From Halovivax limisalsi (GTDB lineage Archaea > Halobacteriota > Halobacteria > Halobacteriales > Natrialbaceae), in contig NZ_CP095757.1 of NCBI RefSeq assembly GCF_023093535.1, forward strand, positions 2,480,001 through 2,544,000: a stretch of 64,000 nucleotides of DNA, written 5' to 3'. Under the pieces are notes generated by a model. That model saw only the letters and a program-made list of their open reading frames with translations, was not told the origin of the DNA and ran no database searches. Both the position numbers and the translations under genes were made by a program. Below are positions 1 to 64,000 of this stretch, one piece after another; positions within the stretch are counted from its first letter, which is position 1; the number at the start of each line of letters is the position of its first letter.

Positions 1-1
1 G

Positions 2-967
2 TCGATCGTCGCGATCGCCGTGGTGCTCGGCGTCTGGGAGCAGACCGGGACGATCGAGACGGCCTGGCGCGACAACGGGCTCGGCGCCGACACGCTCGTC
101 CTCGTCGTCGTCTCGATCCTCGTGGCGGTGACGGCGTTCATCGTCACCAGGTTCGTCAAGCGGCTGATCGACGAGGTCTTCGAATCGGCCGCGACCGTCA
201 CCGAACACCAGCGGGAAGTCACCTTCCGGCTCGCCCAGGTCGTGATCTACGTGATGGCGTTCGTGACCGTCCTCGGAATCTGGGTCGAGGACCTCGGCGC
301 CATCTTCGTCGGAGCGGGGTTCCTCGGGATCGTCGTCGGGATCGCCGCCCAGCAGACCCTCGGCGCCCTGCTCGCGGGATTCTTGCTGATGTTCTCCCGC
401 CCGTTCGAGATCGGCGACTGGGTCGTCCTCGACGGCGAGTACGAGGGGATCGTCACCGACATCTCGATCGTCAACACCCGAATTCGGACGATCGAAGACG
501 AGTACGTCGTCGTGCCGAACGACGTCGTCAGCTCCGCGCCGATCACGAACCGATCGCGCTCCGGCCGCCTCCGCCTCGAGGTCGAGGTCGGCGTCGATTA
601 CGACGCGGACGTCGAGCGGGCCGTCGCGGTCGCGACCGACGCCGTCTCGGACATGGAGGGGATCCGCAATCCGCCGGAGCCGAACGCGGTCGCGAAGTCG
701 TTCGGCGATTCGGCGGTCGTCCTTGGCGTCAGATTCTGGATCCCCGACCCGAAGCGCCAGCGGGCGGTTCGCCTGCAGTCCGAAGCGATCGAACGGATCG
801 CCGACGCGTTCGCGACCGAGGGAATCAAGATCCCGTTCCCGCAGCGCGAACTCTCGGGCCGGCCCGATCCGGGGAGCTTCCCCGGTTCGGGCGACGACGC
901 GACGGGCGTCACCTACGACGAATCGCGAGTTCGAACGTCCGACGCGAACGCCGGGGAGGGCGAGTGA
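2..967 (+). CDS. MscS-family mechanosensitive channel, 5' end cut by window
   Basis: Small-conductance mechanosensitive channel of the cell membrane, a family that releases solutes on hypo-osmotic shock. The frame is open to the first base of the window and begins inside a hydrophobic stretch, so the true start lies upstream. Two further membrane segments follow, then the pore-type helix rich in Gly and Ala (GAGFLGIVVGIAAQQ) leading into FSRPFEIGDWV, the hallmark entry to the MscS beta domain. The C-terminal third is the soluble alpha/beta domain with an acidic tail. Its TGA overlaps the ATG of the next gene by one base, so the two are probably co-transcribed. Confidence 0.9.
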   Translation, partial: SIVAIAVVLGVWEQTGTIETAWRDNGLGADTLVLVVVSILVAVTAFIVTRFVKRLIDEVFESAATVTEHQREVTFRLAQVVIYVMAFVTVLGIWVEDLGAIFVGAGFLGIVVGIAAQQTLGALLAGFLLMFSRPFEIGDWVVLDGEYEGIVTDISIVNTRIRTIEDEYVVVPNDVVSSAPITNRSRSGRLRLEVEVGVDYDADVERAVAVATDAVSDMEGIRNPPEPNAVAKSFGDSAVVLGVRFWIPDPKRQRAVRLQSEAIERIADAFATEGIKIPFPQRELSGRPDPGSFPGSGDDATGVTYDESRVRTSDANAGEGE

Positions 968-1545
968 TGGACCTGGCCGATCGCCGAGGCCTCGAAACCG
1001 ACGTCTACCAGCCCGCCGAGGATTCGCACCTGCTGGCGCGGACGGCCCTGGACCGGCTCGAATCGCGATCGCCCGACCGCGTTCTGGAGGTGGGGACCGG
1101 GTCCGGATACATCGCCGAGCGACTCCGCGAGGGGTCGGACGCACGCGTCGTCGGGGCGGACGTGAACCCGCACGCCTGCCGGCAGGCGGCCGAGCGAGGG
1201 ATCGACGCCGTCCGCGCGGACCTGGTCTCGCCGTTCGCACGCGCGTCGTTCGACGCCGTCGTGTTCAACCCGCCGTACCTGCCGTTTTCCGCCGACGCCG
1301 CGCGCGACGACTGGATGGAGCGGGCCCTCTCCGGCGGCGAGACGGGTCGGGCGGTGATCGACCGGTTTCTCTCACGCGTGGGCCGGGTGCTCGTGCCCGA
1401 CGGCGTCGTCCTGCTGCTCGTCAGCACGCTCACCGACGTCGACGCCGTCGTCGAACTGGCCGGCGACGCCGGCTTCAGCGCGATCGCCGTCGCCGACGAG
1501 TCGTTTCCCTACGAGACGCTGACCGTCCTCGAACTCCACCGGTGA
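967..1545 (+). CDS. HemK2/PrmC-type class I SAM-dependent methyltransferase
   Basis: A 192-residue methyltransferase. It has the SAM-binding motif VLEVGTGSGYIAERL and the catalytic NPPY motif (VFNPPYLPFS) of N5-glutamine methyltransferases. The short archaeal/eukaryotic HemK2 form without an N-terminal helical domain methylates the Gln of the GGQ motif of release factor aRF1. The start chosen is the ATG that overlaps the preceding stop; a GTG one codon upstream is possible. Family assignment is firm; the aRF1 substrate is inferred from length and motif. Confidence 0.88.
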   Translation: MDLADRRGLETDVYQPAEDSHLLARTALDRLESRSPDRVLEVGTGSGYIAERLREGSDARVVGADVNPHACRQAAERGIDAVRADLVSPFARASFDAVVFNPPYLPFSADAARDDWMERALSGGETGRAVIDRFLSRVGRVLVPDGVVLLLVSTLTDVDAVVELAGDAGFSAIAVADESFPYETLTVLELHR

Positions 1546-1590
1546 GCCGCGGCGGCCGGTGGATAACCGAAGTTCATAATATTGGATGGA

Positions 1591-1599
1591 AAATATTAA
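1591..1599 (+). promoter_or_regulatory. TATA element of the methionine synthase operon
   Basis: AT-rich block aaatattaa in GC-rich DNA, about 30-38 bases before the ATG at 1629. This is the normal distance for a haloarchaeal promoter with a leaderless or nearly leaderless transcript. Confidence 0.6.
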
Positions 1600-1610
1600 A
1601 CAGCAGCATA

Positions 1611-1628
1611 GCATACCGACCGGTACGC
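1611..1628. repeat. Imperfect inverted repeat at the methionine synthase start
   Basis: Arms GCATACCG (1611-1618) and CGGTACGC (1621-1628) match at 7 of 8 positions around a 2-base centre. The repeat lies between the TATA element and the ATG, covering the expected transcription start, so it could be an operator. No binding protein is identified. Confidence 0.35.
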
Positions 1629-2633
1629 ATGACAGAGTACGTCTCGACGACGACCGGGCTGTGTCCCCTGCCCGACGGGGCGAAGACGGACCTGGCCGAC
1701 CTGAAAGGCCACCAGAAGCACGACCTCATCGACGGTACCGAGAGCGAGGCGATCCGCGACCGGTACGACGAGGCCCGATCGGCGGTGCTATCACTCCAGC
1801 AGGACGCGGGCCTGGACCGGATCGTGGAGGGCCAGCTCCGGTGGGACGACATGCTGGCCCACCCGCTCGCCGTCTCGGACGCGGTCGAGACCCGCGGAAT
1901 CGTCCGCTACTACGACAACAACAACTTCTATCGCGAACCGGTCGTCACGGACGAACTCGAACCGACCGGCGACGTGGCCGCCGAACTCGAGGCCGCCGCG
2001 GCGTCGGTCGAGTCGAACGCCCTCCAGGCCACGCTCCCCGGCCCCTACAGCCTGGCCGATCTCGCGACGGACGAGTACTACGGCGACGAAGCGGCGTTGC
2101 TCGACGGGATCGCTGACTTCCTCGAGGGTGAAGTCGAGCGATTCCCCGCCCACGGGACGCTCTGTCTCCTCGAACCGTCGCTCGTGACCGACCCGCCGGG
2201 CGACGGGCTCGACGAGCGAGCGAGCGAGGCGATCGACCGGATCGCGGCCGCGACCGAGGCCGACGTGGTCGTCACGACCTACTGGGGCGCCCTCGAGGAG
2301 AAAGTCTACGCGCACCTGCTCGACGCCGACATCGACGCCGTCGGATTCGACTTCGTCACCGAGCAGGACGACAACCTCTACAACCTCCAGGAGTACGGCG
2401 CGACCGACGACGTCTGGCTCGGACTCGTCGACGGCCAGAACACGCTCCTCGAGGAGCCCGAAGCCGTCAGGGAGCGCGCCGAGTGGATCTTCGAACGGGT
2501 CCCCGTCACCGACTTCGAGACCGTCTACCTCGCGCCGAACACCGAGACGTTCTACCTGCCTTACGCCACGTTCGAGGAGAAACTCGCCGCGCTGGGCGAG
2601 GCGGCCTCGATCGCGGAGGTGAGCCCCGCATGA
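1629..2633 (+). CDS. MetE-like protein, first gene of a split methionine synthase pair
   Basis: A 334-residue TIM-barrel protein of the cobalamin-independent methionine synthase superfamily. It opens with STTTGLCPLPDGAK, contains the family phrase ATLPGPYSLADL, and lacks the His-x-Cys and later Cys that bind the catalytic zinc. It therefore resembles the MetE half that does not carry the zinc. Haloarchaea commonly encode two adjacent MetE-like genes. The ATG was chosen because a TATA element lies about 35 bases upstream; longer in-frame starts run through non-coding-like sequence. Its TGA overlaps the next ATG (ATGA), implying translational coupling and probable joint function. Confidence 0.85.
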   Translation: MTEYVSTTTGLCPLPDGAKTDLADLKGHQKHDLIDGTESEAIRDRYDEARSAVLSLQQDAGLDRIVEGQLRWDDMLAHPLAVSDAVETRGIVRYYDNNNFYREPVVTDELEPTGDVAAELEAAAASVESNALQATLPGPYSLADLATDEYYGDEAALLDGIADFLEGEVERFPAHGTLCLLEPSLVTDPPGDGLDERASEAIDRIAAATEADVVVTTYWGALEEKVYAHLLDADIDAVGFDFVTEQDDNLYNLQEYGATDDVWLGLVDGQNTLLEEPEAVRERAEWIFERVPVTDFETVYLAPNTETFYLPYATFEEKLAALGEAASIAEVSPA

Positions 2634-3694
2634 GCGAGACGAAATCGCAGTTCCGACCCGCAGACCACCAGAACGAGCACTTCATCCTGACGACCGTCGT
2701 CGGGAGCTATCCCAAGCCGAAGTGGTTCAACCGGGCGAAAGAGCTGTACGAGGATCCCGACGCCGACTTCGACCGGGATAACTGGGCGGAGGCGAAAGAC
2801 GACGCGGCGCGGCTCATCACCGACGAGCACGTCCGGGCGGGCCTCGACGTCGTCGTCGACGGCGAGATGCGCCGCAACGAGATGGTGGAGTACTTCGCCG
2901 ACCGCATCGAGGGCTACGAGTTCAACGGGCCCGTCAAGGTCTGGGGGCACAACTACTTCGACAAGCCCTCGGTCGTCGACGAGGTCGCCTACGACGAGCA
3001 GTGGCTCGTCGAGGAGTACGAGTTCACCGCCGACGCGACCGACCGCCCGGTGAAGGTGCCGATCACCGGTCCGTACACGCTCGCGAACTGGTCGTTCAAC
3101 GAGGCCTACGATGCCGACGAGGAACTGGCCTACGACCTCGCGGATCTGGTCAACGAGGAGATCCGAAAGCTCGTCGACGCCGGCGCCCGGTACATCCAGA
3201 TCGACGAACCCGCGCTCGCGACGACGCCGGACGACCACGCGATCGTCGGGGAGTGCCTGGAGCGCATCGTCGACGATATCCCCGAGTCGGTCCGGACGGG
3301 ACTGCACGTCTGTTACGGCGATTACTCCCGGATCTACCCCGAAATCCTCGAGTTCCCCGTCGACGAGTTCGACCTCGAGCTGGCGAACGGCGACTACGAG
3401 CAACTCGATGTCTTCACCGATCCGTCGTTCAGCAAAGACCTGGCCCTCGGCGTGACCGACGCCCACGTCGCGGAGGTCGAGTCGGTCGCCCAGATCGAGA
3501 CGAACATCCGGAAGGGACTCGAGATCGTCCCGCCCGACCAGCTCGTCGTCTCGCCGGACTGCGGCCTGAAGCTGCTCCCCCGCGAGGTCGCCTACGAGAA
3601 GATGGCGAACATGGTGACCGCGGCCCGGAACGTCGAGGCGGCGCTCGACGACGGCGAGATCGACGTGCAGGCCCCGGCCCTCGCGAGCGACTGA
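2630..3694 (+). CDS. metE: Cobalamin-independent methionine synthase, zinc-binding half
   Basis: A 354-residue MetE C-terminal-type catalytic barrel that transfers a methyl group to homocysteine. It starts with the VGSYPKPKWF phrase typical of this domain. Candidate zinc ligands are visible: His and Cys in GLHVCYGDY, Glu in FDLELANGD and Cys in SPDCGLKLLPREVA. ITGPYTLANWS is the second family signature. It overlaps the upstream MetE-like gene by four bases. The methyl donor in archaea lacking polyglutamyl folate is not shown by sequence. Confidence 0.88.
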   Translation: MSETKSQFRPADHQNEHFILTTVVGSYPKPKWFNRAKELYEDPDADFDRDNWAEAKDDAARLITDEHVRAGLDVVVDGEMRRNEMVEYFADRIEGYEFNGPVKVWGHNYFDKPSVVDEVAYDEQWLVEEYEFTADATDRPVKVPITGPYTLANWSFNEAYDADEELAYDLADLVNEEIRKLVDAGARYIQIDEPALATTPDDHAIVGECLERIVDDIPESVRTGLHVCYGDYSRIYPEILEFPVDEFDLELANGDYEQLDVFTDPSFSKDLALGVTDAHVAEVESVAQIETNIRKGLEIVPPDQLVVSPDCGLKLLPREVAYEKMANMVTAARNVEAALDDGEIDVQAPALASD

Positions 3695-3862
3695 AGCAGA
3701 CGGATACCGACGGCCGGACGGGTTCCGACGAGCCTCATTCTACCACCGAAGGGGTTCCCTCGCGGCGTGATCGCAAGCACGGACCAGCGGACGAAGAACA
3801 GCGGTGGCCATCGTCGCGGCGATGCGGACGGCGCCCGTGCTACCCGGGCGTCGCGTCGATCC

Positions 3863-4135
3863 TTACTCGTCGAGCGTGACGCGCCCGTCGCTGTAGACGG
3901 TTACGTCGTGACCGGCGTACTCGAACGAGACGGACCCGGCCGCCCGCTCGGCACCGCCGACCGTCGGCGCGAACAGCAGGTCGAGCGCTTCGGGGTCGAC
4001 GACCTCGTAGAGCGGCTCGAACGCCGGCGGTTCGACGTCGGTGACGTCGATGCCCTCCGCCTCCGCGACGGCTTCGACCACCGCTTGGCTCACCGGCGTC
4101 GTCGTCGAACCGGGGCGATGCTGTGTGATTCCCAT
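3863..4135 (-). CDS. HalOD1 (haloarchaeal output domain) protein
   Basis: A 90-residue acidic protein matching the HalOD1 pattern: VSQAVVEAVAEAEGIDVTD, then PPAFEPLYEVVDPEALDLLF, and a C-terminal strand pair GHDVTVYSDGRVTLDE. In haloarchaea this domain occurs alone or at the end of signalling proteins; its biochemical role is unknown. An AT-rich block near 4150-4165 is a plausible promoter. Confidence 0.8.
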   Translation of the reverse strand: MGITQHRPGSTTTPVSQAVVEAVAEAEGIDVTDVEPPAFEPLYEVVDPEALDLLFAPTVGGAERAAGSVSFEYAGHDVTVYSDGRVTLDE

Positions 4136-4200
4136 AGTTTAACCATTTCGGACGGGAGTAAATACTTACTGGCCAATCGAGCGTGAAGCAGCCGGTCCTC

Positions 4201-4347
4201 CTACCAACTGACGAAATCGGGAGGGTCGTCGACGATACCCGGAGACACTGCCCAGTACCGCTCCAGCGACCCGTTGGAAACCGCTCGATCCGACTCATCG
4301 TGCGGTTCGTTCCACTCGGCGCCCACGAGGACCGATCGGACGGGCAC
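4201..4347 (-). CDS. Small hypothetical protein, 48 residues, GTG start
   Basis: Acidic, tryptophan-containing small protein ending DPPDFVSW. A TATA-like block (tactaaagg, minus strand, about 4370-4380) lies about 26 bases before the GTG at 4347, matching a leaderless start. The composition (NEPHDESDRAVSNGSLERYW) is typical of haloarchaeal coding sequence. No domain recognised. It lies 65 bases upstream of the HalOD1 gene on the same strand and may be co-transcribed. Confidence 0.42.
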   Translation of the reverse strand: MPVRSVLVGAEWNEPHDESDRAVSNGSLERYWAVSPGIVDDPPDFVSW

Positions 4348-4480
4348 CGGTCCGGCGGTCGGGCAAGATCCTTTAGTAATCGCGCGCCACACTTCGGACG
4401 ATGCACGAATTCGGACGCGAACGATCGACCGAGCCGAACGCGGACGTGACAGCGCGGCCGTCTGCGACGGCGGAGGACCG

Positions 4481-5485
4481 ATGACGGCGCGAACGCTTCA
4501 CCTGCCGGTTGCAGCCGCCGAGCACGTCGACCACCTGGTCGAGTACGCCCGGCGCGGCGAACGGGGCGGCTACGACCACGCGTGGTTGCCCGAAACCTGG
4601 GGTCGCGACGCGGTCTCGGTCCTGACCCGGATCGCCGACGAGACGGCGACGATCGGGCTCGGTCCGAGCGTGTGGAACGTCTACTCGCGCTCGCCCGCGC
4701 TGGTCGGCCAGACGGCGGCGACCCTCCAGGAGATCTCGGACGGGCGGCTGCGCGTCGCGGTCGGGCCGAGCGGCCCGGCGGTCGTCGAGGGCTGGCACGG
4801 CGAGTCGTTCGACCGACCGCTGCGACGAACCCGCGAGTTCGTCGAGATCGTCCGGACCGTACTTTCCGGAGAGGTCGCCGAGTACGACGGCGAGGTGTTC
4901 ACGCTGGGCGGATTCCGGCTCCGGTGTGATCCCCCCGAGACACCGGTGCCGATCGAGGCCGCCGGGATGGGCCCGAAGTCGGTCGAGCTCGCCGGTCGGT
5001 TCGCCGACGGCTGGCACGCCATCGTCCTCACGCCGGACGGTCTGCGCGACCGGCTTTCCGACCTCGAACGGGGAATCGAACTCGGCGATCGGTCGCGCGG
5101 GGACGTCCCCGTCTCGCTCTCGATCCCGGCGGCCGTCTCCCCGGACGGCGAGCGAGCGCGCGAGCAGTGTCGCAATCACATCGGCTTCTACGTCGGAGCG
5201 ATGGGGACGTTCTACCGGGATTCGCTGGCCCGCCAGGGCCACGAGGAGGCGGCCCAGGCGATCGCCGAGGCGGTTGCCAACCGAGAGTTCGACCGGCTGG
5301 AGACGCTCATCGACGACCCGCTGCTCGAACAACTCGCGATCGCGGGCACGCCGGCCGAGGCGCGCGCACAGCTCGACCGCTGGGAGTCGATCGACGGTCT
5401 CGACGAGCTCGCAATCAGTTTCCCACGCGAAGCCGACCGTGCGGACGTCCGTCGGACGATCGACGCGCTCGCTCCCGGGGAGTGA
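4481..5485 (+). CDS. LLM-class F420-dependent oxidoreductase (luciferase-like barrel)
   Basis: A 334-residue bacterial-luciferase-like TIM barrel. Seen are GGYDHAWLPETWGRDAVSVL, GPSVWNVYSRSPALVGQTAATLQEIS and the FMN/F420 phosphate region IEAAGMGPKSVELAGRFADGW. Haloarchaeal members are often annotated as F420-dependent methylene-tetrahydromethanopterin reductase (Mer). Haloarchaea are not methanogens, so the true substrate is uncertain; hydride transfer with F420 is inferred from family. The ATG was chosen where family similarity begins; upstream in-frame codons are not protein-like. Confidence 0.85.
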   Translation: MTARTLHLPVAAAEHVDHLVEYARRGERGGYDHAWLPETWGRDAVSVLTRIADETATIGLGPSVWNVYSRSPALVGQTAATLQEISDGRLRVAVGPSGPAVVEGWHGESFDRPLRRTREFVEIVRTVLSGEVAEYDGEVFTLGGFRLRCDPPETPVPIEAAGMGPKSVELAGRFADGWHAIVLTPDGLRDRLSDLERGIELGDRSRGDVPVSLSIPAAVSPDGERAREQCRNHIGFYVGAMGTFYRDSLARQGHEEAAQAIAEAVANREFDRLETLIDDPLLEQLAIAGTPAEARAQLDRWESIDGLDELAISFPREADRADVRRTIDALAPGE

Positions 5486-5533
5486 CGAGCGCGGAGGAAT
5501 CAGTGATGGCCGCCTGATCGGACCGCTTCGCCA

Positions 5534-5971
5534 TTACCCGCTCGACGATCGACGCAGGACGGAGTCGACGACGGTCCGTACGCCCGGACTGTGTCGGTAC
5601 CACAGCCAGCACGCGACGAGCGTCGTCGCGACGGTGGCGAACGAGAGAACGGCCACGCCGACGGTGTAGGCGCGACTGGCATCGCCCCCGACGCTGAAGA
5701 CGGCCGCCGTCCCGTCACCGAAGACGAGGTAATTGGCGAGGTACCAGCACGTAGAGGCGGCGCTGACCGCGTAGACGCCGGCGCCCAGGGCGTAGCTTCG
5801 GGCCCACACCAGCAACAGCGCGACGAGCGGCGCGCCGTAACCGATTCCGAGCAGAAAGAGGTACTCGCTGCCGGTAAACGCGGCCTCGCTGGCCACGTAT
5901 CCTGCGACGTAGAGACCGCCGGCGGCGAGGTACGCGGCGAACGAGGCCGTCAGTACGAGTCGGTCGTCCAC
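5534..5971 (-). CDS. Four-helix integral membrane protein, unknown function
   Basis: A 145-residue protein with about four hydrophobic segments (near residues 4-26, 36-60, 62-85 and 100-125) and a short basic C-terminus. It starts at GTG 5971. The TATA-like block agttaagcc at about 5996-6003 (minus strand) is at the right distance for a leaderless transcript. I recognise no family. It is convergent with the LLM oxidoreductase gene. Confidence 0.7.
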   Translation of the reverse strand: MDDRLVLTASFAAYLAAGGLYVAGYVASEAAFTGSEYLFLLGIGYGAPLVALLLVWARSYALGAGVYAVSAASTCWYLANYLVFGDGTAAVFSVGGDASRAYTVGVAVLSFATVATTLVACWLWYRHSPGVRTVVDSVLRRSSSG

Positions 5972-6046
5972 ATCGTACTGTCGCCGTGACGTCGGCTTAA
6001 CTGTTGTTGCCGGTCGGGTCGCTGGAGCGACCGCCCACCGGATCCC

Positions 6047-6751
6047 TCACTCGACCGGCAGCGGGTCGGTGTCGACGGCATCTCGGCGTCCGTCCAGGAG
6101 GGCGAATCGCTCGCCGCGTCGGCGTTCGAGCCAGTAAAGGAGTCGCTCGGCCCACGCCAGTTTGGCTCGCTTCTCGTCGTCGACCGACGGGTCGTCGAAC
6201 GTCCAGCCCACAAACGAGAGCGAGTCCGCCCCGAGCGCGTCGGCCAGAAACGCCGCGCGATCCCCGTCGGTGAACCCGCCCGTGTTGACGACGTGTCCGC
6301 GAGGCCGAACCTGTGTCGTCGCCAGGATCGAGCCGGAGGGACAGCGAGGAACGACGCGTTCGACCAGCGCGACGTTATCGCCGTGGGCGTGAACCGCCAC
6401 CGGCGTCCCGCTGGCAGCGAGCCGTTCGACCGTCCCGGGATTCTTGTCCAGATCGGTCACCATCCAGTCGACCGGGACGCCGTGATCGGCCAGCGCGTCG
6501 ACCGCCGTCGACGCGGCGACGACCGCGTCGGCCGATCGCGCCCGTTCGAGCGACCGATCGCTCGTCAGCGACGGTCCCGCACCGGCGACGACGACGGATT
6601 GCCCCTCGAACGCACCCGACAGCCCGCCCTCGAACGGGGTCGACAGCGACAGGAGCCGGTCGCGAGCGCGTTCGTCGGCCCGCCGATCGAAGCCGAACGT
6701 CGACCGGATGGCCTCGTAGATCGGCTCCCACGTCGCCCACTCGACGTTCAT
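6047..6751 (-). CDS. mptE: 6-hydroxymethyl-7,8-dihydropterin pyrophosphokinase
   Basis: A 234-residue DUF115/MptE-type enzyme that pyrophosphorylates 6-hydroxymethyl-dihydropterin in tetrahydropterin or folate synthesis. Motifs seen are VVVAGAGPSLTSD, VVAASTAVDALADHGVPVDWMVTDLDKNPG and VAVHAHGDNVALV, with NTGGFTDGDRAAFLADALGA toward the end. ATG 6751 is preferred over GTG 6760 because a TATA element (tttatgg, about 6776-6783) predicts a start near 6753. It lies downstream of folP on the same strand, so the next pathway enzyme is next door. Confidence 0.9.
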   Translation of the reverse strand: MNVEWATWEPIYEAIRSTFGFDRRADERARDRLLSLSTPFEGGLSGAFEGQSVVVAGAGPSLTSDRSLERARSADAVVAASTAVDALADHGVPVDWMVTDLDKNPGTVERLAASGTPVAVHAHGDNVALVERVVPRCPSGSILATTQVRPRGHVVNTGGFTDGDRAAFLADALGADSLSFVGWTFDDPSVDDEKRAKLAWAERLLYWLERRRGERFALLDGRRDAVDTDPLPVE

Positions 6752-7009
6752 GGTCGTCACTGATCACGTAACGCCATAAATGAAGTGTCGAGCCGGGCGG
6801 CAACCTCCGAATACCCCTACCCGAGAGGCGACCCGGCTTCCATCCGCTCCTTCTGATGGCTCCGGTATAAGTTTTCTCTTCACTTTCCGTCTCACCGGAC
6901 GGCATTAAACCAATCCCAACGTTCAAGATATCCCGGTCGAGAGCGCCGATCACGGCCGTTCAACCAGGTTGATCCGCGTTTTCCACCGGGGCGATCCGGT
7001 CTGTTCCGG

Positions 7010-7879
7010 TCACGAACGGACGGATCCGAACGCGTCACCCACCAGTGCGGCGTCGCGCGTCGCCGCCACGTCGTGGGTCCTGATCACGTCCGCGCCGCGT
7101 TCGACGGCGAGGGCCGTACCGGCCAGACTCGCCGGTAGACGATCCGAGGTCCGCCGGTCGACGAGGTCGCCGAGGAAGTTCTTCCGATTGATCGACACCA
7201 GGACGGGAGCGTCGAACTCGCGAAACGCGGCCAGCCGCCGGAGCGTCTCGCGATCGTCCGCGAGCGTCTTTCGGTCGCTCCAGCCGCCGAACGCGGGATC
7301 GACGATCGTCTTCTCGGTCGCGGGCAGGTCCTCGATCGTCGCCAGGAGGCGATCGACGTAGTCGCTCTCCGCGGCCCACTCGGGCGAGCGCCGCTCGGCC
7401 CAGTCGACGTCGTCGATCGCACCCGGTCGCTCGAGGTCGGGTGGACCGGCCATCGCGACGACCGCTGCGTCGTGGGACGCACAGACCTCGGGCATACCCG
7501 GATCCGCGAAGCCGCAGATATCGTTGACCATGTCGAACCCGCGTGAGAGCGCCGCGTCCGCGACCGATGCGTAGCGCGTTTCGATCGAGAAGATGGCGTC
7601 GCGGTCGACGCGGTCGATCGTCTCGAGCGCGACGTCGAGGCGCGCTCGCTCCTCCTCGGCGGAGAGCACCTCGAAGCGTTTGTTCGCCGATTCGAGCCCG
7701 ATATCGACGATATCCGCGCCTTCCTCGATCAATTCCTCGTCGACGTAGGTCGCGGCCGCCTCGGGATCGTCGAAGACGCTCGGATCGTACGGCGATTCCG
7801 CCGAGACGTTCAGCACACCCATGATCCGGGGTGGATGCCCGTCGCCGATCGGGAGTCCCGCCGCGTCCACGGTGGTCAT
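7010..7879 (-). CDS. folP: Dihydropteroate synthase
   Basis: A 289-residue TIM-barrel enzyme condensing pterin pyrophosphate with an aminobenzoate-type acceptor. Signatures: IMGVLNVSAESPYDPSVF near residue 20, ADIVDIGLESANKRFE, FDMVNDICGF, and a C-terminal VLVSINRKNFLGDLVDRR plus ADVIRTHDVAATRDA. The normal ESTRP loop reads LESANKR here, as in archaeal-type proteins, so the acceptor may differ from bacterial pABA use. It pairs with mptE downstream, 258 bases away on the same strand. ATG 7879 begins directly before the conserved core. Confidence 0.88.
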   Translation of the reverse strand: MTTVDAAGLPIGDGHPPRIMGVLNVSAESPYDPSVFDDPEAAATYVDEELIEEGADIVDIGLESANKRFEVLSAEEERARLDVALETIDRVDRDAIFSIETRYASVADAALSRGFDMVNDICGFADPGMPEVCASHDAAVVAMAGPPDLERPGAIDDVDWAERRSPEWAAESDYVDRLLATIEDLPATEKTIVDPAFGGWSDRKTLADDRETLRRLAAFREFDAPVLVSINRKNFLGDLVDRRTSDRLPASLAGTALAVERGADVIRTHDVAATRDAALVGDAFGSVRS

Positions 7880-8198
7880 ACCGGTGATGAATCGCGGAGT
7901 CAGATATGGGCCCCGATTCCGGCAGGCGAACCGAAGCCAGCTACGAGAGCCGCGACGAGGCGGTCCGTAGCGGGTGAGACCGAGCGCGTGACGACACGGA
8001 TGGCGAGCCCGTGTCCGGGACGGCGCCACTTTTGTCGACCGGCGCCCGAACTACCAGCATGACTCCGCGGACGCGACCCGGACTGGCGGTGCAATCGACC
8101 CGGAGATCGACGACGATCGTCCGAGAGCCCGATTCGAACCGTCGCACGCGAGTAACGCATCGACCGTCTCCGCCATCGGGTTCGTCGGTGGTGCGACC
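7880..8198. other. Intergenic region between divergent folP and trmJ
   Basis: No gene is called. A TATA-like block (acttttg, about 8029-8036) lies 26 bases before ATG 8059, but that frame gives only a 47-residue Arg-rich peptide. The trmJ reading frame is open from at least 8061 with acidic, GC-rich third-position codons but no start codon before GTG 8199. The true 5' structure of trmJ is therefore uncertain. Confidence 0.5.
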
Positions 8199-8975
8199 GT
8201 GACCGACGACTTTCCACGGGCAGGCGCCGACGCGCGCGAGCCGCCGGCAGTGGCCGTCGTCGGCGCCGAGACGCCGGGCAACGTCGGGACGATCGCCCGG
8301 TCGATGAAGAACTTCGGCTTCGAGTCGCTGCTGCTCGTCGATCCCCCGCCGCTCGATCCCGACGGCGAAGCCTACGGCTACGCGGGCCAGGCGCGCGAGG
8401 ACGTCCTCCCGAACGCGACCGAGATCGCGTTCGACCAACTCGTCACCGAGTACCACACCATCGGCTGTACGGCCGTGCCGAACGAGGACGATCGGAGTCA
8501 CGTCCGATATCCGTTCTCGACACCGGCCGAGCTGGCCGAACGGTTGCCGACCGTCGACGCGTCGACCGCCCTGGTGTTCGGGCGCGAGCGCGTCGGGCTG
8601 CACAACGACGAGCTCGAACGGATGGACGAGGTCTGTGCCATCCCCGCGAACCCGGCCTATCCCGTGTTGAACCTCGGCCAGGCGGCAACCGTGACGCTGT
8701 ACGAACTCCGCGAGCTCGCACTCGAGACGACCCAACTGCCGGACGTCGAACGGACGCGGGCGCCCGAGCCCGCGATCGAACGCTGCGTCGAGCGCTGGCA
8801 GGCGTTGCTCGCGGCGATCAACCACCCTGACGAAAAGCGGGCCAAGGCGACGCGGCTGTTCAGACGGGTGCTCGGACGCGCGGACCCGACCGAACGGGAA
8901 GTTCGGACGCTGACGGGAATCCTTCGGCGAGCGACAGAGCGCCCCGATCTGAGGGACGGCGACGGAGAGCCGTGA
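8199..8975 (+). CDS. trmJ: tRNA 2'-O-methyltransferase, SPOUT family (TrmJ)
   Basis: A 258-residue SpoU/TrmJ enzyme that methylates the ribose of a tRNA anticodon-loop residue (archaeal TrmJ acts on C32). Seen: motif 1 TPGNVGTIARSMKNFGF near residue 27, LVFGRERVGLHNDEL (motif 2), and PVLNLGQAATVTLYELRE (motif 3), the knot that binds SAM. A helical C-terminal domain follows. The GTG at 8199 is the first start codon in this open frame; the N-terminus is uncertain because the frame stays coding-like further upstream. Confidence 0.9.
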   Translation: MTDDFPRAGADAREPPAVAVVGAETPGNVGTIARSMKNFGFESLLLVDPPPLDPDGEAYGYAGQAREDVLPNATEIAFDQLVTEYHTIGCTAVPNEDDRSHVRYPFSTPAELAERLPTVDASTALVFGRERVGLHNDELERMDEVCAIPANPAYPVLNLGQAATVTLYELRELALETTQLPDVERTRAPEPAIERCVERWQALLAAINHPDEKRAKATRLFRRVLGRADPTEREVRTLTGILRRATERPDLRDGDGEP

Positions 8976-9005
8976 TCGCGAGCGCCAGTCAGCCCCGCAC
9001 CTCGT

Positions 9006-10874
9006 TCACGCCCGCTTCTGGATCTCTTCGCGCAGGATCTCGCTGACGAGGTCGCCGTCGGCCTTGCCGCGCAGCGCACCCATGCACTCGCCCATCAGCC
9101 CGGAAAAGGCCGCCATGCCCTCGTCCTCGACCTGGGCCTCGTTGCGCTCGACGACCTCGGCCACGGCCTCCCTGACGGCGTCCTCGTCCGCACCGCCGAG
9201 ATCTTCCGCGTCCATCGCCTCCGCCGCCGTCCGGTCGGGAGCCGCCGCGAGCGCGGCGAGCAGTTCCGGCACGGCTTCGGTGGGTATCTCGCCGTCCGCA
9301 GCGAGCGAGAGCGCGTCCGCGAGGTGAGCCTCGGAGAGTGCGTCGACGGCAACGTCGTCGCGACGGAGTTCCGTCAGGGTCGATTCGAGTGTCGCCGCAG
9401 CGAGCGTCGGGTCGACGCCGTCGGCGACGACGCGCTCGAACAGGGGCATGTACTCCCCGTAGGCGACCTGCTCGGCCAGACCCGCGTCGAGATCGTACTC
9501 CGCCTGGTAGCGCTCGACCTTCTCGGTCAACAGTTCCGGGACGGGGACCTCGCTCGGATCGGGTTCGACCGGTGGAACGTCGGTCTCGGGATACATTCGG
9601 GCCGCGCCGGGGAGCGGGCGGAGGTATCGCGTCGTCCCGTCCTCGTTGGCGCCGCGTGTCTCCTCCGGGACGCCCTCGATGGCCGTCTCGGCCCGCTCGG
9701 CCGCCGCCTCGATCGCGAGCTCGGCGACGGCTTCGTCCGCGGCGACCAGCGCGACCGCGTCGTCCGGGCCGGCATCGACGGCGTCGCGGAGCGCGTCGAC
9801 CTCTTCCTGGGTGATGCCGTAGGCCGGCAGCTCGTCCGTGTGGAAGATGCCGCCGGCGCCGTGGCGCTTCGCGTGATCCGAGAGTTCCGTGCCCAGCCGG
9901 CGATCCGGCGCGATCTCGCGGCCCACGAGTCCGTCGAAGCCGGCCAGTCTGACGGCGTAGACGGCTCCATCCCCGTCGATCGCGCCCCGGATCACGCCGC
10001 TGTCGGTGTCCTCGAAGACCTCCGTCACGTCCCGCGGTTCGTCCACGGCCGCCCCGCGCGAGTCGAGTTCGTCGGCGATCCCGACCAGCGCGACCTGGCG
10101 CTCGACCTCCGTGCGGACGATGTCGTCGACGTCGTCGAGGCTCTGGACGCCCTTGATCTCAACCCGTGCGCCCTCGGCGATCGAGACGTTGACGTCCTGG
10201 CGGATCGTGCCGAGCCCGCGCTTGACCTTGCCGGTCGAGCGAAGCAACATTCCGATGCGCTCTGCGGCCTCGCGGGTCTGCTCGGGCGTCCGCAGGTCGG
10301 GTTTGGTCCCGATCTCGACGAGCGGGATGCCGAGGCGGTCGAGGCTGTAGCGGACGCCCTCGTCCGTCTCTTCGACCCGCTGTGCGCTCTCCTCTTCGAG
10401 CATGAGGTCCTCGATGCCGACCGGCCCCGCATCGGTCTGAATCTCGCCGTCGGTCGCTATCAGCGCCGAGCGCTGGAAGCCCGAGGTGTTCGAGCCGTCG
10501 ACGACGAGCTTTCGCATGACGTGGGCCTGATCGACCGGCGTCATGTCGAGCAGTTGCGCGATCTCGAGCACCGTCTCGAGGGCTTCCGCGTCGAGTTCGC
10601 CCGGCGGTTCCTCGTCAGCCTCCACGAGACACGTCGTGTCGTATGCGAGGTACTCGAACTCGCGGTCGACGCGACTCTCTTCGACCGCCGCCTCGTCGAG
10701 TTCGCCCAGTTCGCTCCGGGTCGGATGGAGGTAGCGGGTGAACCGACGTGTCGATTCCGCCGGCTCGCGTAGCGTCGTCGGACACGCACAGAAGAGCTTC
10801 GTCTCGGTATCCAGCTGCTGGTGGATCTCGAGACCGGCGACCAGCCCGAGCTCGGCGTAGTCGTCTGCGTCCAT
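9006..10874 (-). CDS. gatE: Glutamyl-tRNA(Gln) amidotransferase subunit E
   Basis: A 622-residue tRNA-binding kinase subunit of the archaeal GatDE amidotransferase, which converts misacylated Glu-tRNA(Gln) to Gln-tRNA(Gln). It starts GLVAGLEIHQQLDTETKLFC, the GatB/GatE cradle signature, then MRKLVVDGSNTSGFQRSALI. A GatE-specific aspartyl-tRNA-synthetase-like insertion sits mid-protein and a YqeY-like tail at the C-terminus (FSGLMGECMGALRGKADG). Length is normal for the family. No gatD is in the window. The T-rich block near 10900-10910 is a likely promoter. Confidence 0.95.
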   Translation of the reverse strand: MDADDYAELGLVAGLEIHQQLDTETKLFCACPTTLREPAESTRRFTRYLHPTRSELGELDEAAVEESRVDREFEYLAYDTTCLVEADEEPPGELDAEALETVLEIAQLLDMTPVDQAHVMRKLVVDGSNTSGFQRSALIATDGEIQTDAGPVGIEDLMLEEESAQRVEETDEGVRYSLDRLGIPLVEIGTKPDLRTPEQTREAAERIGMLLRSTGKVKRGLGTIRQDVNVSIAEGARVEIKGVQSLDDVDDIVRTEVERQVALVGIADELDSRGAAVDEPRDVTEVFEDTDSGVIRGAIDGDGAVYAVRLAGFDGLVGREIAPDRRLGTELSDHAKRHGAGGIFHTDELPAYGITQEEVDALRDAVDAGPDDAVALVAADEAVAELAIEAAAERAETAIEGVPEETRGANEDGTTRYLRPLPGAARMYPETDVPPVEPDPSEVPVPELLTEKVERYQAEYDLDAGLAEQVAYGEYMPLFERVVADGVDPTLAAATLESTLTELRRDDVAVDALSEAHLADALSLAADGEIPTEAVPELLAALAAAPDRTAAEAMDAEDLGGADEDAVREAVAEVVERNEAQVEDEGMAAFSGLMGECMGALRGKADGDLVSEILREEIQKRA

Positions 10875-11029
10875 TAGGCGAACGTGAGAGTCGCTGGGGT
10901 AAAAAACCGTTCAGTCTCGATCGCGACGATCGGATCGAAGAACCGATCCAGGCGGGGCCGCTGTCACCGGTGCCGCCGATACGGTCGCCGTCCGGTCCGC
11001 CGTCACCGGCTCGTCCGTGCGGTTCGCCG

Positions 11030-11263
11030 TCAGTGGCCGGCCGTCCGGACGTCCTCGACCTCGAAGAGGTCCTCCGTGAGGCCGGCGCCGTCGCAGCCCT
11101 CGTTCGGACACGCGAAGTGCCAGCCGTCCCGCGTCGCGTCCGCCTCCCGGAATCGGTCACCACAGACCTGGCAGAACAGCTGCCCGTTCTCGCAGGAATC
11201 CCCGTGTAATTCGAGCGCTAATTCCGTCTGGAACGACTGATTGCAGTTGCGACAGGTGTGCAT
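11030..11263 (-). CDS. Small zinc-finger protein (HVO_2901-like)
   Basis: A 77-residue protein with two metal-binding halves. The first is C2H2-like: CRNCNQSF followed by LELHGDSC. The second is a CxxC pair, CQVCGDRF with CPNEGC. It resembles the small haloarchaeal zinc-finger family I associate with the name HVO_2901; that label is from memory. Nucleic-acid or protein binding is likely but not shown. The TATA-like block ataaaatat at about 11298-11310 (minus strand) fits a short leader. Confidence 0.8.
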   Translation of the reverse strand: MHTCRNCNQSFQTELALELHGDSCENGQLFCQVCGDRFREADATRDGWHFACPNEGCDGAGLTEDLFEVEDVRTAGH

Positions 11264-11500
11264 GATTCGTCCGACGACGGTCGCCGTGAAAACCGCTTGG
11301 ATATTTTATTTCGGACGCGATCCTCGCGATCGGGGCGCATTCCGGCGGTTGTTCGGGAACGTGCGCCGTGTTCACGCACAGGTCTCTTCTGACGTCGACG
11401 CGGTCGCATTCGGACGTATCGGGCGCGTCTCGGCTCGGCCGCACAGGACGTCGGTGAGACCGACCGTCCGGCGGTGACGGGCGGCCGTGGCCGTCCGCCC

Positions 11501-12907
11501 TCAGTCGTCGCCCAGAATGCCGCGTTCGGTCATCTTCCGGGGATCGAGCACCTCGTCGGCCTCGTCCTCGTCGAGGTAGCCCTTCTCCAGGACCACCTCG
11601 CGGACGGTCTTGTCCTCCTTGAGCGCGGTCTTGGCGACTTCGCTGGCCTTGTCGTAGCCGATATGGACGTTCAGCGAGGTGGCCATCGCCATCGACTGCT
11701 CGACGCGCGCCTCGCAGTAGTCCTCGTTGGCCTCCAGTTTGCGGACGAACCGCTCGGCGAACACCTGGCTCGCGTTCGAAATGAGCTCGGCGGACTGGAG
11801 GAAGTTGTGCGCGAGGACCGGCTTGTAGAGGTTGAGATCGATCTGGCCCTCCGCCGCGCCCGCGGCGACGGCGGCGTCGTTGCCAACGACCTGCTTGTGG
11901 ACCTGGTTGACCGCCTCGGCGACGACCGGGTTGATCTTCCCGGGCATGATCGACGAGCCGGGCTGGTTCTCCGGCTGTTCGATCTCGCCGAGGCCGTTTC
12001 GCGGCCCGGAGGCGAGCAGGCGGAGGTCGTTGGCGATCTTGTTGAGCGACCCAGCGACGACTCGAAGCGCGCCGTGAGCTTCGCTCATCGCGTCGTGGGC
12101 GGCCTGGGCCTCGAAGTGATCGTCGGCCTCGCGGAACTGGACGCCCGTCTCCTTCGTGATGTACTCCGCGGCGCGGCCGGGGAACTCCTCGTGGGTGTTG
12201 AGTCCCGTCCCCGTCGCCGTTCCGCCGAGGGCGAGCTCGGCGAGGTGCTCGCGCGTCTTGTCGACCCGGGAGAGCCCCTTCGCGATCTGGGTGCGGTAGC
12301 CGCCGAACTCCTGGCCCAGCGTGACCGGCGTCGCGTCCTGCAGGTGCGTGCGACCCGTCTTGACGACGTCGTCGAACTCGTCCTCCTTCGCCTCCAGGGC
12401 CTCGCGTAACGTGTCCAGCGCGGGGATGACGTCCTTCTCGACGGCCTCCAGGGCGGCGACGTGCATCGCCGTCGGGATCACGTCGTTCGAGGACTGGCCG
12501 AAGTTGACGTCGTCGTTCGGGTGGACGACGCGGTCGCCGATCTCCGCCCCCATCAGTTCGGCCGCGCGGTTCGCGATGACCTCGTTGGCGTTCATGTTCG
12601 AGGACGTCCCGGAGCCGGTCTGGAAGACGTCGACCGGGAAGTGCTCGTCGTGCTCGCCGGCGATGACCTCGTCGGCGGCCTCGACGATGGCCTCGGCGAC
12701 GTCGGCATCGATCAGGTCCAGATCGCGGTTGGCCTGGGCGGCCGCCTTCTTCACCACGCCGAGCGCACGCACGAAGCGCCGACCGAACGTGATGCCGGAG
12801 ATGGGGAAGTTCTCGACCGCCCGCTGGGTCTGGGCGCCCCAGTAGGCGTCCGCCGGTACCTGCATCTCGCCGAGACTGTCCGATTCCGTTCGGAACTCGT
12901 CTGCCAT
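11501..12907 (-). CDS. fumC: Class II fumarate hydratase
   Basis: A 468-residue fumarase of the TCA cycle that interconverts fumarate and malate. The superfamily signature GSSIMPGKINPV is present, together with GRTHLQDATPVTLGQEF and TGTGLNTHEEFP, which are fumarase rather than aspartase features. N-terminal DSLGEMQVPADAYWGAQTQRA is typical. ATG 12907 follows a TATA-like cttttacc block (about 12930-12938) at leaderless spacing. Length is normal. Confidence 0.95.
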   Translation of the reverse strand: MADEFRTESDSLGEMQVPADAYWGAQTQRAVENFPISGITFGRRFVRALGVVKKAAAQANRDLDLIDADVAEAIVEAADEVIAGEHDEHFPVDVFQTGSGTSSNMNANEVIANRAAELMGAEIGDRVVHPNDDVNFGQSSNDVIPTAMHVAALEAVEKDVIPALDTLREALEAKEDEFDDVVKTGRTHLQDATPVTLGQEFGGYRTQIAKGLSRVDKTREHLAELALGGTATGTGLNTHEEFPGRAAEYITKETGVQFREADDHFEAQAAHDAMSEAHGALRVVAGSLNKIANDLRLLASGPRNGLGEIEQPENQPGSSIMPGKINPVVAEAVNQVHKQVVGNDAAVAAGAAEGQIDLNLYKPVLAHNFLQSAELISNASQVFAERFVRKLEANEDYCEARVEQSMAMATSLNVHIGYDKASEVAKTALKEDKTVREVVLEKGYLDEDEADEVLDPRKMTERGILGDD

Positions 12908-13129
12908 ACCCGGCGATTGCCCGCGCGCGTGGTAAAAGCCACCGAAAGCGGGCAGGGCACCGAAAACCGGCGGGTCTGCCACCGTCGGTCCAGCGGTCGG
13001 TGGCACCGAACCCGATCCGCTGCGATCGGCGTCGATCCGTCGAGACGGAAATTGCGTCCGACCGATCCGGATCGCTCGAACGACCCGGCGGTCCCGAGTC
13101 GGACGGCGGCACGCGCCCCGTCGAACTGG

Positions 13130-13846
13130 TCAGTGGGTGTGCCCGAGCGCCTCGTTGCACGTCTCGTTCAGCGACCGGAGTTTCGAGCGAACGGTCTCGG
13201 AGAACTCCGTCGGCGGCTCCTCGAGGGCGGGCTGCTCGTGGGGGTCCGGCTCGCCGACGATGACGCTCGCGATCATGCCCGACTCCTCGTGCGGGACGCA
13301 GTAATAGTGGTACACTCCGTCCGTTTCGAACGTGTGTTCGAACGGATCGTCGTCCGTCGACAGGGTCCCGCTGTCCCAGGCCTCGGCCCCCTCGGGTGCG
13401 AGCCGCGGTCGGTCCGCGTCCGGATGGTAGAGCGTGCTGGAGTGACTCCCGCTCTCTGTGTGCCAGCGAACGGTTCCACCGGTCTCGACCCAGACGACGT
13501 GCGGATCGAAGTGGTGCTCGCCGTCCGACGTCAGCATCGTGACCTCGGCGGACGAACGCGGCTCGTCCGGTGGCCCGCCGTGGCCGTGACCGTCGTCGCC
13601 ATCCCCGTGCCCGTGATCGTCGTCTCCGTGTTCGTCACCGTGGCCGTCGTCGTGCTGGTCATCGCTCTCGTTCGAATCACCGGACTGATCGTTCGATCCC
13701 GCGTCCGCGGTCGATTCGTTCGATTCGCCGGGATCGGCGGACCCATCCTCGCCGCCGTCGCCTTCGAGACAGCCGGCGAGGCTGCCGATCGCGACGGTTC
13801 CGATGAGCGAACAGATCCGTCGACGGGTGCGTGGTTCGTCGGTCAC
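13130..13846 (-). CDS. Blue copper lipoprotein (halocyanin-like) with His-rich linker
   Basis: A 238-residue exported cupredoxin. The N-terminus has Arg residues, a short hydrophobic segment and lipobox LAGC (Cys26), so it should be a lipid-anchored cell-surface protein. Residues about 30-92 form a low-complexity Asp/Gly/His linker with many His. The cupredoxin domain follows with likely type 1 copper ligands His135, Cys183, His186 and Met191 (CVPHEESGM). GTG 13846 is chosen because GGAGGT lies 7 bases upstream and a TATA element near 13882-13892. It resembles the protein at 43657-44232, which lacks the Met ligand. Confidence 0.82.
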   Translation of the reverse strand: MTDEPRTRRRICSLIGTVAIGSLAGCLEGDGGEDGSADPGESNESTADAGSNDQSGDSNESDDQHDDGHGDEHGDDDHGHGDGDDGHGHGGPPDEPRSSAEVTMLTSDGEHHFDPHVVWVETGGTVRWHTESGSHSSTLYHPDADRPRLAPEGAEAWDSGTLSTDDDPFEHTFETDGVYHYYCVPHEESGMIASVIVGEPDPHEQPALEEPPTEFSETVRSKLRSLNETCNEALGHTH

Positions 13847-13989
13847 AGTACTTACCTCCACCGGCAATTTGCACCATCCGGCGTATAAAATCCACCTATT
13901 CTCGGCGGAACATATTCGCGTCGGCCCGCACGGTCCCACAGCGGTGCGGTCGGCTCGTTCGAGCGATCCACCCCAGCGCCTCGATATCG

Positions 13990-15714
13990 TCACAGATCCA
14001 CGTCGGACGCGGCGTCGCTCGCGCGTTCGGCGACCGCCTCCTGCAGTCGGTCGCGGGTTGCTCGCTGGATGCGTCTGGCGACGGGCAGTTTCACGTCCGG
14101 GATGGTCGGCGACGACCAGAAGAAGCTCCGCGAACTCGCGGTGTCGACGACGAGCGAGCCGAGTCCCAGCCGTCGCTGAAAGACCGATCGCCTGGTCGAC
14201 ACCGTCTGAACCCGGTAGTACGGGACGACGGTGGTGCGTCGGCGCCAGAAGCCCTGCCGGATCACGAGGTGATCCTCGCCGACGTAGTAGCCGAGGTGCT
14301 TCCACCGGAGGTGCGCCGCCGGCGGCACGACGACGTAAGCGGCGAGACTGAGCCACCAGATTGGGAACGTCCACACCCGGTCGAGGCCGTACGCGAGGGC
14401 GACCAGGGCGGTCGCCACGAGGGAGAACCGAACGAGGTAGCGACGTCTCGCGATTCGCGTCGGTCGGTCGAACGTCGGCGGTTCGATCCCGGAGAGGCGC
14501 TCGGTGAACTGGTGGACGCGCGGCACGCGAGCCAGCGGCACGGCGGACTGACTGCCCCCGTTGCTCTCGGGGCCGTAGCCGGCCGTCTCCACCCAGAGAC
14601 CGGCGTATCCGATGGCCCGCTGCAACGGGTTGTCGGTGATCGTCACGGACTGGACCTTCTCGAGGGGAATGCTGCCGCTGTAGCGCTGGAGGAGCCCGCG
14701 TTCGTAGACCAGGTCCTCGCCCGCCTTCCCAAGGCGAAAGCCGTAGTACGAGACGAACGAGTACACGACGCTGATGACGTAGGTGACGACGACGGCGTGG
14801 ACCATCGAGACGAGGCTGAGGACGAGGTAGTTTCCGGTCGTGCCGGCGCCGATCTCGCTGGGTCCGCCGACGGGCTGGGCCGCCCGCACCAGGTACTCCA
14901 GGGCGAACTCGCTGGCGAAGAAGAACAGGAAGCCGGCCGCGGCCACCGCCGCGGGCCGAAACGAGGCGAACGAGTAGAGGAGGAGCTCTTTCGCGTCGAG
15001 TTCGAAGAGGGTTCGCGGTCGATACGTCGAGTCGGCTCCGTCGAGCGTGCGCTCCGCACCCGCGCCGGACTCGTCCGATCCATCCCCGGCCGGTTCGTCG
15101 CGCTGGCCCTCTTCGCGTCGCTCCGCGTCTTCAGAACCAGGGACGTCGGACCGCTGCGACGCCGGGAACCCCGTTCCGGATTCGAGGGTCTCGTCGGCGA
15201 CGCTGCCGCGATCGTCCGCCGTCCTCGAAGCGGCGTCCCGCTCGGCCGATCGCCGCCGACGACCGCGGTCCGACGACGCCGTCCGGGCCCTGATCTCGCG
15301 CTGGAGGCGATCGGCCTCCCGCCTGGAGACGAAGTTGAGCGTCCCTTCCGTACTCCCGCCGCCGGCCGTTTCGATGGCGACGACCGCGAGGCCGAGCAGC
15401 TTCAGGAGGATCCCCTGCGTGATGTCGACGTTCTGGATCCGACGATACGGAATCTCGCGCGAGCGCCGGGCGACCACGCCCGAGGCGATGTCGAACGTGT
15501 CCGGTTCGAGCGAGTAGCCGAAGCGATAGTAGTACGCGACGCCGTACGCGCTCCCGACGGCGAAGCCGAGCGCGCCGGCGACGATCGGGAGCGCGACGCC
15601 GGGCAACTCGAAGACGCTCTCCGCGAACGACACCAGAAAGAACAGGATGAACATGGCCGAGACGCCGCGGTTGAGCGCGAGGAACACCGCGCTCAGCGGA
15701 TGGAGTCGCTTCAT
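13990..15714 (-). CDS. Membrane protein with bacterial PH-like (bPH2, DUF304) domains
   Basis: A 574-residue membrane protein of the YdbT/YdbS type. Paired hydrophobic helices each precede bPH2 domains, recognisable by DIASGVVARRSREIPYRRIQNVDI, ERGLLQRYSGSIPLEKVQSVTI and RRRTTVVPYYRVQTVSTRRS. A charged, probably disordered insert separates the first and second domains (about residues 145-220). Function is unknown; bacterial relatives are linked to envelope stress. The ATG overlaps the TGA of the upstream PH gene (ATGA), so the two form an operon and probably a complex. Confidence 0.85.
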   Translation of the reverse strand: MKRLHPLSAVFLALNRGVSAMFILFFLVSFAESVFELPGVALPIVAGALGFAVGSAYGVAYYYRFGYSLEPDTFDIASGVVARRSREIPYRRIQNVDITQGILLKLLGLAVVAIETAGGGSTEGTLNFVSRREADRLQREIRARTASSDRGRRRRSAERDAASRTADDRGSVADETLESGTGFPASQRSDVPGSEDAERREEGQRDEPAGDGSDESGAGAERTLDGADSTYRPRTLFELDAKELLLYSFASFRPAAVAAAGFLFFFASEFALEYLVRAAQPVGGPSEIGAGTTGNYLVLSLVSMVHAVVVTYVISVVYSFVSYYGFRLGKAGEDLVYERGLLQRYSGSIPLEKVQSVTITDNPLQRAIGYAGLWVETAGYGPESNGGSQSAVPLARVPRVHQFTERLSGIEPPTFDRPTRIARRRYLVRFSLVATALVALAYGLDRVWTFPIWWLSLAAYVVVPPAAHLRWKHLGYYVGEDHLVIRQGFWRRRTTVVPYYRVQTVSTRRSVFQRRLGLGSLVVDTASSRSFFWSSPTIPDVKLPVARRIQRATRDRLQEAVAERASDAASDVDL

Positions 15715-16181
15715 ACCGCGTCTTCCGTGGCGCTCTCGACGGCCAATTCGCGGAGCGTATCCTGGAGCTCGCGGGCCCGTTCCGGTCTGAGACCGGGGAT
15801 TCGTACGTCCGCGTTCCGCGACCCCGCGGTGTAGACGACGACCGAGGAGAGTCCGAGGAGGCGTTCGAGCGGGCCGAACTGCGTATCGACGTGCTGGACC
15901 CGGACGAACGGAACGGCCGTCTCGACGAACGTGACGACGCCCCGCTCCAGGTAGAGCGAATCCGCCTGCAGTTCGAATCCCCAGGCGCTGTACCGCCTGG
16001 CACCGTAGAGCAGCCCGACGAGGGCGACGACGGCGCCGACGGCGGCCACGGCGGTCGTCGGGAGGCCGTACAGCCACCGATCGATCGCCAGGAGACAGAC
16101 CGCCGCGCCGACCCCCCACACCAGTCCGAAGACCATCCAGAGGAGGCGAGTCCGGCCGTGCAGTGCTTCCATGATCGGCAT
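15711..16181 (-). CDS. Small PH-domain (bPH2, DUF304) membrane protein
   Basis: A 156-residue partner of the larger PH-domain protein. Two hydrophobic helices (near residues 14-34 and 40-60) are followed by one bPH2 domain with YLERGVVTFVETAVPFVRVQHV and LGLSSVVVYTAGS. The bacterial ydbS-ydbT pair has the same small-then-large order. ATG 16181 is used; ATG 16172 is an alternative given the TATA-like block near 16200-16205. Confidence 0.83.
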   Translation of the reverse strand: MPIMEALHGRTRLLWMVFGLVWGVGAAVCLLAIDRWLYGLPTTAVAAVGAVVALVGLLYGARRYSAWGFELQADSLYLERGVVTFVETAVPFVRVQHVDTQFGPLERLLGLSSVVVYTAGSRNADVRIPGLRPERARELQDTLRELAVESATEDAV

Positions 16182-16317
16182 ATTTCAGGGCCGAACGATA
16201 AAAGTACAGCATCGACAGCCGGTTACCGTCCCCAGCTCGTCGTCCCGAGCCGTCGGCGACGGGCGACGAACGTCGCGTCCCCCGATGTAACCGTTCCCCG
16301 CTCGATTCAGCCGGTCG

Positions 16318-16563
16318 TCACTCCGCGTCCTCCTCCGGCGTGTACGTCGACAGTTCCAAGGCGTGAATGTCGGTCGTCATGTGCTCGCCGAGGGCGTCGT
16401 AGACGAGCTGGTGCTGGTCGACCAGCGACTCGCCTTCGAACGCGGGCGAGATCACGGTGGCGGCCAGGTGATCGTCGTCGTGCTCGTCGCGCGCTCGACG
16501 GACCGTCGCGCTCGCGTCCTCGAGTTCGTCCTCGATGAGGCGTTCGACCGATTCGGGTTCCAT
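16318..16563 (-). CDS. BolA family protein
   Basis: An 81-residue BolA/IbaG-type protein. Features are LEDASATVRRARDEHDDDHLAATVISPAFEGESLVDQHQLVYDAL, with the helix-turn His-Gln typical of the family. BolA proteins act with monothiol glutaredoxins in Fe-S trafficking; no glutaredoxin is in this window, so the role here is inferred from family only. A TATA-like ctttttgcc block at about 16587-16594 fits a leaderless start at 16563. Confidence 0.85.
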   Translation of the reverse strand: MEPESVERLIEDELEDASATVRRARDEHDDDHLAATVISPAFEGESLVDQHQLVYDALGEHMTTDIHALELSTYTPEEDAE

Positions 16564-16687
16564 ACCCCACGTCAGGGGTGGTCGGGCAAAAAGGACGACG
16601 GTTCCGCTCGTCGGTTCCCACCCGAACCCGACCCGCGCTCGCCCGCGGCTCCGTCACGCCTTTGGTCGCGGGCGACCACAATCGGGT

Positions 16688-17218
16688 ATGGAACGCGCAA
16701 CGTTCGGCGGCGGGTGTTTCTGGTGCGTCGAGGCCGCGTTCGAGGAGATCGACGGCGTCGAGTCGGTGACCTCGGGCTACGCGGGCGGTCACGACGAGGA
16801 CCCGACGTACCGCGAGGTGTGCAGCGGCACCACCGGCCACGCAGAAGTCGTCCAGCTGACGTTCGACCCCGACGCGATCACCTACGAGGAACTGCTCGAG
16901 GTGTTCTTCACGATTCACGATCCCACGCAGCTGAACCGCCAGGGACCGGACGTCGGCTCGCAGTACCGCTCGATCGTGCTCTACCACGACGAGGACCAGC
17001 GCGACCTGGCCGAGGACTACGTCGAGGCCCTAGAGGAAGCGGGCGGCTACGACGACGAGATCGTGACCGAGATCGAGCCGCTGGAGACGTTCCACCGCGC
17101 CGAGGACAAACACCAGAACTACTTCGAGAAGAACCCGAACGACGCCTACTGCAGGATGCACGCCCAGCCGAAGATCGAGAAGGTTCGGGAAGCGTTTCGG
17201 GAGAAAGTCCGCGCTTGA
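16688..17218 (+). CDS. msrA: Peptide methionine-S-sulfoxide reductase
   Basis: A 176-residue MsrA that repairs oxidised methionine. The catalytic motif GGGCFWCVEAAF is at residues 6-17, with GYAGG and HDPTQLNRQGPDVGSQYRS following. The C-terminal region YCRMHAQPKIEKVR supplies a possible resolving Cys. ATG 16688 places the catalytic motif at the usual distance from the N-terminus. Confidence 0.95.
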   Translation: MERATFGGGCFWCVEAAFEEIDGVESVTSGYAGGHDEDPTYREVCSGTTGHAEVVQLTFDPDAITYEELLEVFFTIHDPTQLNRQGPDVGSQYRSIVLYHDEDQRDLAEDYVEALEEAGGYDDEIVTEIEPLETFHRAEDKHQNYFEKNPNDAYCRMHAQPKIEKVREAFREKVRA

Positions 17219-17297
17219 GGCCCGGGATCCCGTAGTTACCCCCAGCCCGTTCGCCGGATCCAACAACGATACGGTCCCCCGCCGTCTGTGCTGCCGT

Positions 17298-18302
17298 GTG
17301 AACCTGCACGCGATCAGCCTCGGAAATCACGAATTCGAGGGGGAGAACAACGCCTACCTCCTCGAGTCGGCGGGCGAGGTGGCCCTGATCGACACCGGCA
17401 TCCCGCGGCCGGCCATCCGAACCCAGCTCGAGGCCGGACTCGACGCGGCCGGCCGGACGCTCGCGGACGTCGATGCCGTGGTCCTCACGCACCACCACCT
17501 CGACCACGCGGGACTCGCCGGCGCGGTCGCCGACGCGGGAGGTGCCGACGTCTTCGTCCACGAAACGGACGCGCCGCTGGTTCGACGCGACGACGACGCG
17601 GTCGCGACCGAATACGCGCTGCGCGCCCGGCGATTCGACGAGTGGGGCATGCCGGCCGACCAGCGGTCGGCGCTACAGGCGTTCTTCGATCGGGCGCCGA
17701 CGGCCGAACCGCCGGCGCGAGTCGTGGAGCTCGTCGACGGTGACGAGATCGACGTCGGCGACGCGACGCTTCGGACTCGATTCGCGCCCGGCCACACGGC
17801 CGGCCACGCGATCTACGAGTTCGACCGGGCGGGGGCGACCGAGGCCCTCGTCGGCGACGTCGTCCTCCCGACGTACACGCCGAACGTGGGCGGGGCCGAC
17901 CTCCGGCTCGATCGCCCGCTGACGCGCTACGTCGAGACGCTCACCGCCGTCGTCGAACGCGACTACGAACGCGTCTGGCCGGGCCACCGGGACGTCATCG
18001 ACGGACCGGCCGCGCGTGCGCGGGAAATCCTGGCCCACCACCGCGACCGGCTCGAAAACGTTCTCGACGTCCTCGAACCGGACGAGACGCACACGGCCTG
18101 GGAGATCAGCGCGGAACTGTTCGGCGAACTCGATCGCGTCCACATCCTCCACGGCCCCGGCGAAGCCCACTCCCACGTCGAGTACCTCGTCGACCGCGGC
18201 GCCGCCGAGCGCGTCGCGGACGAGGAATCCGGACGAATCGGCTATCTCCGGGCGGACGAATCGATCGACGCGGCGCCGTTCGAACCAGCTGTCAGCGATT
18301 GA
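17298..18302 (+). CDS. Metallo-beta-lactamase-fold hydrolase
   Basis: A 334-residue MBL-fold enzyme. Metal motif THHHLDHAG is present, with later His in FAPGHTAGHAIYEF and WPGHRDVIDG. A C-terminal winged-helix-like segment (HTAWEISAELFG, then VEYLVDRGAAERV) matches the LACTB2/glyoxalase II-related MBL group. The substrate cannot be read from sequence. The start is a GTG at 17298, immediately before the N-terminal strand. It lies just upstream of the thiolase gene and may be co-expressed with it. Confidence 0.85.
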   Translation: MNLHAISLGNHEFEGENNAYLLESAGEVALIDTGIPRPAIRTQLEAGLDAAGRTLADVDAVVLTHHHLDHAGLAGAVADAGGADVFVHETDAPLVRRDDDAVATEYALRARRFDEWGMPADQRSALQAFFDRAPTAEPPARVVELVDGDEIDVGDATLRTRFAPGHTAGHAIYEFDRAGATEALVGDVVLPTYTPNVGGADLRLDRPLTRYVETLTAVVERDYERVWPGHRDVIDGPAARAREILAHHRDRLENVLDVLEPDETHTAWEISAELFGELDRVHILHGPGEAHSHVEYLVDRGAAERVADEESGRIGYLRADESIDAAPFEPAVSD

Positions 18303-18386
18303 CGGTTCCATTCGACGCGCTCGAAGGGGCTCGGCTGGAACTGCGCGAACAGGACCGTTTAACTGGCCGGTGGCCGACGACGGGAT

Positions 18387-20081
18387 ATGGAACGCGTAGC
18401 GATCATCGGCGCGGCGATGACCCGCTTCGGCTCGCGGGAAGGCTGGATTCGCGACCTCCTCGTCGAAGCGGGCCTGGCAGGGCTGTCGGACGCGGGGATC
18501 GACGGGGACCGGGTCGATCACCTCTACGTCTCGAACATGGCAAGCGGCGAGTTCGAGGGCCAGACCGGCGTCGCCAACGCGCTCGCACACGATCTGGACC
18601 TCCTGGGATCATACACCGAACGGATCGACCAGACGAGCGCCAGCGGCGGCGCCGGCATCTACGCCGCCTGGCGCTCGATCGCCAGCGGGGCGAGCGACTG
18701 CACCTTGCTGGTCGGCGGCGAGAAGATGACCCACCGCCCGACGGCCGAGGCGACGGACGTCATCGCCTCGCTCACCCACCCGGCGGAGTACAAACACGGC
18801 GTGACGCTCCCTTCCTTTGCCGGGCTGACCGCACGACGCTACCTCGATCGGTACGACGCCCCGCGAGAGTCGCTCGCGGCGGTGGCCGCGAAGAACCACC
18901 GAAACGGCGTCGACAACCCGAACGCGCAGTTCCAGCGGGCGGTGGACGTCGAGACGATCCTCGAGTCGCCGATCGTCGCGGATCCGCTCCGTCTCTACGA
19001 CTTCTGTCCGATCACGGACGGCTCCGCCGCGCTGGTGTTCTGCCCCGAATCGGTCGCACGCGAGATCACGGACGAGTACGTGACCGTCGCGGGGATCGAC
19101 GGCGCGACGGACACCCACGTCGTCCACCAGCGCCCGGAGCCGACGCACATGGCCGCAGTCGAACGGAGCGGGGCGGGCGCCTTCGAGATGAGCGGATTCG
19201 ACCGCGAGGACGTCGACGTGGCCGAGCTACACGACATGTTCACGATCCTCGAATTGCTCCAGCTCGAAGCGCTCGGCTTCGCCCCAAAGGGCGAGGCGTG
19301 GAAGGGAGTGGAAGCCGGCGAATTCGACCGCGACACTGGCCGCCTGCCGGTGAACACCTCCGGCGGGCTGAAGTCCAAGGGCCACCCGCTCGGTGCGAGC
19401 GGCGTCGCCCAGGCCGTCGAAATTTACGAGCAGTTGCTGGGCGAGGCCGGCCCGCGGCAGGTCGACGCCGACGTCGGACTCTGCTGTAACGTCGGCGGGT
19501 TCGGCAACTGCGTCACGACGACCATACTGGAAGTCGGCGCGGGCGACGAGAGACCGGTCGAGACCAACGGGGAACGAGGCGTGACGGACCGGAACCCGAG
19601 TACGTCGGACGGAGAATCGGGCGTAACTGACGGGACTCCGGGTCTAACGGACGAGCGACCGAGCCACGGCGGCGACGAACCGAGCGACCGATTCACCGAC
19701 CAAGGTGACGACGGGCCGGCGATGGAAGCGACGCTGTACGACGACGGCACGATCGAGTATCCCGGCCATCCGGTCGGCCCCGGCGGCGCCGAGCCGAGCG
19801 AGACCGTCGATCTCGCCGCCTATCCGGCCCGCGTTCTCACCTGGACGACGAGTACGGCCACGCCGCCCGGCGTGCGAGAGCCGAACGCGCTCGCGATCGT
19901 CGAGTTCGACGTCGACGGCCGATCGGTCCGCGCGATCGGCGGCGTCGCCGACGCCCCCGTCGAGAACGGCGATCCCGTCGAACCGATCCACGTCGACGAG
20001 TTGCGCGACCCGTCCGCCGGCATCAGGGCCGCCGAGAGCCAGTCCTGGGACGGTTTCCGGTTTCGACCCGTCGATCGGTGA
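18387..20081 (+). CDS. Thiolase-like protein fused to a DUF35-type OB domain
   Basis: A 564-residue fusion. Residues 1-390 are an SCP-x-type thiolase: LYVSNMASGEFEGQTG, VGGEKMTH, GLKSKGHPLGASGVAQAVE and GLCCNVGGFGNC. The usual nucleophile position (CASG in thiolases) reads TSASG with Ser84, so classic thiolase chemistry is doubtful; His in KGHP and later Cys remain. A disordered, repetitive linker (about 392-445) follows, then an OB-fold DUF35-like domain without visible zinc-ribbon cysteines. In archaea thiolase, HMG-CoA synthase and DUF35 proteins form acyl-channelling complexes; here two parts are on one chain. A TATA-like gtttaac lies about 28 bases before the ATG. Confidence 0.85.
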   Translation: MERVAIIGAAMTRFGSREGWIRDLLVEAGLAGLSDAGIDGDRVDHLYVSNMASGEFEGQTGVANALAHDLDLLGSYTERIDQTSASGGAGIYAAWRSIASGASDCTLLVGGEKMTHRPTAEATDVIASLTHPAEYKHGVTLPSFAGLTARRYLDRYDAPRESLAAVAAKNHRNGVDNPNAQFQRAVDVETILESPIVADPLRLYDFCPITDGSAALVFCPESVAREITDEYVTVAGIDGATDTHVVHQRPEPTHMAAVERSGAGAFEMSGFDREDVDVAELHDMFTILELLQLEALGFAPKGEAWKGVEAGEFDRDTGRLPVNTSGGLKSKGHPLGASGVAQAVEIYEQLLGEAGPRQVDADVGLCCNVGGFGNCVTTTILEVGAGDERPVETNGERGVTDRNPSTSDGESGVTDGTPGLTDERPSHGGDEPSDRFTDQGDDGPAMEATLYDDGTIEYPGHPVGPGGAEPSETVDLAAYPARVLTWTTSTATPPGVREPNALAIVEFDVDGRSVRAIGGVADAPVENGDPVEPIHVDELRDPSAGIRAAESQSWDGFRFRPVDR

Positions 20082-20139
20082 CGCTGCTCGCCGGATCGAA
20101 CTTCCCAGGAACAGCGGGCCAGATAGGAGGCGAAACCGA

Positions 20140-21051
20140 CTACTCCGCTCCGTCGGACGACTCCCCGGTCGAATCGGTATCGGCGTCGTCCGGCTCGTCC
20201 GCGTCGGCCTCGTTCGACTCGGCCGACGGTGGGTCGCCAGACCGCCGATCGGTCTCGGTCGGGTCGTCCGCGACCGCGTCGTCGGATGTCGCCGGCGTCC
20301 CGGCCGAGGCGCTCGACGAGCCGTCCGGGTCGGGGGCCGGCCCCGAGTCGTCGGCGGCGCGCGTCGACCCGTCGGAGTCGGCTGCGTGCGCCGATTCGTC
20401 CTCGTTGCCATACCGATCGCGGAGCGTCTCGAGTTCCGCGTCGACGTCGACCTCGACGCTACCGGCGTCGTCGGTTCGCGAGGGGTCGTCCGTCGATCCC
20501 CTCGTGGCGTCGTCTGTCGACCCGGACCCGTCGTCGATCTCGATCTCGAACCCCTGTGTCGACCGGGACGAATCGGTCGTCGCGCGGCGATCGGCGCTTC
20601 GGTCGCGATCGGACTGGGACGCCCCCAGAAGCGCACGCTCGAGGTCGTCGTAGACCGACTGGGTTCGCGAGAGGGCATCCTCGACGCGATCGTCCTCGGC
20701 AGCGTCTACTTGACTCCGTATCCGGTCGATGGTCCGTCCCAGCTGCGAGAGGAGTCGTTCGGGCCGATCCGGTCCGTCCGACCGTCGGGTCGAATCGCCC
20801 CGGGGCGGAGGGTCGCGGATCGCTCGGTCGTACCGGACGAGCCGCGTCCCTCGCCGGGCGAGTTCCAGCATCCGGATCTGTGCCTCGAGCGCGGCGATCA
20901 ACGTCGGAATCGCGACCTCGTCGGTCGCTCGCAGCACCTCTGCGGGGCGAGGCGGTCGAAGCCGCGGGCCACTCCGCGCGTCGAGTGCTTCGCCGAGGGT
21001 CGCCACTGCGTCGGCGAGGTCGTCGATCGCACTCGCGAGTTCGTCGTCCAT
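20140..21051 (-). CDS. Haloarchaeal protein of unknown function (DUF7547-like)
   Basis: A 303-residue protein. The N-terminal 130 residues are helical and conserved-looking (MDDELASAIDDLADAVATLG, then RPAEVLRATDEVAIPTLIAALEAQIRML). The rest is low-complexity Asp/Ser/Glu/Thr with one predicted helix (VDAELETLRDRYGNE). The first part resembles a haloarchaeal family I recall as DUF7547; function unknown. ATG 21051 is preferred over GTG 21060, because a ctttttcg block near 21072-21080 predicts leaderless initiation there. Confidence 0.72.
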   Translation of the reverse strand: MDDELASAIDDLADAVATLGEALDARSGPRLRPPRPAEVLRATDEVAIPTLIAALEAQIRMLELARRGTRLVRYDRAIRDPPPRGDSTRRSDGPDRPERLLSQLGRTIDRIRSQVDAAEDDRVEDALSRTQSVYDDLERALLGASQSDRDRSADRRATTDSSRSTQGFEIEIDDGSGSTDDATRGSTDDPSRTDDAGSVEVDVDAELETLRDRYGNEDESAHAADSDGSTRAADDSGPAPDPDGSSSASAGTPATSDDAVADDPTETDRRSGDPPSAESNEADADEPDDADTDSTGESSDGAE

Positions 21052-21239
21052 GCCTGACACTACGCTCCCAGGACGAAAAAGGCGAGGGTCGTCGACCGGA
21101 GCGATCGACGAGCAGCGATGGGAGCTGAATCACGTATCGCCGGCGTCCGACCCGGTCGAGCCAATAGCCAGTAGATACTACTACCTGATGGATTTCCGAC
21201 CGGAATACTTATTTGTAGCCCCAGTATGGATGATACCGA

Positions 21240-21896
21240 ATGGGAAGCGAGATAGGGGGCGGCGCATCCGAACAGATTTCGTTCGCCCAATCCCTCGACG
21301 AACTCAAGCGCCAGGGGAGCAACGTGCTGGTCGTCGGGGGGGAGAACCGAGCACCACAGGACGCCGTATGCGACCGGTTGCTCGGCGACGGGGGCGGATC
21401 GACGCGGTATCGCATCGTCGTAACGACCGATCCGAACCGAATCGAGAGCCACGGCGAGTGCGGCGGGATGGAAACGCGGTATCTCCTGATTCGGACAGAC
21501 GACACCGCGGGAACGCCAGCCGACGACGATCAAGTCACGGAAGTCTCCCTCCTCGGGACGCTCGGGACCGAGTTCGTCGAGACGGTCGACGCGTGCGAAG
21601 CCGATACCGACCTGGACCCGTCCGAGCTTCGGGTCTGCGTCGATTCCGTCGCCGACCTGATCGACGCCTTCGATGCCGAGAACGTCTTCCGGCTCCTGCA
21701 CGCCATGACGACACGGATCAGACAGAGCCGCGGAATGGGTCACTACCACCTGCCGATCGATCGGACCGACGAGGCGGTGCGCCTCTACGAGCCGCTGTTC
21801 GACGCCGTCATCACCGTCAGATCCGACGGCGACGACCTGACCCATCGCTGGAACCTCAGGGACGACGACGCCGAAACCGACTGGATTCCGATCTGA
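21240..21896 (+). CDS. Haloarchaeal DUF7504-like protein
   Basis: A 218-residue soluble protein beginning with a RecA/KaiC-like strand (GSNVLVVGGENRAPQDAVCDRLLG) but without a Walker A lysine. Later parts (VFRLLHAMTTRIRQSRGMGHYHLPIDRTDEAVRLYEPLFDAVITVR) match a haloarchaeal family related to KaiC-type ATPases, often annotated DUF7504. Probably a signalling or regulatory protein that lost ATPase function. A TATA-like atacttattt block (21205-21214) is about 26-35 bases before the ATG. Confidence 0.7.
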   Translation: MGSEIGGGASEQISFAQSLDELKRQGSNVLVVGGENRAPQDAVCDRLLGDGGGSTRYRIVVTTDPNRIESHGECGGMETRYLLIRTDDTAGTPADDDQVTEVSLLGTLGTEFVETVDACEADTDLDPSELRVCVDSVADLIDAFDAENVFRLLHAMTTRIRQSRGMGHYHLPIDRTDEAVRLYEPLFDAVITVRSDGDDLTHRWNLRDDDAETDWIPI

Positions 21897-22030
21897 TCCG
21901 CCTCCTACCGGTCGCGTAATCGCCGACGACTACCGCCGAATCCGTCCCGCTCGACCCGTCGCCCGTCCAACGGTCCGCGGAACCGACCAGTTCGAATCGT
22001 ATTTGTATCCGAGAGCCCGGGTACTACGAT

Positions 22031-22828
22031 ATGCGCGTCGAACAGCTCGGCACCGGGACGCCGTCGATCGCCGTCGTCGGCGGGATTCACGGTGACGAAC
22101 CCTGCGGCGTCAACGCGATCGAGCGGCTCCTCGACGAACGCCCCTCGGTGACGGCGCCCGTGAAACTGGTGATCGCGAACGAGCGGGCCCTCGAGACGGG
22201 CGTCAGATACGTCGACGAGGATCTGAATCGCGCCTTCCCCGGCGATCGGTCGGCCGGGACCCACGAGGGACGTCTCGCCGCCCGACTCGCCGACGAAGTC
22301 GAGGACTGTGTGATCTGGTCGATGCACTCGACGCAGAGTCACGCGAAACCGTTCGCGATCGTCGACGACGTGACAGACCGGGTGAAGTCCATCTGCCCTC
22401 GGCTGCCGATCACGGCACTGGTCGAGACCGGCCCGTTCGCGGAGGGGCGATTGCTCGGGAGCGGCGAGACGATCGAAGTCGAGTGCGGACTGCAGGGGAC
22501 CGAGACGGCGACGGAGAACGCGTACCGCCTGACGCTTGCGTTTCTCACCGCCGTTGGCGTGCTTCCCGGCGACGCGGCGAGTCGATCGCTCCCGGTCTTC
22601 CGGCTCGTCGAGATGATCCCGAAGGAGTCGGCCGATCAGTACGAGATCTTCGTCGACAATTTCGAACGCGTCGAGTCGGGAACTCCCTTCGCGGCTGCCG
22701 ACGGCTCGGTCCGAACGGCCGACGAGCCGTTCTATCCCGTCCTCATGTCCGCGTACGGCTATCGAGAGGTGTTCGGGTACGCCGCGAAGAAAATCGGGGC
22801 GCTCGATCCAGCGCCGCTCGACCGGTGA
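22031..22828 (+). CDS. Succinylglutamate desuccinylase/aspartoacylase family protein
   Basis: A 265-residue zinc carboxypeptidase-like (M14-related) protein. Motifs are VVGGIHGDEPCGVNAIE (zinc His and Glu), RYVDEDLNRAFPGD, and IWSMHSTQSHAK (third zinc ligand). The substrate, an N-acyl amino acid or a related amide, is unknown. The usual C-terminal barrel-like domain is present. A TATA-like tcgtatttgtatcc block at about 21994-22007 fits a leaderless transcript. Confidence 0.82.
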   Translation: MRVEQLGTGTPSIAVVGGIHGDEPCGVNAIERLLDERPSVTAPVKLVIANERALETGVRYVDEDLNRAFPGDRSAGTHEGRLAARLADEVEDCVIWSMHSTQSHAKPFAIVDDVTDRVKSICPRLPITALVETGPFAEGRLLGSGETIEVECGLQGTETATENAYRLTLAFLTAVGVLPGDAASRSLPVFRLVEMIPKESADQYEIFVDNFERVESGTPFAAADGSVRTADEPFYPVLMSAYGYREVFGYAAKKIGALDPAPLDR

Positions 22829-22945
22829 CGTCGCACTCGGCAACTCGCCTCGCCCGACCGCCGTCGGCCGGTGATCGCCTCGACCGGAGCGTGTGCCCGT
22901 CGCCGGACCCGCACAACCCCCTCGCCCTCCCGAACCGGATCTGCC

Positions 22946-24154
22946 TCAGTTCGGTCGCGGGGTAAACGGCGGGAGCGTCGCGAACGCCTCCAGGCAGGCG
23001 ACGATGTCGTCCGGGTCGTGTCTGGCCATCGGGGTCACCTGGAGGTGAGACATCCCGTCCTCGGCCTGTCGGGGGTGCGTGATTCCGACGAGGACGCCCT
23101 CCTCTGCCAGTTCGTCGGCGATCGAACGGGGCGTCCGGTCGGCCGCGACGGGGAACGAGAGGATGTGGGACTCGCCGTCGACGCCGTGACCGATCGTCTC
23201 GAACCCGTCGCGTAAGCGAGTGACGTTCTCCCACAGTCGCTCTCGAACGTCGTCGAACCGGGCGAGGTGGAGCGCCTCGCTCGCCGTCGCGGCGGCTGGC
23301 GGGGAGAGGGCGGTCGCCCGGTCGACGGTCGTCGTGTTGACGATCGCCTCGACGAGCGCGCCGCTCCCGGCCACGAACCCGCCCTGGCTCGCGAGCGCCG
23401 TCGAGAGGGACCCGAGTTGGACGTCGATCGCGTCCGCGCAGTCTTCCGCCCGAACGATGCCGCCACCCTCCGCGTACAGCCCGATCGCGTGGGATTCGTC
23501 GACCCCGATCCAGGCGCCGTACTCGGTTGCGAGCGACGCGAACCGAGACAGCGTACGCACGTGCCCGTCGGACGGACAGACCGAGGGGGTGAGGACGAGC
23601 CAGGATTCCTCGCTCGACGGATCCGACGACGCACGGTCCTCGAGCGCCCGTTCGAGCGACGTCGGCTCGCCGTGAGCGAACGGTACGACCGTCCCGTCGA
23701 GCGACGTGACCGCCCGCTCCACTCGGTCCTCGAGGCACGCCTCGACGAAGACGACGGTCGGGGCGAGCGCCTCGAGGAGGCCCCGATAGGCGACGTCCCG
23801 ATCCCCGACGACCAGCGACCGCTCGGTCTCGACCGTCTCGGCCAGCAGGCGTTCGAGGTCGTGATGGACCAGCGTGTCGCCGACGCCGGTCCGGCTGGCG
23901 CCACAGCCGGTTCCCACCGTTCGCGCCGCCTGGACCGCGGCCCGCTGGACGCGCTCGTCGGCCGTCAATCCGAGGTAGTTCGCCGAGGCGAATACGAGCG
24001 CCTCCGTCTCACCCAGCACCGGTAACGTGCTGCCGGCCGGCTGGGCCCTGCACGCTCGTTCGGCGATTCTATCCACGGGGGCGAGCCGGCTCTCGCCGCG
24101 CCCGTTCGACAGCGCCGTCACCCGTGCGACAGGGTCGAAGCCCCTGTTACCCAT
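22946..24154 (-). CDS. BioF/KBL-like alpha-oxoamine synthase relative lacking the PLP lysine
   Basis: A 402-residue fold-type I aminotransferase-like protein closest to 8-amino-7-oxononanoate synthase. Kept features: FASANYLGLTADERVQRAA, GTGCGASRTGVGDTLVHHDLE, and the cofactor Asp/His in VDESHAIG (Asp219, His222). The family lysine in T-x-S-K-A is replaced: the segment reads LGSLSTALASQGGFVAGSG with Thr252 (codon acg at 23399-23401). The usual NHAS stacking His region is also changed (FVEACLED). Schiff-base chemistry is therefore unlikely. GGAGGG at 24164-24169 lies 9 bases before ATG 24154, supporting this start. Confidence 0.78.
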   Translation of the reverse strand: MGNRGFDPVARVTALSNGRGESRLAPVDRIAERACRAQPAGSTLPVLGETEALVFASANYLGLTADERVQRAAVQAARTVGTGCGASRTGVGDTLVHHDLERLLAETVETERSLVVGDRDVAYRGLLEALAPTVVFVEACLEDRVERAVTSLDGTVVPFAHGEPTSLERALEDRASSDPSSEESWLVLTPSVCPSDGHVRTLSRFASLATEYGAWIGVDESHAIGLYAEGGGIVRAEDCADAIDVQLGSLSTALASQGGFVAGSGALVEAIVNTTTVDRATALSPPAAATASEALHLARFDDVRERLWENVTRLRDGFETIGHGVDGESHILSFPVAADRTPRSIADELAEEGVLVGITHPRQAEDGMSHLQVTPMARHDPDDIVACLEAFATLPPFTPRPN

Positions 24155-24339
24155 CTGAAAGAACCCTCCCACTCCGCCAATTTGACTCTCACGGTTTCGA
24201 CGCGACACCACTGTCGGCCGTCGGTCGGGCGAATAGATTCGGCCACCTCGGCGCGTAGCGGCTCGTACCGGCGGAATCGACCGATCGGCGGACTCGTAAC
24301 CGCCCAATACACACGAATAAACGTTGTTGAAGCACGAAC

Positions 24340-24362
24340 AATATTTCGCGTTGTGAAATATT
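24340..24362 (+). promoter_or_regulatory. Perfect 8-base inverted repeat over the dps promoter
   Basis: AATATTTC (24340-24347) and GAAATATT (24355-24362) are exact inverted repeats with a 7-base spacer. The right arm merges into the TATA-like gaaatatttatc, about 26-35 bases before the dpsA ATG. A bound repressor would block TBP. A DtxR/SirR-type or other metal or redox regulator is a guess from the target gene. Confidence 0.6.
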
Positions 24363-24392
24363 TATCTGTCTCGGTGGCGTAGGACGGCGTGT

Positions 24393-24938
24393 ATGAGCAC
24401 CCAGAAACATGTTCGGCAATCGGCCGACGCGATCGAGGAGAACAGCCTGCGGATCGATACGGACCGCGCCGAGCAGATCGTCGACGCGCTCAACACCGAG
24501 CTGGCGAACGCGTACGTCCTCTACCACCAGCTCAAGAAGCACCACTGGGTCGTCGAGGGTGCCGAGTTCCTCCCCCTTCACGAGTTCACCGAGGAGGCCT
24601 ACGAACACGTCGAGGAAGGCGCGGACGTCATCGCGGAACGCGCCCAGGCCCTCGGGGGCGTCCCCGTCTCCAGCCCGACGGTTCAGGAGCGACGAGCGAC
24701 CGTCGAGTTCGAGGGGGAGGACGTCTACGACGTCCGGACGATGTTCGAACACGATCTCGAGATCTACGGCGAGATCATCGAATCGATGCGGGACTCGATC
24801 GAACTCGCGGACAACCTGGGCGACTACGCCACGGCTGAGATCCTCCGCGAGATTCTGGTGACGCTCGAGGAGGACGCACATCACTTCGAGCACTACCTGG
24901 AAGACGATACGTTGGTGCTCGAAGAGGCCACGCATTGA
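24393..24938 (+). CDS. dpsA: DpsA, ferritin-like iron storage and DNA-protection protein
   Basis: A 181-residue Dps protein forming a 12-subunit iron-oxidising shell. Ferroxidase-site residues are visible in LYHQLKKHHWVVEG (His), EFTEEAYEHVEEGADVIAERAQALGG (Asp/Glu pairs) and the last helix EEDAHHFEHYLED. Haloarchaeal DpsA is known to store iron. The promoter contains a perfect inverted repeat (24340-24362), implying tight control. Stand-alone gene. Confidence 0.95.
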   Translation: MSTQKHVRQSADAIEENSLRIDTDRAEQIVDALNTELANAYVLYHQLKKHHWVVEGAEFLPLHEFTEEAYEHVEEGADVIAERAQALGGVPVSSPTVQERRATVEFEGEDVYDVRTMFEHDLEIYGEIIESMRDSIELADNLGDYATAEILREILVTLEEDAHHFEHYLEDDTLVLEEATH

Positions 24939-25023
24939 GCCGCTGCCGCGGGGCACCGAGGCGCTGACACAGGGTCCACCCCGCCCCGAACCCGCATTCC
25001 ACCTCGAACGACCGCGAGCATTC

Positions 25024-25191
25024 CTATCTCGTCAGTTCGACGCACGCGTCGGTGGCGATCCAGCCGTCCACGTTGTCGCGTTCGACGAAGACGAATCGGC
25101 CAGGACGCGGTTTGTGGCACGTTACCGTCCGGTCGCTCGATTCGAGGGGAGTGTTCGTCTCGGTCGGGTCAGTCGGCGTGGTGGCGTCCAT
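25024..25191 (-). CDS. 55-residue haloarchaeal protein (DUF7331-like)
   Basis: Small protein with an N-terminal Thr/Pro/Asp-rich tail and a conserved-looking core VTCHKPRPGRFVFVERDNVDGWIATD. I associate this core with a small haloarchaeal family, DUF7331; function unknown. ATG 25191 lies 21-28 bases after a T-rich TATA-like block (25212-25219, minus strand) that overlaps a DtxR-like palindrome, suggesting metal-dependent control, as for the nearby dpsA. Confidence 0.68.
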   Translation of the reverse strand: MDATTPTDPTETNTPLESSDRTVTCHKPRPGRFVFVERDNVDGWIATDACVELTR

Positions 25192-25201
25192 TCGAGCGGA
25201 A

Positions 25202-25215
25202 TTAGGCAGGCCTAA
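25202..25215 (-). promoter_or_regulatory. Perfect TTAGGC-AG-GCCTAA palindrome, DtxR-like operator
   Basis: Arms TTAGGC (25202-25207) and GCCTAA (25210-25215) are exact inverted repeats. The motif resembles the core half-sites TTAGG/CCTAA of DtxR/IdeR boxes. It overlaps the TATA-like block of the 55-residue gene on the minus strand, about 10 bases upstream of its ATG. It also lies about 75 bases before the macro-domain gene on the plus strand. Confidence 0.55.
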
Positions 25216-25287
25216 AAACATAAGCGTTGCGTTCGGCGCCGTCGAACGAACGGTTTATCTGTCAACGGACTGTAGGAATTTGCACCG

Positions 25288-25797
25288 ATGAACTATCGCA
25301 TCGACCAGGGCGATATCGCCGCACAGACCGCGGACGCCCTCGTCAACGCGGCCGGGACCAGTTTGCGGATGGGGTCCGGCGTCGCCGGCGCACTCCGGCG
25401 GTCGGCCGGGAGCGACCTCAACGAGGCCGCGATGGCCAAGGGCCCGATCGATCTCGGCGCCGTCGCCGTGACGGACGCGTACGACCTCGACGCGGACTAC
25501 GTCATCCACGCCGCGGCGATGCCCCACCACGGCGACGGCAAGGCGACCGAAGAGAGCATCCGCTCGGCCACCCGGAACGCGCTCCGACGGGCGGACGAAC
25601 TCGGCTGCGAATCGCTCGTCGTCCCCGCGCTGGGCTGTGGCGTCGCGGGATACGACCTCGCCGACGGCGCCCGCCACATCGCCGAGGAGATCGACGCGTT
25701 CGATCCCGACAACCTCGCGGACGTTCGACTCATCGCCTACAGCGACGAGGAGTACGAGATCATCCGCGAGGCCGTCCCCGACCACCACGACGGATAA
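25288..25797 (+). CDS. Macro domain protein (ADP-ribose binding)
   Basis: A 169-residue single macro domain. Seen are the ligand motifs IDQGDIAAQTADALVNAAGTSLRMGSGVAGALRRSAG and SLVVPALGCGVAGYDLADGARHI. The family binds or hydrolyses ADP-ribose derivatives such as O-acetyl-ADP-ribose or ADP-ribosylated substrates; which one is unclear. The VNAA segment carries the usual catalytic/binding Asn. A TATA-like cggtttatctg block at about 25250-25260 suits the ATG at 25288. Confidence 0.9.
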   Translation: MNYRIDQGDIAAQTADALVNAAGTSLRMGSGVAGALRRSAGSDLNEAAMAKGPIDLGAVAVTDAYDLDADYVIHAAAMPHHGDGKATEESIRSATRNALRRADELGCESLVVPALGCGVAGYDLADGARHIAEEIDAFDPDNLADVRLIAYSDEEYEIIREAVPDHHDG

Positions 25798-25855
25798 CGC
25801 CGCCAGCCACCGCCGCCGACGGATCCCATCGACCGATGGGCCGACACAGACCCGT

Positions 25856-26833
25856 TCATGAGAGTGTGAGTCCGCGAATCTCGACGCCATCGCCGGCTTC
25901 GACGCGGCCGATCACCGAGGCGTCGGACTCGGCGGCGAGGTCCGCGGCCTGGTCGTCCGGGAGCGCGATGACGAATCCGGTCCCCATGTTGAACGTGCGG
26001 TGCATCTCCTCGTCGTCGACGCCGCCTTCCGCCTGGACGAACTCGAAGACCGGCTGGGCCGGGAGCGGGTCGTCGACGACGTAGCGTCGCTCGCCCATCC
26101 GGAGCAGGTTCGTCCAGCCGCCGCCCGTGACGTGGGCGGCCGCGCTCACGTCGTACGTGCGAACGGACTCCAGTACCTCCGCGTAGATACGGGTCGGCCG
26201 CAGGAGTTCCTCGCCGATCGTGCGCTCGGGGATCGGCGGGAACGGATCGTCGTACTCGTGCTCACGGGTGACCGCCTCGCGGGCCAGGGTGAGCCCGTTC
26301 GAGTGGATCCCGTTCGAGGGGAAGCCGACGATCGCGTCGCCGACCGCCGCTTCGCCGTCGAGGACCTCGTCTTTCCCCGCCAGACCCGCGCACGTCCCCG
26401 CCAAATCGAAGCCGTCGACGACCTCCGGCATGACCGCCGTCTCGCCGCCAAGCAGCGTCAGATCCGCTCGTTCGAGGCCGACGGCGAGACCCTCGCCGAT
26501 CTCGGCGGAGAGCGACTCGTCGGGTTCGTCGATCGCGAGGTAGTCGACGAACGCGACCGGCTCCACGCCCGCCGCGATCAGGTCGTTGACGTTCATCGCG
26601 ATGCAGTCGATCCCGATCGTCGAGAAGTCCGAGATCGCCTCGGCCACCAGCAGCTTCGTGCCCACCCCGTCGGTCGCGAGCGCGAGGTAGCGATCGCCGA
26701 TGTCGAGCAGCCCCGCGTACTCGGTCCGCATGTCGCTCCCGAAGGCCGAAAGCAACGCCGCGGTGGCGTCCTCGCTGGCCTCGATGTCCACCCCCGTCTC
26801 CGCGTAGGTGAGCCCCTCGGCTTCGTCGGTCAT
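25856..26833 (-). CDS. purM: Phosphoribosylformylglycinamidine cyclo-ligase
   Basis: A 325-residue AIR synthase of purine biosynthesis that closes the imidazole ring using ATP. Signatures: LALATDGVGTKLLVAEAI, GIDCIAMNVNDLIAAGVEPVAFVDYLAI, LLGGETAVMPEVV, GFPSNGIHSNGLTLAR, and HVTGGGWTNLLRMGE. N-terminal TYAETGVDIEA is typical. Length is normal. ATG 26833 directly precedes the conserved start; no other purine gene is adjacent. Confidence 0.95.
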   Translation of the reverse strand: MTDEAEGLTYAETGVDIEASEDATAALLSAFGSDMRTEYAGLLDIGDRYLALATDGVGTKLLVAEAISDFSTIGIDCIAMNVNDLIAAGVEPVAFVDYLAIDEPDESLSAEIGEGLAVGLERADLTLLGGETAVMPEVVDGFDLAGTCAGLAGKDEVLDGEAAVGDAIVGFPSNGIHSNGLTLAREAVTREHEYDDPFPPIPERTIGEELLRPTRIYAEVLESVRTYDVSAAAHVTGGGWTNLLRMGERRYVVDDPLPAQPVFEFVQAEGGVDDEEMHRTFNMGTGFVIALPDDQAADLAAESDASVIGRVEAGDGVEIRGLTLS

Positions 26834-26972
26834 ATCCCAACGACCGCGGGGGCCCGGCAAAAGGTCACCGGTCCGGAGCGGCCAACCCCGCGACGAAATC
26901 GTCCACCGAGTCTGTCGACCACGGGCCCCACGAATGACCCCGCGCAGCTGTCGGCACCGAAACCCGACCCGT

Positions 26973-27614
26973 TCACCGCATGCCGACGAAGAAGATGACG
27001 TACAGCGCAGCGAGCAGGCTCGGGACGAAGACGATCGCGAAGACGGTCACGCTCCAGTCCTTCACGCTGTTGCCGTCGAGCGGTCCGTACGGGAGCAGGT
27101 TGAAGGCCGCGAGGAAGACGTTGATCCAGACGCCGAGCTGGCCGATCTCGCCGACCAGCGCGGGCGCACCGACCAGGTCCGGGGCGAGCCAGAGCGGGAG
27201 GAACAGCGCGGCCAGCGCGTGGTTCGTCAGCGGCCCCGCGAGGGCGATGAGTCCGTTCTGTCGGCTCGTGAGGCGGCCGCGGTGGTAGACGGCGCCGGGC
27301 GCGGCGAACAGGAATCCGATCAGCGCGCTCATGATCGCGAGAAAGAGCATGCGATAGTCGGCCCGGAACGCGGCGACCTGTCCGAAGCGCACCGCGACGA
27401 CTTTGTGGGCCAGTTCGTGCAGGAGGAACGCGACGCCGACCGTAACCAGGCTCAACGCCGCCATGCGAGGCAGGCCGGCGAGGTCGATCCCGCCGGTTCC
27501 GGGTTCGCGCGTCAGCAGGAGCGCGAACGCGACGCTGAGGCCGGCCCAGGCGATCGCGAGGTCGAGCAGCTCTCGCTGGCTGAACGACAGCCCCGAGCGA
27601 CTGGCGTAGCTCAT
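26973..27614 (-). CDS. Site-2-type membrane metalloprotease (M50)
   Basis: A 213-residue intramembrane zinc protease. The zinc motif HELAH lies in the second or third hydrophobic segment (VGVAFLLHELAHKVVAVRFGQ), and the third ligand is Asp in FNLLPYGPLDGNSVKDW. Five to six membrane segments. Substrates of site-2 proteases are usually membrane-anchored regulators or signal-peptide remnants. Its ATG overlaps the TGA of the upstream TraB-family gene by one base, so it is translated from the same message. Confidence 0.88.
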   Translation of the reverse strand: MSYASRSGLSFSQRELLDLAIAWAGLSVAFALLLTREPGTGGIDLAGLPRMAALSLVTVGVAFLLHELAHKVVAVRFGQVAAFRADYRMLFLAIMSALIGFLFAAPGAVYHRGRLTSRQNGLIALAGPLTNHALAALFLPLWLAPDLVGAPALVGEIGQLGVWINVFLAAFNLLPYGPLDGNSVKDWSVTVFAIVFVPSLLAALYVIFFVGMR

Positions 27615-29368
27615 CAGCTACCACCCAAGAGCGCCTCGAGCGTATTGTGCGCGCCCTGGAGGAGCTGGGCGAGCAGTTCCTGGCTGCCGCCGATCTCCAC
27701 GCTGAACCAGGGGACCACGACGACGAGGAACAGGAACGAGGCGATCATGCTCCCGACGTTCGTCATGGCGACGATGACGATCAGCCTGAACAGCGGCACG
27801 TCGAGCATCTCCGAGAAGAGTTCGTCGAGCGGCCGCTCCGTGTCGTCGATCAGGTCGTTGAGCAGCTGGATGTCGCCGACGTTGACCGGTCGGTGGCGCA
27901 GTTCCATGTAGCCGGCGAACCAGCCGGGTGCCAGAAGCGGGTTGATGCTCGTCAGCCAGGCCACGCCGCCGCCGACGCCGGCGCTGGTCCAGCGCGCGCC
28001 GGCGAGCCGGGCCAGCGAGAACGCGAAGATGCCGTTGATGAGGAACCAGGCCAGAAAGAGCTGCAGCAGGAGCGTGTTCTGGACGCCGGCCATCAGGAGG
28101 AGCCCGAAGAAGGCGACGAAGCCGACCATCACGGCGTAGCCGACGACCTTCGCGATCGAGAACCGGCGACCGCCGTCGGTCCCCGAGAGATCCTCGATCG
28201 GTGGCAACGTCGTCGGGTTGGCGAGGTAGCCTTCGATGCCGGCCCGGTGACCGGCCCCGACGACCGCGACCACGGAGTAGCCCTCGGACCGAAGCGCGTG
28301 CAACCGGTGGGCGATGAAGGCGTCGCGCTCGTCGATCAGCGCCTGCGCGCCGCCGGGGCTGAACCGGCGGAACTCCTCCATCATCGCGGAGACGACGTCG
28401 CCGTCGGTCAACTCCTCGATGTCGAAGTCCTCGATCGACTCGATCTCGTCCTCGGGCGGCGTCATCGCGATGCCGAGCAGCAGCCCGAGCACGCCGCCCA
28501 CGCCGGCGCCGAACAACAGACCGACGGCCCCGCGGAGAACCAGCGCTCCGGTTCCCTGGAGCGACTCCGGCGCGAGCGGCCCGAACGAGGTCCCCGTCGC
28601 GACCAACGCCACCAGCCCGACCACGCCGATTCCGACGCCGAGCGCGAGTCGCCCGGTCGGGCCGCCGATCGAACTCGACGACGACCCAAGCGACGGGAGC
28701 AGGAGCAGTCCGAGCAGCGATCCGCCGAGCAGGCCGACGCCGAGCGCGCCGACGTACTGGAGCGCCACGTCGCTCGTGATCCCGAGGGTGAGGAGGTCAC
28801 CGAGGCCGAGCCAGGGCGCGATCATGCCGGCGAACGCCAGTCCGAGGAAGGCGCCGAACACCGCCCCGAACGTCAGGCCGACGGTTCGGGGCTTCGTCAC
28901 GCCGAACGCGAGCCCGCCGACGAGTTTCGCCTTCTCGCCGACGGAGAGTCTGGCCCAGAAGCGTTGCATCGTCACCTGGATGTCGCGATCGACGAGCGCG
29001 AGGCCGAGGCCGTGCGATTCGGCCGCGTCGATCGCGGCTTTCATGTCCGCGCCGGGTTCGATGTCGAAGCGCTCGCCCAGGCGCGACTGGACGTAGGAGA
29101 GCATCCAGTAGGCCAGGAACTGAAAGACCGTGTTGCCCGAGAGGAGGTCGGCCGCCTCGATGTCCTCGGGCGCGCCGCCCTGCATCTGCCGGTAGCGACC
29201 CTCGTCGAGTTCCACCGCCACCACGTCCGGTCGCTCCTCGTCGATCGTCTCGCGCACCCGCTCGACGCTATCGTGGGAGACGTGGGCCGTCCCGACGACC
29301 GTCACCTCGCCCGCACCGACCGGTGGCTCCGGTGGCGAGGCCACCACGTCGTCGCGCCTATCACTCAT
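27614..29368 (-). CDS. TraB/GumN-family membrane protein
   Basis: A 584-residue protein. The N-terminal half is the TraB domain (VTVVGTAHVSHDSVERVRETI, then VAVELDEGRYRQMQG; further GxxxG- and His-containing parts such as SVVAVVGAGHRAGIEGYL). The remainder contains many hydrophobic segments, a membrane-spanning C-terminal domain typical of archaeal TraB proteins. The founding enterococcal TraB lowers peptide-pheromone activity. Start ATG 29368 is chosen just before the conserved domain. It overlaps the site-2 protease gene downstream. Confidence 0.85.
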   Translation of the reverse strand: MSDRRDDVVASPPEPPVGAGEVTVVGTAHVSHDSVERVRETIDEERPDVVAVELDEGRYRQMQGGAPEDIEAADLLSGNTVFQFLAYWMLSYVQSRLGERFDIEPGADMKAAIDAAESHGLGLALVDRDIQVTMQRFWARLSVGEKAKLVGGLAFGVTKPRTVGLTFGAVFGAFLGLAFAGMIAPWLGLGDLLTLGITSDVALQYVGALGVGLLGGSLLGLLLLPSLGSSSSSIGGPTGRLALGVGIGVVGLVALVATGTSFGPLAPESLQGTGALVLRGAVGLLFGAGVGGVLGLLLGIAMTPPEDEIESIEDFDIEELTDGDVVSAMMEEFRRFSPGGAQALIDERDAFIAHRLHALRSEGYSVVAVVGAGHRAGIEGYLANPTTLPPIEDLSGTDGGRRFSIAKVVGYAVMVGFVAFFGLLLMAGVQNTLLLQLFLAWFLINGIFAFSLARLAGARWTSAGVGGGVAWLTSINPLLAPGWFAGYMELRHRPVNVGDIQLLNDLIDDTERPLDELFSEMLDVPLFRLIVIVAMTNVGSMIASFLFLVVVVPWFSVEIGGSQELLAQLLQGAHNTLEALLGGS

Positions 29369-29546
29369 TACCCGTCGACAACAGGCGACGGGTTTTAGGC
29401 ATGTCGAAGGCGTGACCGGCTCGCACGCGAAGCGTATTCGGCTCGCACACCCGTCGTCCGGTCCACCCTCCGTCCCATGATCTCGGCATCGAGGCCCGTC
29501 AGCGACGATCAACACCATCTTCTCCCGGGGGCCCCTCGCCTCGCAC

Positions 29547-29999
29547 ATGACGACACTGATGGAGACGTTCATCGAGAATCGGGAACTCGTCCAGCCCAAC
29601 CACACGAACATGCACGGCAAGACCCACGGCGGCAACGTCATGAAGTGGATGGACGAGGTCGGCGCGATGTCGGCGATGCGCTTCGCCGGCGAATCCTGCG
29701 TCACGGCGCGCGTCGAAGGGATGAACTTCGAACGGCCCATCCAGGTCGGCGACTCCGCGCTCGTCCGCGCCTACGTCTACGACGCCGGTGAGACGAGCGT
29801 CCGGACCCGCGTGACGGTCGAACGCGAGGATCTGCGCACCGGCGAGAGCGAGTTCACGACCGAGTCCTTCTTCGTTTTCGTCGCCATCGACGAGGACGAG
29901 ACGCCGACGGCCGTCCCGTCGCTCTCCGTCGAGACCGAAGACGGCGAACGGCTGCAATCACGCGCCTTCGACCGAGAAGGTGGGGAACGCGCCCCCTGA
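29547..29999 (+). CDS. Hotdog-fold acyl-CoA thioesterase (YciA/BACH type)
   Basis: A 150-residue single hotdog domain. HTNMHGKTHGGNVMKWMDEVGAMSAMRFAG carries the conserved Asn-His and Gly-Gly-x-x-x-Lys-Trp-x-Asp pattern of cytosolic acyl-CoA hydrolases, and FERPIQVGDSALVRAYVYDAGETSVRTRV is the second half. It releases CoA from acyl-CoA; chain preference is unknown. The gene is divergent from the TraB operon. Confidence 0.9.
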   Translation: MTTLMETFIENRELVQPNHTNMHGKTHGGNVMKWMDEVGAMSAMRFAGESCVTARVEGMNFERPIQVGDSALVRAYVYDAGETSVRTRVTVEREDLRTGESEFTTESFFVFVAIDEDETPTAVPSLSVETEDGERLQSRAFDREGGERAP

Positions 30000-30345
30000 C
30001 CATCGACGAAAACCGGTCCGCCGACGACACTCGTAGGCAAGTGGCACGAATCGCACGCGTTCGAATGCCGTCGGAGTGCGGCGAATCGATCGTCGAAGTC
30101 GCCGCGCGGTCTCCGGCTATCCCGGCCTGCATCGGCCGTCCTCGCTGCGCAGTCTCGATCGACGAGGGGTGTGTCCGCGCTCCGGCCGAAGTGAGTGGGT
30201 CGTTCCGGGTGGTTCGATCGAACGGCTCCGACCCGGAGGGTCCTCGCGGAAACCGAGGAGGCTCACCCCGAATACCTTCCGACCCGTGCAGGGTACCGAA
30301 GCCGACCACGCCACGCTTATCAGCACTGTTTGCGTATCGAACGGT
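30000..30345. other. 346-base stretch without a gene
   Basis: No convincing open frame or RNA gene. Only the TATA-like cacgcttatcag block at about 30310-30321, serving the gene at 30346, is recognisable. Confidence 0.55.
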
Positions 30346-30804
30346 ATGACCCTGGACGTGGAACCTCCGAATCCGCCCGAATTACGGGATGTCGACCCAA
30401 ACGAGTACGACGACGCCGAAGTAGTCGGGGAAACGGATTACAAGCGCGACGAGATCTCGACACTACTGCAAGCGGGCGCCTGGCAACAGGCCTGGGACAC
30501 CTGGGCGGAAGATACCGACCTGACGGAGAGCGAATTGGCGATCACAGAGGATCTGGACTTGATCCAGCACTACGATTTCTTCTGGGACTCCTTTGCCGAC
30601 CGGGTAGGGTATCACGCACCGGGGATCCCCGAAGACTGGAAAGAGCGAGAGTATCACCCCGACCTCGATTCGTGGGGGACCGTTTCGTCGATCAACGCGG
30701 AGCTCACGGAGCTCGGGCAGACGGTGTGTGAGGTGCTGAAAGCCGACTACATCGAGTGGGAATCCGACTACGAGCCGCCGGACGACCTCCCCGATTTCGA
30801 GTGA
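30346..30804 (+). CDS. Hypothetical acidic protein, 152 residues
   Basis: Soluble, very acidic protein rich in Trp, Tyr and Pro; no membrane segments, no recognised domain. N-terminus reads MTLDVEPPNPPELRDVDPNEYDD and the C-terminus ends YEPPDDLPDFE. Codon choice is less GC-rich than in the neighbours (cta, tta and ttg for Leu, aga-free), which may mark later acquisition. A TATA-like cttatc block about 28 bases upstream supports ATG 30346. Confidence 0.7.
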   Translation: MTLDVEPPNPPELRDVDPNEYDDAEVVGETDYKRDEISTLLQAGAWQQAWDTWAEDTDLTESELAITEDLDLIQHYDFFWDSFADRVGYHAPGIPEDWKEREYHPDLDSWGTVSSINAELTELGQTVCEVLKADYIEWESDYEPPDDLPDFE

Positions 30805-30929
30805 GTCTCCCGCGACCTCGACAGCGGACAACCGGGACGCGGCGCTCTCCGCGTCCCGTTACGCCGGTCCAGCCACCGCCGCCCCCGATTCTGCGCGACC
30901 GCTGATGCAACCGCTCCGATCGACGACCC

Positions 30930-31484
30930 TCACCGTCGTGCGATCAGGTGAAAGGTTTCCGGACGCTCCCGCGCCGATTGGATCGAGAAGCCGGCGCTCT
31001 CCAGCTGATCGACTGCGGTCTCGGCGCTGAAGCGTTCGTCGACCGACGGACCGTCCTCGCCGTCGCCGTCGGCGCTCCAGTCGACGGTGACCAGTCGGCC
31101 GCCGGGTCGGATCACCCGGGCGAGTTCCGCGAACGCCGCCTCGCTCGCGTACTCGTGGTGGGTCATCGTCGAGAACGCACCGTCGAGTTCGTCGTCGGCG
31201 AACGGAAGCGAATCGACCGCCGCCGTGACGAGTTCGACGGTCGATGGAACCCCCTCCTCGCGATAGCGCTCGTGCATCGCCTCCTGCACGTCGACCGCGT
31301 AGCACCGGCCGACGTAGGGCGCGACGTCGTCCGTGTAGAACCCGGTCCCCGAACCCAGGTCGGCGACGGTGACGTCCCCGTCGGTCGGCAGCCCCTCGAG
31401 GAGTTCCTCGCGCGAACAGTAGCGATACCGGGACGCGTCGCGCAACGCGTCGGCGCGGTCGATGGGGAAGGTGTGAAATCCCAT
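30930..31484 (-). CDS. Class I SAM-dependent methyltransferase (UbiE-like)
   Basis: A 184-residue methyltransferase. Motif I VADLGSGTGFYTDDVAPYV, then AVDVQEAMHERYRE, DSLPFADDELDGAFSTMTHHE and ARVIRPGGRLVTVDWSADG are the standard Rossmann-type methyltransferase signatures. The substrate is unknown. The protein starts MGFHTFPIDRADALRD, a phrase common in archaeal members. Confidence 0.85.
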   Translation of the reverse strand: MGFHTFPIDRADALRDASRYRYCSREELLEGLPTDGDVTVADLGSGTGFYTDDVAPYVGRCYAVDVQEAMHERYREEGVPSTVELVTAAVDSLPFADDELDGAFSTMTHHEYASEAAFAELARVIRPGGRLVTVDWSADGDGEDGPSVDERFSAETAVDQLESAGFSIQSARERPETFHLIARR

Positions 31485-31859
31485 TATCGACGGCCCCTCC
31501 CGTTTGTGCGGGTCAGTTCATCGTGCTCGGGAGCACGAAACAGCCTGCCCCGAGGTCGGCCGCGGTCGAAACTCTCGTTCGCGAGACTCCGAGGCGACAG
31601 GGAAGCGTCGGTCGATTCCATAGGTGGGCATCGTCCGGAACCGCCAAAGTCGTTGGCTTCGGGCGGTGCCCCGGTTGGGATGCCAGAACTGGAACGCTCG
31701 AACGCCGACCGCCCGGGACGATCGGCAAACCAGCCGACAAGCGACGGACCACTACAGTCCGAACGAATCGGAGCCACGACCGACGCTGAACACCCGTCCG
31801 TTCGCGAACGGAACTGCGAGAAGAAACGGAGTCGTCGGTCGGCGAAGGCGGATGTGGGT
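31485..31859. other. 375-base stretch without a gene
   Basis: Lies between two minus-strand genes. The open frames present are short and Arg/Pro/Ser-rich on both strands; no promoter, hairpin or RNA gene stands out. Confidence 0.5.
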
Positions 31860-33737
31860 TCAGGGACGGGCGCGAACCGCTATGGCGGCGCTCGCGACGA
31901 GGGCGACGAGGGCGACGGCGGCGCCGAAGCCTGGCATACCGTCATCGCCGTCGTTCGCCTCGGGTTCGGCGTCCGCGGCCTCCGTCGTGGAGCCGACCGA
32001 GTCGGACCCGGTCTGGGCCGTGCCGGCGCCCGAATCGGAGGAGTGGCTCTTCTTCTCGTCTGGTTCCTCGTGGTCGCCCTTCTTCTCGTGGGCTTGCCCG
32101 TCGTCGAGCTGGCCTTCGTTGTACGTCGTCGCACTCGCGTTGGCGACCTGGGCGTTCTCGTTCTCCTGGATCGTGACCTGCAGCGCGGAGGCGTCGCCGT
32201 CGTCGCTCGCCACCGCGATGGCGTTGTTCGAGTGGAAGTTGATCTGGACGACCTCCTGGCTCTGCTCGACCTCGGCGGTGGACCACTGCTCGACGTCGTT
32301 GTACTGATCGGCGGGCCCCTCGTAGTCGAACGTCGTTCGGTTGGCGTCGACGAGTTGCTCGCCGCCGAGCGTGAGCGCGGTCGACTCCGTGAGCGTCGCG
32401 CCGGTGAAGTTCTGGCCGGCTTCGGGCATCCCGTCCCCGCCGTCGTGGCCCTTCTGCTTCGGCAGCTCCTCGCCCTCCTCCAGGAAGATGTTGAGGGCGT
32501 CGGCGCTCGCGACCTGGGCGTTGACGTTCTGCTGGAAGGTCAGCTGGACGGCTTCGGCCGTGCTTCCGTTCGTGGCGATCGCCGTCGCCGAGCTGTTGAG
32601 GTGGATGTTGGCCTGCTGGGCGCTCTGGTACTGCACGACGCTGGCCTCTGCGACCTGTTCGACGTCGTCTCCGTGGTCACCGTCTTTCTTCTCCTTCGGT
32701 TCGGCCTCCTCGAAGGCGTCCTGGGTGACCACCGGCGTCGAGGCACCGATCGACGCCATGGCGACGTTCATGCCGGCCGACTCCATGACGGCGTTGACCG
32801 CCTCGGCCGTCGCGAGCTGCTCGTTCAGGTTCGTCTGTTCGGTCATCTGGACCGCGATGGCCGTCGAGTCCTCGCCGACGGCGATCGCGACCGCCGCACC
32901 CTGTTCGAAAGTGTTCACCTGGTCGACCGCCTGGGACTGCTCGATCGTCGCGTTCGCCGTCTGGTCGACGAGTATGCCCCGGCGGTCACCCTTCTTGTGT
33001 TTCGTGTGCCGGTCGTCGTCCTCGTCGAGATCGGCCGCGAGGACGTTCGACGCGTTGGCCGCGCCCTCCTGGAGGTTGTAGTTCGCCTGCTCGGTGTACT
33101 GGACCGCGGTGGCGTCGCTGTCGTCCTCCGCGAGCGCGAACGCGGTCGTGTTCTGGGCGACGTTGGCCTGCTCGACTGACTGATTCTGGGTGACGCCGGC
33201 GACCGCCGTCTGGCTGGCGGTGACGTCGCCGTCGTCGCCGGCGACCGCCCATCCGTCGTAAGCGTTGTCGCCGTTGTTCCCGACGACGAGGTAGACGTCG
33301 TCGACGCCCTCGAAGATCGACTCGTGACTCGAGGCCGGCTGGCTCACCGCCGTCGCCGAACCGTCCTGCGTGTTCGCGTTATCCTGGGTGACGTCCTGGA
33401 CGGCGATCGCGTTGCCGCCGCCGATGGCGACGGAGACGGCTTCGCCCTCCTCGACGACGTTCACCTGGTCGACGTCCTGATACTGGATGACCTGCGCGCC
33501 GGAACCGGTCCCGTCGGCGCCGTCGCCCGCGTGCTGCTCGATGTACTCGTCGAGGCTCATATCGCCCAGGTCCGCGCCGAAGGCGAGGTAGAGGTCCTCT
33601 CCGTTCTCTAGCGTCTCGATCGTCTGTGTCGGCGAACTGTCCTCGCCGGCGATGGCGGCCGGGCCGGCCGCCGTAACCAGCGATAGTGCAACCATACAGG
33701 CGATCAGTATCGTCGTGAATCGTGACTGTGCTGACAT
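31860..33737 (-). CDS. PGF-CTERM surface protein with five curlin-like Gln/Asn repeats
   Basis: A 625-residue secreted protein. Residues 1-31 form a Sec-type signal peptide ending near AIAGE. Five repeats of about 45-57 residues (about 82-129, 175-229, 259-314, 359-415, 482-536) each have a first unit with Q-x-Q-x-x-x-Q-x-N and a second unit with AVQ-x-T-x-Q-x-N-x-N-x-Q. Between them lie alternating Ala/Val strand-like segments and charged Lys/His/Asp linkers. Regular Gln/Asn ladders of this kind are the hallmark of curlin-type amyloid repeats. A Ser/Thr/Glu-rich stalk (about 545-598) leads to MPGFGAAVALVALVASAA and terminal Arg residues, a PGF-CTERM sorting signal for archaeosortase and lipid anchoring. 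The amyloid nature is inferred. Confidence 0.82.
   Translation of the reverse strand: MSAQSRFTTILIACMVALSLVTAAGPAAIAGEDSSPTQTIETLENGEDLYLAFGADLGDMSLDEYIEQHAGDGADGTGSGAQVIQYQDVDQVNVVEEGEAVSVAIGGGNAIAVQDVTQDNANTQDGSATAVSQPASSHESIFEGVDDVYLVVGNNGDNAYDGWAVAGDDGDVTASQTAVAGVTQNQSVEQANVAQNTTAFALAEDDSDATAVQYTEQANYNLQEGAANASNVLAADLDEDDDRHTKHKKGDRRGILVDQTANATIEQSQAVDQVNTFEQGAAVAIAVGEDSTAIAVQMTEQTNLNEQLATAEAVNAVMESAGMNVAMASIGASTPVVTQDAFEEAEPKEKKDGDHGDDVEQVAEASVVQYQSAQQANIHLNSSATAIATNGSTAEAVQLTFQQNVNAQVASADALNIFLEEGEELPKQKGHDGGDGMPEAGQNFTGATLTESTALTLGGEQLVDANRTTFDYEGPADQYNDVEQWSTAEVEQSQEVVQINFHSNNAIAVASDDGDASALQVTIQENENAQVANASATTYNEGQLDDGQAHEKKGDHEEPDEKKSHSSDSGAGTAQTGSDSVGSTTEAADAEPEANDGDDGMPGFGAAVALVALVASAAIAVRARP
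32130..33494 (-). repeat. Five coding repeats (curlin-like modules) in the surface protein
   Basis: Protein-level repeats, diverged at DNA level. Core phrases, in order: QYQDVDQVN with AVQDVTQDNANTQ; TQNQSVEQAN with AVQYTEQANYNLQ; EQSQAVDQVN with AVQMTEQTNLNEQ; QYQSAQQAN with AVQLTFQQNVNAQ; EQSQEVVQIN with ALQVTIQENENAQ. The five modules are separated by linkers of about 30-67 residues. Confidence 0.8.
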
Positions 33738-34326
33738 TGGAAGGTTCGTGATCGATTTGCGTGAAACCCGTGAGGGTCGTTTCTTGCTGAGTCTTCGCGA
33801 CTCGAACCTCCATATCCTGATGACTTGCTTTGTTATCTGTCGGTTTCCGAACAGAGTAAACTGACGTCAACCCGTTCAGCGGAACCTACCGCGACCCGGA
33901 CTGGCAGTTACGGCTGTCGGACGCGTCGTGGCGATCCGAGGCCGGAGCGAGAGCGTGGCTGCATCGCCCGTCGACGGCGCTGCAAACCGTCGAGGGGCGC
34001 TGAACACGAATCCGTGCCACTGTTCGCATTCGAAGCCGACTCCGGTAACGGCTCCGATAAACCGGGGTAGAAGGCCATTACTATCCCGAATAGCGCTTAT
34101 GGTGGCGTCCAGCCGTCCGAAGACGAGGCCGACCGCCGACGGGACGGGCCCGGTCGGACCGCTGAGGATCGGACCGGAGGCTCGATCGCGGATGACAGGT
34201 GCAGTTCGATCAGCACGCCCCGTTGGCAGGGACCGGATACGGCGTCACGGGGGACGACGGAGTGGATGGTGACCGCCACGCACGGACGACGATCTTTGAC
34301 AGCACCGGAAACCGATCGAGGCGACC
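33738..34326. other. 589-base gap holding the surface-protein leader
   Basis: No supported gene. On the minus strand a likely promoter (tttactc, about 33855-33863) precedes a leader of about 95 bases with a hairpin (arms GAGTC 33789-33793 and GACTC 33799-33803, loop of 5). The rest (33870-34326) has only short Arg/Pro/Ser-rich frames. Confidence 0.45.
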
Positions 34327-34599
34327 TCACTCACCAGCGATCAGCGACGAACGGGGACCCGACCGCTGAGTTGAAACGTGAAAAACCGCCTCGAAAGCGA
34401 CTCCAAGAAGTCTGACCACCGTCGACACCAGCCAGTAGAGCGAGCCAGCGGCGAGGAGGTACGCGAGCGCGATCAGGAGGTTTCGCCGGGGCGCGTTCGG
34501 TTTTATTCCCGGGAGCGTTCCGATCGGAAGCATCGCCGGGCCGGACCAACGATCGAAGGATGGGTCCGGAAGGCGTCCGGTCATATTCGGCGTTCTCAT
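34327..34599 (-). CDS. Small membrane protein, 90 residues, unknown function
   Basis: A single long hydrophobic segment (NLLIALAYLLAAGSLYWLVSTVV, residues about 40-62; sequence split by family context only) with a basic stretch before it. Its ATG overlaps the TGA of the upstream HTH gene by four bases (ATGA), strong evidence that it is real and co-translated. It probably partners the membrane-bound regulator. No family recognised. Confidence 0.65.
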   Translation of the reverse strand: MRTPNMTGRLPDPSFDRWSGPAMLPIGTLPGIKPNAPRRNLLIALAYLLAAGSLYWLVSTVVRLLGVAFEAVFHVSTQRSGPRSSLIAGE

Positions 34600-35264
34600 C
34601 GCTCGAACGCGACTTCGGGTGGTCGCTCCCCCACGCCGAGGCGGTGTCGTCGGTCACCGCGGGCGTGAACGGCTGCGGAGAGACAGACGATCAGAAGGAT
34701 CGTGCTCGCCCAGGCGACGGGAGAAACGAGACTGAATATCGAAATACCCATCGCACTCAGTCCGGTCAGGACGAGGCCGGCCACGGACGCGCCGGCGTAA
34801 AAGACGCTCCAGGGAACGTCGTTCGCCGGAATCAGGTCCAGGTAGACGTCGAGGTCGTCTAATACGGCGGTTCGGTCGATGACGCCGGCGCGTTCGTCGT
34901 ACGCGACGAGCGACGCCTCCGCGAGTTTGGGCAGGTGAAATTGCTGCAGCGCCGTGTAGACGCGTTTTCGTTCCGCGGCCCCGATCGATTCGATGGAACC
35001 GTCGTTCTCCCAGGCTGCGATCCGCTCGGCCAGTTCGTCGAGGCTGACCGGCCGACCGCGCCACTCCAGGTAGTGAATGACGTACCGTCGGCGGCGATTG
35101 CCGAGCACCTTGTAGATCTCGTCTTTCGAAGGAGGGTCCCCGTCGGTCGGCGCCGACCGTGCAGCCCGAGAGCCGCCGACCGAGTGACCGGGTGACTCGT
35201 TCGACACACCTGTCGGTCCGTCGGCGATCGGGTGGTCCGTCCGGTCAGAGGTCTTGGGTCCCAT
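34596..35264 (-). CDS. Membrane-anchored HTH regulator (DUF7344-like)
   Basis: A 222-residue protein. After a disordered 45-residue start comes a winged-helix-like domain (SKDEIYKVLGNRRRRYVIHYLEW, then SLDELAERIAAWEN and RKRVYTALQQFHLPKLAEASLVAYDE), matching the haloarchaeal DUF7344 type. Two adjacent hydrophobic segments near the C-terminus (VFYAGASVAGLVLTGLSA and FSLVSPVAWASTILLIVCL) anchor it. ATG 35264 sits about 30 bases after the TATA-like cctttactatc block (about 35290-35300). It is divergent from the secreted Gln/Asn protein gene, so it may control that locus. Confidence 0.78.
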   Translation of the reverse strand: MGPKTSDRTDHPIADGPTGVSNESPGHSVGGSRAARSAPTDGDPPSKDEIYKVLGNRRRRYVIHYLEWRGRPVSLDELAERIAAWENDGSIESIGAAERKRVYTALQQFHLPKLAEASLVAYDERAGVIDRTAVLDDLDVYLDLIPANDVPWSVFYAGASVAGLVLTGLSAMGISIFSLVSPVAWASTILLIVCLSAAVHARGDRRHRLGVGERPPEVAFER

Positions 35265-35831
35265 CGGTCTCGGTCCGAACTGGCACCGACCGGGATAGTA
35301 AAGGTGTTTGGTCGGCAACATGAGTATTCAATATCGGTGGTTGTCCCCCGCTGCGGGGGTATCAGGCGGTCTGGCGGAGAGACCGAACGAACGAGAACGG
35401 GGCTGGCACACACCGCAGTCGCGCAGTCGGGAATCCACGCGGCTGCGGTCAGTTGACCATCCCGCATCGTCGGGCCCACGCCCGGTAGCCGGCACGCACC
35501 CGCGGATGCGTCAGTTCTCAGATCAACACCCGCCACGTCGTAGAGATACGCTACGGCGTCGAAACACGGCGAAACGGTCCGAAACAGTCGCGGGGCTGCG
35601 TTCCCGACTGAATTGAGCGTCATCGATCCGGTACCCGAGTGCGCCAACCGACAACTACCGTCAGGCATTACCGGTTCAAACGCGTGATTGCGACCGGAAA
35701 CCTGATCGAACCGCTCCGGCAAACACCTCTAATACAAATGTCACGCCCGTCGGCCAACGGAGTGTGCGTGCTATCCGGTCGAGATCAGCTCGCAACCGCA
35801 GCACGCGCATCGAACAACGGAGGTCAATACG
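35265..35831. promoter_or_regulatory. Divergent control region of the surface-protein locus
   Basis: 567 bases without a supported gene. It contains the TATA of the membrane HTH gene (about 35290-35300, minus strand). A strong inverted repeat CCCCCGC-T-GCGGGGG lies at 35345-35359. A TATA-like ctaatacaaa block (about 35727-35738) is suitable for a leader of about 75 bases before the gene at 35832. GGAGGT at 35819-35824 is a strong ribosome binding site 7 bases before that ATG, so this gene is not leaderless. Confidence 0.55.
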
Positions 35832-36197
35832 ATGAAACGAGCACTCACGGTTACACTGACGATGGCAGTAGCGATCGGCATGTTGTTCATGCTGGGATTC
35901 GCGGGCGGCGCGGCCGCACAGGATGTCGACTGGAACCAATCCGGCGGCGACGGCGGTGACGGCGGCTTCGCCTGGGCTGATTCAGACGTCGAGCAGACGA
36001 ACAGCAACAACCAGGCGGGGAACGCTCAGGCCTGGAAAGGAGACGCCGGCGTGATCAACGTCCAGGATAGCACCCAGGTCAATGCCGCGGACACGACCGT
36101 TACCGCCGACGCCTCCGGCGGTGACGGTGGTGACGGTGGTAACAGCAGTTTCGACATCGACTTCGATAACTCCACCATCACGTTGCCCATAACGTGA
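35832..36197 (+). CDS. Small secreted Gln/Asn-rich protein with a curlin-like motif
   Basis: A 121-residue exported protein. Residues 1-29 are a classical Sec signal peptide ending AGGAAAQ. The mature part starts with a Gly/Asp-rich patch (SGGDGGDGG), then DVEQTNSNNQAGNAQAWKGD and VINVQDSTQVNAADTTV, a Gln/Asn pattern like the second unit of the large surface protein's repeats, then a second SGGDGGDGG and a short strand-like tail. No membrane anchor, so it is presumably released or assembled outside. Start supported by GGAGGT 7 bases upstream. Could be a minor amyloid subunit or nucleator; this is inference. Confidence 0.78.
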   Translation: MKRALTVTLTMAVAIGMLFMLGFAGGAAAQDVDWNQSGGDGGDGGFAWADSDVEQTNSNNQAGNAQAWKGDAGVINVQDSTQVNAADTTVTADASGGDGGDGGNSSFDIDFDNSTITLPIT

Positions 36198-36362
36198 TTG
36201 TAGATTGAGGACTCACTGAAAATAGTTCCATCCCATATTTTCTAACCCAGTGTGGTGAAATTGAGCACCGAACGGGCCGATAGTCGGACGATAGCTATTC
36301 TGCTAAAGCGACGCTGTCCGACACGAGACACACCACACAAGGAAAGCGATTACCAGGGACCA

Positions 36363-37067
36363 ATGCACCAACCTCCCTTCCCGTCACGGTGTGCTCGACG
36401 ATCGGTAACCGGTCTGGCGATCGGCCTGGTCGCGATTACCATCATCACCGGTGCAGCCGTGACAGCGGGCATCGGCGACGGTTCGAACGGTCTCGGCGGC
36501 GAACCGGACCGCTCGATGAATGACGCCACGAACGAAACAACGTTCGACTGGGGAACCGTAACGAGCGAGCGATCGGCGGACGAAACGGTGCTCGACGTGA
36601 ACGTCACCGTCGAATCCGAGGGAGGGGCCTCCGTATCGGCCATCTCGGTGCCAAATGCTAGCGAACGCGTGCGAAAAACCGAGAAAGACGCCGAATACGA
36701 CTCGTTCGAGTGGGGTGCTGTCCGCCACGAGAACGATTCCGACACCGGCGCCGTCGACGTCACCGTGATCGTCGACGCCGAGGAAAACGTCTCCCTCTCC
36801 GTGAGGACGGTCGGCGAAAACGGCTCGCAGTCCAGTTCGACGACGATCGTGTCCGCCAGCGGCGAGCCCGGATGGGACGGCGAGAACGGGACGGACGGGA
36901 GCGCCAGCGTCGCGGGCGAGCCAGGCGAGGACGGCGAACCCGGCGCCGCGTCGACGAACATCACGGTATCCCAAACGACGAAGAGCGGGGCTGCACTCGG
37001 CGAATCGATCGGCTCGATCGACGCAAGCGGCGTTTCGATCGATATCGACGATGGCGAGGACGAGTAA
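36363..37067 (+). CDS. Secreted protein with a short collagen-like stretch
   Basis: A 234-residue protein with an N-terminal signal-like segment (Arg-rich then TGLAIGLVAITIITGAAVTAG, residues about 16-37). The middle has two similar segments of about 55 residues: FDWGTVTSERSADETVLDVN and FEWGAVRHENDSDTGAVDVT, each followed by a Val/Ser strand block, so a duplicated beta domain is likely. A Gly-rich part (GEPGWDGENGTDG, then GEPGEDGEPGA) recalls collagen-like triplets. No C-terminal anchor. It follows the small secreted protein on the same strand, 165 bases downstream. Confidence 0.72.
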   Translation: MHQPPFPSRCARRSVTGLAIGLVAITIITGAAVTAGIGDGSNGLGGEPDRSMNDATNETTFDWGTVTSERSADETVLDVNVTVESEGGASVSAISVPNASERVRKTEKDAEYDSFEWGAVRHENDSDTGAVDVTVIVDAEENVSLSVRTVGENGSQSSSTTIVSASGEPGWDGENGTDGSASVAGEPGEDGEPGAASTNITVSQTTKSGAALGESIGSIDASGVSIDIDDGEDE

Positions 37068-37164
37068 CGCCGGCGCTTCTCGGTAGTCCCGTGTCCCGGC
37101 TGGATCGTCGCCATCGCATCTCCCAACGTATATTCACCTCGCCCGCCTAGGCGTCGTGAACACG

Positions 37165-37611
37165 ATGAGCCTGATCGACGATCTCGACTCCTACGGGGAG
37201 CCGAACGACGTCGGCCCCGACGACAAGGCCCCGCGCGAGCCGCGAGGATCGCCGGATACCACGACCGAGGACTTTCGCGTCTGGACGTTTCCCGCCGAAT
37301 CGTCCGAGTCCATTCCGGATATCTACGTCGTCGCACGCGACCCCGACCCGCTGGACTTCCGCATGTGGATCTTCGCCGGTCGCGGCGAGGAGGCGGCGTT
37401 CGTCCTCCGATCGTCCCATCGCTACGGCCCCGAGGAAGCCGACGAGGTCTCGGCGAGCGAGTGCTGCGAGGTCCTGATGGAGGGCCAGTCGCTGCGAAAA
37501 ACCCACTGTCCGGAATCCGTCGCTCGCTACGTCGAGGCGACGACGGGCGCGACGGTCACCTATCCCGACGAGACGCCGGACCGATCCGACGACTCCGTGA
37601 TTCAGTACTGA
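37165..37611 (+). CDS. Hypothetical soluble protein, 148 residues
   Basis: Acidic protein with an apparent alpha/beta fold: EDFRVWTFPAES, IPDIYVVARDPDPLDFRMWIFAGRGEEAAFVLRSS and a Cys-containing part SASECCEVL with THCPESVARYV. No recognised domain. ATG 37165 is used; GTG 37156 is equally possible because a TATA-like gtatattc block lies at about 37130-37137. Probably a haloarchaeal-specific family. Confidence 0.72.
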   Translation: MSLIDDLDSYGEPNDVGPDDKAPREPRGSPDTTTEDFRVWTFPAESSESIPDIYVVARDPDPLDFRMWIFAGRGEEAAFVLRSSHRYGPEEADEVSASECCEVLMEGQSLRKTHCPESVARYVEATTGATVTYPDETPDRSDDSVIQY

Positions 37612-37682
37612 CGCCCGCTCGGTTCCGGCGCGCGACCCGGTTCGACGACGGATGAGTGGAGCGGCGAACGCGCTCCCGTCGA

Positions 37683-38666
37683 TCAGTCCGCGAAGAACGC
37701 GCCCGCGACGAGCAGCGGGAAGACCAGCGTCGCCTCGGCGTTGATCTCGGTGTAGTTCGTCTCGTCGGTGGCCTTGATCTTCCCCCAGGAGACGGCCTCG
37801 TTCGGCGGCGCGCCCGAAAGCGAGCCGTCGCCCTCCATCCCGGTCTGGATGTAGATGGCGTAGTCCGCGCCCCCGCGGAAGAGGTTGGTCATGATCGCGT
37901 GGTGCTTCGGGACGCCCGCGCCGACCGCGATGAGCCCGGTCGTGTCCCGGAGCATGCCGTCGCTGATCAGCGAGTCGTAATCCTCGACGATCTCGATGCC
38001 GACGTCGGCCGTGTCGGGACGCTGGCGGTAGTAGTAGAGGAAGTTACCCACCTCGGCGTCGGTGAGCGCGGGACAGTAGATCGGGACGTCGTGCTCGGCG
38101 GCCTGTTTCAGCACCGAGTCCTCGTCGTCGAGCGTCTCGCCGAGTTCCCGGGCGAACTCCGAGGGCGTCCGGATCGCGTCCTCGGCGAAGAAGTCGTCGA
38201 AGAAGTCGTAGAGGTACTCCTCGAGCCAGACGTAGCGGTCCGAGGGGACGAAGATGTTGCCGAGGCGGTTGATGCCGCGCTCGCGCAGGGCCGCCTCGTC
38301 GGCCGTCCACCGGCCCATCTTGAACGGTTTGGCGGTCTTGATGACGTCCTCGGTGATCGACCCCGCCGTCGTGATGAGGACGTCGACGTACCCCTCGCGG
38401 ACGAGCGCGGCGACGACCTCGCGGAGCCCCGACGAGATAACGTTCGAGGTGAGGGTGAGGTAGATCGTCGCGTCGTCGGCTCGCATCCGGTCGGCGATGT
38501 CGATGGCGTCGGCGAGGTGCGTCGCCTGGAAGCCGGTCGTCGCGTAACTCTCGAGCAGTGCTGTCAGGTCGACGTCGCCGCGGAAGTCGTACCCGCGGAC
38601 GTCGGCCCCGTCGAGTTCCTCGTCGGTCCCGGGGACGACGTGATCGCGCGAATCGGATGGGTCCAT
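37683..38666 (-). CDS. dys: Deoxyhypusine synthase
   Basis: A 327-residue enzyme that transfers the butylamine of spermidine (or a related donor) to a lysine of translation factor aIF5A. Signatures: YLTLTSNVISSGLREVVAALV, DVLITTAGSITEDVIK, GNIFVPSDRYVWLEEYLYDFFDDFF, and the active-site lysine in EAVSWGKIKATD, with GAGVPKHHAIMTNLFRGGADYAIYIQTG before it. Length is normal for archaeal DHS. No aIF5A gene is in the window. Confidence 0.95.
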   Translation of the reverse strand: MDPSDSRDHVVPGTDEELDGADVRGYDFRGDVDLTALLESYATTGFQATHLADAIDIADRMRADDATIYLTLTSNVISSGLREVVAALVREGYVDVLITTAGSITEDVIKTAKPFKMGRWTADEAALRERGINRLGNIFVPSDRYVWLEEYLYDFFDDFFAEDAIRTPSEFARELGETLDDEDSVLKQAAEHDVPIYCPALTDAEVGNFLYYYRQRPDTADVGIEIVEDYDSLISDGMLRDTTGLIAVGAGVPKHHAIMTNLFRGGADYAIYIQTGMEGDGSLSGAPPNEAVSWGKIKATDETNYTEINAEATLVFPLLVAGAFFAD

Positions 38667-38780
38667 GGCGAACGATACCGGGAGCGAGGGTTTGAATGAC
38701 TCGAACCGCGCCCGTCAGGGCCGATCAGGGAAGGGTGCACTGGACCGGCCGCAGCTACCAACGCCCGACCGTCGTCACGA

Positions 38781-38881
38781 TCGAGGGTGCTACCAGCCGA
38801 ACGTGGCCTGGGTCGAAGGTGCTACAGCCGAACGTAGCCTCGATCGAGGGCCTACTGGCCGAGCGTGGCCTCGATCGGGGG
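38781..38881. repeat. Tandem 31-32-base repeat duplicating the 3' end of the HTH gene
   Basis: Three full imperfect copies start at 38781, 38813 and 38844, with a partial fourth at 38875 (spacings 32, 31, 31). Each begins TCGAGG or similar and contains GCCGAACGTGGCCT or a variant. Read on the minus strand, each copy re-encodes the last residues of the HTH protein (PIEATLGQ) and a TAG stop. Confidence 0.75.
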
Positions 38882-39523
38882 TTCGGACTCGGCCGCCGGC
38901 AGTTCCTCGACGAATCGCTTGATGACCGTCTCCTCCGCGCGGTGGAGCGTCTCGCTGCAGGTCGACTTGGCGATGTCCAGCCGGTCGGCCAGCTCGGTCA
39001 GCGTACACCGCCGCGGCGTGTCGTAGTAGCCTTCCTCGACGGCAGCGAGGATGACTTCCCGCTGACGTCCGGAGAGCAACTGACTCTCGTGGAGGCGCTC
39101 GCGAACGTGCTCGACGCGGTACTGCAGCCCGAACGCGGTGAGCTGGTCGGCCAGTTCCGACAGACGCTCGCGCGAGCCCGTCACGTCGATCTCGGCCTCG
39201 CCGTCGCGGATGTCGATCGGCAGCTCGATCGGCAGCCCCGACTCCTGCGAGGAGAACAGCAGGAGCGGCGCGGTCGTCTCGAAGTGGACCGTCACCTCTC
39301 CCTCGCTTACCTGGGCCGGCGTCAGTTCGGTGATCTGCTCGTGTTCGGCCATCGACTCGACGACCGCTTCCGGGTCCTCGGCGGTGATCCGGACCAGCGC
39401 GAAGCCGCTCTCTTCGCCCGGAACGCCCGCGAGTACGCGAAACGTCGCCTCGGGGTTCGCCCGCGAGAGCTGTGCGATCCAGACGTGTTCGGGCAGCGTC
39501 ACCGCGAGCGTCGCGTGAGCCAT
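38852..39523 (-). CDS. Bat-type HTH-10 transcription regulator
   Basis: A 223-residue regulator. The N-terminal domain resembles the Bat sensor-like region (LAVTLPEHVWIAQLSRANPEATFRVL, VRITAEDPEAVVE). The C-terminal HTH-10 is clear: LLSGRQREVILAAVEEGYYDTPRRCTLTELADRLDIAKSTCSETLHRAEETVIKRFVEEL. Genes of this type control phototrophy, respiratory and redox genes in haloarchaea. It sits next to, and divergent from, the DUF2249/nirK cluster, which makes it a candidate regulator. Its 3' end is tandemly duplicated in the adjacent DNA. Confidence 0.88.
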   Translation of the reverse strand: MAHATLAVTLPEHVWIAQLSRANPEATFRVLAGVPGEESGFALVRITAEDPEAVVESMAEHEQITELTPAQVSEGEVTVHFETTAPLLLFSSQESGLPIELPIDIRDGEAEIDVTGSRERLSELADQLTAFGLQYRVEHVRERLHESQLLSGRQREVILAAVEEGYYDTPRRCTLTELADRLDIAKSTCSETLHRAEETVIKRFVEELPAAESEPPIEATLGQ

Positions 39524-39678
39524 ACGAACACGTTCGGGCCGAGAGTCGGTTAACCCTTGGGCCGAACTCGTTCGGCCAGTTCTTCTCGGCCGCTCGGGGG
39601 TGTCGGTCGGGCCCAGCGAATCGGCCGAATGGATTCGGCCAAATGCCGATGTGGCCGGGCGACCACGGGCTACCTGCG

Positions 39679-39912
39679 ATGACCGAACTCGACGTCCGCG
39701 ATATCCCGCCGATGAATCGCCACCCGAAGATCCACGACGCGTTCGACGATCTCGAACCCGGCGAAGCGCTCACGATCGTGAACGACCACGAACCGAAGCC
39801 GCTGTTCTACGAGTTCCAGGCGGAGGTCGAGACGTTCGACGCGGACGGCTACGACGTGGAGCGCGTCGACGCCGAGACGTTCCGGGCTACCTTTCCGAAA
39901 GTCGAAGCCTGA
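39679..39912 (+). CDS. DUF2249 protein
   Basis: A 77-residue single DUF2249 domain: ELDVRDIPPMNRHPKIHDAFDDLEPGEALTIVNDHEPKPLFYEFQAE. The His-Pro-Lys and NDHEPKPL motifs are diagnostic. DUF2249 proteins occur with nitrite and nitric oxide reduction genes in many prokaryotes; biochemical role unknown, perhaps thiol or metal handling. The nirK gene lies 2.5 kb downstream on the same strand. Confidence 0.88.
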   Translation: MTELDVRDIPPMNRHPKIHDAFDDLEPGEALTIVNDHEPKPLFYEFQAEVETFDADGYDVERVDAETFRATFPKVEA

Positions 39913-40206
39913 GCGGGTTCGATCGGGGATCACCCGCCCGCTCGGTACGGCAGTCGTCTCGTCGTCCCCCTGTCTCGATATCCCACCTGGCGGTCGCGTC
40001 CGCGAGAACGCACACGCTGAACGCGGACTCGCCGCATCCGTTCATCCCACTCGATCGAGGCGTTTCGTCCCCTCGGGGTACACCTCCGGGCAGACGAGCG
40101 GTATCGACTACCGAACCGGCTGTTTCCTTCCAGTCGACCGATTCCGCTCGTCCACCCGAACCCGTTCGGCGGGAGTGATAGGACGCCGCAGTAGCGAGAT
40201 TCCAGT

Positions 40207-40470
40207 ATGGATTCGATCGAGGCGGTCTTCGAGGAGACGGCGGCGCCGCCGGACCGACCGCGCGAGGTTCTCGACGTCCGGGATCTCGGCCCGCCGAATC
40301 CGCTGGCGAAGACCCTCGAACTCCTGCCCGAACTGTCCGACGAAACGGTACTCGTCCAGCGAAACGATCGGGTGCCGCAGTTTCTCCTCCCGAAACTCGA
40401 CGATCGCGGCTACGTGTACGAATCGGTCGAACGCGAAGCTGACGTCATCACCCTTATCTGGAACCCGTGA
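40207..40470 (+). CDS. DUF2249-like protein
   Basis: An 87-residue second DUF2249-type protein. It has EVLDVRDLGPPNPLAKTLELLPELSDETVLVQRNDRVPQFLLPKLDDRGYVYE, in which the NDHEPKPL motif is changed to NDRVPQFL, so it may be a diverged partner of the upstream paralogue. Directly followed by the ctaB-like gene. The HTGK-type His is missing, so any His-dependent function would be lost. Confidence 0.82.
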   Translation: MDSIEAVFEETAAPPDRPREVLDVRDLGPPNPLAKTLELLPELSDETVLVQRNDRVPQFLLPKLDDRGYVYESVEREADVITLIWNP

Positions 40471-40619
40471 GCCGCCTCCCGGTCGCGGCCGCCGCGCTCG
40501 ATCCGGGCGAGGGGGTCGCCGCACGAGCCGAACTCGAGGATCCAACCGAAATCGAAGCGTCGTTCGACGATCGCCCGCCGGATCGCACGAACACCAATCA
40601 CCCACCACAACCGTCTCAC

Positions 40620-42116
40620 ATGTCCACCGACCACGATCGATCCCGCCTCGTCGGGCTGCTGTTGTTCTCGACGATGGCCACGTACGTCCTGATCGCCCTC
40701 GGAACCGCCGCCTCGACGACGGGGGCCGCCGAGAGCTGCACCACCTGGCCGGGCTGTGACTCGGCGTGGACGATCGGCCCCGTGACCGACGGGCTGGCGC
40801 TCTACGTCGGGCATCGCCTGGCCGCCCTGATCGCCGGGCTGGCACTCGTCTGGACGGCGTGGACGGCCGTCCGGACCGGCGTCGATCGAGTCACCGGCGC
40901 CGCCATCGGCCTGGCCGCCCTCCTCTTTCCGGTGCAGGTCGCCATCGGGGCCACGCTCGTCGGCCAGGGGTCGAATACCGCCCGAACCGTCCACCTGCTG
41001 CTGGCCATGACGATCTTCGCCGGCCTGCTGGTCGCCCTGGTTCGAACGCTAGAGGCCGGTTCGCCGCGTGACGGTCGGGCGAACGACCCGTCCGCGGTCG
41101 CCGCGACGACCGAGAACCGGGACCCCGGCGCAGTCACGACGGACCCGGACGCGACCATCGATGCGGCGACCTCGGCCGGTACGGAATCGTCGAGCGAGCC
41201 TGCCACCGGGTCCGCGGGTTCGACGTCGTGGTTCGAACGCGTCCACCGACGAGCGTGGGCGTACGTCTCCCTCACCAAACCGCGCCTGATGTGGCTCCTC
41301 TGTCTGGTCGCAGTCGCCGGGATGGCGCTCGCTTCGACGGCCGGTCACGCCGTCCACCTGGGAACCGCCGTGGCCACGCTCGCGGGCGGCGTTCTGGCGA
41401 TCGGCGCGGCCGGGGCGTTCAACCAGGTCTACGAGCGCGACCGCGACGAACGGATGCAGCGGACGGACGATCGAGCACTCGTCGGCGATCGCGTCCGCGC
41501 GCGTAACGCGTACGCGTTCGTCGGTTTCCTCACGCTCGCCTCGATGGTCGTGCTGGTGACCTGGGTGAACGGCCTGGCCGCAATCTTGACTCTCGTCGCC
41601 ATCGTCTACTACGCGATCGGCTACACCGTCGTCCTCAAACCGCACACGAAGTGGAACACGGTGCTCGGCGGCGGAGCGGGCGCCATCCCCGCGCTCATCG
41701 GTTGGGCGGCGGTCACCGGCGGGCTCGACTGGCCCGCGGTCGTCCTGGCGCTGGTCATCTTCTGCTGGACGCCCGCCCACTTCTACAGCCTCGCGATCGC
41801 ATATCGTGAAGATTACGCGCGCGGCGGCTTTCCGATGCTCCCCGTCGTCGCCGGCGATCTGATCGCCCGACGTCACATCGTCGGCTACCTCGGCGCGACG
41901 ATGCTCGCCGTCAGTCTCCTCGGCTGGATCGCAGGGTTGGGACTGTTCTACGCCATCGCCTCCGTCGCCTTCGGCGCGCTCTTCCTCCGATCCGTCCGGC
42001 GGCAGTACGCCGATCCGACGACGGCGCGGGCCCTCCGATCGTTCTACGTCTCGAACGCGTACCTCGGGGTCGTCCTCCTCGCGATCGTCGTCGAGAGCGC
42101 GCTGGCCGCCGCCTGA
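40620..42116 (+). CDS. ctaB: Heme O synthase (CtaB) with N-terminal CtaA-like half
   Basis: A 498-residue polytopic membrane protein. Residues about 10-145 contain four hydrophobic segments with Cys in CTTWPGC and His in GHRLAALIAGL and TVHLLLAMTI, resembling half of heme A synthase CtaA. A disordered linker of about 60 residues follows. The C-terminal UbiA-type domain is protoheme farnesyltransferase: SLTKPRLMWLLCLVAVAGM, then NQVYERDRDERMQRTDDRAL (Asp-rich, Mg-diphosphate site), YAIGYTVVLKPHTKWNTVLGGGAGAIPALIGW and FCWTPAHFYSLAIAYREDYARGGFPMLPVV. It makes heme O for terminal oxidases. ATG 40620 is chosen because the residues before it (from GTG 40467) have no family similarity. Confidence 0.9.
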   Translation: MSTDHDRSRLVGLLLFSTMATYVLIALGTAASTTGAAESCTTWPGCDSAWTIGPVTDGLALYVGHRLAALIAGLALVWTAWTAVRTGVDRVTGAAIGLAALLFPVQVAIGATLVGQGSNTARTVHLLLAMTIFAGLLVALVRTLEAGSPRDGRANDPSAVAATTENRDPGAVTTDPDATIDAATSAGTESSSEPATGSAGSTSWFERVHRRAWAYVSLTKPRLMWLLCLVAVAGMALASTAGHAVHLGTAVATLAGGVLAIGAAGAFNQVYERDRDERMQRTDDRALVGDRVRARNAYAFVGFLTLASMVVLVTWVNGLAAILTLVAIVYYAIGYTVVLKPHTKWNTVLGGGAGAIPALIGWAAVTGGLDWPAVVLALVIFCWTPAHFYSLAIAYREDYARGGFPMLPVVAGDLIARRHIVGYLGATMLAVSLLGWIAGLGLFYAIASVAFGALFLRSVRRQYADPTTARALRSFYVSNAYLGVVLLAIVVESALAAA

Positions 42117-42123
42117 AATTCTT

Positions 42124-42141
42124 CCACGGCTGCCGCCGTGG
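42124..42141 (+). terminator. Hairpin 8 bases after the ctaB stop
   Basis: Perfect 7-base arms CCACGGC (42124-42130) and GCCGTGG (42135-42141) around a 4-base loop. Position right after the ctaB stop suggests a transcription terminator or mRNA 3' end structure. No clear T-run follows. Confidence 0.5.
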
Positions 42142-42460
42142 GCGTTCTCCTCGTTTCGCCGTCCCCGACCGGGCCAGCTCGAGTCGCCCCCGTTCAGCTT
42201 CCACCCCGGGTTGGACTTTCTCCGCAGCGGTGCCATCGGTCGAACGGCCGTCATCCGCCACCGAAATCGGTTGTTTCAAATGGTTTTTACGATGACGGGA
42301 TCGCCGAACGACCCCCCTTACCAGATCGAATTTACCCATTTATATTGGGGGTTTTATTACAGTGGTGTAGATATCCCTCCGAACAGCTTCGTATCGTTCC
42401 CAATCACAAGGAATCGTATGCCCCTTTGAACAAGTGTAGCCTCCTATCTGTAGATGTAAC
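42142..42460 (+). promoter_or_regulatory. AT-rich upstream region of nirK
   Basis: Unlike neighbouring sequence, this region is AT-rich. The block tttatattgggggttttatta (around 42338-42358) is the best TATA candidate and implies a leader of about 80-100 bases before ATG 42461. I saw no exact copy of the NarO-type TGTTC-N4-GAACA element. Confidence 0.4.
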
Positions 42461-43546
42461 ATGACCGCACCCATCAACCGGCGGACGATGTTAGCTGCAG
42501 TGGGCGCAACCGGCGCGATGGCAGCCGCAGGGTGTATCGGCAGCTCGAGCAACGAGGGCAATCAGGAGGAACCGAGCGACGGCGAACAGGAAGACGGCGG
42601 ACTCGAGTCGGCGAAGTCGGTCGACGTCGACCGGATCGCGGCGGATCCGACGGACGTGCCGGCCCCGGTCGACTGGTCGGAGCCGCGAACCCACGAGCTC
42701 GAAATCGAGACGACCGAGCGGACCGCCGAGATCGAGCCGGGCGTCACCTTCGACTACATGACGTTCGGCGATCAGGTCCCGGGCCCGATGATCCGCGTTC
42801 GCCGCGGCGACACGATTCGGCTCACCCTGACGAACTCGACGGAATCGGCGGTCGTCCACAACATCGACCTCCACGCCGTCTACGGACCCGGCGGCGGCGC
42901 TGACGACACGATGGTCGATCCCGGCCAGTCGGCGACGATCGAGTTCACGGCGATGTACCCCGGCGTCCACGTCTACCACTGTGCGGTCCCGGACATGGAC
43001 ATGCACATCAGCGCGGGGATGTACGGGGCGATCCTCGTCGAGCCCGAGGACGGTCTCCCCGAAGTCGACCGCGAGCTGTACTTCGGGCAGAACGAGATCT
43101 ACACGAACGGCGCGCCCGGCGAGGAAGGCCACCACGCGTTCGATTACGACGCGATGCAGAACGAGGAGCCGACCTACGTCACCCTCAACGGCGAGGCCTA
43201 CGCGTTCACCGAGAACGGGTACGGACCGGTCACCGTCCAGAAAGGCGAGACGGTCCGCATCTTCCACGCCAACGGCGGCCCGAACCTGATGAGTTCCTGG
43301 CACGCCATCGGGAACGTCTGGAGCAAGCTCTACCGCGATGGCTCGCTTGCCTCCGAACCCGACCGGTACGTCGAGACGACGCCGGTCGTTCCCGGTTCCG
43401 TCGCCGCGGCCGAGATCGACACGCCGGTCCCCGGCCCGATCAAACTCGTCGACCACGCCCTCAGCCGGGTCGTCCGCAAGGGCATGCTCGGCGTGATCCA
43501 GGTCGAGGGCGAGCCGGAACCGGAGATCTTCAACCCGGACCCCTGA
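42461..43546 (+). CDS. nirK: Copper-containing nitrite reductase NirK
   Basis: A 361-residue enzyme reducing nitrite to nitric oxide. The Tat-type N-terminus with lipobox (NRRTMLAAVGATGAMAAAGC) makes it a surface lipoprotein. Domain 1 has type 1/type 2 copper ligands in VVHNIDLHAVYGPGGG (His133, catalytic Asp136, His138) and VYHCAVPDMDMHISAGM (His173, Cys174, His182, Met187). Domain 2 supplies the third type 2 His in SSWHAIG. Residues in FHANGGPN and GPIKLVDHALSRVVRKGMLGVIQVEG are typical of the family. The cupredoxin, SCO1 and thioredoxin genes downstream suggest electron supply and copper maturation. Confidence 0.95.
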   Translation: MTAPINRRTMLAAVGATGAMAAAGCIGSSSNEGNQEEPSDGEQEDGGLESAKSVDVDRIAADPTDVPAPVDWSEPRTHELEIETTERTAEIEPGVTFDYMTFGDQVPGPMIRVRRGDTIRLTLTNSTESAVVHNIDLHAVYGPGGGADDTMVDPGQSATIEFTAMYPGVHVYHCAVPDMDMHISAGMYGAILVEPEDGLPEVDRELYFGQNEIYTNGAPGEEGHHAFDYDAMQNEEPTYVTLNGEAYAFTENGYGPVTVQKGETVRIFHANGGPNLMSSWHAIGNVWSKLYRDGSLASEPDRYVETTPVVPGSVAAAEIDTPVPGPIKLVDHALSRVVRKGMLGVIQVEGEPEPEIFNPDP

Positions 43547-43656
43547 GCGGGTGACGCGCCCGCTCGGCCGGTGACCGAGCGACCCGACTGATCGGCCCTG
43601 ACGGGCCGTCACTCTACAGGCCGCACAGTACTGCGACTCGACAGCGAGCGTTCACC

Positions 43657-44232
43657 ATGCCACCCTACCGCCTCACCCGACGCGAGCTCCTCGGCGCCAG
43701 CGCCGGGGTCGCCAGTTTCGCCCTGGCGGGCTGTCTCGGCCGTGACGAGGATCCGACGGCGACCGGGACCGGCGAGCTCGGCTCGCCGACCGACCGGATC
43801 ACCGTCACGACGACCTCACGGCCGTTCCCCGAGTTCGACCCGCAGATCGTCCACCTCGCGGTCGGCGGGACCGTCGAGTGGTTCGTCGAGACGGGCCGCC
43901 ACGACGTGACGGCCTATCACCGCGACGTCCACCCGCCGCACAGAACCTCGGAGGGCGTCGACCCGTGGGGAAGCGACCGGCTCACCGGCGGCGGTGCGAC
44001 CTTCGAGCACACGTTCGAGCGTGAGGGGATCTACGACTACGTCGACACCCAGCAGGTCTGTACCTCACACGAGGTCGCGGGCAACATCGGTCGCGTCGTC
44101 GTCGGCTGGCCCGATCCGGACGCCGAGCCCGCGATGGCCGACCCGCCGGAGTCGATGCCCGATCGCGCCGCGCGCGCATTGCGGATGTTCAACGAGGAAT
44201 CGCGTCCGGTCCTCGAATCGCCACCTGACTAA
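43657..44232 (+). CDS. Halocyanin-like lipoprotein with axial Met replaced by Asn
   Basis: A 191-residue Tat-type lipoprotein (RRELLGASAGVASFALAGC, lipobox Cys26). It carries a cupredoxin domain. By alignment with the protein at 13130-13846, ligands would be His82, Cys135 and His138, but the residue at the Met position is Asn143 (CTSHEVAGN versus CVPHEESGM). A copper site without Met would have altered redox potential or be lost. Placed directly behind nirK, it is probably an electron donor or copper handler. The C-terminal helix (ESMPDRAARALRMFNEES) resembles that of the 13130-13846 protein, so the two may be paralogues. Confidence 0.82.
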   Translation: MPPYRLTRRELLGASAGVASFALAGCLGRDEDPTATGTGELGSPTDRITVTTTSRPFPEFDPQIVHLAVGGTVEWFVETGRHDVTAYHRDVHPPHRTSEGVDPWGSDRLTGGGATFEHTFEREGIYDYVDTQQVCTSHEVAGNIGRVVVGWPDPDAEPAMADPPESMPDRAARALRMFNEESRPVLESPPD

Positions 44233-44298
44233 CACGATCGACGAACGTCCGGTCGGCCACGCCGACCTGCGCGTCGTCCAGACAGACTACGATACAGC

Positions 44299-45072
44299 AT
44301 GATCCAGACACGCTCCACCGCCATCGACAGGCGACGATTCCTCGCAGTAGCCGGTTCGACGGCGGTGCTCGGCTCGACGGCTGGCTGTCTAGAGCGCTTC
44401 GAGTCCGGCGACGATCGCGACGACCTGGTCCTCTCGCCGCCGGAGAACCACGACCGGCTCGCCGACGCCGACCTCGACATCCCGATCTACGGCGAGGCGT
44501 TGCCCGAGGCGACGGTGCCGGCCGCGCTGTCGGATCGGTCGGTGACGACGACCGAGTTCGTCGGCGAGCGCATCACGATGCTGACGTTCATCTACACGTC
44601 CTGTACCACCGTCTGTCCCGGTCTGACCTCGTCGCTCCGCCGGGTCCAGGCCGACGCCACGCAACGCGGCTACGCCGACGAAATCGCGTTCCAGACGGTC
44701 ACGTTCGATCCCGAGTACGACACGCCGGACGTCCTTCGCTCGTACGGCCAGAATCTCGGGGTCGATTTCGACGTCGGGAACTGGTATTTCCTCCGACCGC
44801 CGACGCCGGAGGCCGCCCGCGACGTCGTGACCGAGACGTTCGGCGTGGCGTTCGAACGGGGCGAGGCCGACGAGAGCACGACTGGCGGCGAACAGCACGA
44901 CGAGGGTCACTCAGATGGCGAGTCGCACGACGGGCACGAGCGCCGATTCGCACACACCTCGTTGATCCTGCTCGTCAATCGTGCCGGCTTCGTCGAGCGC
45001 GCCTACACCGGCGGCCCGCCGCGTCCCGACCGATTGCTCGAGACGGTTCGAACCGTCGTCGAGGAGGGATGA
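44299..45072 (+). CDS. SCO1/SenC family copper chaperone, lipoprotein
   Basis: A 257-residue Tat-type lipoprotein (DRRRFLAVAGSTAVLGSTAGC). SCO features: thioredoxin fold with the copper Cys pair in YTSCTTVCPGLTSSL and His in RRFAHTSLILLV. A His/Asp/Glu-rich segment (DEGHSDGESHDGHE) before the His may also bind metal. SCO proteins insert copper into oxidase CuA centres and related sites; here the likely clients are NirK and cupredoxins. The TGA overlaps the next ATG (ATGA). Confidence 0.88.
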   Translation: MIQTRSTAIDRRRFLAVAGSTAVLGSTAGCLERFESGDDRDDLVLSPPENHDRLADADLDIPIYGEALPEATVPAALSDRSVTTTEFVGERITMLTFIYTSCTTVCPGLTSSLRRVQADATQRGYADEIAFQTVTFDPEYDTPDVLRSYGQNLGVDFDVGNWYFLRPPTPEAARDVVTETFGVAFERGEADESTTGGEQHDEGHSDGESHDGHERRFAHTSLILLVNRAGFVERAYTGGPPRPDRLLETVRTVVEEG

Positions 45073-45620
45073 TCGTGCGCCGACGCGACCTGCTCGCCGG
45101 CGCGGCCGGGCTCGCGGTCCTCGGTGGCGGCGCCGCGATGGCGATCGGCGACTTCGAACCGTGGGACCCCCAGGAGTCAATCGAGGCGGTCGAACTCCCC
45201 GGGATCGAGGCGCCGGGAAGCGTCGGCGGGCCGGTCGTCGTGCCGGAGCGTGGCTCGGTCACCGTCCTCGAGCTGTTCGCGACGTGGTGTAGCGTCTGCG
45301 AGGCCACGATGGAGCCGCTGGGGCGCGTTCACGAGGAATTCGGCGCCGAGGTGCAGTTCGTCTCCGTCACGAACGAACCCCTCGGCGGAACGACGACTGA
45401 AGCGGACGTCGCGGCGTGGTGGCGCGAACACGGCGGCGCGTGGCAACTCGCACGCGATCCGGAGTTCCAGTTGACCAAACGTGTCGGCGGGGCGGAAGTC
45501 CCGCAGCTGCTCGTCTTCGACGAGCGCAACGTCGTCACGTGGAACGAGACTGGATTCACCGCCGAGGGGGAACTCCGGTCCGCGATCGAGACCGTCCTGG
45601 GCGACGAGCACACCGCGTAG
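45069..45620 (+). CDS. TlpA-like thioredoxin-fold protein, Tat-exported
   Basis: A 183-residue exported thioredoxin. The Tat signal starts RRRDLLAGAAGLAVLGGGAAM and has no lipobox Cys. The active site reads FATWCSVCEATMEPL (CSVC), with cis-Pro in GGAEVPQLLVFD. TlpA and ResA types reduce disulfides for copper or heme protein maturation outside the cell. Overlap with the SCO1 gene points to joint delivery of reduced copper sites. ATG 45069 is used; GTG 45075 is possible. Confidence 0.88.
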   Translation: MIVRRRDLLAGAAGLAVLGGGAAMAIGDFEPWDPQESIEAVELPGIEAPGSVGGPVVVPERGSVTVLELFATWCSVCEATMEPLGRVHEEFGAEVQFVSVTNEPLGGTTTEADVAAWWREHGGAWQLARDPEFQLTKRVGGAEVPQLLVFDERNVVTWNETGFTAEGELRSAIETVLGDEHTA

Positions 45621-46007
45621 CGTGCGCCGGTTCGAGCAACACAGGCGCGTCGAGGGTGACTCGTGGGAGTCGAATCCAACGCTCGGACGGATGCCATCTC
45701 TCATATTCGCCGGCTGGCGGCCCGTTCGACGACCGTACTCGAATTTCTGCGGCGGTCATCGACGCATCGGCTGCGTGCGACATCGCTACCAACCGACCGA
45801 GCCCCTCCCACAGCGACCGAGTCGGTCACCGGCGCTCCGGACGCGTTCACTCGCCGGTGATCGGGCCACAAACGAAAGGGTAAAGATTCGAGACTGGATT
45901 ATCCAACTCAGCGCACGATCGTCGATCACCCACCGCACTTGAATCGGCCCAGATATCGAGGGCCCATCCCTATCCCGGTGTGTGGCGAATCAACACGTAG
46001 CGATCCG
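45621..46007. other. 387-base stretch without a supported gene
   Basis: Short open frames here are Arg/Ser/Pro-rich and not protein-like. An AT-richer patch at about 45868-45905 (gggtaaagattcgag, ggattatcc) could hold a promoter for the zinc-ribbon gene with a leader of about 100 bases. No RNA gene recognised. Confidence 0.45.
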
Positions 46008-46154
46008 ATGCCAGCAATGTCCGAGTACGAGTTCACCTGTCCCGACTGCGGACAGCAAATCGAGATCAACGGCCCGATGCGCGAGGCCATCCTGACCAAC
46101 GGCTGTCCGATCTGTTCCGGACCGGTCGACGCCGACAGTTTCTCCACCTGTTGA
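46008..46154 (+). CDS. 48-residue zinc-ribbon protein (DUF7560-like)
   Basis: Tiny protein with two CxxC knuckles: FTCPDCGQQIEI and NGCPICSGPV, the standard 4-Cys zinc ribbon, plus one terminal Cys. It is a paralogue of the 48-residue protein at 47744-47890 (FTCPTCAASF, HGCPLCAGPV). Such ribbons are frequent around haloarchaeal denitrification genes. ATG 46008 or the in-frame ATG 46017 may be used. Confidence 0.75.
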   Translation: MPAMSEYEFTCPDCGQQIEINGPMREAILTNGCPICSGPVDADSFSTC

Positions 46155-46385
46155 GACGCGCCTGGCTCTACCCCACCCGGGGCCGACGCCCCTCGGCGAT
46201 ACGTCCAACCACCGTGGCTCCGCAGTATGATTCCGTACCACACTTCCCCCGTGTTCCGTCCACGGCGCTACGTCGTCCTCGTAATCGACTCGGTCCGAAG
46301 ACGTGTCAGGCCGACTTCGTAATCGATTCGTGTCGAACGGAGCCACCAGAGACGCGCCACTCCGGCGGGACGATCCGCCGTGACG

Positions 46386-46850
46386 TCACTCGATGAGTTC
46401 GGGTTCGAGTTCGGTGCGCCGGCCGCTTACCTCCTCGGGGTCGAGTTCGTAGAGCCGGATGTTGAGGTCGGGTTTCGAATTCGCCCAGATCTCGAACAGG
46501 GGGCGCTTCGCCTCGCCGTACTGCTCGATGTGGTCGACCGTCAGTTCGTCGGGCGAGATCTCCACGAGGGAGCCGGTCGCGACGGCGCTGCGGTAGGTCA
46601 TCCCGCCGTCGGTCTCCTCGTAGACGACGAGTCGCGCCCGCGGCGAGGAGGCGAGATAGGATCGCTTCTCGCTCTCGGGTGTCGAGACCAGCCGCAGGTA
46701 GAAGACGCGCTCGTCTGCGTTGTAGCCGTATGAGATCGGAATCGAGTACGGTTCGTCGTCGCGGGCGAGCGAGAGGACGCCCGTCTCGCACCGACCGAGA
46801 AACGCGTCGAGTTCGTCCGCCGTCATTTCCGTTTCCTCCGCGAGAGACAT
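46386..46850 (-). CDS. Pyridoxamine 5'-phosphate oxidase-like FMN-binding protein
   Basis: A 154-residue split-barrel protein of the PNPOx-like superfamily: FLGRCETGVLSLARDDEPYSIPISYGYNADERVFYLRLV, with SEKRSYLASSPRARLVVYEE. The family binds FMN, F420 or heme; which one cannot be told. It lies just downstream of the Cys-rich HTH gene, with which it may be co-regulated. ATG 46850 follows a gacttaaga TATA-like block (about 46877-46886, minus strand) and is near-leaderless. Confidence 0.83.
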   Translation of the reverse strand: MSLAEETEMTADELDAFLGRCETGVLSLARDDEPYSIPISYGYNADERVFYLRLVSTPESEKRSYLASSPRARLVVYEETDGGMTYRSAVATGSLVEISPDELTVDHIEQYGEAKRPLFEIWANSKPDLNIRLYELDPEEVSGRRTELEPELIE

Positions 46851-46900
46851 TCCTGTTCGGTCTGTGCGCCCGCGGTCTCTTAAGTCGTTCCCACCGCCGC

Positions 46901-47545
46901 TCACGCACCGTCGAAGATATCGTCGAGGAGCTTGCGCTGGGCGGTGACGAGGTGTTCGGTGAACGTCGACTGGGAGATGCCGAGCGTTCCGGCGATCTCC
47001 GTCGCGTTGGCACCTTTCGGCCGTTCGAAGTAGCCCCGCTCGTAGGCCGTCTCGAGCACTTCGCGCTGTCGGTCGGTCAACGCGGCCCGGTTCACGAACA
47101 CCCGTTCCTCCCGCGTCCCTTCGAGCGGCGGACGGAGCATCTGCCTGACGTCGACGGAGGGATACCGTTCGCGAAACTCGGCCATCACGGTCTGCAGGCG
47201 CTCGAACGTCTCCGCGTGAAAGACGAGCGTCAGCTCCCCGTCATCGGCCGCGTATCGATGCATCGGACACCCGTAGGTGCCGAGACAGGTACACGGACAG
47301 TCGAACTCGCCGTGGGGCGTTCGATAGAGCGTGCGCGACCCGTAGGAGAAGACCGCCTCGCAGGGGAGATCGGCAGTATCGACGTCGGCGTCGGCGAGAA
47401 ACTCCGTGACGACCGCGCCCGACTCGCCGTCCGAGACGCTCGTCGAAGGTTGGTCGACGCTCCCGTCGGCGCGTTCGGAGAATCGACCGATCGGGCATCC
47501 ATACGGCGTCTCGAACGTTACCGTCACGCGGATTCCCGAAGCCAT
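46901..47545 (-). CDS. Bat/DmsR-like HTH-10 regulator with Cys-rich sensor
   Basis: A 214-residue regulator. The N-terminal half has several Cys: YGCPIG, LPCEAVF, and a cluster DCPCTCLGTYGCPMH, a likely metal or Fe-S site or thiol redox sensor. The C-terminal HTH-10 is clear: ALTDRQREVLETAYERGYFERPKGANATEIAGTLGISQSTFTEHLVTAQRKLLDDIF. Bat-like regulators with Cys clusters (DmsR type) control anaerobic respiration genes in haloarchaea, and the nirK neighbourhood fits. Exact ligand is inferred. Confidence 0.85.
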   Translation of the reverse strand: MASGIRVTVTFETPYGCPIGRFSERADGSVDQPSTSVSDGESGAVVTEFLADADVDTADLPCEAVFSYGSRTLYRTPHGEFDCPCTCLGTYGCPMHRYAADDGELTLVFHAETFERLQTVMAEFRERYPSVDVRQMLRPPLEGTREERVFVNRAALTDRQREVLETAYERGYFERPKGANATEIAGTLGISQSTFTEHLVTAQRKLLDDIFDGA

Positions 47546-47743
47546 TCGTCGTCACCTGCGGGTTCGGATCCGGCCCCCTTTAGTCCGGTGGTGGACCGGC
47601 CCAGGGGTTCCCTAGCGCGCAGGCCGAGCTGGCGACCAGCGTCCCACCTACCGGCTGCAGCCGGACGACCGAACCAGTTCGACTCTTCCAGCGACGCGAG
47701 AACGACCGACCGTGGTTTCCCCACCGGTGACCTACGCATCGGT

Positions 47744-47890
47744 ATGCGATCGCACGCGCCCGAGGCGTTCACCTGCCCGACCTGTGCGGCGTCGTTCCCG
47801 ATTTCGGAGTCGACGAAAGCGGCGCTCGTCGATCACGGCTGTCCGCTCTGTGCCGGTCCGGTGCCGGAAACGGCGATCGGGGGCGCCTGA
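47744..47890 (+). CDS. 48-residue zinc-ribbon protein, second copy
   Basis: Paralogue of the gene at 46008-46154: FTCPTCAASFPISESTKAALVDHGCPLCAGPV, with the same spacing of two CxxC pairs. Both stand alone without obvious cotranscribed partners and flank the minus-strand HTH/PNPOx pair. Probable protein- or nucleic-acid-binding adaptor; function unknown. Confidence 0.72.
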   Translation: MRSHAPEAFTCPTCAASFPISESTKAALVDHGCPLCAGPVPETAIGGA

Positions 47891-48027
47891 CCGTCGGCGA
47901 TCGGCCGGGAAGTGCCAGTCGTATCGACCGTATATGGCGTACGAGGCAGCTAATTCGAACCGCACGTATAAACCACCCACAATATCGGTGGCGTGGATTG
48001 GTCCCGGTTCGGTGCGATTGGTGTTAT

Positions 48028-48396
48028 ATGAGCCAATCGACGATGACGACGGCCGGGACGACGCGGATCGATCGGACGCGCGCCGAACTCGACCCGTTCG
48101 ACACCGAAGCCGACGTGAACGACGTTCTCGGCGCGTTCGAGGATCCCGACTGCCGGTCGATCCTGACGGCCACCACCGAGTCGGCTCGATCCGCCAGCGA
48201 ACTCGCCGAGGACTGCGACCTGCCCCTCTCGACGACGTACCGGAAACTCGACCGCCTCACCGACGCCGGACTCCTCGAGGAGGGCATTCGCATTCGACGC
48301 TCGGGCAAGCACACCAGCGAGTACAGCGCTCGGCTCGAGGAGTTCGTGGTCTCTGTCACGGCGGACGACGGCGTCACGATCTCCGTCACCAGGTAA
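48028..48396 (+). CDS. Winged-helix (ArsR-like) transcription regulator
   Basis: A 122-residue regulator. The DNA-binding part reads VNDVLGAFEDPDCRSILTATTESARSASELAEDCDLPLSTTYRKLDRLTDAGLLEEGIRIRRSGKHTSEYSARL, a standard winged helix with a HTSEY beta wing. The C-terminal strand may help dimerisation. A TATA-like cgtataaa block at about 47965-47972 predicts a leader of about 35 bases before ATG 48028. Effector unknown. Confidence 0.83.
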   Translation: MSQSTMTTAGTTRIDRTRAELDPFDTEADVNDVLGAFEDPDCRSILTATTESARSASELAEDCDLPLSTTYRKLDRLTDAGLLEEGIRIRRSGKHTSEYSARLEEFVVSVTADDGVTISVTR

Positions 48397-48451
48397 CGGC
48401 AGAGCGGAGTGATCGATCGCGTCGCCGCGACCGGTCACCGGAACCGAGCGA

Positions 48452-48874
48452 TCACTCCGGGCCGCCACCGGTCACGACGACGGGCCGGTCGGTCTCGAGG
48501 ATGACCGATTGCGCCACACTCCCGAAGAGGGCCTTGCCGACCGGCGAACGCTTGCGTCCGCCGAGGACGATCGCGTCCACGTCGTGTGACTCGGCCTCCC
48601 CGAGGATGTCTTCGACGGCGTCGCCGCTGTCTTCGACGACGGTGTAATCGACGCCTGCCTCCTCGAGGCGGGCCGTCGCCGTCCGGACGGAGGAGATCCG
48701 TGTCGCCGAGTTGAACCCCTTGAGCTCTTCGGGGAGTTCCTCTCCCTCGCCCTGGAAGACGAACAGGACGATTGCTTCGACCGATTCGCTCGCGTCAGGC
48801 AAGCCAGCGACGTACCTCGCCTGCGTTCGAGCGCGATCATCGTTCATATCGACCGGCAGCAGTACCCGGTACAT
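48452..48874 (-). CDS. Universal stress protein (UspA family)
   Basis: A 140-residue single Usp domain: [22 protein letters not shown] at the start and [37 protein letters not shown] at the ATP-binding end. The C-terminal G-x-x-x-x-x-x-G-S motif is kept. ATG 48874 lies 22-31 bases after a gttttatacc TATA box (48896-48905, minus strand), so it is leaderless. Confidence 0.88.
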
Positions 48875-49037
48875 ACCAGGGTATTCGTTCGAAGTGGTAT
48901 AAAACTGGACGCTGATTCCCGGTGGAAATGCGAGGAAATACCGTATCGGGAGTTCTCGCGACTCCGTCCCAGCGTTCAACTGCCGCGTCGCCAGCCGTCC
49001 GTGTCGGCAGCCGTCCGGGATCTCTGCGTTCGGTACG

Positions 49038-49799
49038 TCAGGCTTCTGCCGTCTGGAAGAGTGCCCGTACTCGCGAAACGGTATCCTCGAGGAGTTTCGA
49101 ATCGTCGGTGAACACCTCGATCGCGATCGAGCCGTCGAAGTCGGTGAGGGGCTCGGCCACCGGGTCGAACGCGATCTCGCCGGCACCGACCGGCAGGTGC
49201 GTGTCGCCGCGACCCCGGACGTCGTGGACGTGCAGGTGGGAGATGCTGTCGGCGTACGCCGAGAGGAAGCGATCGATGCCGTCGGCTCCGTCCTCCACGT
49301 AGGCGTGCCCGACGTCGAAACAGACCGCCGTCCCGGCCTCGTCGGCGAGGTCGCCGAGCACCGAGAGCGGGAGGCCGCGGGCCTGGTGGCCGACGTTCTC
49401 GACGACGAGTTCGACCCCTTCGGCGTCGGCGGCCGCGTCGATCGCCGCGAGCTGATCGACGAAGATCGGCCGCAGGTCCGTATCCTGGGTCAACCTGACC
49501 GTCCCGTGGAGGACGGCCTTCTCGGCCCCGACGGTGCCCGCGAACTCGAGTAACCGCGACTGGTAGGTCACGATCGCCTCGTCCAGTTCTGGCACGCCCG
49601 TCGCCACGACCTGCTCGAACGGGAGGTGGACGAACGGGTCCAGCGAGGTCGCCTCGAACGCCGACTCGATTCGGTCGACATCCCCTGGCCCGACTGCGGT
49701 ATCGTCGCCGATCGACAGTTCAGCGAAGTCGACGGCCGCCGTCGTCGCCGCCAGCCGATCGAGCGAGTCACCGACCGTGAGTCCGAGCGATCCGGTCAT
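49038..49799 (-). CDS. Sugar-phosphate isomerase/epimerase-like TIM barrel
   Basis: A 253-residue xylose-isomerase-like (AP endonuclease family 2) barrel: [62 protein letters not shown] and [10 protein letters not shown], which supply the His, Asp and Glu metal ligands. The substrate is unknown. It precedes the ABC exporter in the opposite orientation. Confidence 0.82.
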
Positions 49800-49928
49800 A
49801 GGGTCGCTACGGACAGGACCGAGAAAAAGGTCGGTCGATTTCGAATCGGGGGATGCCCAGCGTCGACCGCGGATCGCTTCCGGCCTTCCAGCACAACCGA
49901 CCATCTACTTTACGTGTAGGCCGTCGAA

Positions 49929-50972
49929 ATGGCCGGTATGAACGCGATCGAGCTGGACGGGCTGACGAAGGACTACGGCGAAGTGCTCGCGAACGACGAC
50001 GTGAGCTTCGCCGTCGAGCGGGGCGAGATCTTCGGCTACCTCGGTCCGAACGGCGCCGGGAAGACGACGACGATCCGAATGCTCCTCGGCCTGCTTACCC
50101 CCACTGCCGGGAGCGCCACGGTGCTGGGCGCCGACGTCCGCGACGAACGCGCGCTCATCGACGCGCGCCGACGCATCGGCTATTTGCCGGACAACCCCGC
50201 GTTCGACGAATCCGCGACCGGGCGGGAGATCCTCGATTTCCACGCCTCGGTCAAAGGCGACGTGCAGCGCGACCGCCTCCTGGACCTGTTCGATCCGCCG
50301 CTCGACCGGCCCGTCCGCGAGTACTCCCACGGAAACGTCCGCAAGCTCGGCCTGGTGGCGACGTTCATGCACGATCCGGACCTCGCGATCCTCGACGAGC
50401 CGACGGGCGGCCTCGATCCGCTCATCACCCAGCGCTTCGGGTCGTTTCTCAGGGAGGAACGGTCGAAAGGACTGACCGTGCTCTTCTCCTCGCACATCCT
50501 GGGAGAGGTTCGACGACTCTGCGACCGCGTCGGGATCATCCGCCAGGGGCGACTCGTGACCGTCGAACCCGTCGAATCGCTGCTAAAACGGAGCGGGAAG
50601 GTCGTCAGGCTCGTCGCCGCGGAGGCGATCCCCGGCGAGGCGCTGGCGCGCGACCTCGACGGCGTCCACGATCTGGAGGGTGGCCACGCCGGACCGACGC
50701 CCGACGTGGATGTCCCGGCCGGTGATGAGATCGGACAGGAGACGAGCGACGATGCGGACGCGCACGGCCGGGAGACCGGTCGCTTCCACGAGTACACGTT
50801 CACGTACACTGGTGACGTCGACTCGTTGCTGGCGGCGCTGGGCGAGTACTCGCTGCACGATTGTACCATCGAGGAAGCCCCGCTCGAAGACGTCTTCCTT
50901 CGATTTTACGGGGACCAGGAGGAGCCGACTCCTCCCGAACAGCCCGCGAGCCGGGGCGGTGATCGACGATGA
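49929..50972 (+). CDS. ABC transporter ATP-binding protein (NatA/NosF-like)
   Basis: A 347-residue ABC-2 type ATPase. Walker A is GPNGAGKTTT, the signature motif is YSHGNVRKLGL (atypical in place of LSGGQ), Walker B is LAILDEPTGGLDP, and the H loop is LFSSHIL. A C-terminal extension of about 100 residues has an acidic linker and a regulatory domain (FTYTGDVDSLLAALGEYS). ATG 49929 and 49938 are both possible. The permease gene follows with a 4-base overlap, giving an exporter unit. The substrate is unknown. Confidence 0.92.
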   Translation: MAGMNAIELDGLTKDYGEVLANDDVSFAVERGEIFGYLGPNGAGKTTTIRMLLGLLTPTAGSATVLGADVRDERALIDARRRIGYLPDNPAFDESATGREILDFHASVKGDVQRDRLLDLFDPPLDRPVREYSHGNVRKLGLVATFMHDPDLAILDEPTGGLDPLITQRFGSFLREERSKGLTVLFSSHILGEVRRLCDRVGIIRQGRLVTVEPVESLLKRSGKVVRLVAAEAIPGEALARDLDGVHDLEGGHAGPTPDVDVPAGDEIGQETSDDADAHGRETGRFHEYTFTYTGDVDSLLAALGEYSLHDCTIEEAPLEDVFLRFYGDQEEPTPPEQPASRGGDRR

Positions 50973-51754
50973 TGGAGATCGCCAGCTACCGAGGTCGAAA
51001 GCGGGTACGGGGGAGCATCTACCTCGCGATCGGGATGTCGTTGCTCGCCGCGATGGTGATCTGGGTCTACCCGTCGTTCTCGGCGTCGTTCAGCGGCGAC
51101 GAGTTCCTCGAGGCCTATCCGCCGGAGCTCCTCGCGCTGTTCGGCATCGAGACGATGGACACGCTGGCCGGCTTTCTGACGTTCGAACTCTACACCTTCG
51201 GCTGGGTCATCCTCCTCGGGCTCTATCTGGCCTACCTCGCCGCCGGCTCGATCGCGGACGACGTCGATCGTGGCCGAGCGGACATCCTCCTCACCCTCCC
51301 ACTATCGCGAGCGCGCGTCGTCGCAGAGACGTACCTCTCGTTTTCCGTGCCGATCGTGGTCGTCAACGTCGTCACGCCAGTCGTGATCTACGCCGGTGCC
51401 GTGGCGATCGGCGAGACGCTGGACGTGGCGGATTTGCTCGCGGTCCACGCGCTGTCGATCCCGTACCTCTACGCGTGCGCGGCGATCGGGCTGCTCGCCT
51501 CTGTCGTCGTCGATCGGGCCGCGATCGCCCAGCGTCTCGCACTCGGGGTGGTCTTCGGACTGTTCATGATCGAAAACCTGCTCGAGGGAACGGACTACGA
51601 GATCGTCGGGGTCATCTCCCCCACGCACTACTACGATCCGAACGCCATCCTCCTCGAGAGCTCCTACGATCTGGTCGACGCCGGTATCCTCCTGCTCGGC
51701 GCGATCGGCCTCGTCGCGATCGCCCAACGGTGGTTCGCTCGACGGGACATCTAA
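50969..51754 (+). CDS. ABC-2 type transporter permease
   Basis: A 261-residue permease with about six membrane segments, including LYLAIGMSLLAAMVIWVY-like, ILLGLYLAYLAAGSIADDVDRGRADILLTLPLSR (typical ABC-2 coupling region) and a C-terminal RWFARRDI. It is translated with the upstream ATPase (ATGATG start overlap). The NosY-like label would fit the nearby nirK cluster, but no nosZ or nosD is present, so the cargo is open. Confidence 0.88.
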   Translation: MMEIASYRGRKRVRGSIYLAIGMSLLAAMVIWVYPSFSASFSGDEFLEAYPPELLALFGIETMDTLAGFLTFELYTFGWVILLGLYLAYLAAGSIADDVDRGRADILLTLPLSRARVVAETYLSFSVPIVVVNVVTPVVIYAGAVAIGETLDVADLLAVHALSIPYLYACAAIGLLASVVVDRAAIAQRLALGVVFGLFMIENLLEGTDYEIVGVISPTHYYDPNAILLESSYDLVDAGILLLGAIGLVAIAQRWFARRDI

Positions 51755-51814
51755 CGGTCCCGACGACCGGGAACGAGAACAACCTTCAGGACGGCGTGGC
51801 TCGAAGCGACCGAT

Positions 51815-52264
51815 ATGTTCGAGACGATACTGGTGCCGACAGACGGCAGTCGGCACGCCGAGGCGGCGATGGCGGACGCGATCGACCTCGCCGCCGACCA
51901 GGGCGCGACGCTCCACGTTCTCTCCGTGGCCGATAGCGGGCTTCTGGGCGGGATTCGGCTCCCCGGCGAAGCTGCACGTCCGAGCGAGGCAATTCGCGAG
52001 CGCGCCGAGCGATTCGTCGACGACGGACTCGAGCGCGCAGGCGATGCGGGAATCGACGCCGTCGGCACGGTACGAACGGGACCGCCACCGGCAGAGATTC
52101 TGGCGTACGCGGACGACGTCGCGGCCGACCTGGTCGTGATGGGGAGCCGCGGCCGCGGGGGCCTCCACCGCATGGCCGTCGGTAGCGTCGCGGATCACGT
52201 CATCCGGTTCGGAGACGTCCGCGTCATGGTCGTCGACGCAGACACTGAGACGGAGCGGTCGTAG
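51815..52264 (+). CDS. Universal stress protein (UspA family)
   Basis: A 149-residue Usp domain: MFETILVPTDGSRHAEAAMADAIDLA and LVVMGSRGRGGLHRMAVGSVADHVIRFGDVRVMVV with the GxxGxxxxxxxxG-S/V ATP-binding motif. Stand-alone gene downstream of the ABC exporter; typical of salt or nutrient stress proteins. Confidence 0.9.
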   Translation: MFETILVPTDGSRHAEAAMADAIDLAADQGATLHVLSVADSGLLGGIRLPGEAARPSEAIRERAERFVDDGLERAGDAGIDAVGTVRTGPPPAEILAYADDVAADLVVMGSRGRGGLHRMAVGSVADHVIRFGDVRVMVVDADTETERS

Positions 52265-52312
52265 CCCGCTCCGAGACGAACTGGTATCGTAAAATCGGCT
52301 CGCCGCGGTGTA

Positions 52313-52726
52313 TCACTGGGTCGCTACGATTCGGTTCACCGCGCGGGTGCGCTGGCCGAGCGACCAGCCCACGAGGGCGAGTCCGGCGTAAAAACCGACC
52401 CCGATCGCGACGTAGACGCCCGGGACGCCTCGCGGCGTGAAACCGTAATTCGAGAGGCCGCCGGCGAACAGGAGCGCCAGGACGACGAGGCCGACGCCGA
52501 TATCGGCACCGCGCATGCTCGGCAACTCCGGCGGGTCCGAAAGGACGCGTCCGAGCGCGTAGAAGAGGAGCGTAAACGAGAGCCAGCCGGTGACGACGAC
52601 CGGGAGCCCGTCGAGCGAGACGTCCAGTCCGTATCGCGGGAGATATCGCAGGTGGGTGAAGAGGGTTCCGACGAGGCCGACGACGAGTAAGAGCCAGAGA
52701 GCCGGTCCGGGTCGATCGGTCGCCAT
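52313..52726 (-). CDS. Small membrane protein, four helices
   Basis: A 137-residue protein with hydrophobic segments near residues 9-28, 40-60, 75-92 and 103-124, and a basic C-terminus. No recognised family. ATG 52726 lies about 28 bases after a TATA-like cattttacgg block (about 52748-52757, minus strand). Confidence 0.7.
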   Translation of the reverse strand: MATDRPGPALWLLLVVGLVGTLFTHLRYLPRYGLDVSLDGLPVVVTGWLSFTLLFYALGRVLSDPPELPSMRGADIGVGLVVLALLFAGGLSNYGFTPRGVPGVYVAIGVGFYAGLALVGWSLGQRTRAVNRIVATQ

Positions 52727-52822
52727 ACCGGACCGTTCGGTGGGGTAACCGTAAAATGCGCGGTTCGAATCAGGGCCGACCCGCATCGCGTCACCAGAAC
52801 GGGACTCTCCGCGAGACCCGTA

Positions 52823-53875
52823 TCAGCCGGCAGAGAGTGGATCCTCGGTCCGCTCGGCGTCGAGCGCGTCGAGCCAGGCCTCGGCATCGAGCGCCGCCAT
52901 GCTGCCGGTTCCGGCCGACGTGATCGCCTGTCGGTAGTCGGGGTCCATTACGTCGCCGGCGCCGAAGACGCCCTCGACGGCCGTCTCGGTCGTCATGCCG
53001 GTGAGCGTCTCGAGGTGGCCTGACTCCGCGAGCGGGACGGGCGTGTCCGCGAGGAAGTCCGTGTTCGGGACGTGACCGACGCCGTAGAAGATGCCGCCCG
53101 CGTCGACCGTCTCTTCAGCGACGTCGGGATCTCCGTCCTGCCAGCGGTCCGTCGGGTAGCCCTGCGGGTGGGAGACGAGCGTCGCGCCGGTGACGCCGGT
53201 CTCCTGCGAGCCGCGGATTTCGACGAGCTCGGTGTTCCAGCGGAACGAGATGTCCGGGTTCTCGCGGGCGCGTTCGGCCATGATGTCCGACGCGCGGAGT
53301 TCGTCGCGACGGTGGACGACGGTGATCGAGTCGGCGAACTTCGAGAGAAAGAGCGCCTCCTCCATGGCGCTGTCGCCGCCGCCGATCACGAGGACGTCGT
53401 CGCCGCGGTGGAAGGCCCCGTCACAGGTCGCACACGTCGAGAGGCCGTAGCCCATCAGTTCGTCCTCACCATCGGCACCGACCCAGCGGGCGCTCGCGCC
53501 GGTCGCGACGATCAGCGCGCGAGCGTGGAGCCGGTCGCCGGCGGCCAGATCGAGCGTGAACGGTCGCTCCGAGAGCGTCGCATTCTCGACGGTGTCGTGG
53601 CTGAACTCGGCACCGAACGCCTGCGCCTGGTCTTTGCCGCGCTGGATCAGTTCCATCCCGTCGACGCCCTCGGGGAAGCCGAGGTAGTTCTCGACGTCGG
53701 TCGTCAGCGTGAGCTGGCCGCCCGGCTCGGGGCCTTCGAGGACCAGCGGGTCGAGGTCGGCGCGCGCGGCGTACACAGCGGCCGAGAGGCCGGCGACCCC
53801 GGAGCCGACGATGACGACGTCGCGGACCGGCTCGTCGGTCGCGTCGGATAGCTCGCTCATCGTCTCGCCGTTCAT
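52823..53875 (-). CDS. trxB: Thioredoxin-disulfide reductase
   Basis: A 350-residue flavoprotein. FAD motif VIVGSGVAGLSAAVYAARADLDPLVLEG, redox motif STCATCDGAF (CATC), NADPH motif VLVIGGGDSAMEEALFLSKFADSITVVHRR, and terminal VFGAGDVMDPDYRQAITSAGTGSMAALDAE. Reduces thioredoxin. ATG 53875 overlaps the TGA of trxA (ATGA), so the two are one operon; an internal ATG at 53860 is an alternative. Confidence 0.93.
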   Translation of the reverse strand: MNGETMSELSDATDEPVRDVVIVGSGVAGLSAAVYAARADLDPLVLEGPEPGGQLTLTTDVENYLGFPEGVDGMELIQRGKDQAQAFGAEFSHDTVENATLSERPFTLDLAAGDRLHARALIVATGASARWVGADGEDELMGYGLSTCATCDGAFHRGDDVLVIGGGDSAMEEALFLSKFADSITVVHRRDELRASDIMAERARENPDISFRWNTELVEIRGSQETGVTGATLVSHPQGYPTDRWQDGDPDVAEETVDAGGIFYGVGHVPNTDFLADTPVPLAESGHLETLTGMTTETAVEGVFGAGDVMDPDYRQAITSAGTGSMAALDAEAWLDALDAERTEDPLSAG

Positions 53876-54231
53876 TCCCCGGTGTGGCCCTCGATCAAGT
53901 CGCGCAGTCTGTCTTCCGGCAGCGCGCCGGTCTGCTGCTCGACCTGCTCGCCGTCCGCGAAGAGGGCGAGGGTCGGAACGCTGCGGACGCCGTACTCGGC
54001 GGCCAGGGACTGGTGAGCGTCGACGTCGACTTTCGCGATCACGGCGTCGGTCTCGGCGGCCAGGTCCTCCAGGACCGGTTCGATCATCTTGCACGGTCCA
54101 CACCAGTCCGCGTAGAAGTCGGTGAGGACCACGTCGTTGCGGGCGACGACGTCGTCCAGGTGCGTCTGGCCGTCGATATGGACGGGTTCGTCGGTTGACG
54201 GTTCGGTCGTCGCGGTTGGTTCGGTTGTCAT
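53872..54231 (-). CDS. trxA: Thioredoxin
   Basis: A 119-residue thioredoxin with a disordered N-terminus (TTEPTATTEPSTDEP) and the active site FYADWCGPCKMIEPVL, cis-Pro in VRSVPTLALFADG. Reduces protein disulfides with the adjacent trxB product. ATG 54231 sits about 26-32 bases after a cctttaaac TATA box (54256-54264). An inverted repeat with an ATTGTA element lies upstream (54267-54283). Confidence 0.93.
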   Translation of the reverse strand: MTTEPTATTEPSTDEPVHIDGQTHLDDVVARNDVVLTDFYADWCGPCKMIEPVLEDLAAETDAVIAKVDVDAHQSLAAEYGVRSVPTLALFADGEQVEQQTGALPEDRLRDLIEGHTGE

Positions 54232-54266
54232 CACTCCCGAGTATGCACCGAGAGGGTTTAAAGGTT

Positions 54267-54283
54267 TTGTACTTATTATACAA
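54267..54283 (-). promoter_or_regulatory. Inverted repeat with ATTGTA element before trxA
   Basis: TTGTA (54267-54271) and TACAA (54279-54283) flank a 7-base spacer, directly upstream of the trxA TATA box. On the minus strand the end reads GTATTGTATAA, resembling elements at 54549, 58959, 60301 and 63237. Confidence 0.45.
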
Positions 54284-54560
54284 TACTGAATTGCTGGATC
54301 GCCGATTCGCGGGTGTGAGTCCGAAACCGCCGACGTCCGATCGGTCGCGGGATCGCGGCTCGGCATTACGGCGTCACGACGCCCCCGGCGGCGAATTGTA
54401 CTTCGAATACATTGCCGAGGTGGGCTGATCGCCCGAAAAAGCTGAAATATTTCGGTCCGGCAGCGCTATCAGACGCACATCACCCATCATCGAAGGAGAC
54501 GATCGCGGGACGCGACGATCACCAGCAGAGTTAAGGCCACCGATAACTGTATTGTGCTAC

Positions 54561-55727
54561 ATGAGCAAGACAATCGGGTCCGATCCGACGATCGATCCGG
54601 CAGAAGTGGCGGCGCGACGCGACGACGAGGAACTGTTCGTCCTCGACGTCCGCCGCGAGGACGATTTCGAAGAGTGGCGCGTCGCTGGGAGCTACAACCT
54701 CCCCATTTACGACGAACTGCTCGACGGCGACACGAGCGGTCTCGAGGCCGCGCTCGAGGACATCCCCGAGGACAGGGAGATCGCGGTGGTCTGCGTCGCC
54801 GGCGTCACGTCAGCCGACGCGGCGCGATTCCTCAGGGAACGGGGCTACGACGCGCGCTCGATGGCCGACGGCATGAACGGCTGGGGCCGGCTCCACGTCA
54901 CCTACGACGTCGATGGCGAATCGGGGCGCGTCGCCGACGCGAGCGAACCCACTCGGGGCGGGCCGGCGGTGGACGGCGTCACCCAGATCGTCCGCCCGGG
55001 AACGGGATGCGTCTCCTACCTCGTAGAAAGCGCGGGAGAGGGCATCGTCGTCGATCCGAGCCTCTACGTCGAGGAGTACCGCGATCTCGCTGACGAGCGC
55101 GGAGTCGACGTCGTCGGCGCGGTCGACACGCACGCCCACGCGGACCACGTCAGCGGCGGCCGCGTGATGGCCCGGGAGTGGGGCGTCCCGTACTACCTCC
55201 ACGGGGGCGACGGTGGCGAACTCGACGAGTTCGAGCCGATCGCGGACGGCGACGCGATCTCGGTCGGCGACCGGGAACTCGAGGTGCTGCACACGCCCGG
55301 GCACACGCCCGGCAGCGTCTCGCTGCGGTGGGGCGACGGGCTGCTCTCGGGCGATACGCTGTTCATCCGCAGCGTCGGTCGGCCCGATCTCGAAGGCGAG
55401 ACGGACGCGGACGTCCGCGAGGGCGCGACCGAGCTCTTCGAGAGTCTCGAGCGCCTCGCCGCGCTCCCCGACGACACCGTCGTCCTGCCGGGCCACATGA
55501 GCGACGAGACGATCCGGCCGCTCGCGACGACGCTCGGCGAGCTCGAGGCCGACAACGAGCTGTTCGGCGAGGACGATCGCGACGCGTTCGTCGAGACCAT
55601 CGTCGGGGGCCTCTCCGACGAGCCGGCGAACTACAATCGGATCAAGGCGATCAACTGGGGCGAGGAACCGCTGACCGAGGAGGCGAAGTCGCTCGAACTC
55701 GGGCCGAACAACTGCGCGGCGAACTGA
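54561..55727 (+). CDS. Rhodanese and persulfide dioxygenase (ETHE1-like MBL) fusion
   Basis: A 388-residue fusion. Residues 1-115 are a rhodanese domain (LFVLDVRREDDFEEWRVAGSYNLP, active loop Cys78 in VVCVAGVTS). Residues 130-388 are an MBL-fold dioxygenase of the ETHE1/glyoxalase II type (DTHAHADHVSGG, LHTPGHTPGSVSLRWGDG, LLSGDTLFIRSVGRPDLEG). ETHE1 enzymes oxidise glutathione persulfide to sulfite; the haloarchaeal substrate would be another thiol persulfide, such as gamma-glutamylcysteine persulfide. The domain order is rhodanese first, opposite to the known bacterial PDO-rhodanese fusions. ATG 54561 is used. Confidence 0.87.
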   Translation: MSKTIGSDPTIDPAEVAARRDDEELFVLDVRREDDFEEWRVAGSYNLPIYDELLDGDTSGLEAALEDIPEDREIAVVCVAGVTSADAARFLRERGYDARSMADGMNGWGRLHVTYDVDGESGRVADASEPTRGGPAVDGVTQIVRPGTGCVSYLVESAGEGIVVDPSLYVEEYRDLADERGVDVVGAVDTHAHADHVSGGRVMAREWGVPYYLHGGDGGELDEFEPIADGDAISVGDRELEVLHTPGHTPGSVSLRWGDGLLSGDTLFIRSVGRPDLEGETDADVREGATELFESLERLAALPDDTVVLPGHMSDETIRPLATTLGELEADNELFGEDDRDAFVETIVGGLSDEPANYNRIKAINWGEEPLTEEAKSLELGPNNCAAN

Positions 55728-55751
55728 GACGGTCGACGGCGTCAAGCCGAC

Positions 55752-56369
55752 TTATCCGGCCGGTTTCGCGGACGCATCGCCGCGAACGATCGCGTAGCCG
55801 CCTGCGAGGAGGAGCACACCGGAGAGCAGAAATCCGACGTCCCAGGCGATCGCCGGCCCGGGGCCCGCCGGCCAGACGCGGTGCAACGCGAGGAGGTGGT
55901 GGTTGACGACGCCCTCGACGACGTTGAACAGGCCGAACCCCATCAGGACGGATCCGAACAGCGTCCGACCGGAGACGGGCGCGGACGGCGACTGCCAGGC
56001 GCGGTAGAGAAGCACGATACCGGCGATCGTGAACAGGTACGTGGCGGCGTGAAAGATGCCGTCGGCCAGGACGTTCACTTCCATCCCGGCCAGGTCAGTC
56101 GGGGCGACGCGCGACGAGACCATGTGGTGGACCTGGAGAATCTGGTGTAAGACGATCCCGTCGACGAAGCCACCCAGCCCGATCCCGAGTACGACGCCCG
56201 CTTTGACCAGCGGTTGCGAACGCTCGGAGAATCCGAGCCAGGTTGCATCCGCCGGCTGACCCCCGTCTCCACCGGACGCCTCGGCGACCGTCTCGTTCGC
56301 CGGCGCCGCCTCGCTACGATCGCCCGAGTCAGTCTCGACCGCACTTTCCGACGCCGAATCGTCCCTCAT
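55752..56369 (-). CDS. DUF2243 membrane protein
   Basis: A 205-residue protein with a disordered, acidic first 45 residues and four membrane segments. Family phrases are LGIGLGGFVDGIVLHQILQVHHM, ADGIFHAATYLFTIAGIVLLY, and FNVVEGVVNHHLLALHRV with several conserved His. DUF2243 proteins are membrane proteins of unknown function. ATG 56369 lies about 30 bases after a gatattgattg TATA-like block (about 56390-56402). Confidence 0.85.
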   Translation of the reverse strand: MRDDSASESAVETDSGDRSEAAPANETVAEASGGDGGQPADATWLGFSERSQPLVKAGVVLGIGLGGFVDGIVLHQILQVHHMVSSRVAPTDLAGMEVNVLADGIFHAATYLFTIAGIVLLYRAWQSPSAPVSGRTLFGSVLMGFGLFNVVEGVVNHHLLALHRVWPAGPGPAIAWDVGFLLSGVLLLAGGYAIVRGDASAKPAG

Positions 56370-56544
56370 CGGTCGATGCAACGTCGGTGGGAGCAATCAA
56401 TATCGAACGTGACGGTGCAAGCCCGGATCGATAATCGCAGCCAACCGTCCTGGCGGCGCTGGCCCGCCGCAGCTCGGTCACCCGCCGTCGGGCCGTATTC
56501 TCCACCCGCCGTCGGAGGCGCGCCACCATCGGTAGTGGGCACCC

Positions 56545-58122
56545 TCACTCCGTCTCGCCAGTTTCGCTCTCGTGGGCGCCGTATCCCTGTTCGTGTTCGT
56601 CGTGGGGATGCTCGCTCCCACGATCGTGGCCACGGTCGTGTCCGTCGCCGTGGTCGCGTCCCTTCCCGTGATCGTGCGCGTGCTCGCCGGCAAGGACGAA
56701 CTGGCCGGCGAACGCGCGGTCGACGACCTCCGGCAGTGCCGGGTGGATGTGGACGGACTCGCGGACGTCGCGGACGGTCCCGGTGCCGGCTTTCATCGCG
56801 ACGACGACTTCCTGGATCAGCGCGGACGCGTCCGGCCCGATAATGTGACAGCCGAGGATTCTTCCCTCCGGATCGATCAGGACGCGGACGAATCCCTCGG
56901 CCTGCATCGCCTTCCCGCGGGCGGTATCCTGGTAGTCGTACGTACTGGTGGCGTACTGGCGACCGGCCTCGCGGAGTTTCTGCTCGGTCGCGCCGACGCC
57001 AGCGACCTCGGGCGATCCGAAGACGGCGAACGGCATGGCCGCGTAATCGATCGGTTCGAGTTCATCACCTAGCAGATTCCGAGCGACCGTGCGGGCCTCG
57101 TGATTCGCGTTGTGCTTCAGCAGGTACTCGCCGACGATGTCGCCGAGCGCCCAGATGCCCTCCGCGGAGGTGCGCAGGTACTCGTCCGTCTCGACGAAGC
57201 CATCGTCGTCGGTCTCGACGCCGGGAACGTCGAGGGCGAGCGTGTCCGAGTTCGGCCGTCGACCGGCGGCGAGCAGCAGTGCGTCGCCGGAGACGACCAC
57301 GTCGTCGCGCTCGTCCGGGTCGTCCCACGCCGGCGGGTACGGCCGGGCCTCGACGGTCACGTCCGAGCCGTCGAGCGGGTCCGATCCGCCGCCGGCAACC
57401 GAAACGGCTTCGTAGCCGACGTGAACGTCGAATCGGTCCGCGTAACGCTCGGTGAACGACTGCGCGACGGCTTCGTCGGCCTGGGGAAGGAGCCGTGGCC
57501 GGCGCCCGACGATCGTCACGTCGCTCCCGAAGGTGCCGAAGAAGTGTGCGAGTTCGGCGGCGACGTAGCCGCCGCCGACGATCACGAGGCGGTCCGGCAG
57601 CGTCTCGAGTTCCAACGCGTCACGGCTCGTCAGGTACGGGACGTCCTCGATCCCGTCGAGCGGCGGGATCGAGGGTCGCGTCCCCGCCGCGACGAGGATC
57701 GTCTCGGCGCGGGCGCGCCGACCGACGTCGGGGCCCTCGACGATCTCGATCGTCCGATCGTCGACGAACCGGCCCATCCCTTCGAACAGGTCGTGGGAAT
57801 CCGACGATTCGAGGCCGCGGTGAATCGAGTCGGCGCTCCCCGCGACGTCCTCGTTGACCTCGCGAACGATGTCCGAAAACGCGACGTCGTTTACCGCCGC
57901 GTCGATGCCGAACGCACCGGAGCGGTCGATCGTCTCGTAGACGTGGGCGTGGTAGAGCAACCGTTTCGAGGGGATACAGCCGCGGTTGAGGCAGGTGCCG
58001 CCGAGCGGTCCCGACTCGACCACGGCGACCGAGCGACCCTGGTTCGCCATCGCGTTCGCCACGTCGAGGCCGGATCCCGAGCCGATTACCAGGAAGTCGA
58101 ACGTCTCGATTTCGGACGCCAT
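56545..58122 (-). CDS. FAD-dependent disulfide oxidoreductase with His-rich tail (possible bis-gamma-glutamylcystine reductase)
   Basis: A 525-residue class I pyridine nucleotide-disulfide reductase. FAD motif FDFLVIGSGSGLDVANAMA, redox Cys pair in GGTCLNRGCIPSKRLL, NAD(P)H region LVIVGGGYVAAELAHFFGTFG, and catalytic His-Glu in VHIHPALPEVVDRAF. The N-terminus looks like mycothione reductase and mercuric reductase without the heavy-metal-binding domain. A His/Asp/Gly-rich tail (about residues 482-525) may bind metals. Haloarchaea use gamma-glutamylcysteine, and the matching reductase is a relative of mercuric reductase; this gene is a candidate, but dihydrolipoamide dehydrogenase-type activity is also possible. 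Confidence 0.8.
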   Translation of the reverse strand: MASEIETFDFLVIGSGSGLDVANAMANQGRSVAVVESGPLGGTCLNRGCIPSKRLLYHAHVYETIDRSGAFGIDAAVNDVAFSDIVREVNEDVAGSADSIHRGLESSDSHDLFEGMGRFVDDRTIEIVEGPDVGRRARAETILVAAGTRPSIPPLDGIEDVPYLTSRDALELETLPDRLVIVGGGYVAAELAHFFGTFGSDVTIVGRRPRLLPQADEAVAQSFTERYADRFDVHVGYEAVSVAGGGSDPLDGSDVTVEARPYPPAWDDPDERDDVVVSGDALLLAAGRRPNSDTLALDVPGVETDDDGFVETDEYLRTSAEGIWALGDIVGEYLLKHNANHEARTVARNLLGDELEPIDYAAMPFAVFGSPEVAGVGATEQKLREAGRQYATSTYDYQDTARGKAMQAEGFVRVLIDPEGRILGCHIIGPDASALIQEVVVAMKAGTGTVRDVRESVHIHPALPEVVDRAFAGQFVLAGEHAHDHGKGRDHGDGHDRGHDRGSEHPHDEHEQGYGAHESETGETE

Positions 58123-58208
58123 GGCGAACGGACCACGGCCAGGGAAAAGAACCACCCAGTCGGCGCCGTCGGGGATGGCGCGTCGGTCGCCAGCTTGCCC
58201 CGCCGCCG

Positions 58209-58496
58209 TTAGATCGTGTCGTCGGGGTCGCGTTCGTCGGCCATGCGCGAGGCCTCCGTCGCGTACTGCTCGCGCAGTTCGTCGTCCTGCACGTCGCCGA
58301 GATTGCCGGGCTCGACATCGAGGGCCGCCGTCGTCTCGCGGACGTCCGCGTTACTCGTCAGCGCCCGCTCTTTGCGGAAGTAGCGCTCGCCGTCCGGCGT
58401 CGCGTAGACGAGGATGATCAGGTTCTGTTCGTCGTCGGAGTACGTGCGCTCGACCAGCCAGACGCGCACCTCGTCGGGTCGGGTTCGGCCAGCCAT
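58209..58496 (-). CDS. Hypothetical protein, 95 residues, co-transcribed with the TrmB-like gene
   Basis: Small soluble protein starting RTRPDEVRVWLVERTYSDDEQNLIILVYATPDGERYFRKERALTS, a likely beta-strand domain, followed by an acidic helix-rich tail. It follows the TrmB-like regulator by 9 bases on the same strand, so it is probably in the same operon. No family identified. Confidence 0.7.
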   Translation of the reverse strand: MAGRTRPDEVRVWLVERTYSDDEQNLIILVYATPDGERYFRKERALTSNADVRETTAALDVEPGNLGDVQDDELREQYATEASRMADERDPDDTI

Positions 58497-58505
58497 GCCC
58501 GCCCT

Positions 58506-58910
58506 CTACCCGTCGGCGGCGGCAGCGATGTCCTCTGTCGTCCGGTACTTGTCCTCGAACTCCTGGATGAGCTGGCCCATCTTCGCGTACCAGTCGTTGA
58601 GCTTTCGCTGCATGTCGCTCGCGATCTGCTCGGGATCGGTCGGGCGGTAGACGTGGTAGTAGCCGCCCTGGTCGTAGTTGATCTGGTCCTTCTGGATGAA
58701 TCCGCTCTGGAGCAGCCGCTGGATCGATCGGTACGCCGTCGAGCGCTCGCGGTCGACCCGCTCGGCCACCTCGTCGATCGTCAGCGGCTCGTCGCTCTCG
58801 ACGAGCACCCTGAAACACTCCTTGTCGAGCTGTTTGAGGCCGTGGATACACTCCAGCAGACCCTCACACTCCATGTCCTGCTGAAGCTGCTCCGCCATAG
58901 ACCGTGCCAT
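58506..58910 (-). CDS. TrmB-like HTH transcription regulator
   Basis: A 134-residue regulator. The winged helix reads LKQLDKECFRVLVESDEPLTIDEVAERVDRERSTAYRSIQRLLQSGFIQKDQINYDQGGYYHVYRPTD, followed by a C-terminal dimerising helix (RKLNDWYAKMGQLIQEFEDKY). N-terminal Cys residues in MECEGLLECIHGL could sense redox or sulfur state. ATG 58910 lies about 30 bases after the tcttttatc TATA box (about 58937-58950), and a perfect palindrome lies upstream (58959-58968). Similar elements precede other thiol and sulfur genes here, so this protein is a candidate regulator of them. Confidence 0.84.
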   Translation of the reverse strand: MARSMAEQLQQDMECEGLLECIHGLKQLDKECFRVLVESDEPLTIDEVAERVDRERSTAYRSIQRLLQSGFIQKDQINYDQGGYYHVYRPTDPEQIASDMQRKLNDWYAKMGQLIQEFEDKYRTTEDIAAAADG

Positions 58911-58958
58911 CTGTCCGTGTGAATCGAGGTACCGCAGCGATAAAAGAATTGTGTGGGT

Positions 58959-58968
58959 ATTGTACAAT
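58959..58968 (-). promoter_or_regulatory. Perfect palindrome ATTGTACAAT before the TrmB-like gene
   Basis: A ten-base palindrome immediately upstream of the TATA box of the TrmB-like gene. The adjacent gaattgtgtgg (58946-58956) repeats the ATTGTG half. Probable operator, possibly autoregulatory. Confidence 0.5.
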
Positions 58969-59021
58969 CTCGTTGAACCGGTCAGCGCCGCGCGCGTCAC
59001 GCCGACGATCGAGGTGGGCGC

Positions 59022-60062
59022 TCAGTCCGCGGCGGCTGCGGCCGCTCGTTCGTTCGCTCGGATGGTCGTGATCGTGCTGTAGAGCACGGCGCCGCTGACC
59101 AGCAATGCCGAGAGCATTATCAACGCGAAGGCGACTGTCTCTAGCACGGGCATCCCGAGTGGACCGGCGACCTGCCGGAACGCGACCGCGACCGAGCCAC
59201 CGAGGAGCATCAGCCCGAAGTAGATCTTGATGTCCTCCTCGTCGACGATGCTGGTCGCCGCCGAACCGATGCGGGCGCCGAGGGCGCTGCCAGCCAGCAG
59301 GGGCGCGACGATCGTGAGGTTGACGCCGCCTTCGATCCCGTAGATGTAGGAACCGACGCCGCCCGAGATGACGATCTCGAACAGGTCGGTCCCGACCGCG
59401 ATGGGCACCGGAACGCCGATCAGGTAGAACAGGGCGGGCATGCGGATGAAGCCGCCGCCGACGCCGAGAAAGCCCGAGAGGAGTCCCGTGGCGAACGCGA
59501 CGCCGAGGATCATCCACAGCGAGACCTGGATGCCCCCGGAGAGGGTCATCATCGGCGGGACGCGGTAGGACTGGATCTTCCTGGCGACGTCCGGAATGTC
59601 GTCCGGGTCGAGCTCCTGGTCAGCAGCCTCGTGGTGGCCGCCGCCGTCGGCCGATCCCTCGGACGCGAGCGCGTTGTAGGTGACGAACAGCCCGATCGCA
59701 CCCAGCAGGAAGACGTACGTGATGCCGATGACGCTGCCTGCCAGGCCGATGTCTTCGAGGGAGTACACCAGGATACTGCCCACCTCGATGCCGGCCGTCG
59801 TCCCGGCGACCATCAGGGCGCCGAGTTTGTAGTCCACCTGCCCGAGATCACGGTGTTTGAGCGTCGCGATCACGGCCGTCCCGAAGACGAAGGCCATCCC
59901 GCTCCCGACGGCGACGCTGGTGTCGTACCCCATCACGAGCAGTGCCGGCGTGACGAGGAAGGATCCACCCATGCCGAAGAAGCCGAACAGGACGCCGACC
60001 AGGAACCCGAAGCTCACGAATAGCAAGAGCGTCGTGAGCGCGATTCCGAATAGCTCCATCAT
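59022..60062 (-). CDS. Sulfite exporter TauE/SafE family permease
   Basis: A 346-residue integral membrane protein with about eight or nine helices in two repeats. The family repeats GVLFGFFGMGGSFLVTPALLVMGYD and GLLSGFLGVGGGFIRMPALFYLIGVPV are clear. A hydrophilic His/Asp-rich loop separates the halves. TauE/SafE proteins export sulfite or organosulfonates. Location beside the rhodanese-dioxygenase gene fits sulfite removal. The ATG overlaps the stop of a tiny upstream gene (ATGA). Confidence 0.9.
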   Translation of the reverse strand: MMELFGIALTTLLLFVSFGFLVGVLFGFFGMGGSFLVTPALLVMGYDTSVAVGSGMAFVFGTAVIATLKHRDLGQVDYKLGALMVAGTTAGIEVGSILVYSLEDIGLAGSVIGITYVFLLGAIGLFVTYNALASEGSADGGGHHEAADQELDPDDIPDVARKIQSYRVPPMMTLSGGIQVSLWMILGVAFATGLLSGFLGVGGGFIRMPALFYLIGVPVPIAVGTDLFEIVISGGVGSYIYGIEGGVNLTIVAPLLAGSALGARIGSAATSIVDEEDIKIYFGLMLLGGSVAVAFRQVAGPLGMPVLETVAFALIMLSALLVSGAVLYSTITTIRANERAAAAAAD

Positions 60063-60208
60063 ACGTCCTTGATCACGTCGATGAGGGGTGGTGCCGCGAT
60101 CCGTTCGAGGAGGCCGTACCCGCCGTAGAGGACGACGGCCTCGACGAGGACGACGGCCACGAGGACGGCTGCCTGTACGTCCGGCGAAAGTGTGGGTACG
60201 TCGATCAT
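60059..60208 (-). CDS. 49-residue membrane protein (DUF7512-like)
   Basis: One hydrophobic segment (VQAAVLVAVVLVEAVVLYGGYGL, split by my reading at residues about 10-32) with short acidic/proline-rich N-terminus and charged tail. ATGA overlap with the TauE gene shows it is a co-translated subunit or accessory of the exporter. It resembles the small family I recall as DUF7512, found beside TauE in haloarchaea. Confidence 0.72.
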   Translation of the reverse strand: MIDVPTLSPDVQAAVLVAVVLVEAVVLYGGYGLLERIAAPPLIDVIKDV

Positions 60209-60682
60209 TGATATCGACCCCGCACGCCTATCGGTTGTGCGCGAATCATGGGATTCTACTCGTCTCATCGTACCCGAGGAGGACGTATAATGCTTTTGGG
60301 CCTACCACACAATATTACTGCCGAGTATGTAACGGCTAACCGACGCGAATATCCCCGTACGTTTTCCAAATATCAGGGCGCTCGAGCGGATCGCGACTCG
60401 GGCTGGCGCGCGCTCGACCGAACTCGCCGTCCCGGACTCGACGGATCGCAACGGAACCCGGTGACTGTCACGAACGCGGCCACGGAGTCACCGACGGACG
60501 ACCTTCGACGCACCGTTCGGGGTAACCCACTCCGCGGACCGACGGTGAACCGTACTCCGTGGGAGTAGAATCGACGCGCCGAACCGGGAATGCGGGACGG
60601 GCCGCTGGTCCGGGACGGACGGAACCGGCGTCAGTATTGATTTATCCAAACAATATTATATCGTGCGCCCGTAGGACCATCC
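60209..60682. promoter_or_regulatory. 474-base gap with TauE and Usp promoters
   Basis: No supported gene. Minus strand: a TATA-like gcattatacg block near 60281-60292, an ATTGTGTGGTAGG element (60301-60313), and GCGCACAACCGATAGGCG (60225-60242), which matches 63251-63266 upstream of the second thioredoxin gene. Plus strand: the TATA-like acaatattatat block at about 60646-60660 serves the Usp gene at 60683. The middle (60330-60600) holds only short Arg/Pro-rich frames. Confidence 0.45.
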
Positions 60683-61528
60683 ATGAAAGCCGTCATCGCA
60701 ACCGACCTCTCGGCCGCTAGCGAGGCGACGATCCACAACGAGACCTGCCTCGAGTGTCTCGGACGGATCGGGATCGACGAGATTCACCTGGTCACCGTCA
60801 TCCCGTCGAACGTGCACGCGGGCATGCCCGGAATGGACTTCGACGGACGTCGCCAGCGGGCGCTCGATCGCTACGGCGAGGTCATCGAGACGGCCGGATT
60901 CGACGTCGAGGCACACGTCGTTCGCGGGACGCCCCATCGCCGTATCACGGGCATCGCGGAGACGATCGGAGCCGGCCTCACCGTCGTCGGCTCGCGGGGG
61001 AAGAGCCCGCTAGAAAACCGCGTCATCGGGTCGACCGCGCGAAATCTCGCTCGGACGACGGAGACGCCGCTGCTCGTCAACCGGGTCGAACGCGACACCG
61101 AAGACCCCGACGTGCTCGAGTCGCACCTGTTCCGCCGGATGCTGTTTGCGACGGACTTCTCCGAGAACGCCGATCACGCCTTCGGAGTGTTCTCGACGCT
61201 GCAACCCGCCACCCGGGAGGCCGCGCTCGTTCACGTCTTGACGCCGAAGGACCCGGAACTTCCGCAGGAAACGGATCCGTCGGCGCGCCTGGCCGAGCGT
61301 GCCGACCGGCTCGAAGCGTGGGGAATCGAGACGACGACCGATGTTCGGTCCGGCGACCCGGCCGACGAGATCATCGCCGCAGAGGCCGAATACGAACCGG
61401 CGACGATACTGCTCGGCTCTCGCGGCCACAGCCGACTTCGCAGACTGTTGCTGGGCAGCGTCTCCGAGGACATCGTAGCTCGCGCGCACGGAAACGTCCT
61501 GATCGTGCCGCCGGGCGCGCAGATGTGA
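60683..61528 (+). CDS. Double-domain universal stress protein
   Basis: A 281-residue protein with two Usp domains (about 1-135 and 148-281). First end motif LTVVGSRGKSPLENRVIGSTARNLARTTETPLLVN, second LLGSRGHSRLRRLLLGSVSEDIVARAHGNVLIVPP. The repeat suggests an intramolecular dimer. A TATA-like block (60646-60660) fits ATG 60683. Confidence 0.88.
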   Translation: MKAVIATDLSAASEATIHNETCLECLGRIGIDEIHLVTVIPSNVHAGMPGMDFDGRRQRALDRYGEVIETAGFDVEAHVVRGTPHRRITGIAETIGAGLTVVGSRGKSPLENRVIGSTARNLARTTETPLLVNRVERDTEDPDVLESHLFRRMLFATDFSENADHAFGVFSTLQPATREAALVHVLTPKDPELPQETDPSARLAERADRLEAWGIETTTDVRSGDPADEIIAAEAEYEPATILLGSRGHSRLRRLLLGSVSEDIVARAHGNVLIVPPGAQM

Positions 61529-61632
61529 GCCGTTGCACGAGGAGAGGGGGGACGAACCGACCGCCAGAGATCGACGGTCCCGGCCCGGGTTTCGCAGTCG
61601 CATTCGGACCCGAAACAGCGTCGATTCCCGCC

Positions 61633-62115
61633 TCACTCGCTTTGAACCTCGATGTCGCCGATCATCGTGGTCGGATGAACTTCGCAGATGTACGTGACCA
61701 TCTCGCCGCTGGCTTCGAACTCGAGCCACTGGCCGTCGCCGGGCTCCGAGACGATGTCAGTCTGAAGGTCGTCGACGACCGCATCGGACTCGTCGTAGAT
61801 GGCGATGTTGTGAGTCGCGCCGTCGCCCTGGCTCCATCCCATCTCGTACGGCTCCCCCTCCACGAGTGAGAGAGTCGGGTTCGACAATCCCTCGATCGCA
61901 CTGGGTGCCAGCCCCTCCCAACCGGCGGTGATGCCGTCAAAATCGATCCGCGTACCCGGCTCGATCGGACCGCTTCCGTTGCCCTCGCCGCCGTCGCCAC
62001 CGTTGCCTCCATCACCGTCGTCCCCGTCTTCGCTGCTCCCGCAGCCCGCGATCGTAATCGCGATCCCGACGGCGCCGGTACGTACCGCCCGCCTCCGAGA
62101 GAACCCATCCGACAT
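61633..62115 (-). CDS. Blue copper lipoprotein (halocyanin-like)
   Basis: A 160-residue Tat-type lipoprotein (RRRAVRTGAVGIAITIAGC) with a Gly/Asp-rich linker (about 28-50). The cupredoxin domain ligands are His in ATHNIAIYD, and Cys, His, Met in TYICEVHPTTMIGDI, one residue closer together than in the 13130 protein but typical of plastocyanin/azurin-like domains. Probable surface electron carrier. Confidence 0.86.
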   Translation of the reverse strand: MSDGFSRRRAVRTGAVGIAITIAGCGSSEDGDDGDGGNGGDGGEGNGSGPIEPGTRIDFDGITAGWEGLAPSAIEGLSNPTLSLVEGEPYEMGWSQGDGATHNIAIYDESDAVVDDLQTDIVSEPGDGQWLEFEASGEMVTYICEVHPTTMIGDIEVQSE

Positions 62116-62336
62116 AGAGCACTCGACGCTGGGGAGTTTGATAAATAATTGTCACACCCGCTCAGACACTCACGTTCCCGAGGGGGAAGTCGCTCCGCCT
62201 TCGTACCGAGTTCAAAATGCGGACGTATTTGGTATCGGACCCCATTTTTCCGGCTGGCAACCGTGTACGACGTGTTACAGGGAATCACCGCGACGCGGGC
62301 GCGTCGGATCGGCCGAGCAGGTGCGGATTCGAGACG

Positions 62337-63191
62337 ATGGCATCGCTGGTAGAACTCTTCGTCCGCGTCGTGGGCGAGAACCCTATCGTCCAGGGGCTCG
62401 CCGGCGGGATCGTCATCGCCGGGTTGAACCTGCTCGGCGCGTCGCTCATCTTCGTCTGGCGGAACCCCTCCGAGCGCGCCCTCGACGGGGCGCTCGGATT
62501 CGCCGCCGGCGTGATGCTCGCCGCGGCGTTTACCAGCCTCATCATCCCCGGGATCGAGCAGTACTCCGGGGGCGACCCGATTCCGACGCTCGTCGGCGTC
62601 GTCCTCGGCGCGGCGTTCCTCGACCGGGCGGACGTCATCGTCCCGCACGCGCACTACCTCCTGACCGGCCGGCGCCGGCCGGACGTCGGCGATCCAGCCG
62701 ACCAGTCGGCGCTGGACGCCGAAGCTGAACGGCTTCACCGGGAGCGCCTGGCGCCCGTCATCCTGTTCATCCTGGCGATCACGCTGCACAACATGCCGGA
62801 GGGACTGGCCGTCGGCGTCGGCTTCGGCTCCGGTAACGTCGAGAACGCCATCGCCCTGATGCTCGCGATCGGCATACAGAACATCCCGGAGGGCCTCGCC
62901 GTCTCGGTCGCCGCGATCAACGCCGGGCTCGATCGACGGATCTACGCCGTTTTCGCCGGGCTACGTGCGGGCATCGTCGAGATCCCACTCGCCGTGCTCG
63001 GCGCGCTGGCCGTCGCGACGATGGAACCACTGCTTCCTTACGCGATGGGCTTTGCCGCGGGCGCGATGCTCTTCGTCATCTCCGACGAAATCATCCCCGA
63101 GACCCACACCCGCGGCCACGAGCGGATCGCCACGATGGGCGTCATGGCCGGCGTGATCGTCATGCTGTATCTCGACGTGAGTCTGGGGTAA
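62337..63191 (+). CDS. ZIP family metal transporter
   Basis: A 284-residue permease with eight membrane segments. Signatures in helices IV-V: LHNMPEGLAVGVGFGSG and IQNIPEGLAVSVAAI with metal-binding His, Asn, Glu, and ISDEIIPETHTRGHERI near the C-terminus. A His-rich loop (IVPHAHYLL) sits between. Imports Zn, Fe or other divalent metal. ATG 62337 is used; upstream codons are not membrane-like. Confidence 0.9.
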   Translation: MASLVELFVRVVGENPIVQGLAGGIVIAGLNLLGASLIFVWRNPSERALDGALGFAAGVMLAAAFTSLIIPGIEQYSGGDPIPTLVGVVLGAAFLDRADVIVPHAHYLLTGRRRPDVGDPADQSALDAEAERLHRERLAPVILFILAITLHNMPEGLAVGVGFGSGNVENAIALMLAIGIQNIPEGLAVSVAAINAGLDRRIYAVFAGLRAGIVEIPLAVLGALAVATMEPLLPYAMGFAAGAMLFVISDEIIPETHTRGHERIATMGVMAGVIVMLYLDVSLG

Positions 63192-63236
63192 CTGACCCGT
63201 TTCGCCGGGATCGCCGTCGCGGCGGTGACCGAGGAT

Positions 63237-63260
63237 GTATTGTATAGGTTGCGCACAACC
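63237..63260 (+). promoter_or_regulatory. ATTGTATA element and GGTTG-CAACC inverted repeat before the second thioredoxin
   Basis: GTATTGTATAGG (63237-63248) overlaps inverted repeat GGTTG (63247-63251) and CAACC (63256-63260). It lies 23-45 bases before the thioredoxin ATG and probably includes the TATA element. Confidence 0.45.
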
Positions 63261-63282
63261 GTTATGCCGCTCGAGTCCGTAG

Positions 63283-63729
63283 ATGGAGCCGATGAGCGAA
63301 TCACTCGACGACGAACGCGCTCGCATCCGCGAGCAGAAGAAACGGGAACTCCAGGAGCGCCTCGAAACCGGCGGCAATCTCGACGACGTCGAGAGCGACT
63401 CGACAGGGACGCCGACCGAGCCGATCCACGTCGACGGTCCCGATCACTTCTCCGAGGTCGTCACGACGCACGACGTCGTCCTCGTCGACTTCCGCGCGGA
63501 CTGGTGCGGTCCGTGTCAGATGCTCGAACCCACAATCGAAGCGCTGGCAGCCGAGAGTGACGCCGCGGTCGCGACGGTCGACATCGACGCCCACCAGGGA
63601 CTGGCCCAGCAACACGGCGTTCGCGGCGTTCCGACGCTCGTGCTCTACGCGAACGGCGAACCCGCAGAGCGCACGAGCGGCGTCCAGGATCGCGCCACGC
63701 TCGACCGACTGATCGGTCAGTACACGTAA
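63283..63729 (+). CDS. Thioredoxin-like protein with basic-acidic N-terminal extension
   Basis: A 148-residue thioredoxin: helical charged extension (about residues 8-40, ERARIREQKKRELQERLETG), then the catalytic domain with FRADWCGPCQMLEPTIEAL and cis-Pro in VRGVPTLVLYANG. It is distinct from the trxA at 53872. The extension suggests a specific target or anchoring. ATG 63283 or 63292 (MSES) is possible. Confidence 0.88.
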   Translation: MEPMSESLDDERARIREQKKRELQERLETGGNLDDVESDSTGTPTEPIHVDGPDHFSEVVTTHDVVLVDFRADWCGPCQMLEPTIEALAAESDAAVATVDIDAHQGLAQQHGVRGVPTLVLYANGEPAERTSGVQDRATLDRLIGQYT

Positions 63730-63775
63730 TCGACCACGACGACCGACTGCAACCCCACTCACATCACGTCGACCA

Positions 63776-64000
63776 ATGAACCAACACTGGAAGCGAGCGA
63801 TCGAGGCCCAGCGCGAGGAGAAGGCGCGGTACTTCGGCGAGCACCCACGCTCGCCGATTCCGCCGGACGAACGGGACGACTTCGACGGGCTGTCGTACTT
63901 CGCGATCGATGCCGACTACCGGTTCGAAGTCCCACTCGATCGATACGACGACCCCGAGCCGATCACCGTCGGAACGAGTACGGACGGTGAGCAGACCTAC
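63776..64000 (+). CDS. DUF1684 protein, 3' end cut by window
   Basis: The first 75 codons are visible: HWKRAIEAQREEKARYFGEHPRSPIPPDERDDFDGLSYFAIDADYRF. The opening (Trp-x-x-x-Ile-x-x-x-Arg-x-x-K, then PRSPIP and FxGLxYF) matches DUF1684, a family with unknown function, often about 200 residues. No stop appears before the end of the window. Confidence 0.82.
   Translation, partial: MNQHWKRAIEAQREEKARYFGEHPRSPIPPDERDDFDGLSYFAIDADYRFEVPLDRYDDPEPITVGTSTDGEQTY

Follow-up and report, generated by a model that had tools for sequence, protein, structure and literature searches.

The locus and the encoded proteins

The window, by which we mean the whole 64,000-nucleotide stretch of Halovivax limisalsi DNA that was analysed, encodes a modular secreted protein, here called BIG, and a smaller companion, here called SMALL (Table 1). 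The preliminary description of this DNA had placed the BIG ORF correctly, in both coordinates and strand.

Table 1. Features of BIG and of its neighbourhood, in window positions.
Feature	Residues	Position	Strand	Description or basis
BIG		31860..33737	(-)	ORF; 625-aa secreted protein, five two-coil Gln/Asn modules
Signal peptide	1-30	33648..33737	(-)	Sec-like, AxA end; sequence reading, and relatives aligning at the same start
Module 1	77-134	33336..33509	(-)	Motifs, predicted beta segments
Module 2	174-234	33036..33218	(-)	Motifs, predicted beta segments
Module 3	257-318	32784..32969	(-)	Motifs, predicted beta segments
Module 4	359-419	32481..32663	(-)	Motifs, predicted beta segments
Module 5	484-541	32115..32288	(-)	Motifs, predicted beta segments
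Acidic Ser/Thr-containing stalk	542-598	31944..32114	(-)	Predicted disordered
PGF-CTERM tail	599-625	31863..31943	(-)	Pfam and NCBIfam models
DUF7344 protein		34596..35321	(-)	Lies between BIG and SMALL; membrane segments predicted; at this position only in nearest relative
SMALL		35832..36197	(+)	121-aa secreted Gln/Asn companion, divergent from BIG; degenerate member of companion family
Collagen-like secreted protein		36363..37067	(+)	Short GEPG stretch; after SMALL; relatives at six BIG loci
Presumed deoxyhypusine synthase-like gene and bacterio-opsin-activator-type HTH gene		37683..39523	(-)	Named by sequence reading
Presumed copper nitrite reductase-like, halocyanin-like, SCO1-like, and thioredoxin-like gene run		42461..45620	(+)	Named by sequence reading

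The segment from residue 31 to 76 of BIG is conserved, and the linkers between the modules are long, charged, and variable. The stalk had been described as Ser/Thr/Glu-rich; it is indeed there, but with 17 Asp/Glu and 11 Ser/Thr per 59 residues it is primarily acidic. The PGF-CTERM tail scores above both curated cut-offs (19.9 bits against 18.8 for Pfam, 30.5 against 24.5 for NCBIfam), and archaeosortase A (TIGR04125, E = 1.2e-84) is encoded in the same genome. The signal peptide, the tail, and this sortase support the surface location proposed in the preliminary description. Apart from PGF-CTERM, no Pfam or NCBIfam model scored above its cut-off on BIG; Pfam matches to PilZN and GTP1_OBG lay below it and were ignored.

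Repeat modules and their predicted fold

The motif Q-x-Q-x3-Q-x-N occurs five times in BIG, at residues 85, 184, 267, 369, and 492, and Q-x3-Q-x-N-x-N-x-Q also occurs five times, at residues 114, 213, 297, 398, and 520. In 20,000 shuffles of the protein, the mean counts were 0.02 and 0.0015, with maxima of 2 and 1, so the five Gln/Asn modules with two motifs noted at the outset are confirmed. A profile built from modules 2 and 3 recovers modules 1, 4, and 5 with E-values from 9e-11 to 5e-15, showing that the modules are true internal repeats. When BIG is aligned with 54 relatives, every module is seen to consist of two coils 26-28 residues apart, ten coils in all, and each of the two motifs marks one coil of the pair. 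The repeat unit is thus about 27 residues long, which refines the modules first described.

In the same alignment, the ladder of a coil is close to A-x-A-x-V-x-Q-x-Q-x3-Q-x-N-x-N-x-Q-x2-A-x-A-x-A. Most relatives have the full Q-x3-Q-x-N-x-N-x-Q ladder on both coils, whereas in the BIG of the window the first coil of each module lacks the second Asn or the last Gln (e.g., VNVVEEG, ANVAQNT). With loosened motifs, exactly 5 and 10 matches are found in 28 of the 55 family proteins. All ten coils are retained in most of the 55, and the Gln, Asn, and Ala positions of the ladder are invariant or nearly so. The modules evolve more slowly than the linkers, with identities of 62-72% against 44-63% and dN values of 0.18-0.26 against 0.28-0.52 (dS, 0.58-1.04).

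AlphaFold2, run on full-length BIG with the alignment of 55 sequences, predicts long, paired beta segments for each of the five modules, with a pLDDT of about 80-94. Most linkers have a pLDDT below 50 and are modelled as disordered; half of the model is below 50, and the pTM is 0.50. Beta folds are a common output of AlphaFold for many repeats. When modules 2 and 3 were cut out and predicted alone, the pLDDT was 45, and no confident fold was obtained. This poor folding fits the reading that coils and modules would fold only together, as they would in one stack; alternatively, so short a piece of a repeat protein may simply be hard to predict.

A Foldseek search of 350,542 PDB chains with the BIG model returned only three rows, all of them functional-amyloid chains and none significant: FapC (9nqd, E = 0.068), CsgA of Pontibacter (E = 0.57), and FapC again (9u4u, E = 5.6), with TM scores of 0.04-0.17. 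The identity of these matches may be suggestive, but because they are insignificant we give them little weight. No VIA-align match of the model reached a Z of 2, a BFVD fold search had nothing below 0.001, and a PDB sequence search with the single protein had no match. A PhoQ match (E = 0.018) of the family profile against PDB sequences is implausible. The structure prediction proposed earlier as a check thus gave beta strands in every module, while the stacked beta-solenoid expected from it is a possible reading of the model to which the fold matches add nothing significant.

Relatives, anchors, and companion genes

Of 392 genomes drawn as a sample of the order, 87 carry relatives of BIG; most of these belong to the window's own taxonomic family, and all relatives are haloarchaeal. 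The genera include Natrinema, Natrialba, Natronorubrum, Halovivax, Natronococcus, Haladaptatus, Halegenticoccus, and Halomicrococcus. Matches to a two-module profile among 393 genomes of the phylum were confined to the window's family. An alignment-based scan of genome contigs gave 58 named loci with relatives; the scan of genome contigs with the single BIG sequence gave no match. The gene is absent from three of the four congeners of the window's species and is therefore dispensable in the genus. No relative was found in viral contigs, and the PHROG matches, which involved no more than 4 of 29 members, were inconsistent and weak, the best having E = 0.004, so a viral origin was rejected. PGF-CTERM is the one curated model that recognises the family consistently; a Tat-signal model matched 7 of 55 members weakly. 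No paper on the family was found in the literature library searched. BIG belongs to an undescribed, wholly haloarchaeal family of secreted Gln/Asn-ladder proteins.

Rule-based labels on 86 BIG loci, some of them duplicates of one genome, assign a PGF-CTERM anchor to 9, a twin-arginine-like leader to 21 (10 of these also with a Lys-rich tail), and a Sec-like leader without an anchor to 56. In a tree of 74 BIG proteins, the anchored type forms one clade inside the window's family, in which one locus (L069) was scored as unanchored, and appears separately in Halomicrococcus; the twin-arginine type is one clade except for one row. A single genome (G005) has two BIG copies, one anchored and one unanchored (L043, L048). 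The PGF-CTERM tail is a lineage-specific addition. Since the type of anchor and leader varies and the majority is unanchored, the anchor is not at the heart of the BIG design, contrary to the preliminary description, which had made it part of that design. The unanchored proteins would be released from the cell unless they assemble or stick.

A clade of BIG proteins (L108, L110-L112, L114-L122, L124-L126, L128) has twin-arginine-like leaders and often Lys-rich tails in place of Sec-like leaders and acidic stalks. Such strongly basic tails are unusual among haloarchaeal proteins.

BLAST clustering of neighbouring ORFs over about 69 BIG loci, some of them duplicates, yielded one family tied to BIG, namely short secreted proteins at 39 loci. 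These SMALL genes number one to four per locus, and 58 of 60 copies lie upstream of BIG and divergent from it, at a median distance of 728 bp. At E < 1e-3, the profile of the BIG modules picks up 29 of the 60 SMALL proteins and none of 1200 shuffles; on this profile comparison, about half of the copies carry a detectable module of the BIG kind. The SMALL protein of the window matches the profile only at E = 0.02 and was assigned to the companion family via its relatives (E = 1e-21 to that of genome G002). A regular expression based on the leader was too strict for finding SMALL genes (10 of 86 loci), and the BLAST cluster was used instead. This divergent small secreted companion upstream at 39 loci, and the ending of most relatives after module 5 with no anchor, are the new observations here.

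The protein encoded after SMALL has a Pfam Collagen match below cut-off and is a possible accessory to the BIG system. Apart from it and SMALL, the neighbour clustering linked no dedicated secretion or assembly gene to BIG, and the remaining neighbours that recur appear to reflect ordinary synteny of the chromosome. The DUF7344 protein and a methyltransferase were rejected as parts of the system, since only the nearest relative has full matches to them at that position. At one Haladaptatus salinisoli locus (L130:5052-7008 (+)), there are five tandem small secreted Gln/Asn genes, four with a full two-coil module and one shorter, and no full BIG.

Comparison with curli and Fap, and the possible role of BIG

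BIG shares several features with the curli subunits CsgA and CsgB (PF07012): it is secreted, has imperfect repeats with ladder Gln/Asn, comes as two subunit types from linked genes, and has predicted beta structure. The curlin core, however, is N-x-psi-x-psi-x-Q in a 23-residue repeat with X-G-X-X arcs (PMC10192328), whereas the repeat of about 27 residues in BIG has a Q-x-N-x-N-x-Q core between A-x-A-x-A rows, with paired coils, long linkers, and, in some members, the PGF-CTERM anchor. The Curlin_rpt profile did not match BIG or its 28 aligned relatives, while the E. coli control was positive. The minimal curli unit X6QXGX2NX10 occurs not at all or once in 50 of 55 family proteins and at most three times in any. 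The hhalign comparison of the BIG coil with E. coli CsgA/CsgB gave a probability of 0.3%, within the 0.1-1.1% of scrambled controls, using only ten curlin repeats, from which a deep profile may differ. CsgG and CsgF were not found in the genome that encodes BIG, with positive E. coli controls, although their absence is expected in a cell without an outer membrane. Curlin membership was rejected, the Pfam, own-genome, minimal-repeat, and hhalign searches all being negative; the term "curlin-like" used in the preliminary description is apt for the Gln/Asn-ladder pattern and does not extend to membership.

Curlin_rpt proteins above cut-off do occur in 3 of 293 haloarchaeal genomes (G160, G031, and G262, at L143:5420-6463 (-), L144:6052-6789 (-), and L145:5885-6508 (+)). 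They have a signal peptide followed by short contiguous repeats such as NDADVDQRNKAFVDQDGKN, a layout unlike that of BIG. Archaea thus do have curlin-type repeats, in proteins separate from the BIG family. A 2012 survey counted a single archaeal protein with curli-like repeats, not named in its text (PMC3521004).

The FapC protein of Pseudomonas has imperfect repeats stacked as layers, flexible linkers, and conserved Asn/Gln networks (PMC12822426). Like FapC/FapB, BIG has imperfect repeats, Asn/Gln, and long flexible linkers, as seen in the model between the confident modules, and FapC heads the list of insignificant Foldseek matches. FapC differs in having three repeats, each one Greek-key layer, rather than five modules of two coils, and BIG showed no relation to it in the PDB sequence search and no significant fold match (TM at most 0.17). 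If its repeats are stacked with long linkers, as the model may indicate, BIG would be closer to FapC than to curlin. The use of extracellular amyloid by archaea is known from MspA of Methanospirillum, a sheath protein whose imperfect repeats have conserved Gly, Ala, Asn, and Gln (PMC6242892). By description, MspA resembles BIG as an archaeal extracellular protein with imperfect repeats and is set apart by two repeats of about 80 residues, a tubular sheath, and restriction to methanogens. The PGF-CTERM/archaeosortase A surface proteins share the tail and sortase of BIG, but most members of the BIG family have no such tail. We rate BIG among functional-amyloid-like repeat proteins and suggest by analogy that it may work like curli or FapC, with no detectable homology to either. 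The failed curlin membership leaves this suggestion of curli-like working undiminished.

With the export signals, repeats, conservation, linkage, and tail observed and the beta fold predicted, we infer the following arrangement. The coils would stack into a beta-solenoid in which Gln/Asn side chains hydrogen-bond along the axis, while the linkers loop out as in FapC. Through open edges, BIG and SMALL could then join end to end and build a fibre or matrix outside the cell. For the window's lineage, we picture BIG attached to the membrane by the sortase and acting like CsgB, as a cell-bound base or starting point; the anchorless BIG of most relatives would be a free matrix subunit. We give an even chance to this reading of the family, with stacked coils and a fibre or matrix formed together with the companions. 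It is supported by the motif counts against shuffles, coil conservation, slower change of the modules, predicted strands, linked SMALL genes, and the sortase. Against it are the insignificant fold matches, the pTM of 0.50, the tendency of AlphaFold toward beta folds, the lack of a linked assembly gene, and the three congeners with no BIG. The more specific proposal of a haloarchaeal two-component extracellular amyloid, independent of curli and Fap, in which a five-module subunit, anchored or free, co-assembles with tandem small companions and needs no dedicated outer-membrane secretion machinery, is tentative and, in our estimate, somewhat unlikely.

The strongest alternative is a repeat adhesin or surface spacer that does not polymerise, in which a solenoid or separate modules hold the protein off the cell or bind a surface. 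The long charged linkers would suit such a protein, as would the stalk and the PGF-CTERM anchor that BIG has in the window's lineage; the fibre is conjectural, and the amyloid matches are insignificant; yet most relatives end anchorless at module 5, which is ill-suited to a stalk or a cell-bound adhesin, and the linked single-module companions suggest co-assembly. We regard an adhesin or spacer as quite possible, though at less than even chance. It is improbable that BIG is a mostly disordered Gln/Asn/Ala-rich secreted protein, such as a hydration or ion-binding matrix polymer, with strands imposed on the repeat by AlphaFold. Half of the model is of low confidence, and modules 2 and 3 alone gave no confident fold, but the alternating spacing is strict, with near-invariant inward positions in 55 proteins, and the modules change more slowly than the linkers and are predicted confidently in the full-length protein. 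True curlin, as a distant homologue of CsgA/CsgB, would account for the imperfect ladder repeats, the two subunit types, and the insignificant CsgA fold match, and a few haloarchaea do have true Curlin_rpt proteins. Nevertheless, we consider it very improbable: the Curlin_rpt profile does not match, QxGx2N is not repeated, the coil profile shows no similarity to the CsgA/CsgB repeats, neither CsgG nor CsgF was found, and the repeat differs in length and core.

The biofilm matrix of Haloferax volcanii stains with Congo red and thioflavin T (PMC4180959). That matrix, known from dye staining, is haloarchaeal like BIG, and the BIG family is a concrete, widely distributed candidate for the amyloid that dyes suggest in haloarchaeal biofilms. 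If fibres form, haloarchaea would have converged on the solution of curli and Fap with brine-stable proteins that cross only one membrane on export. A member of the family is present in Natrinema gari (L082), and genome editing is reported for N. gari J7-2 (PMC10433800), so that a deletion test looks practical.
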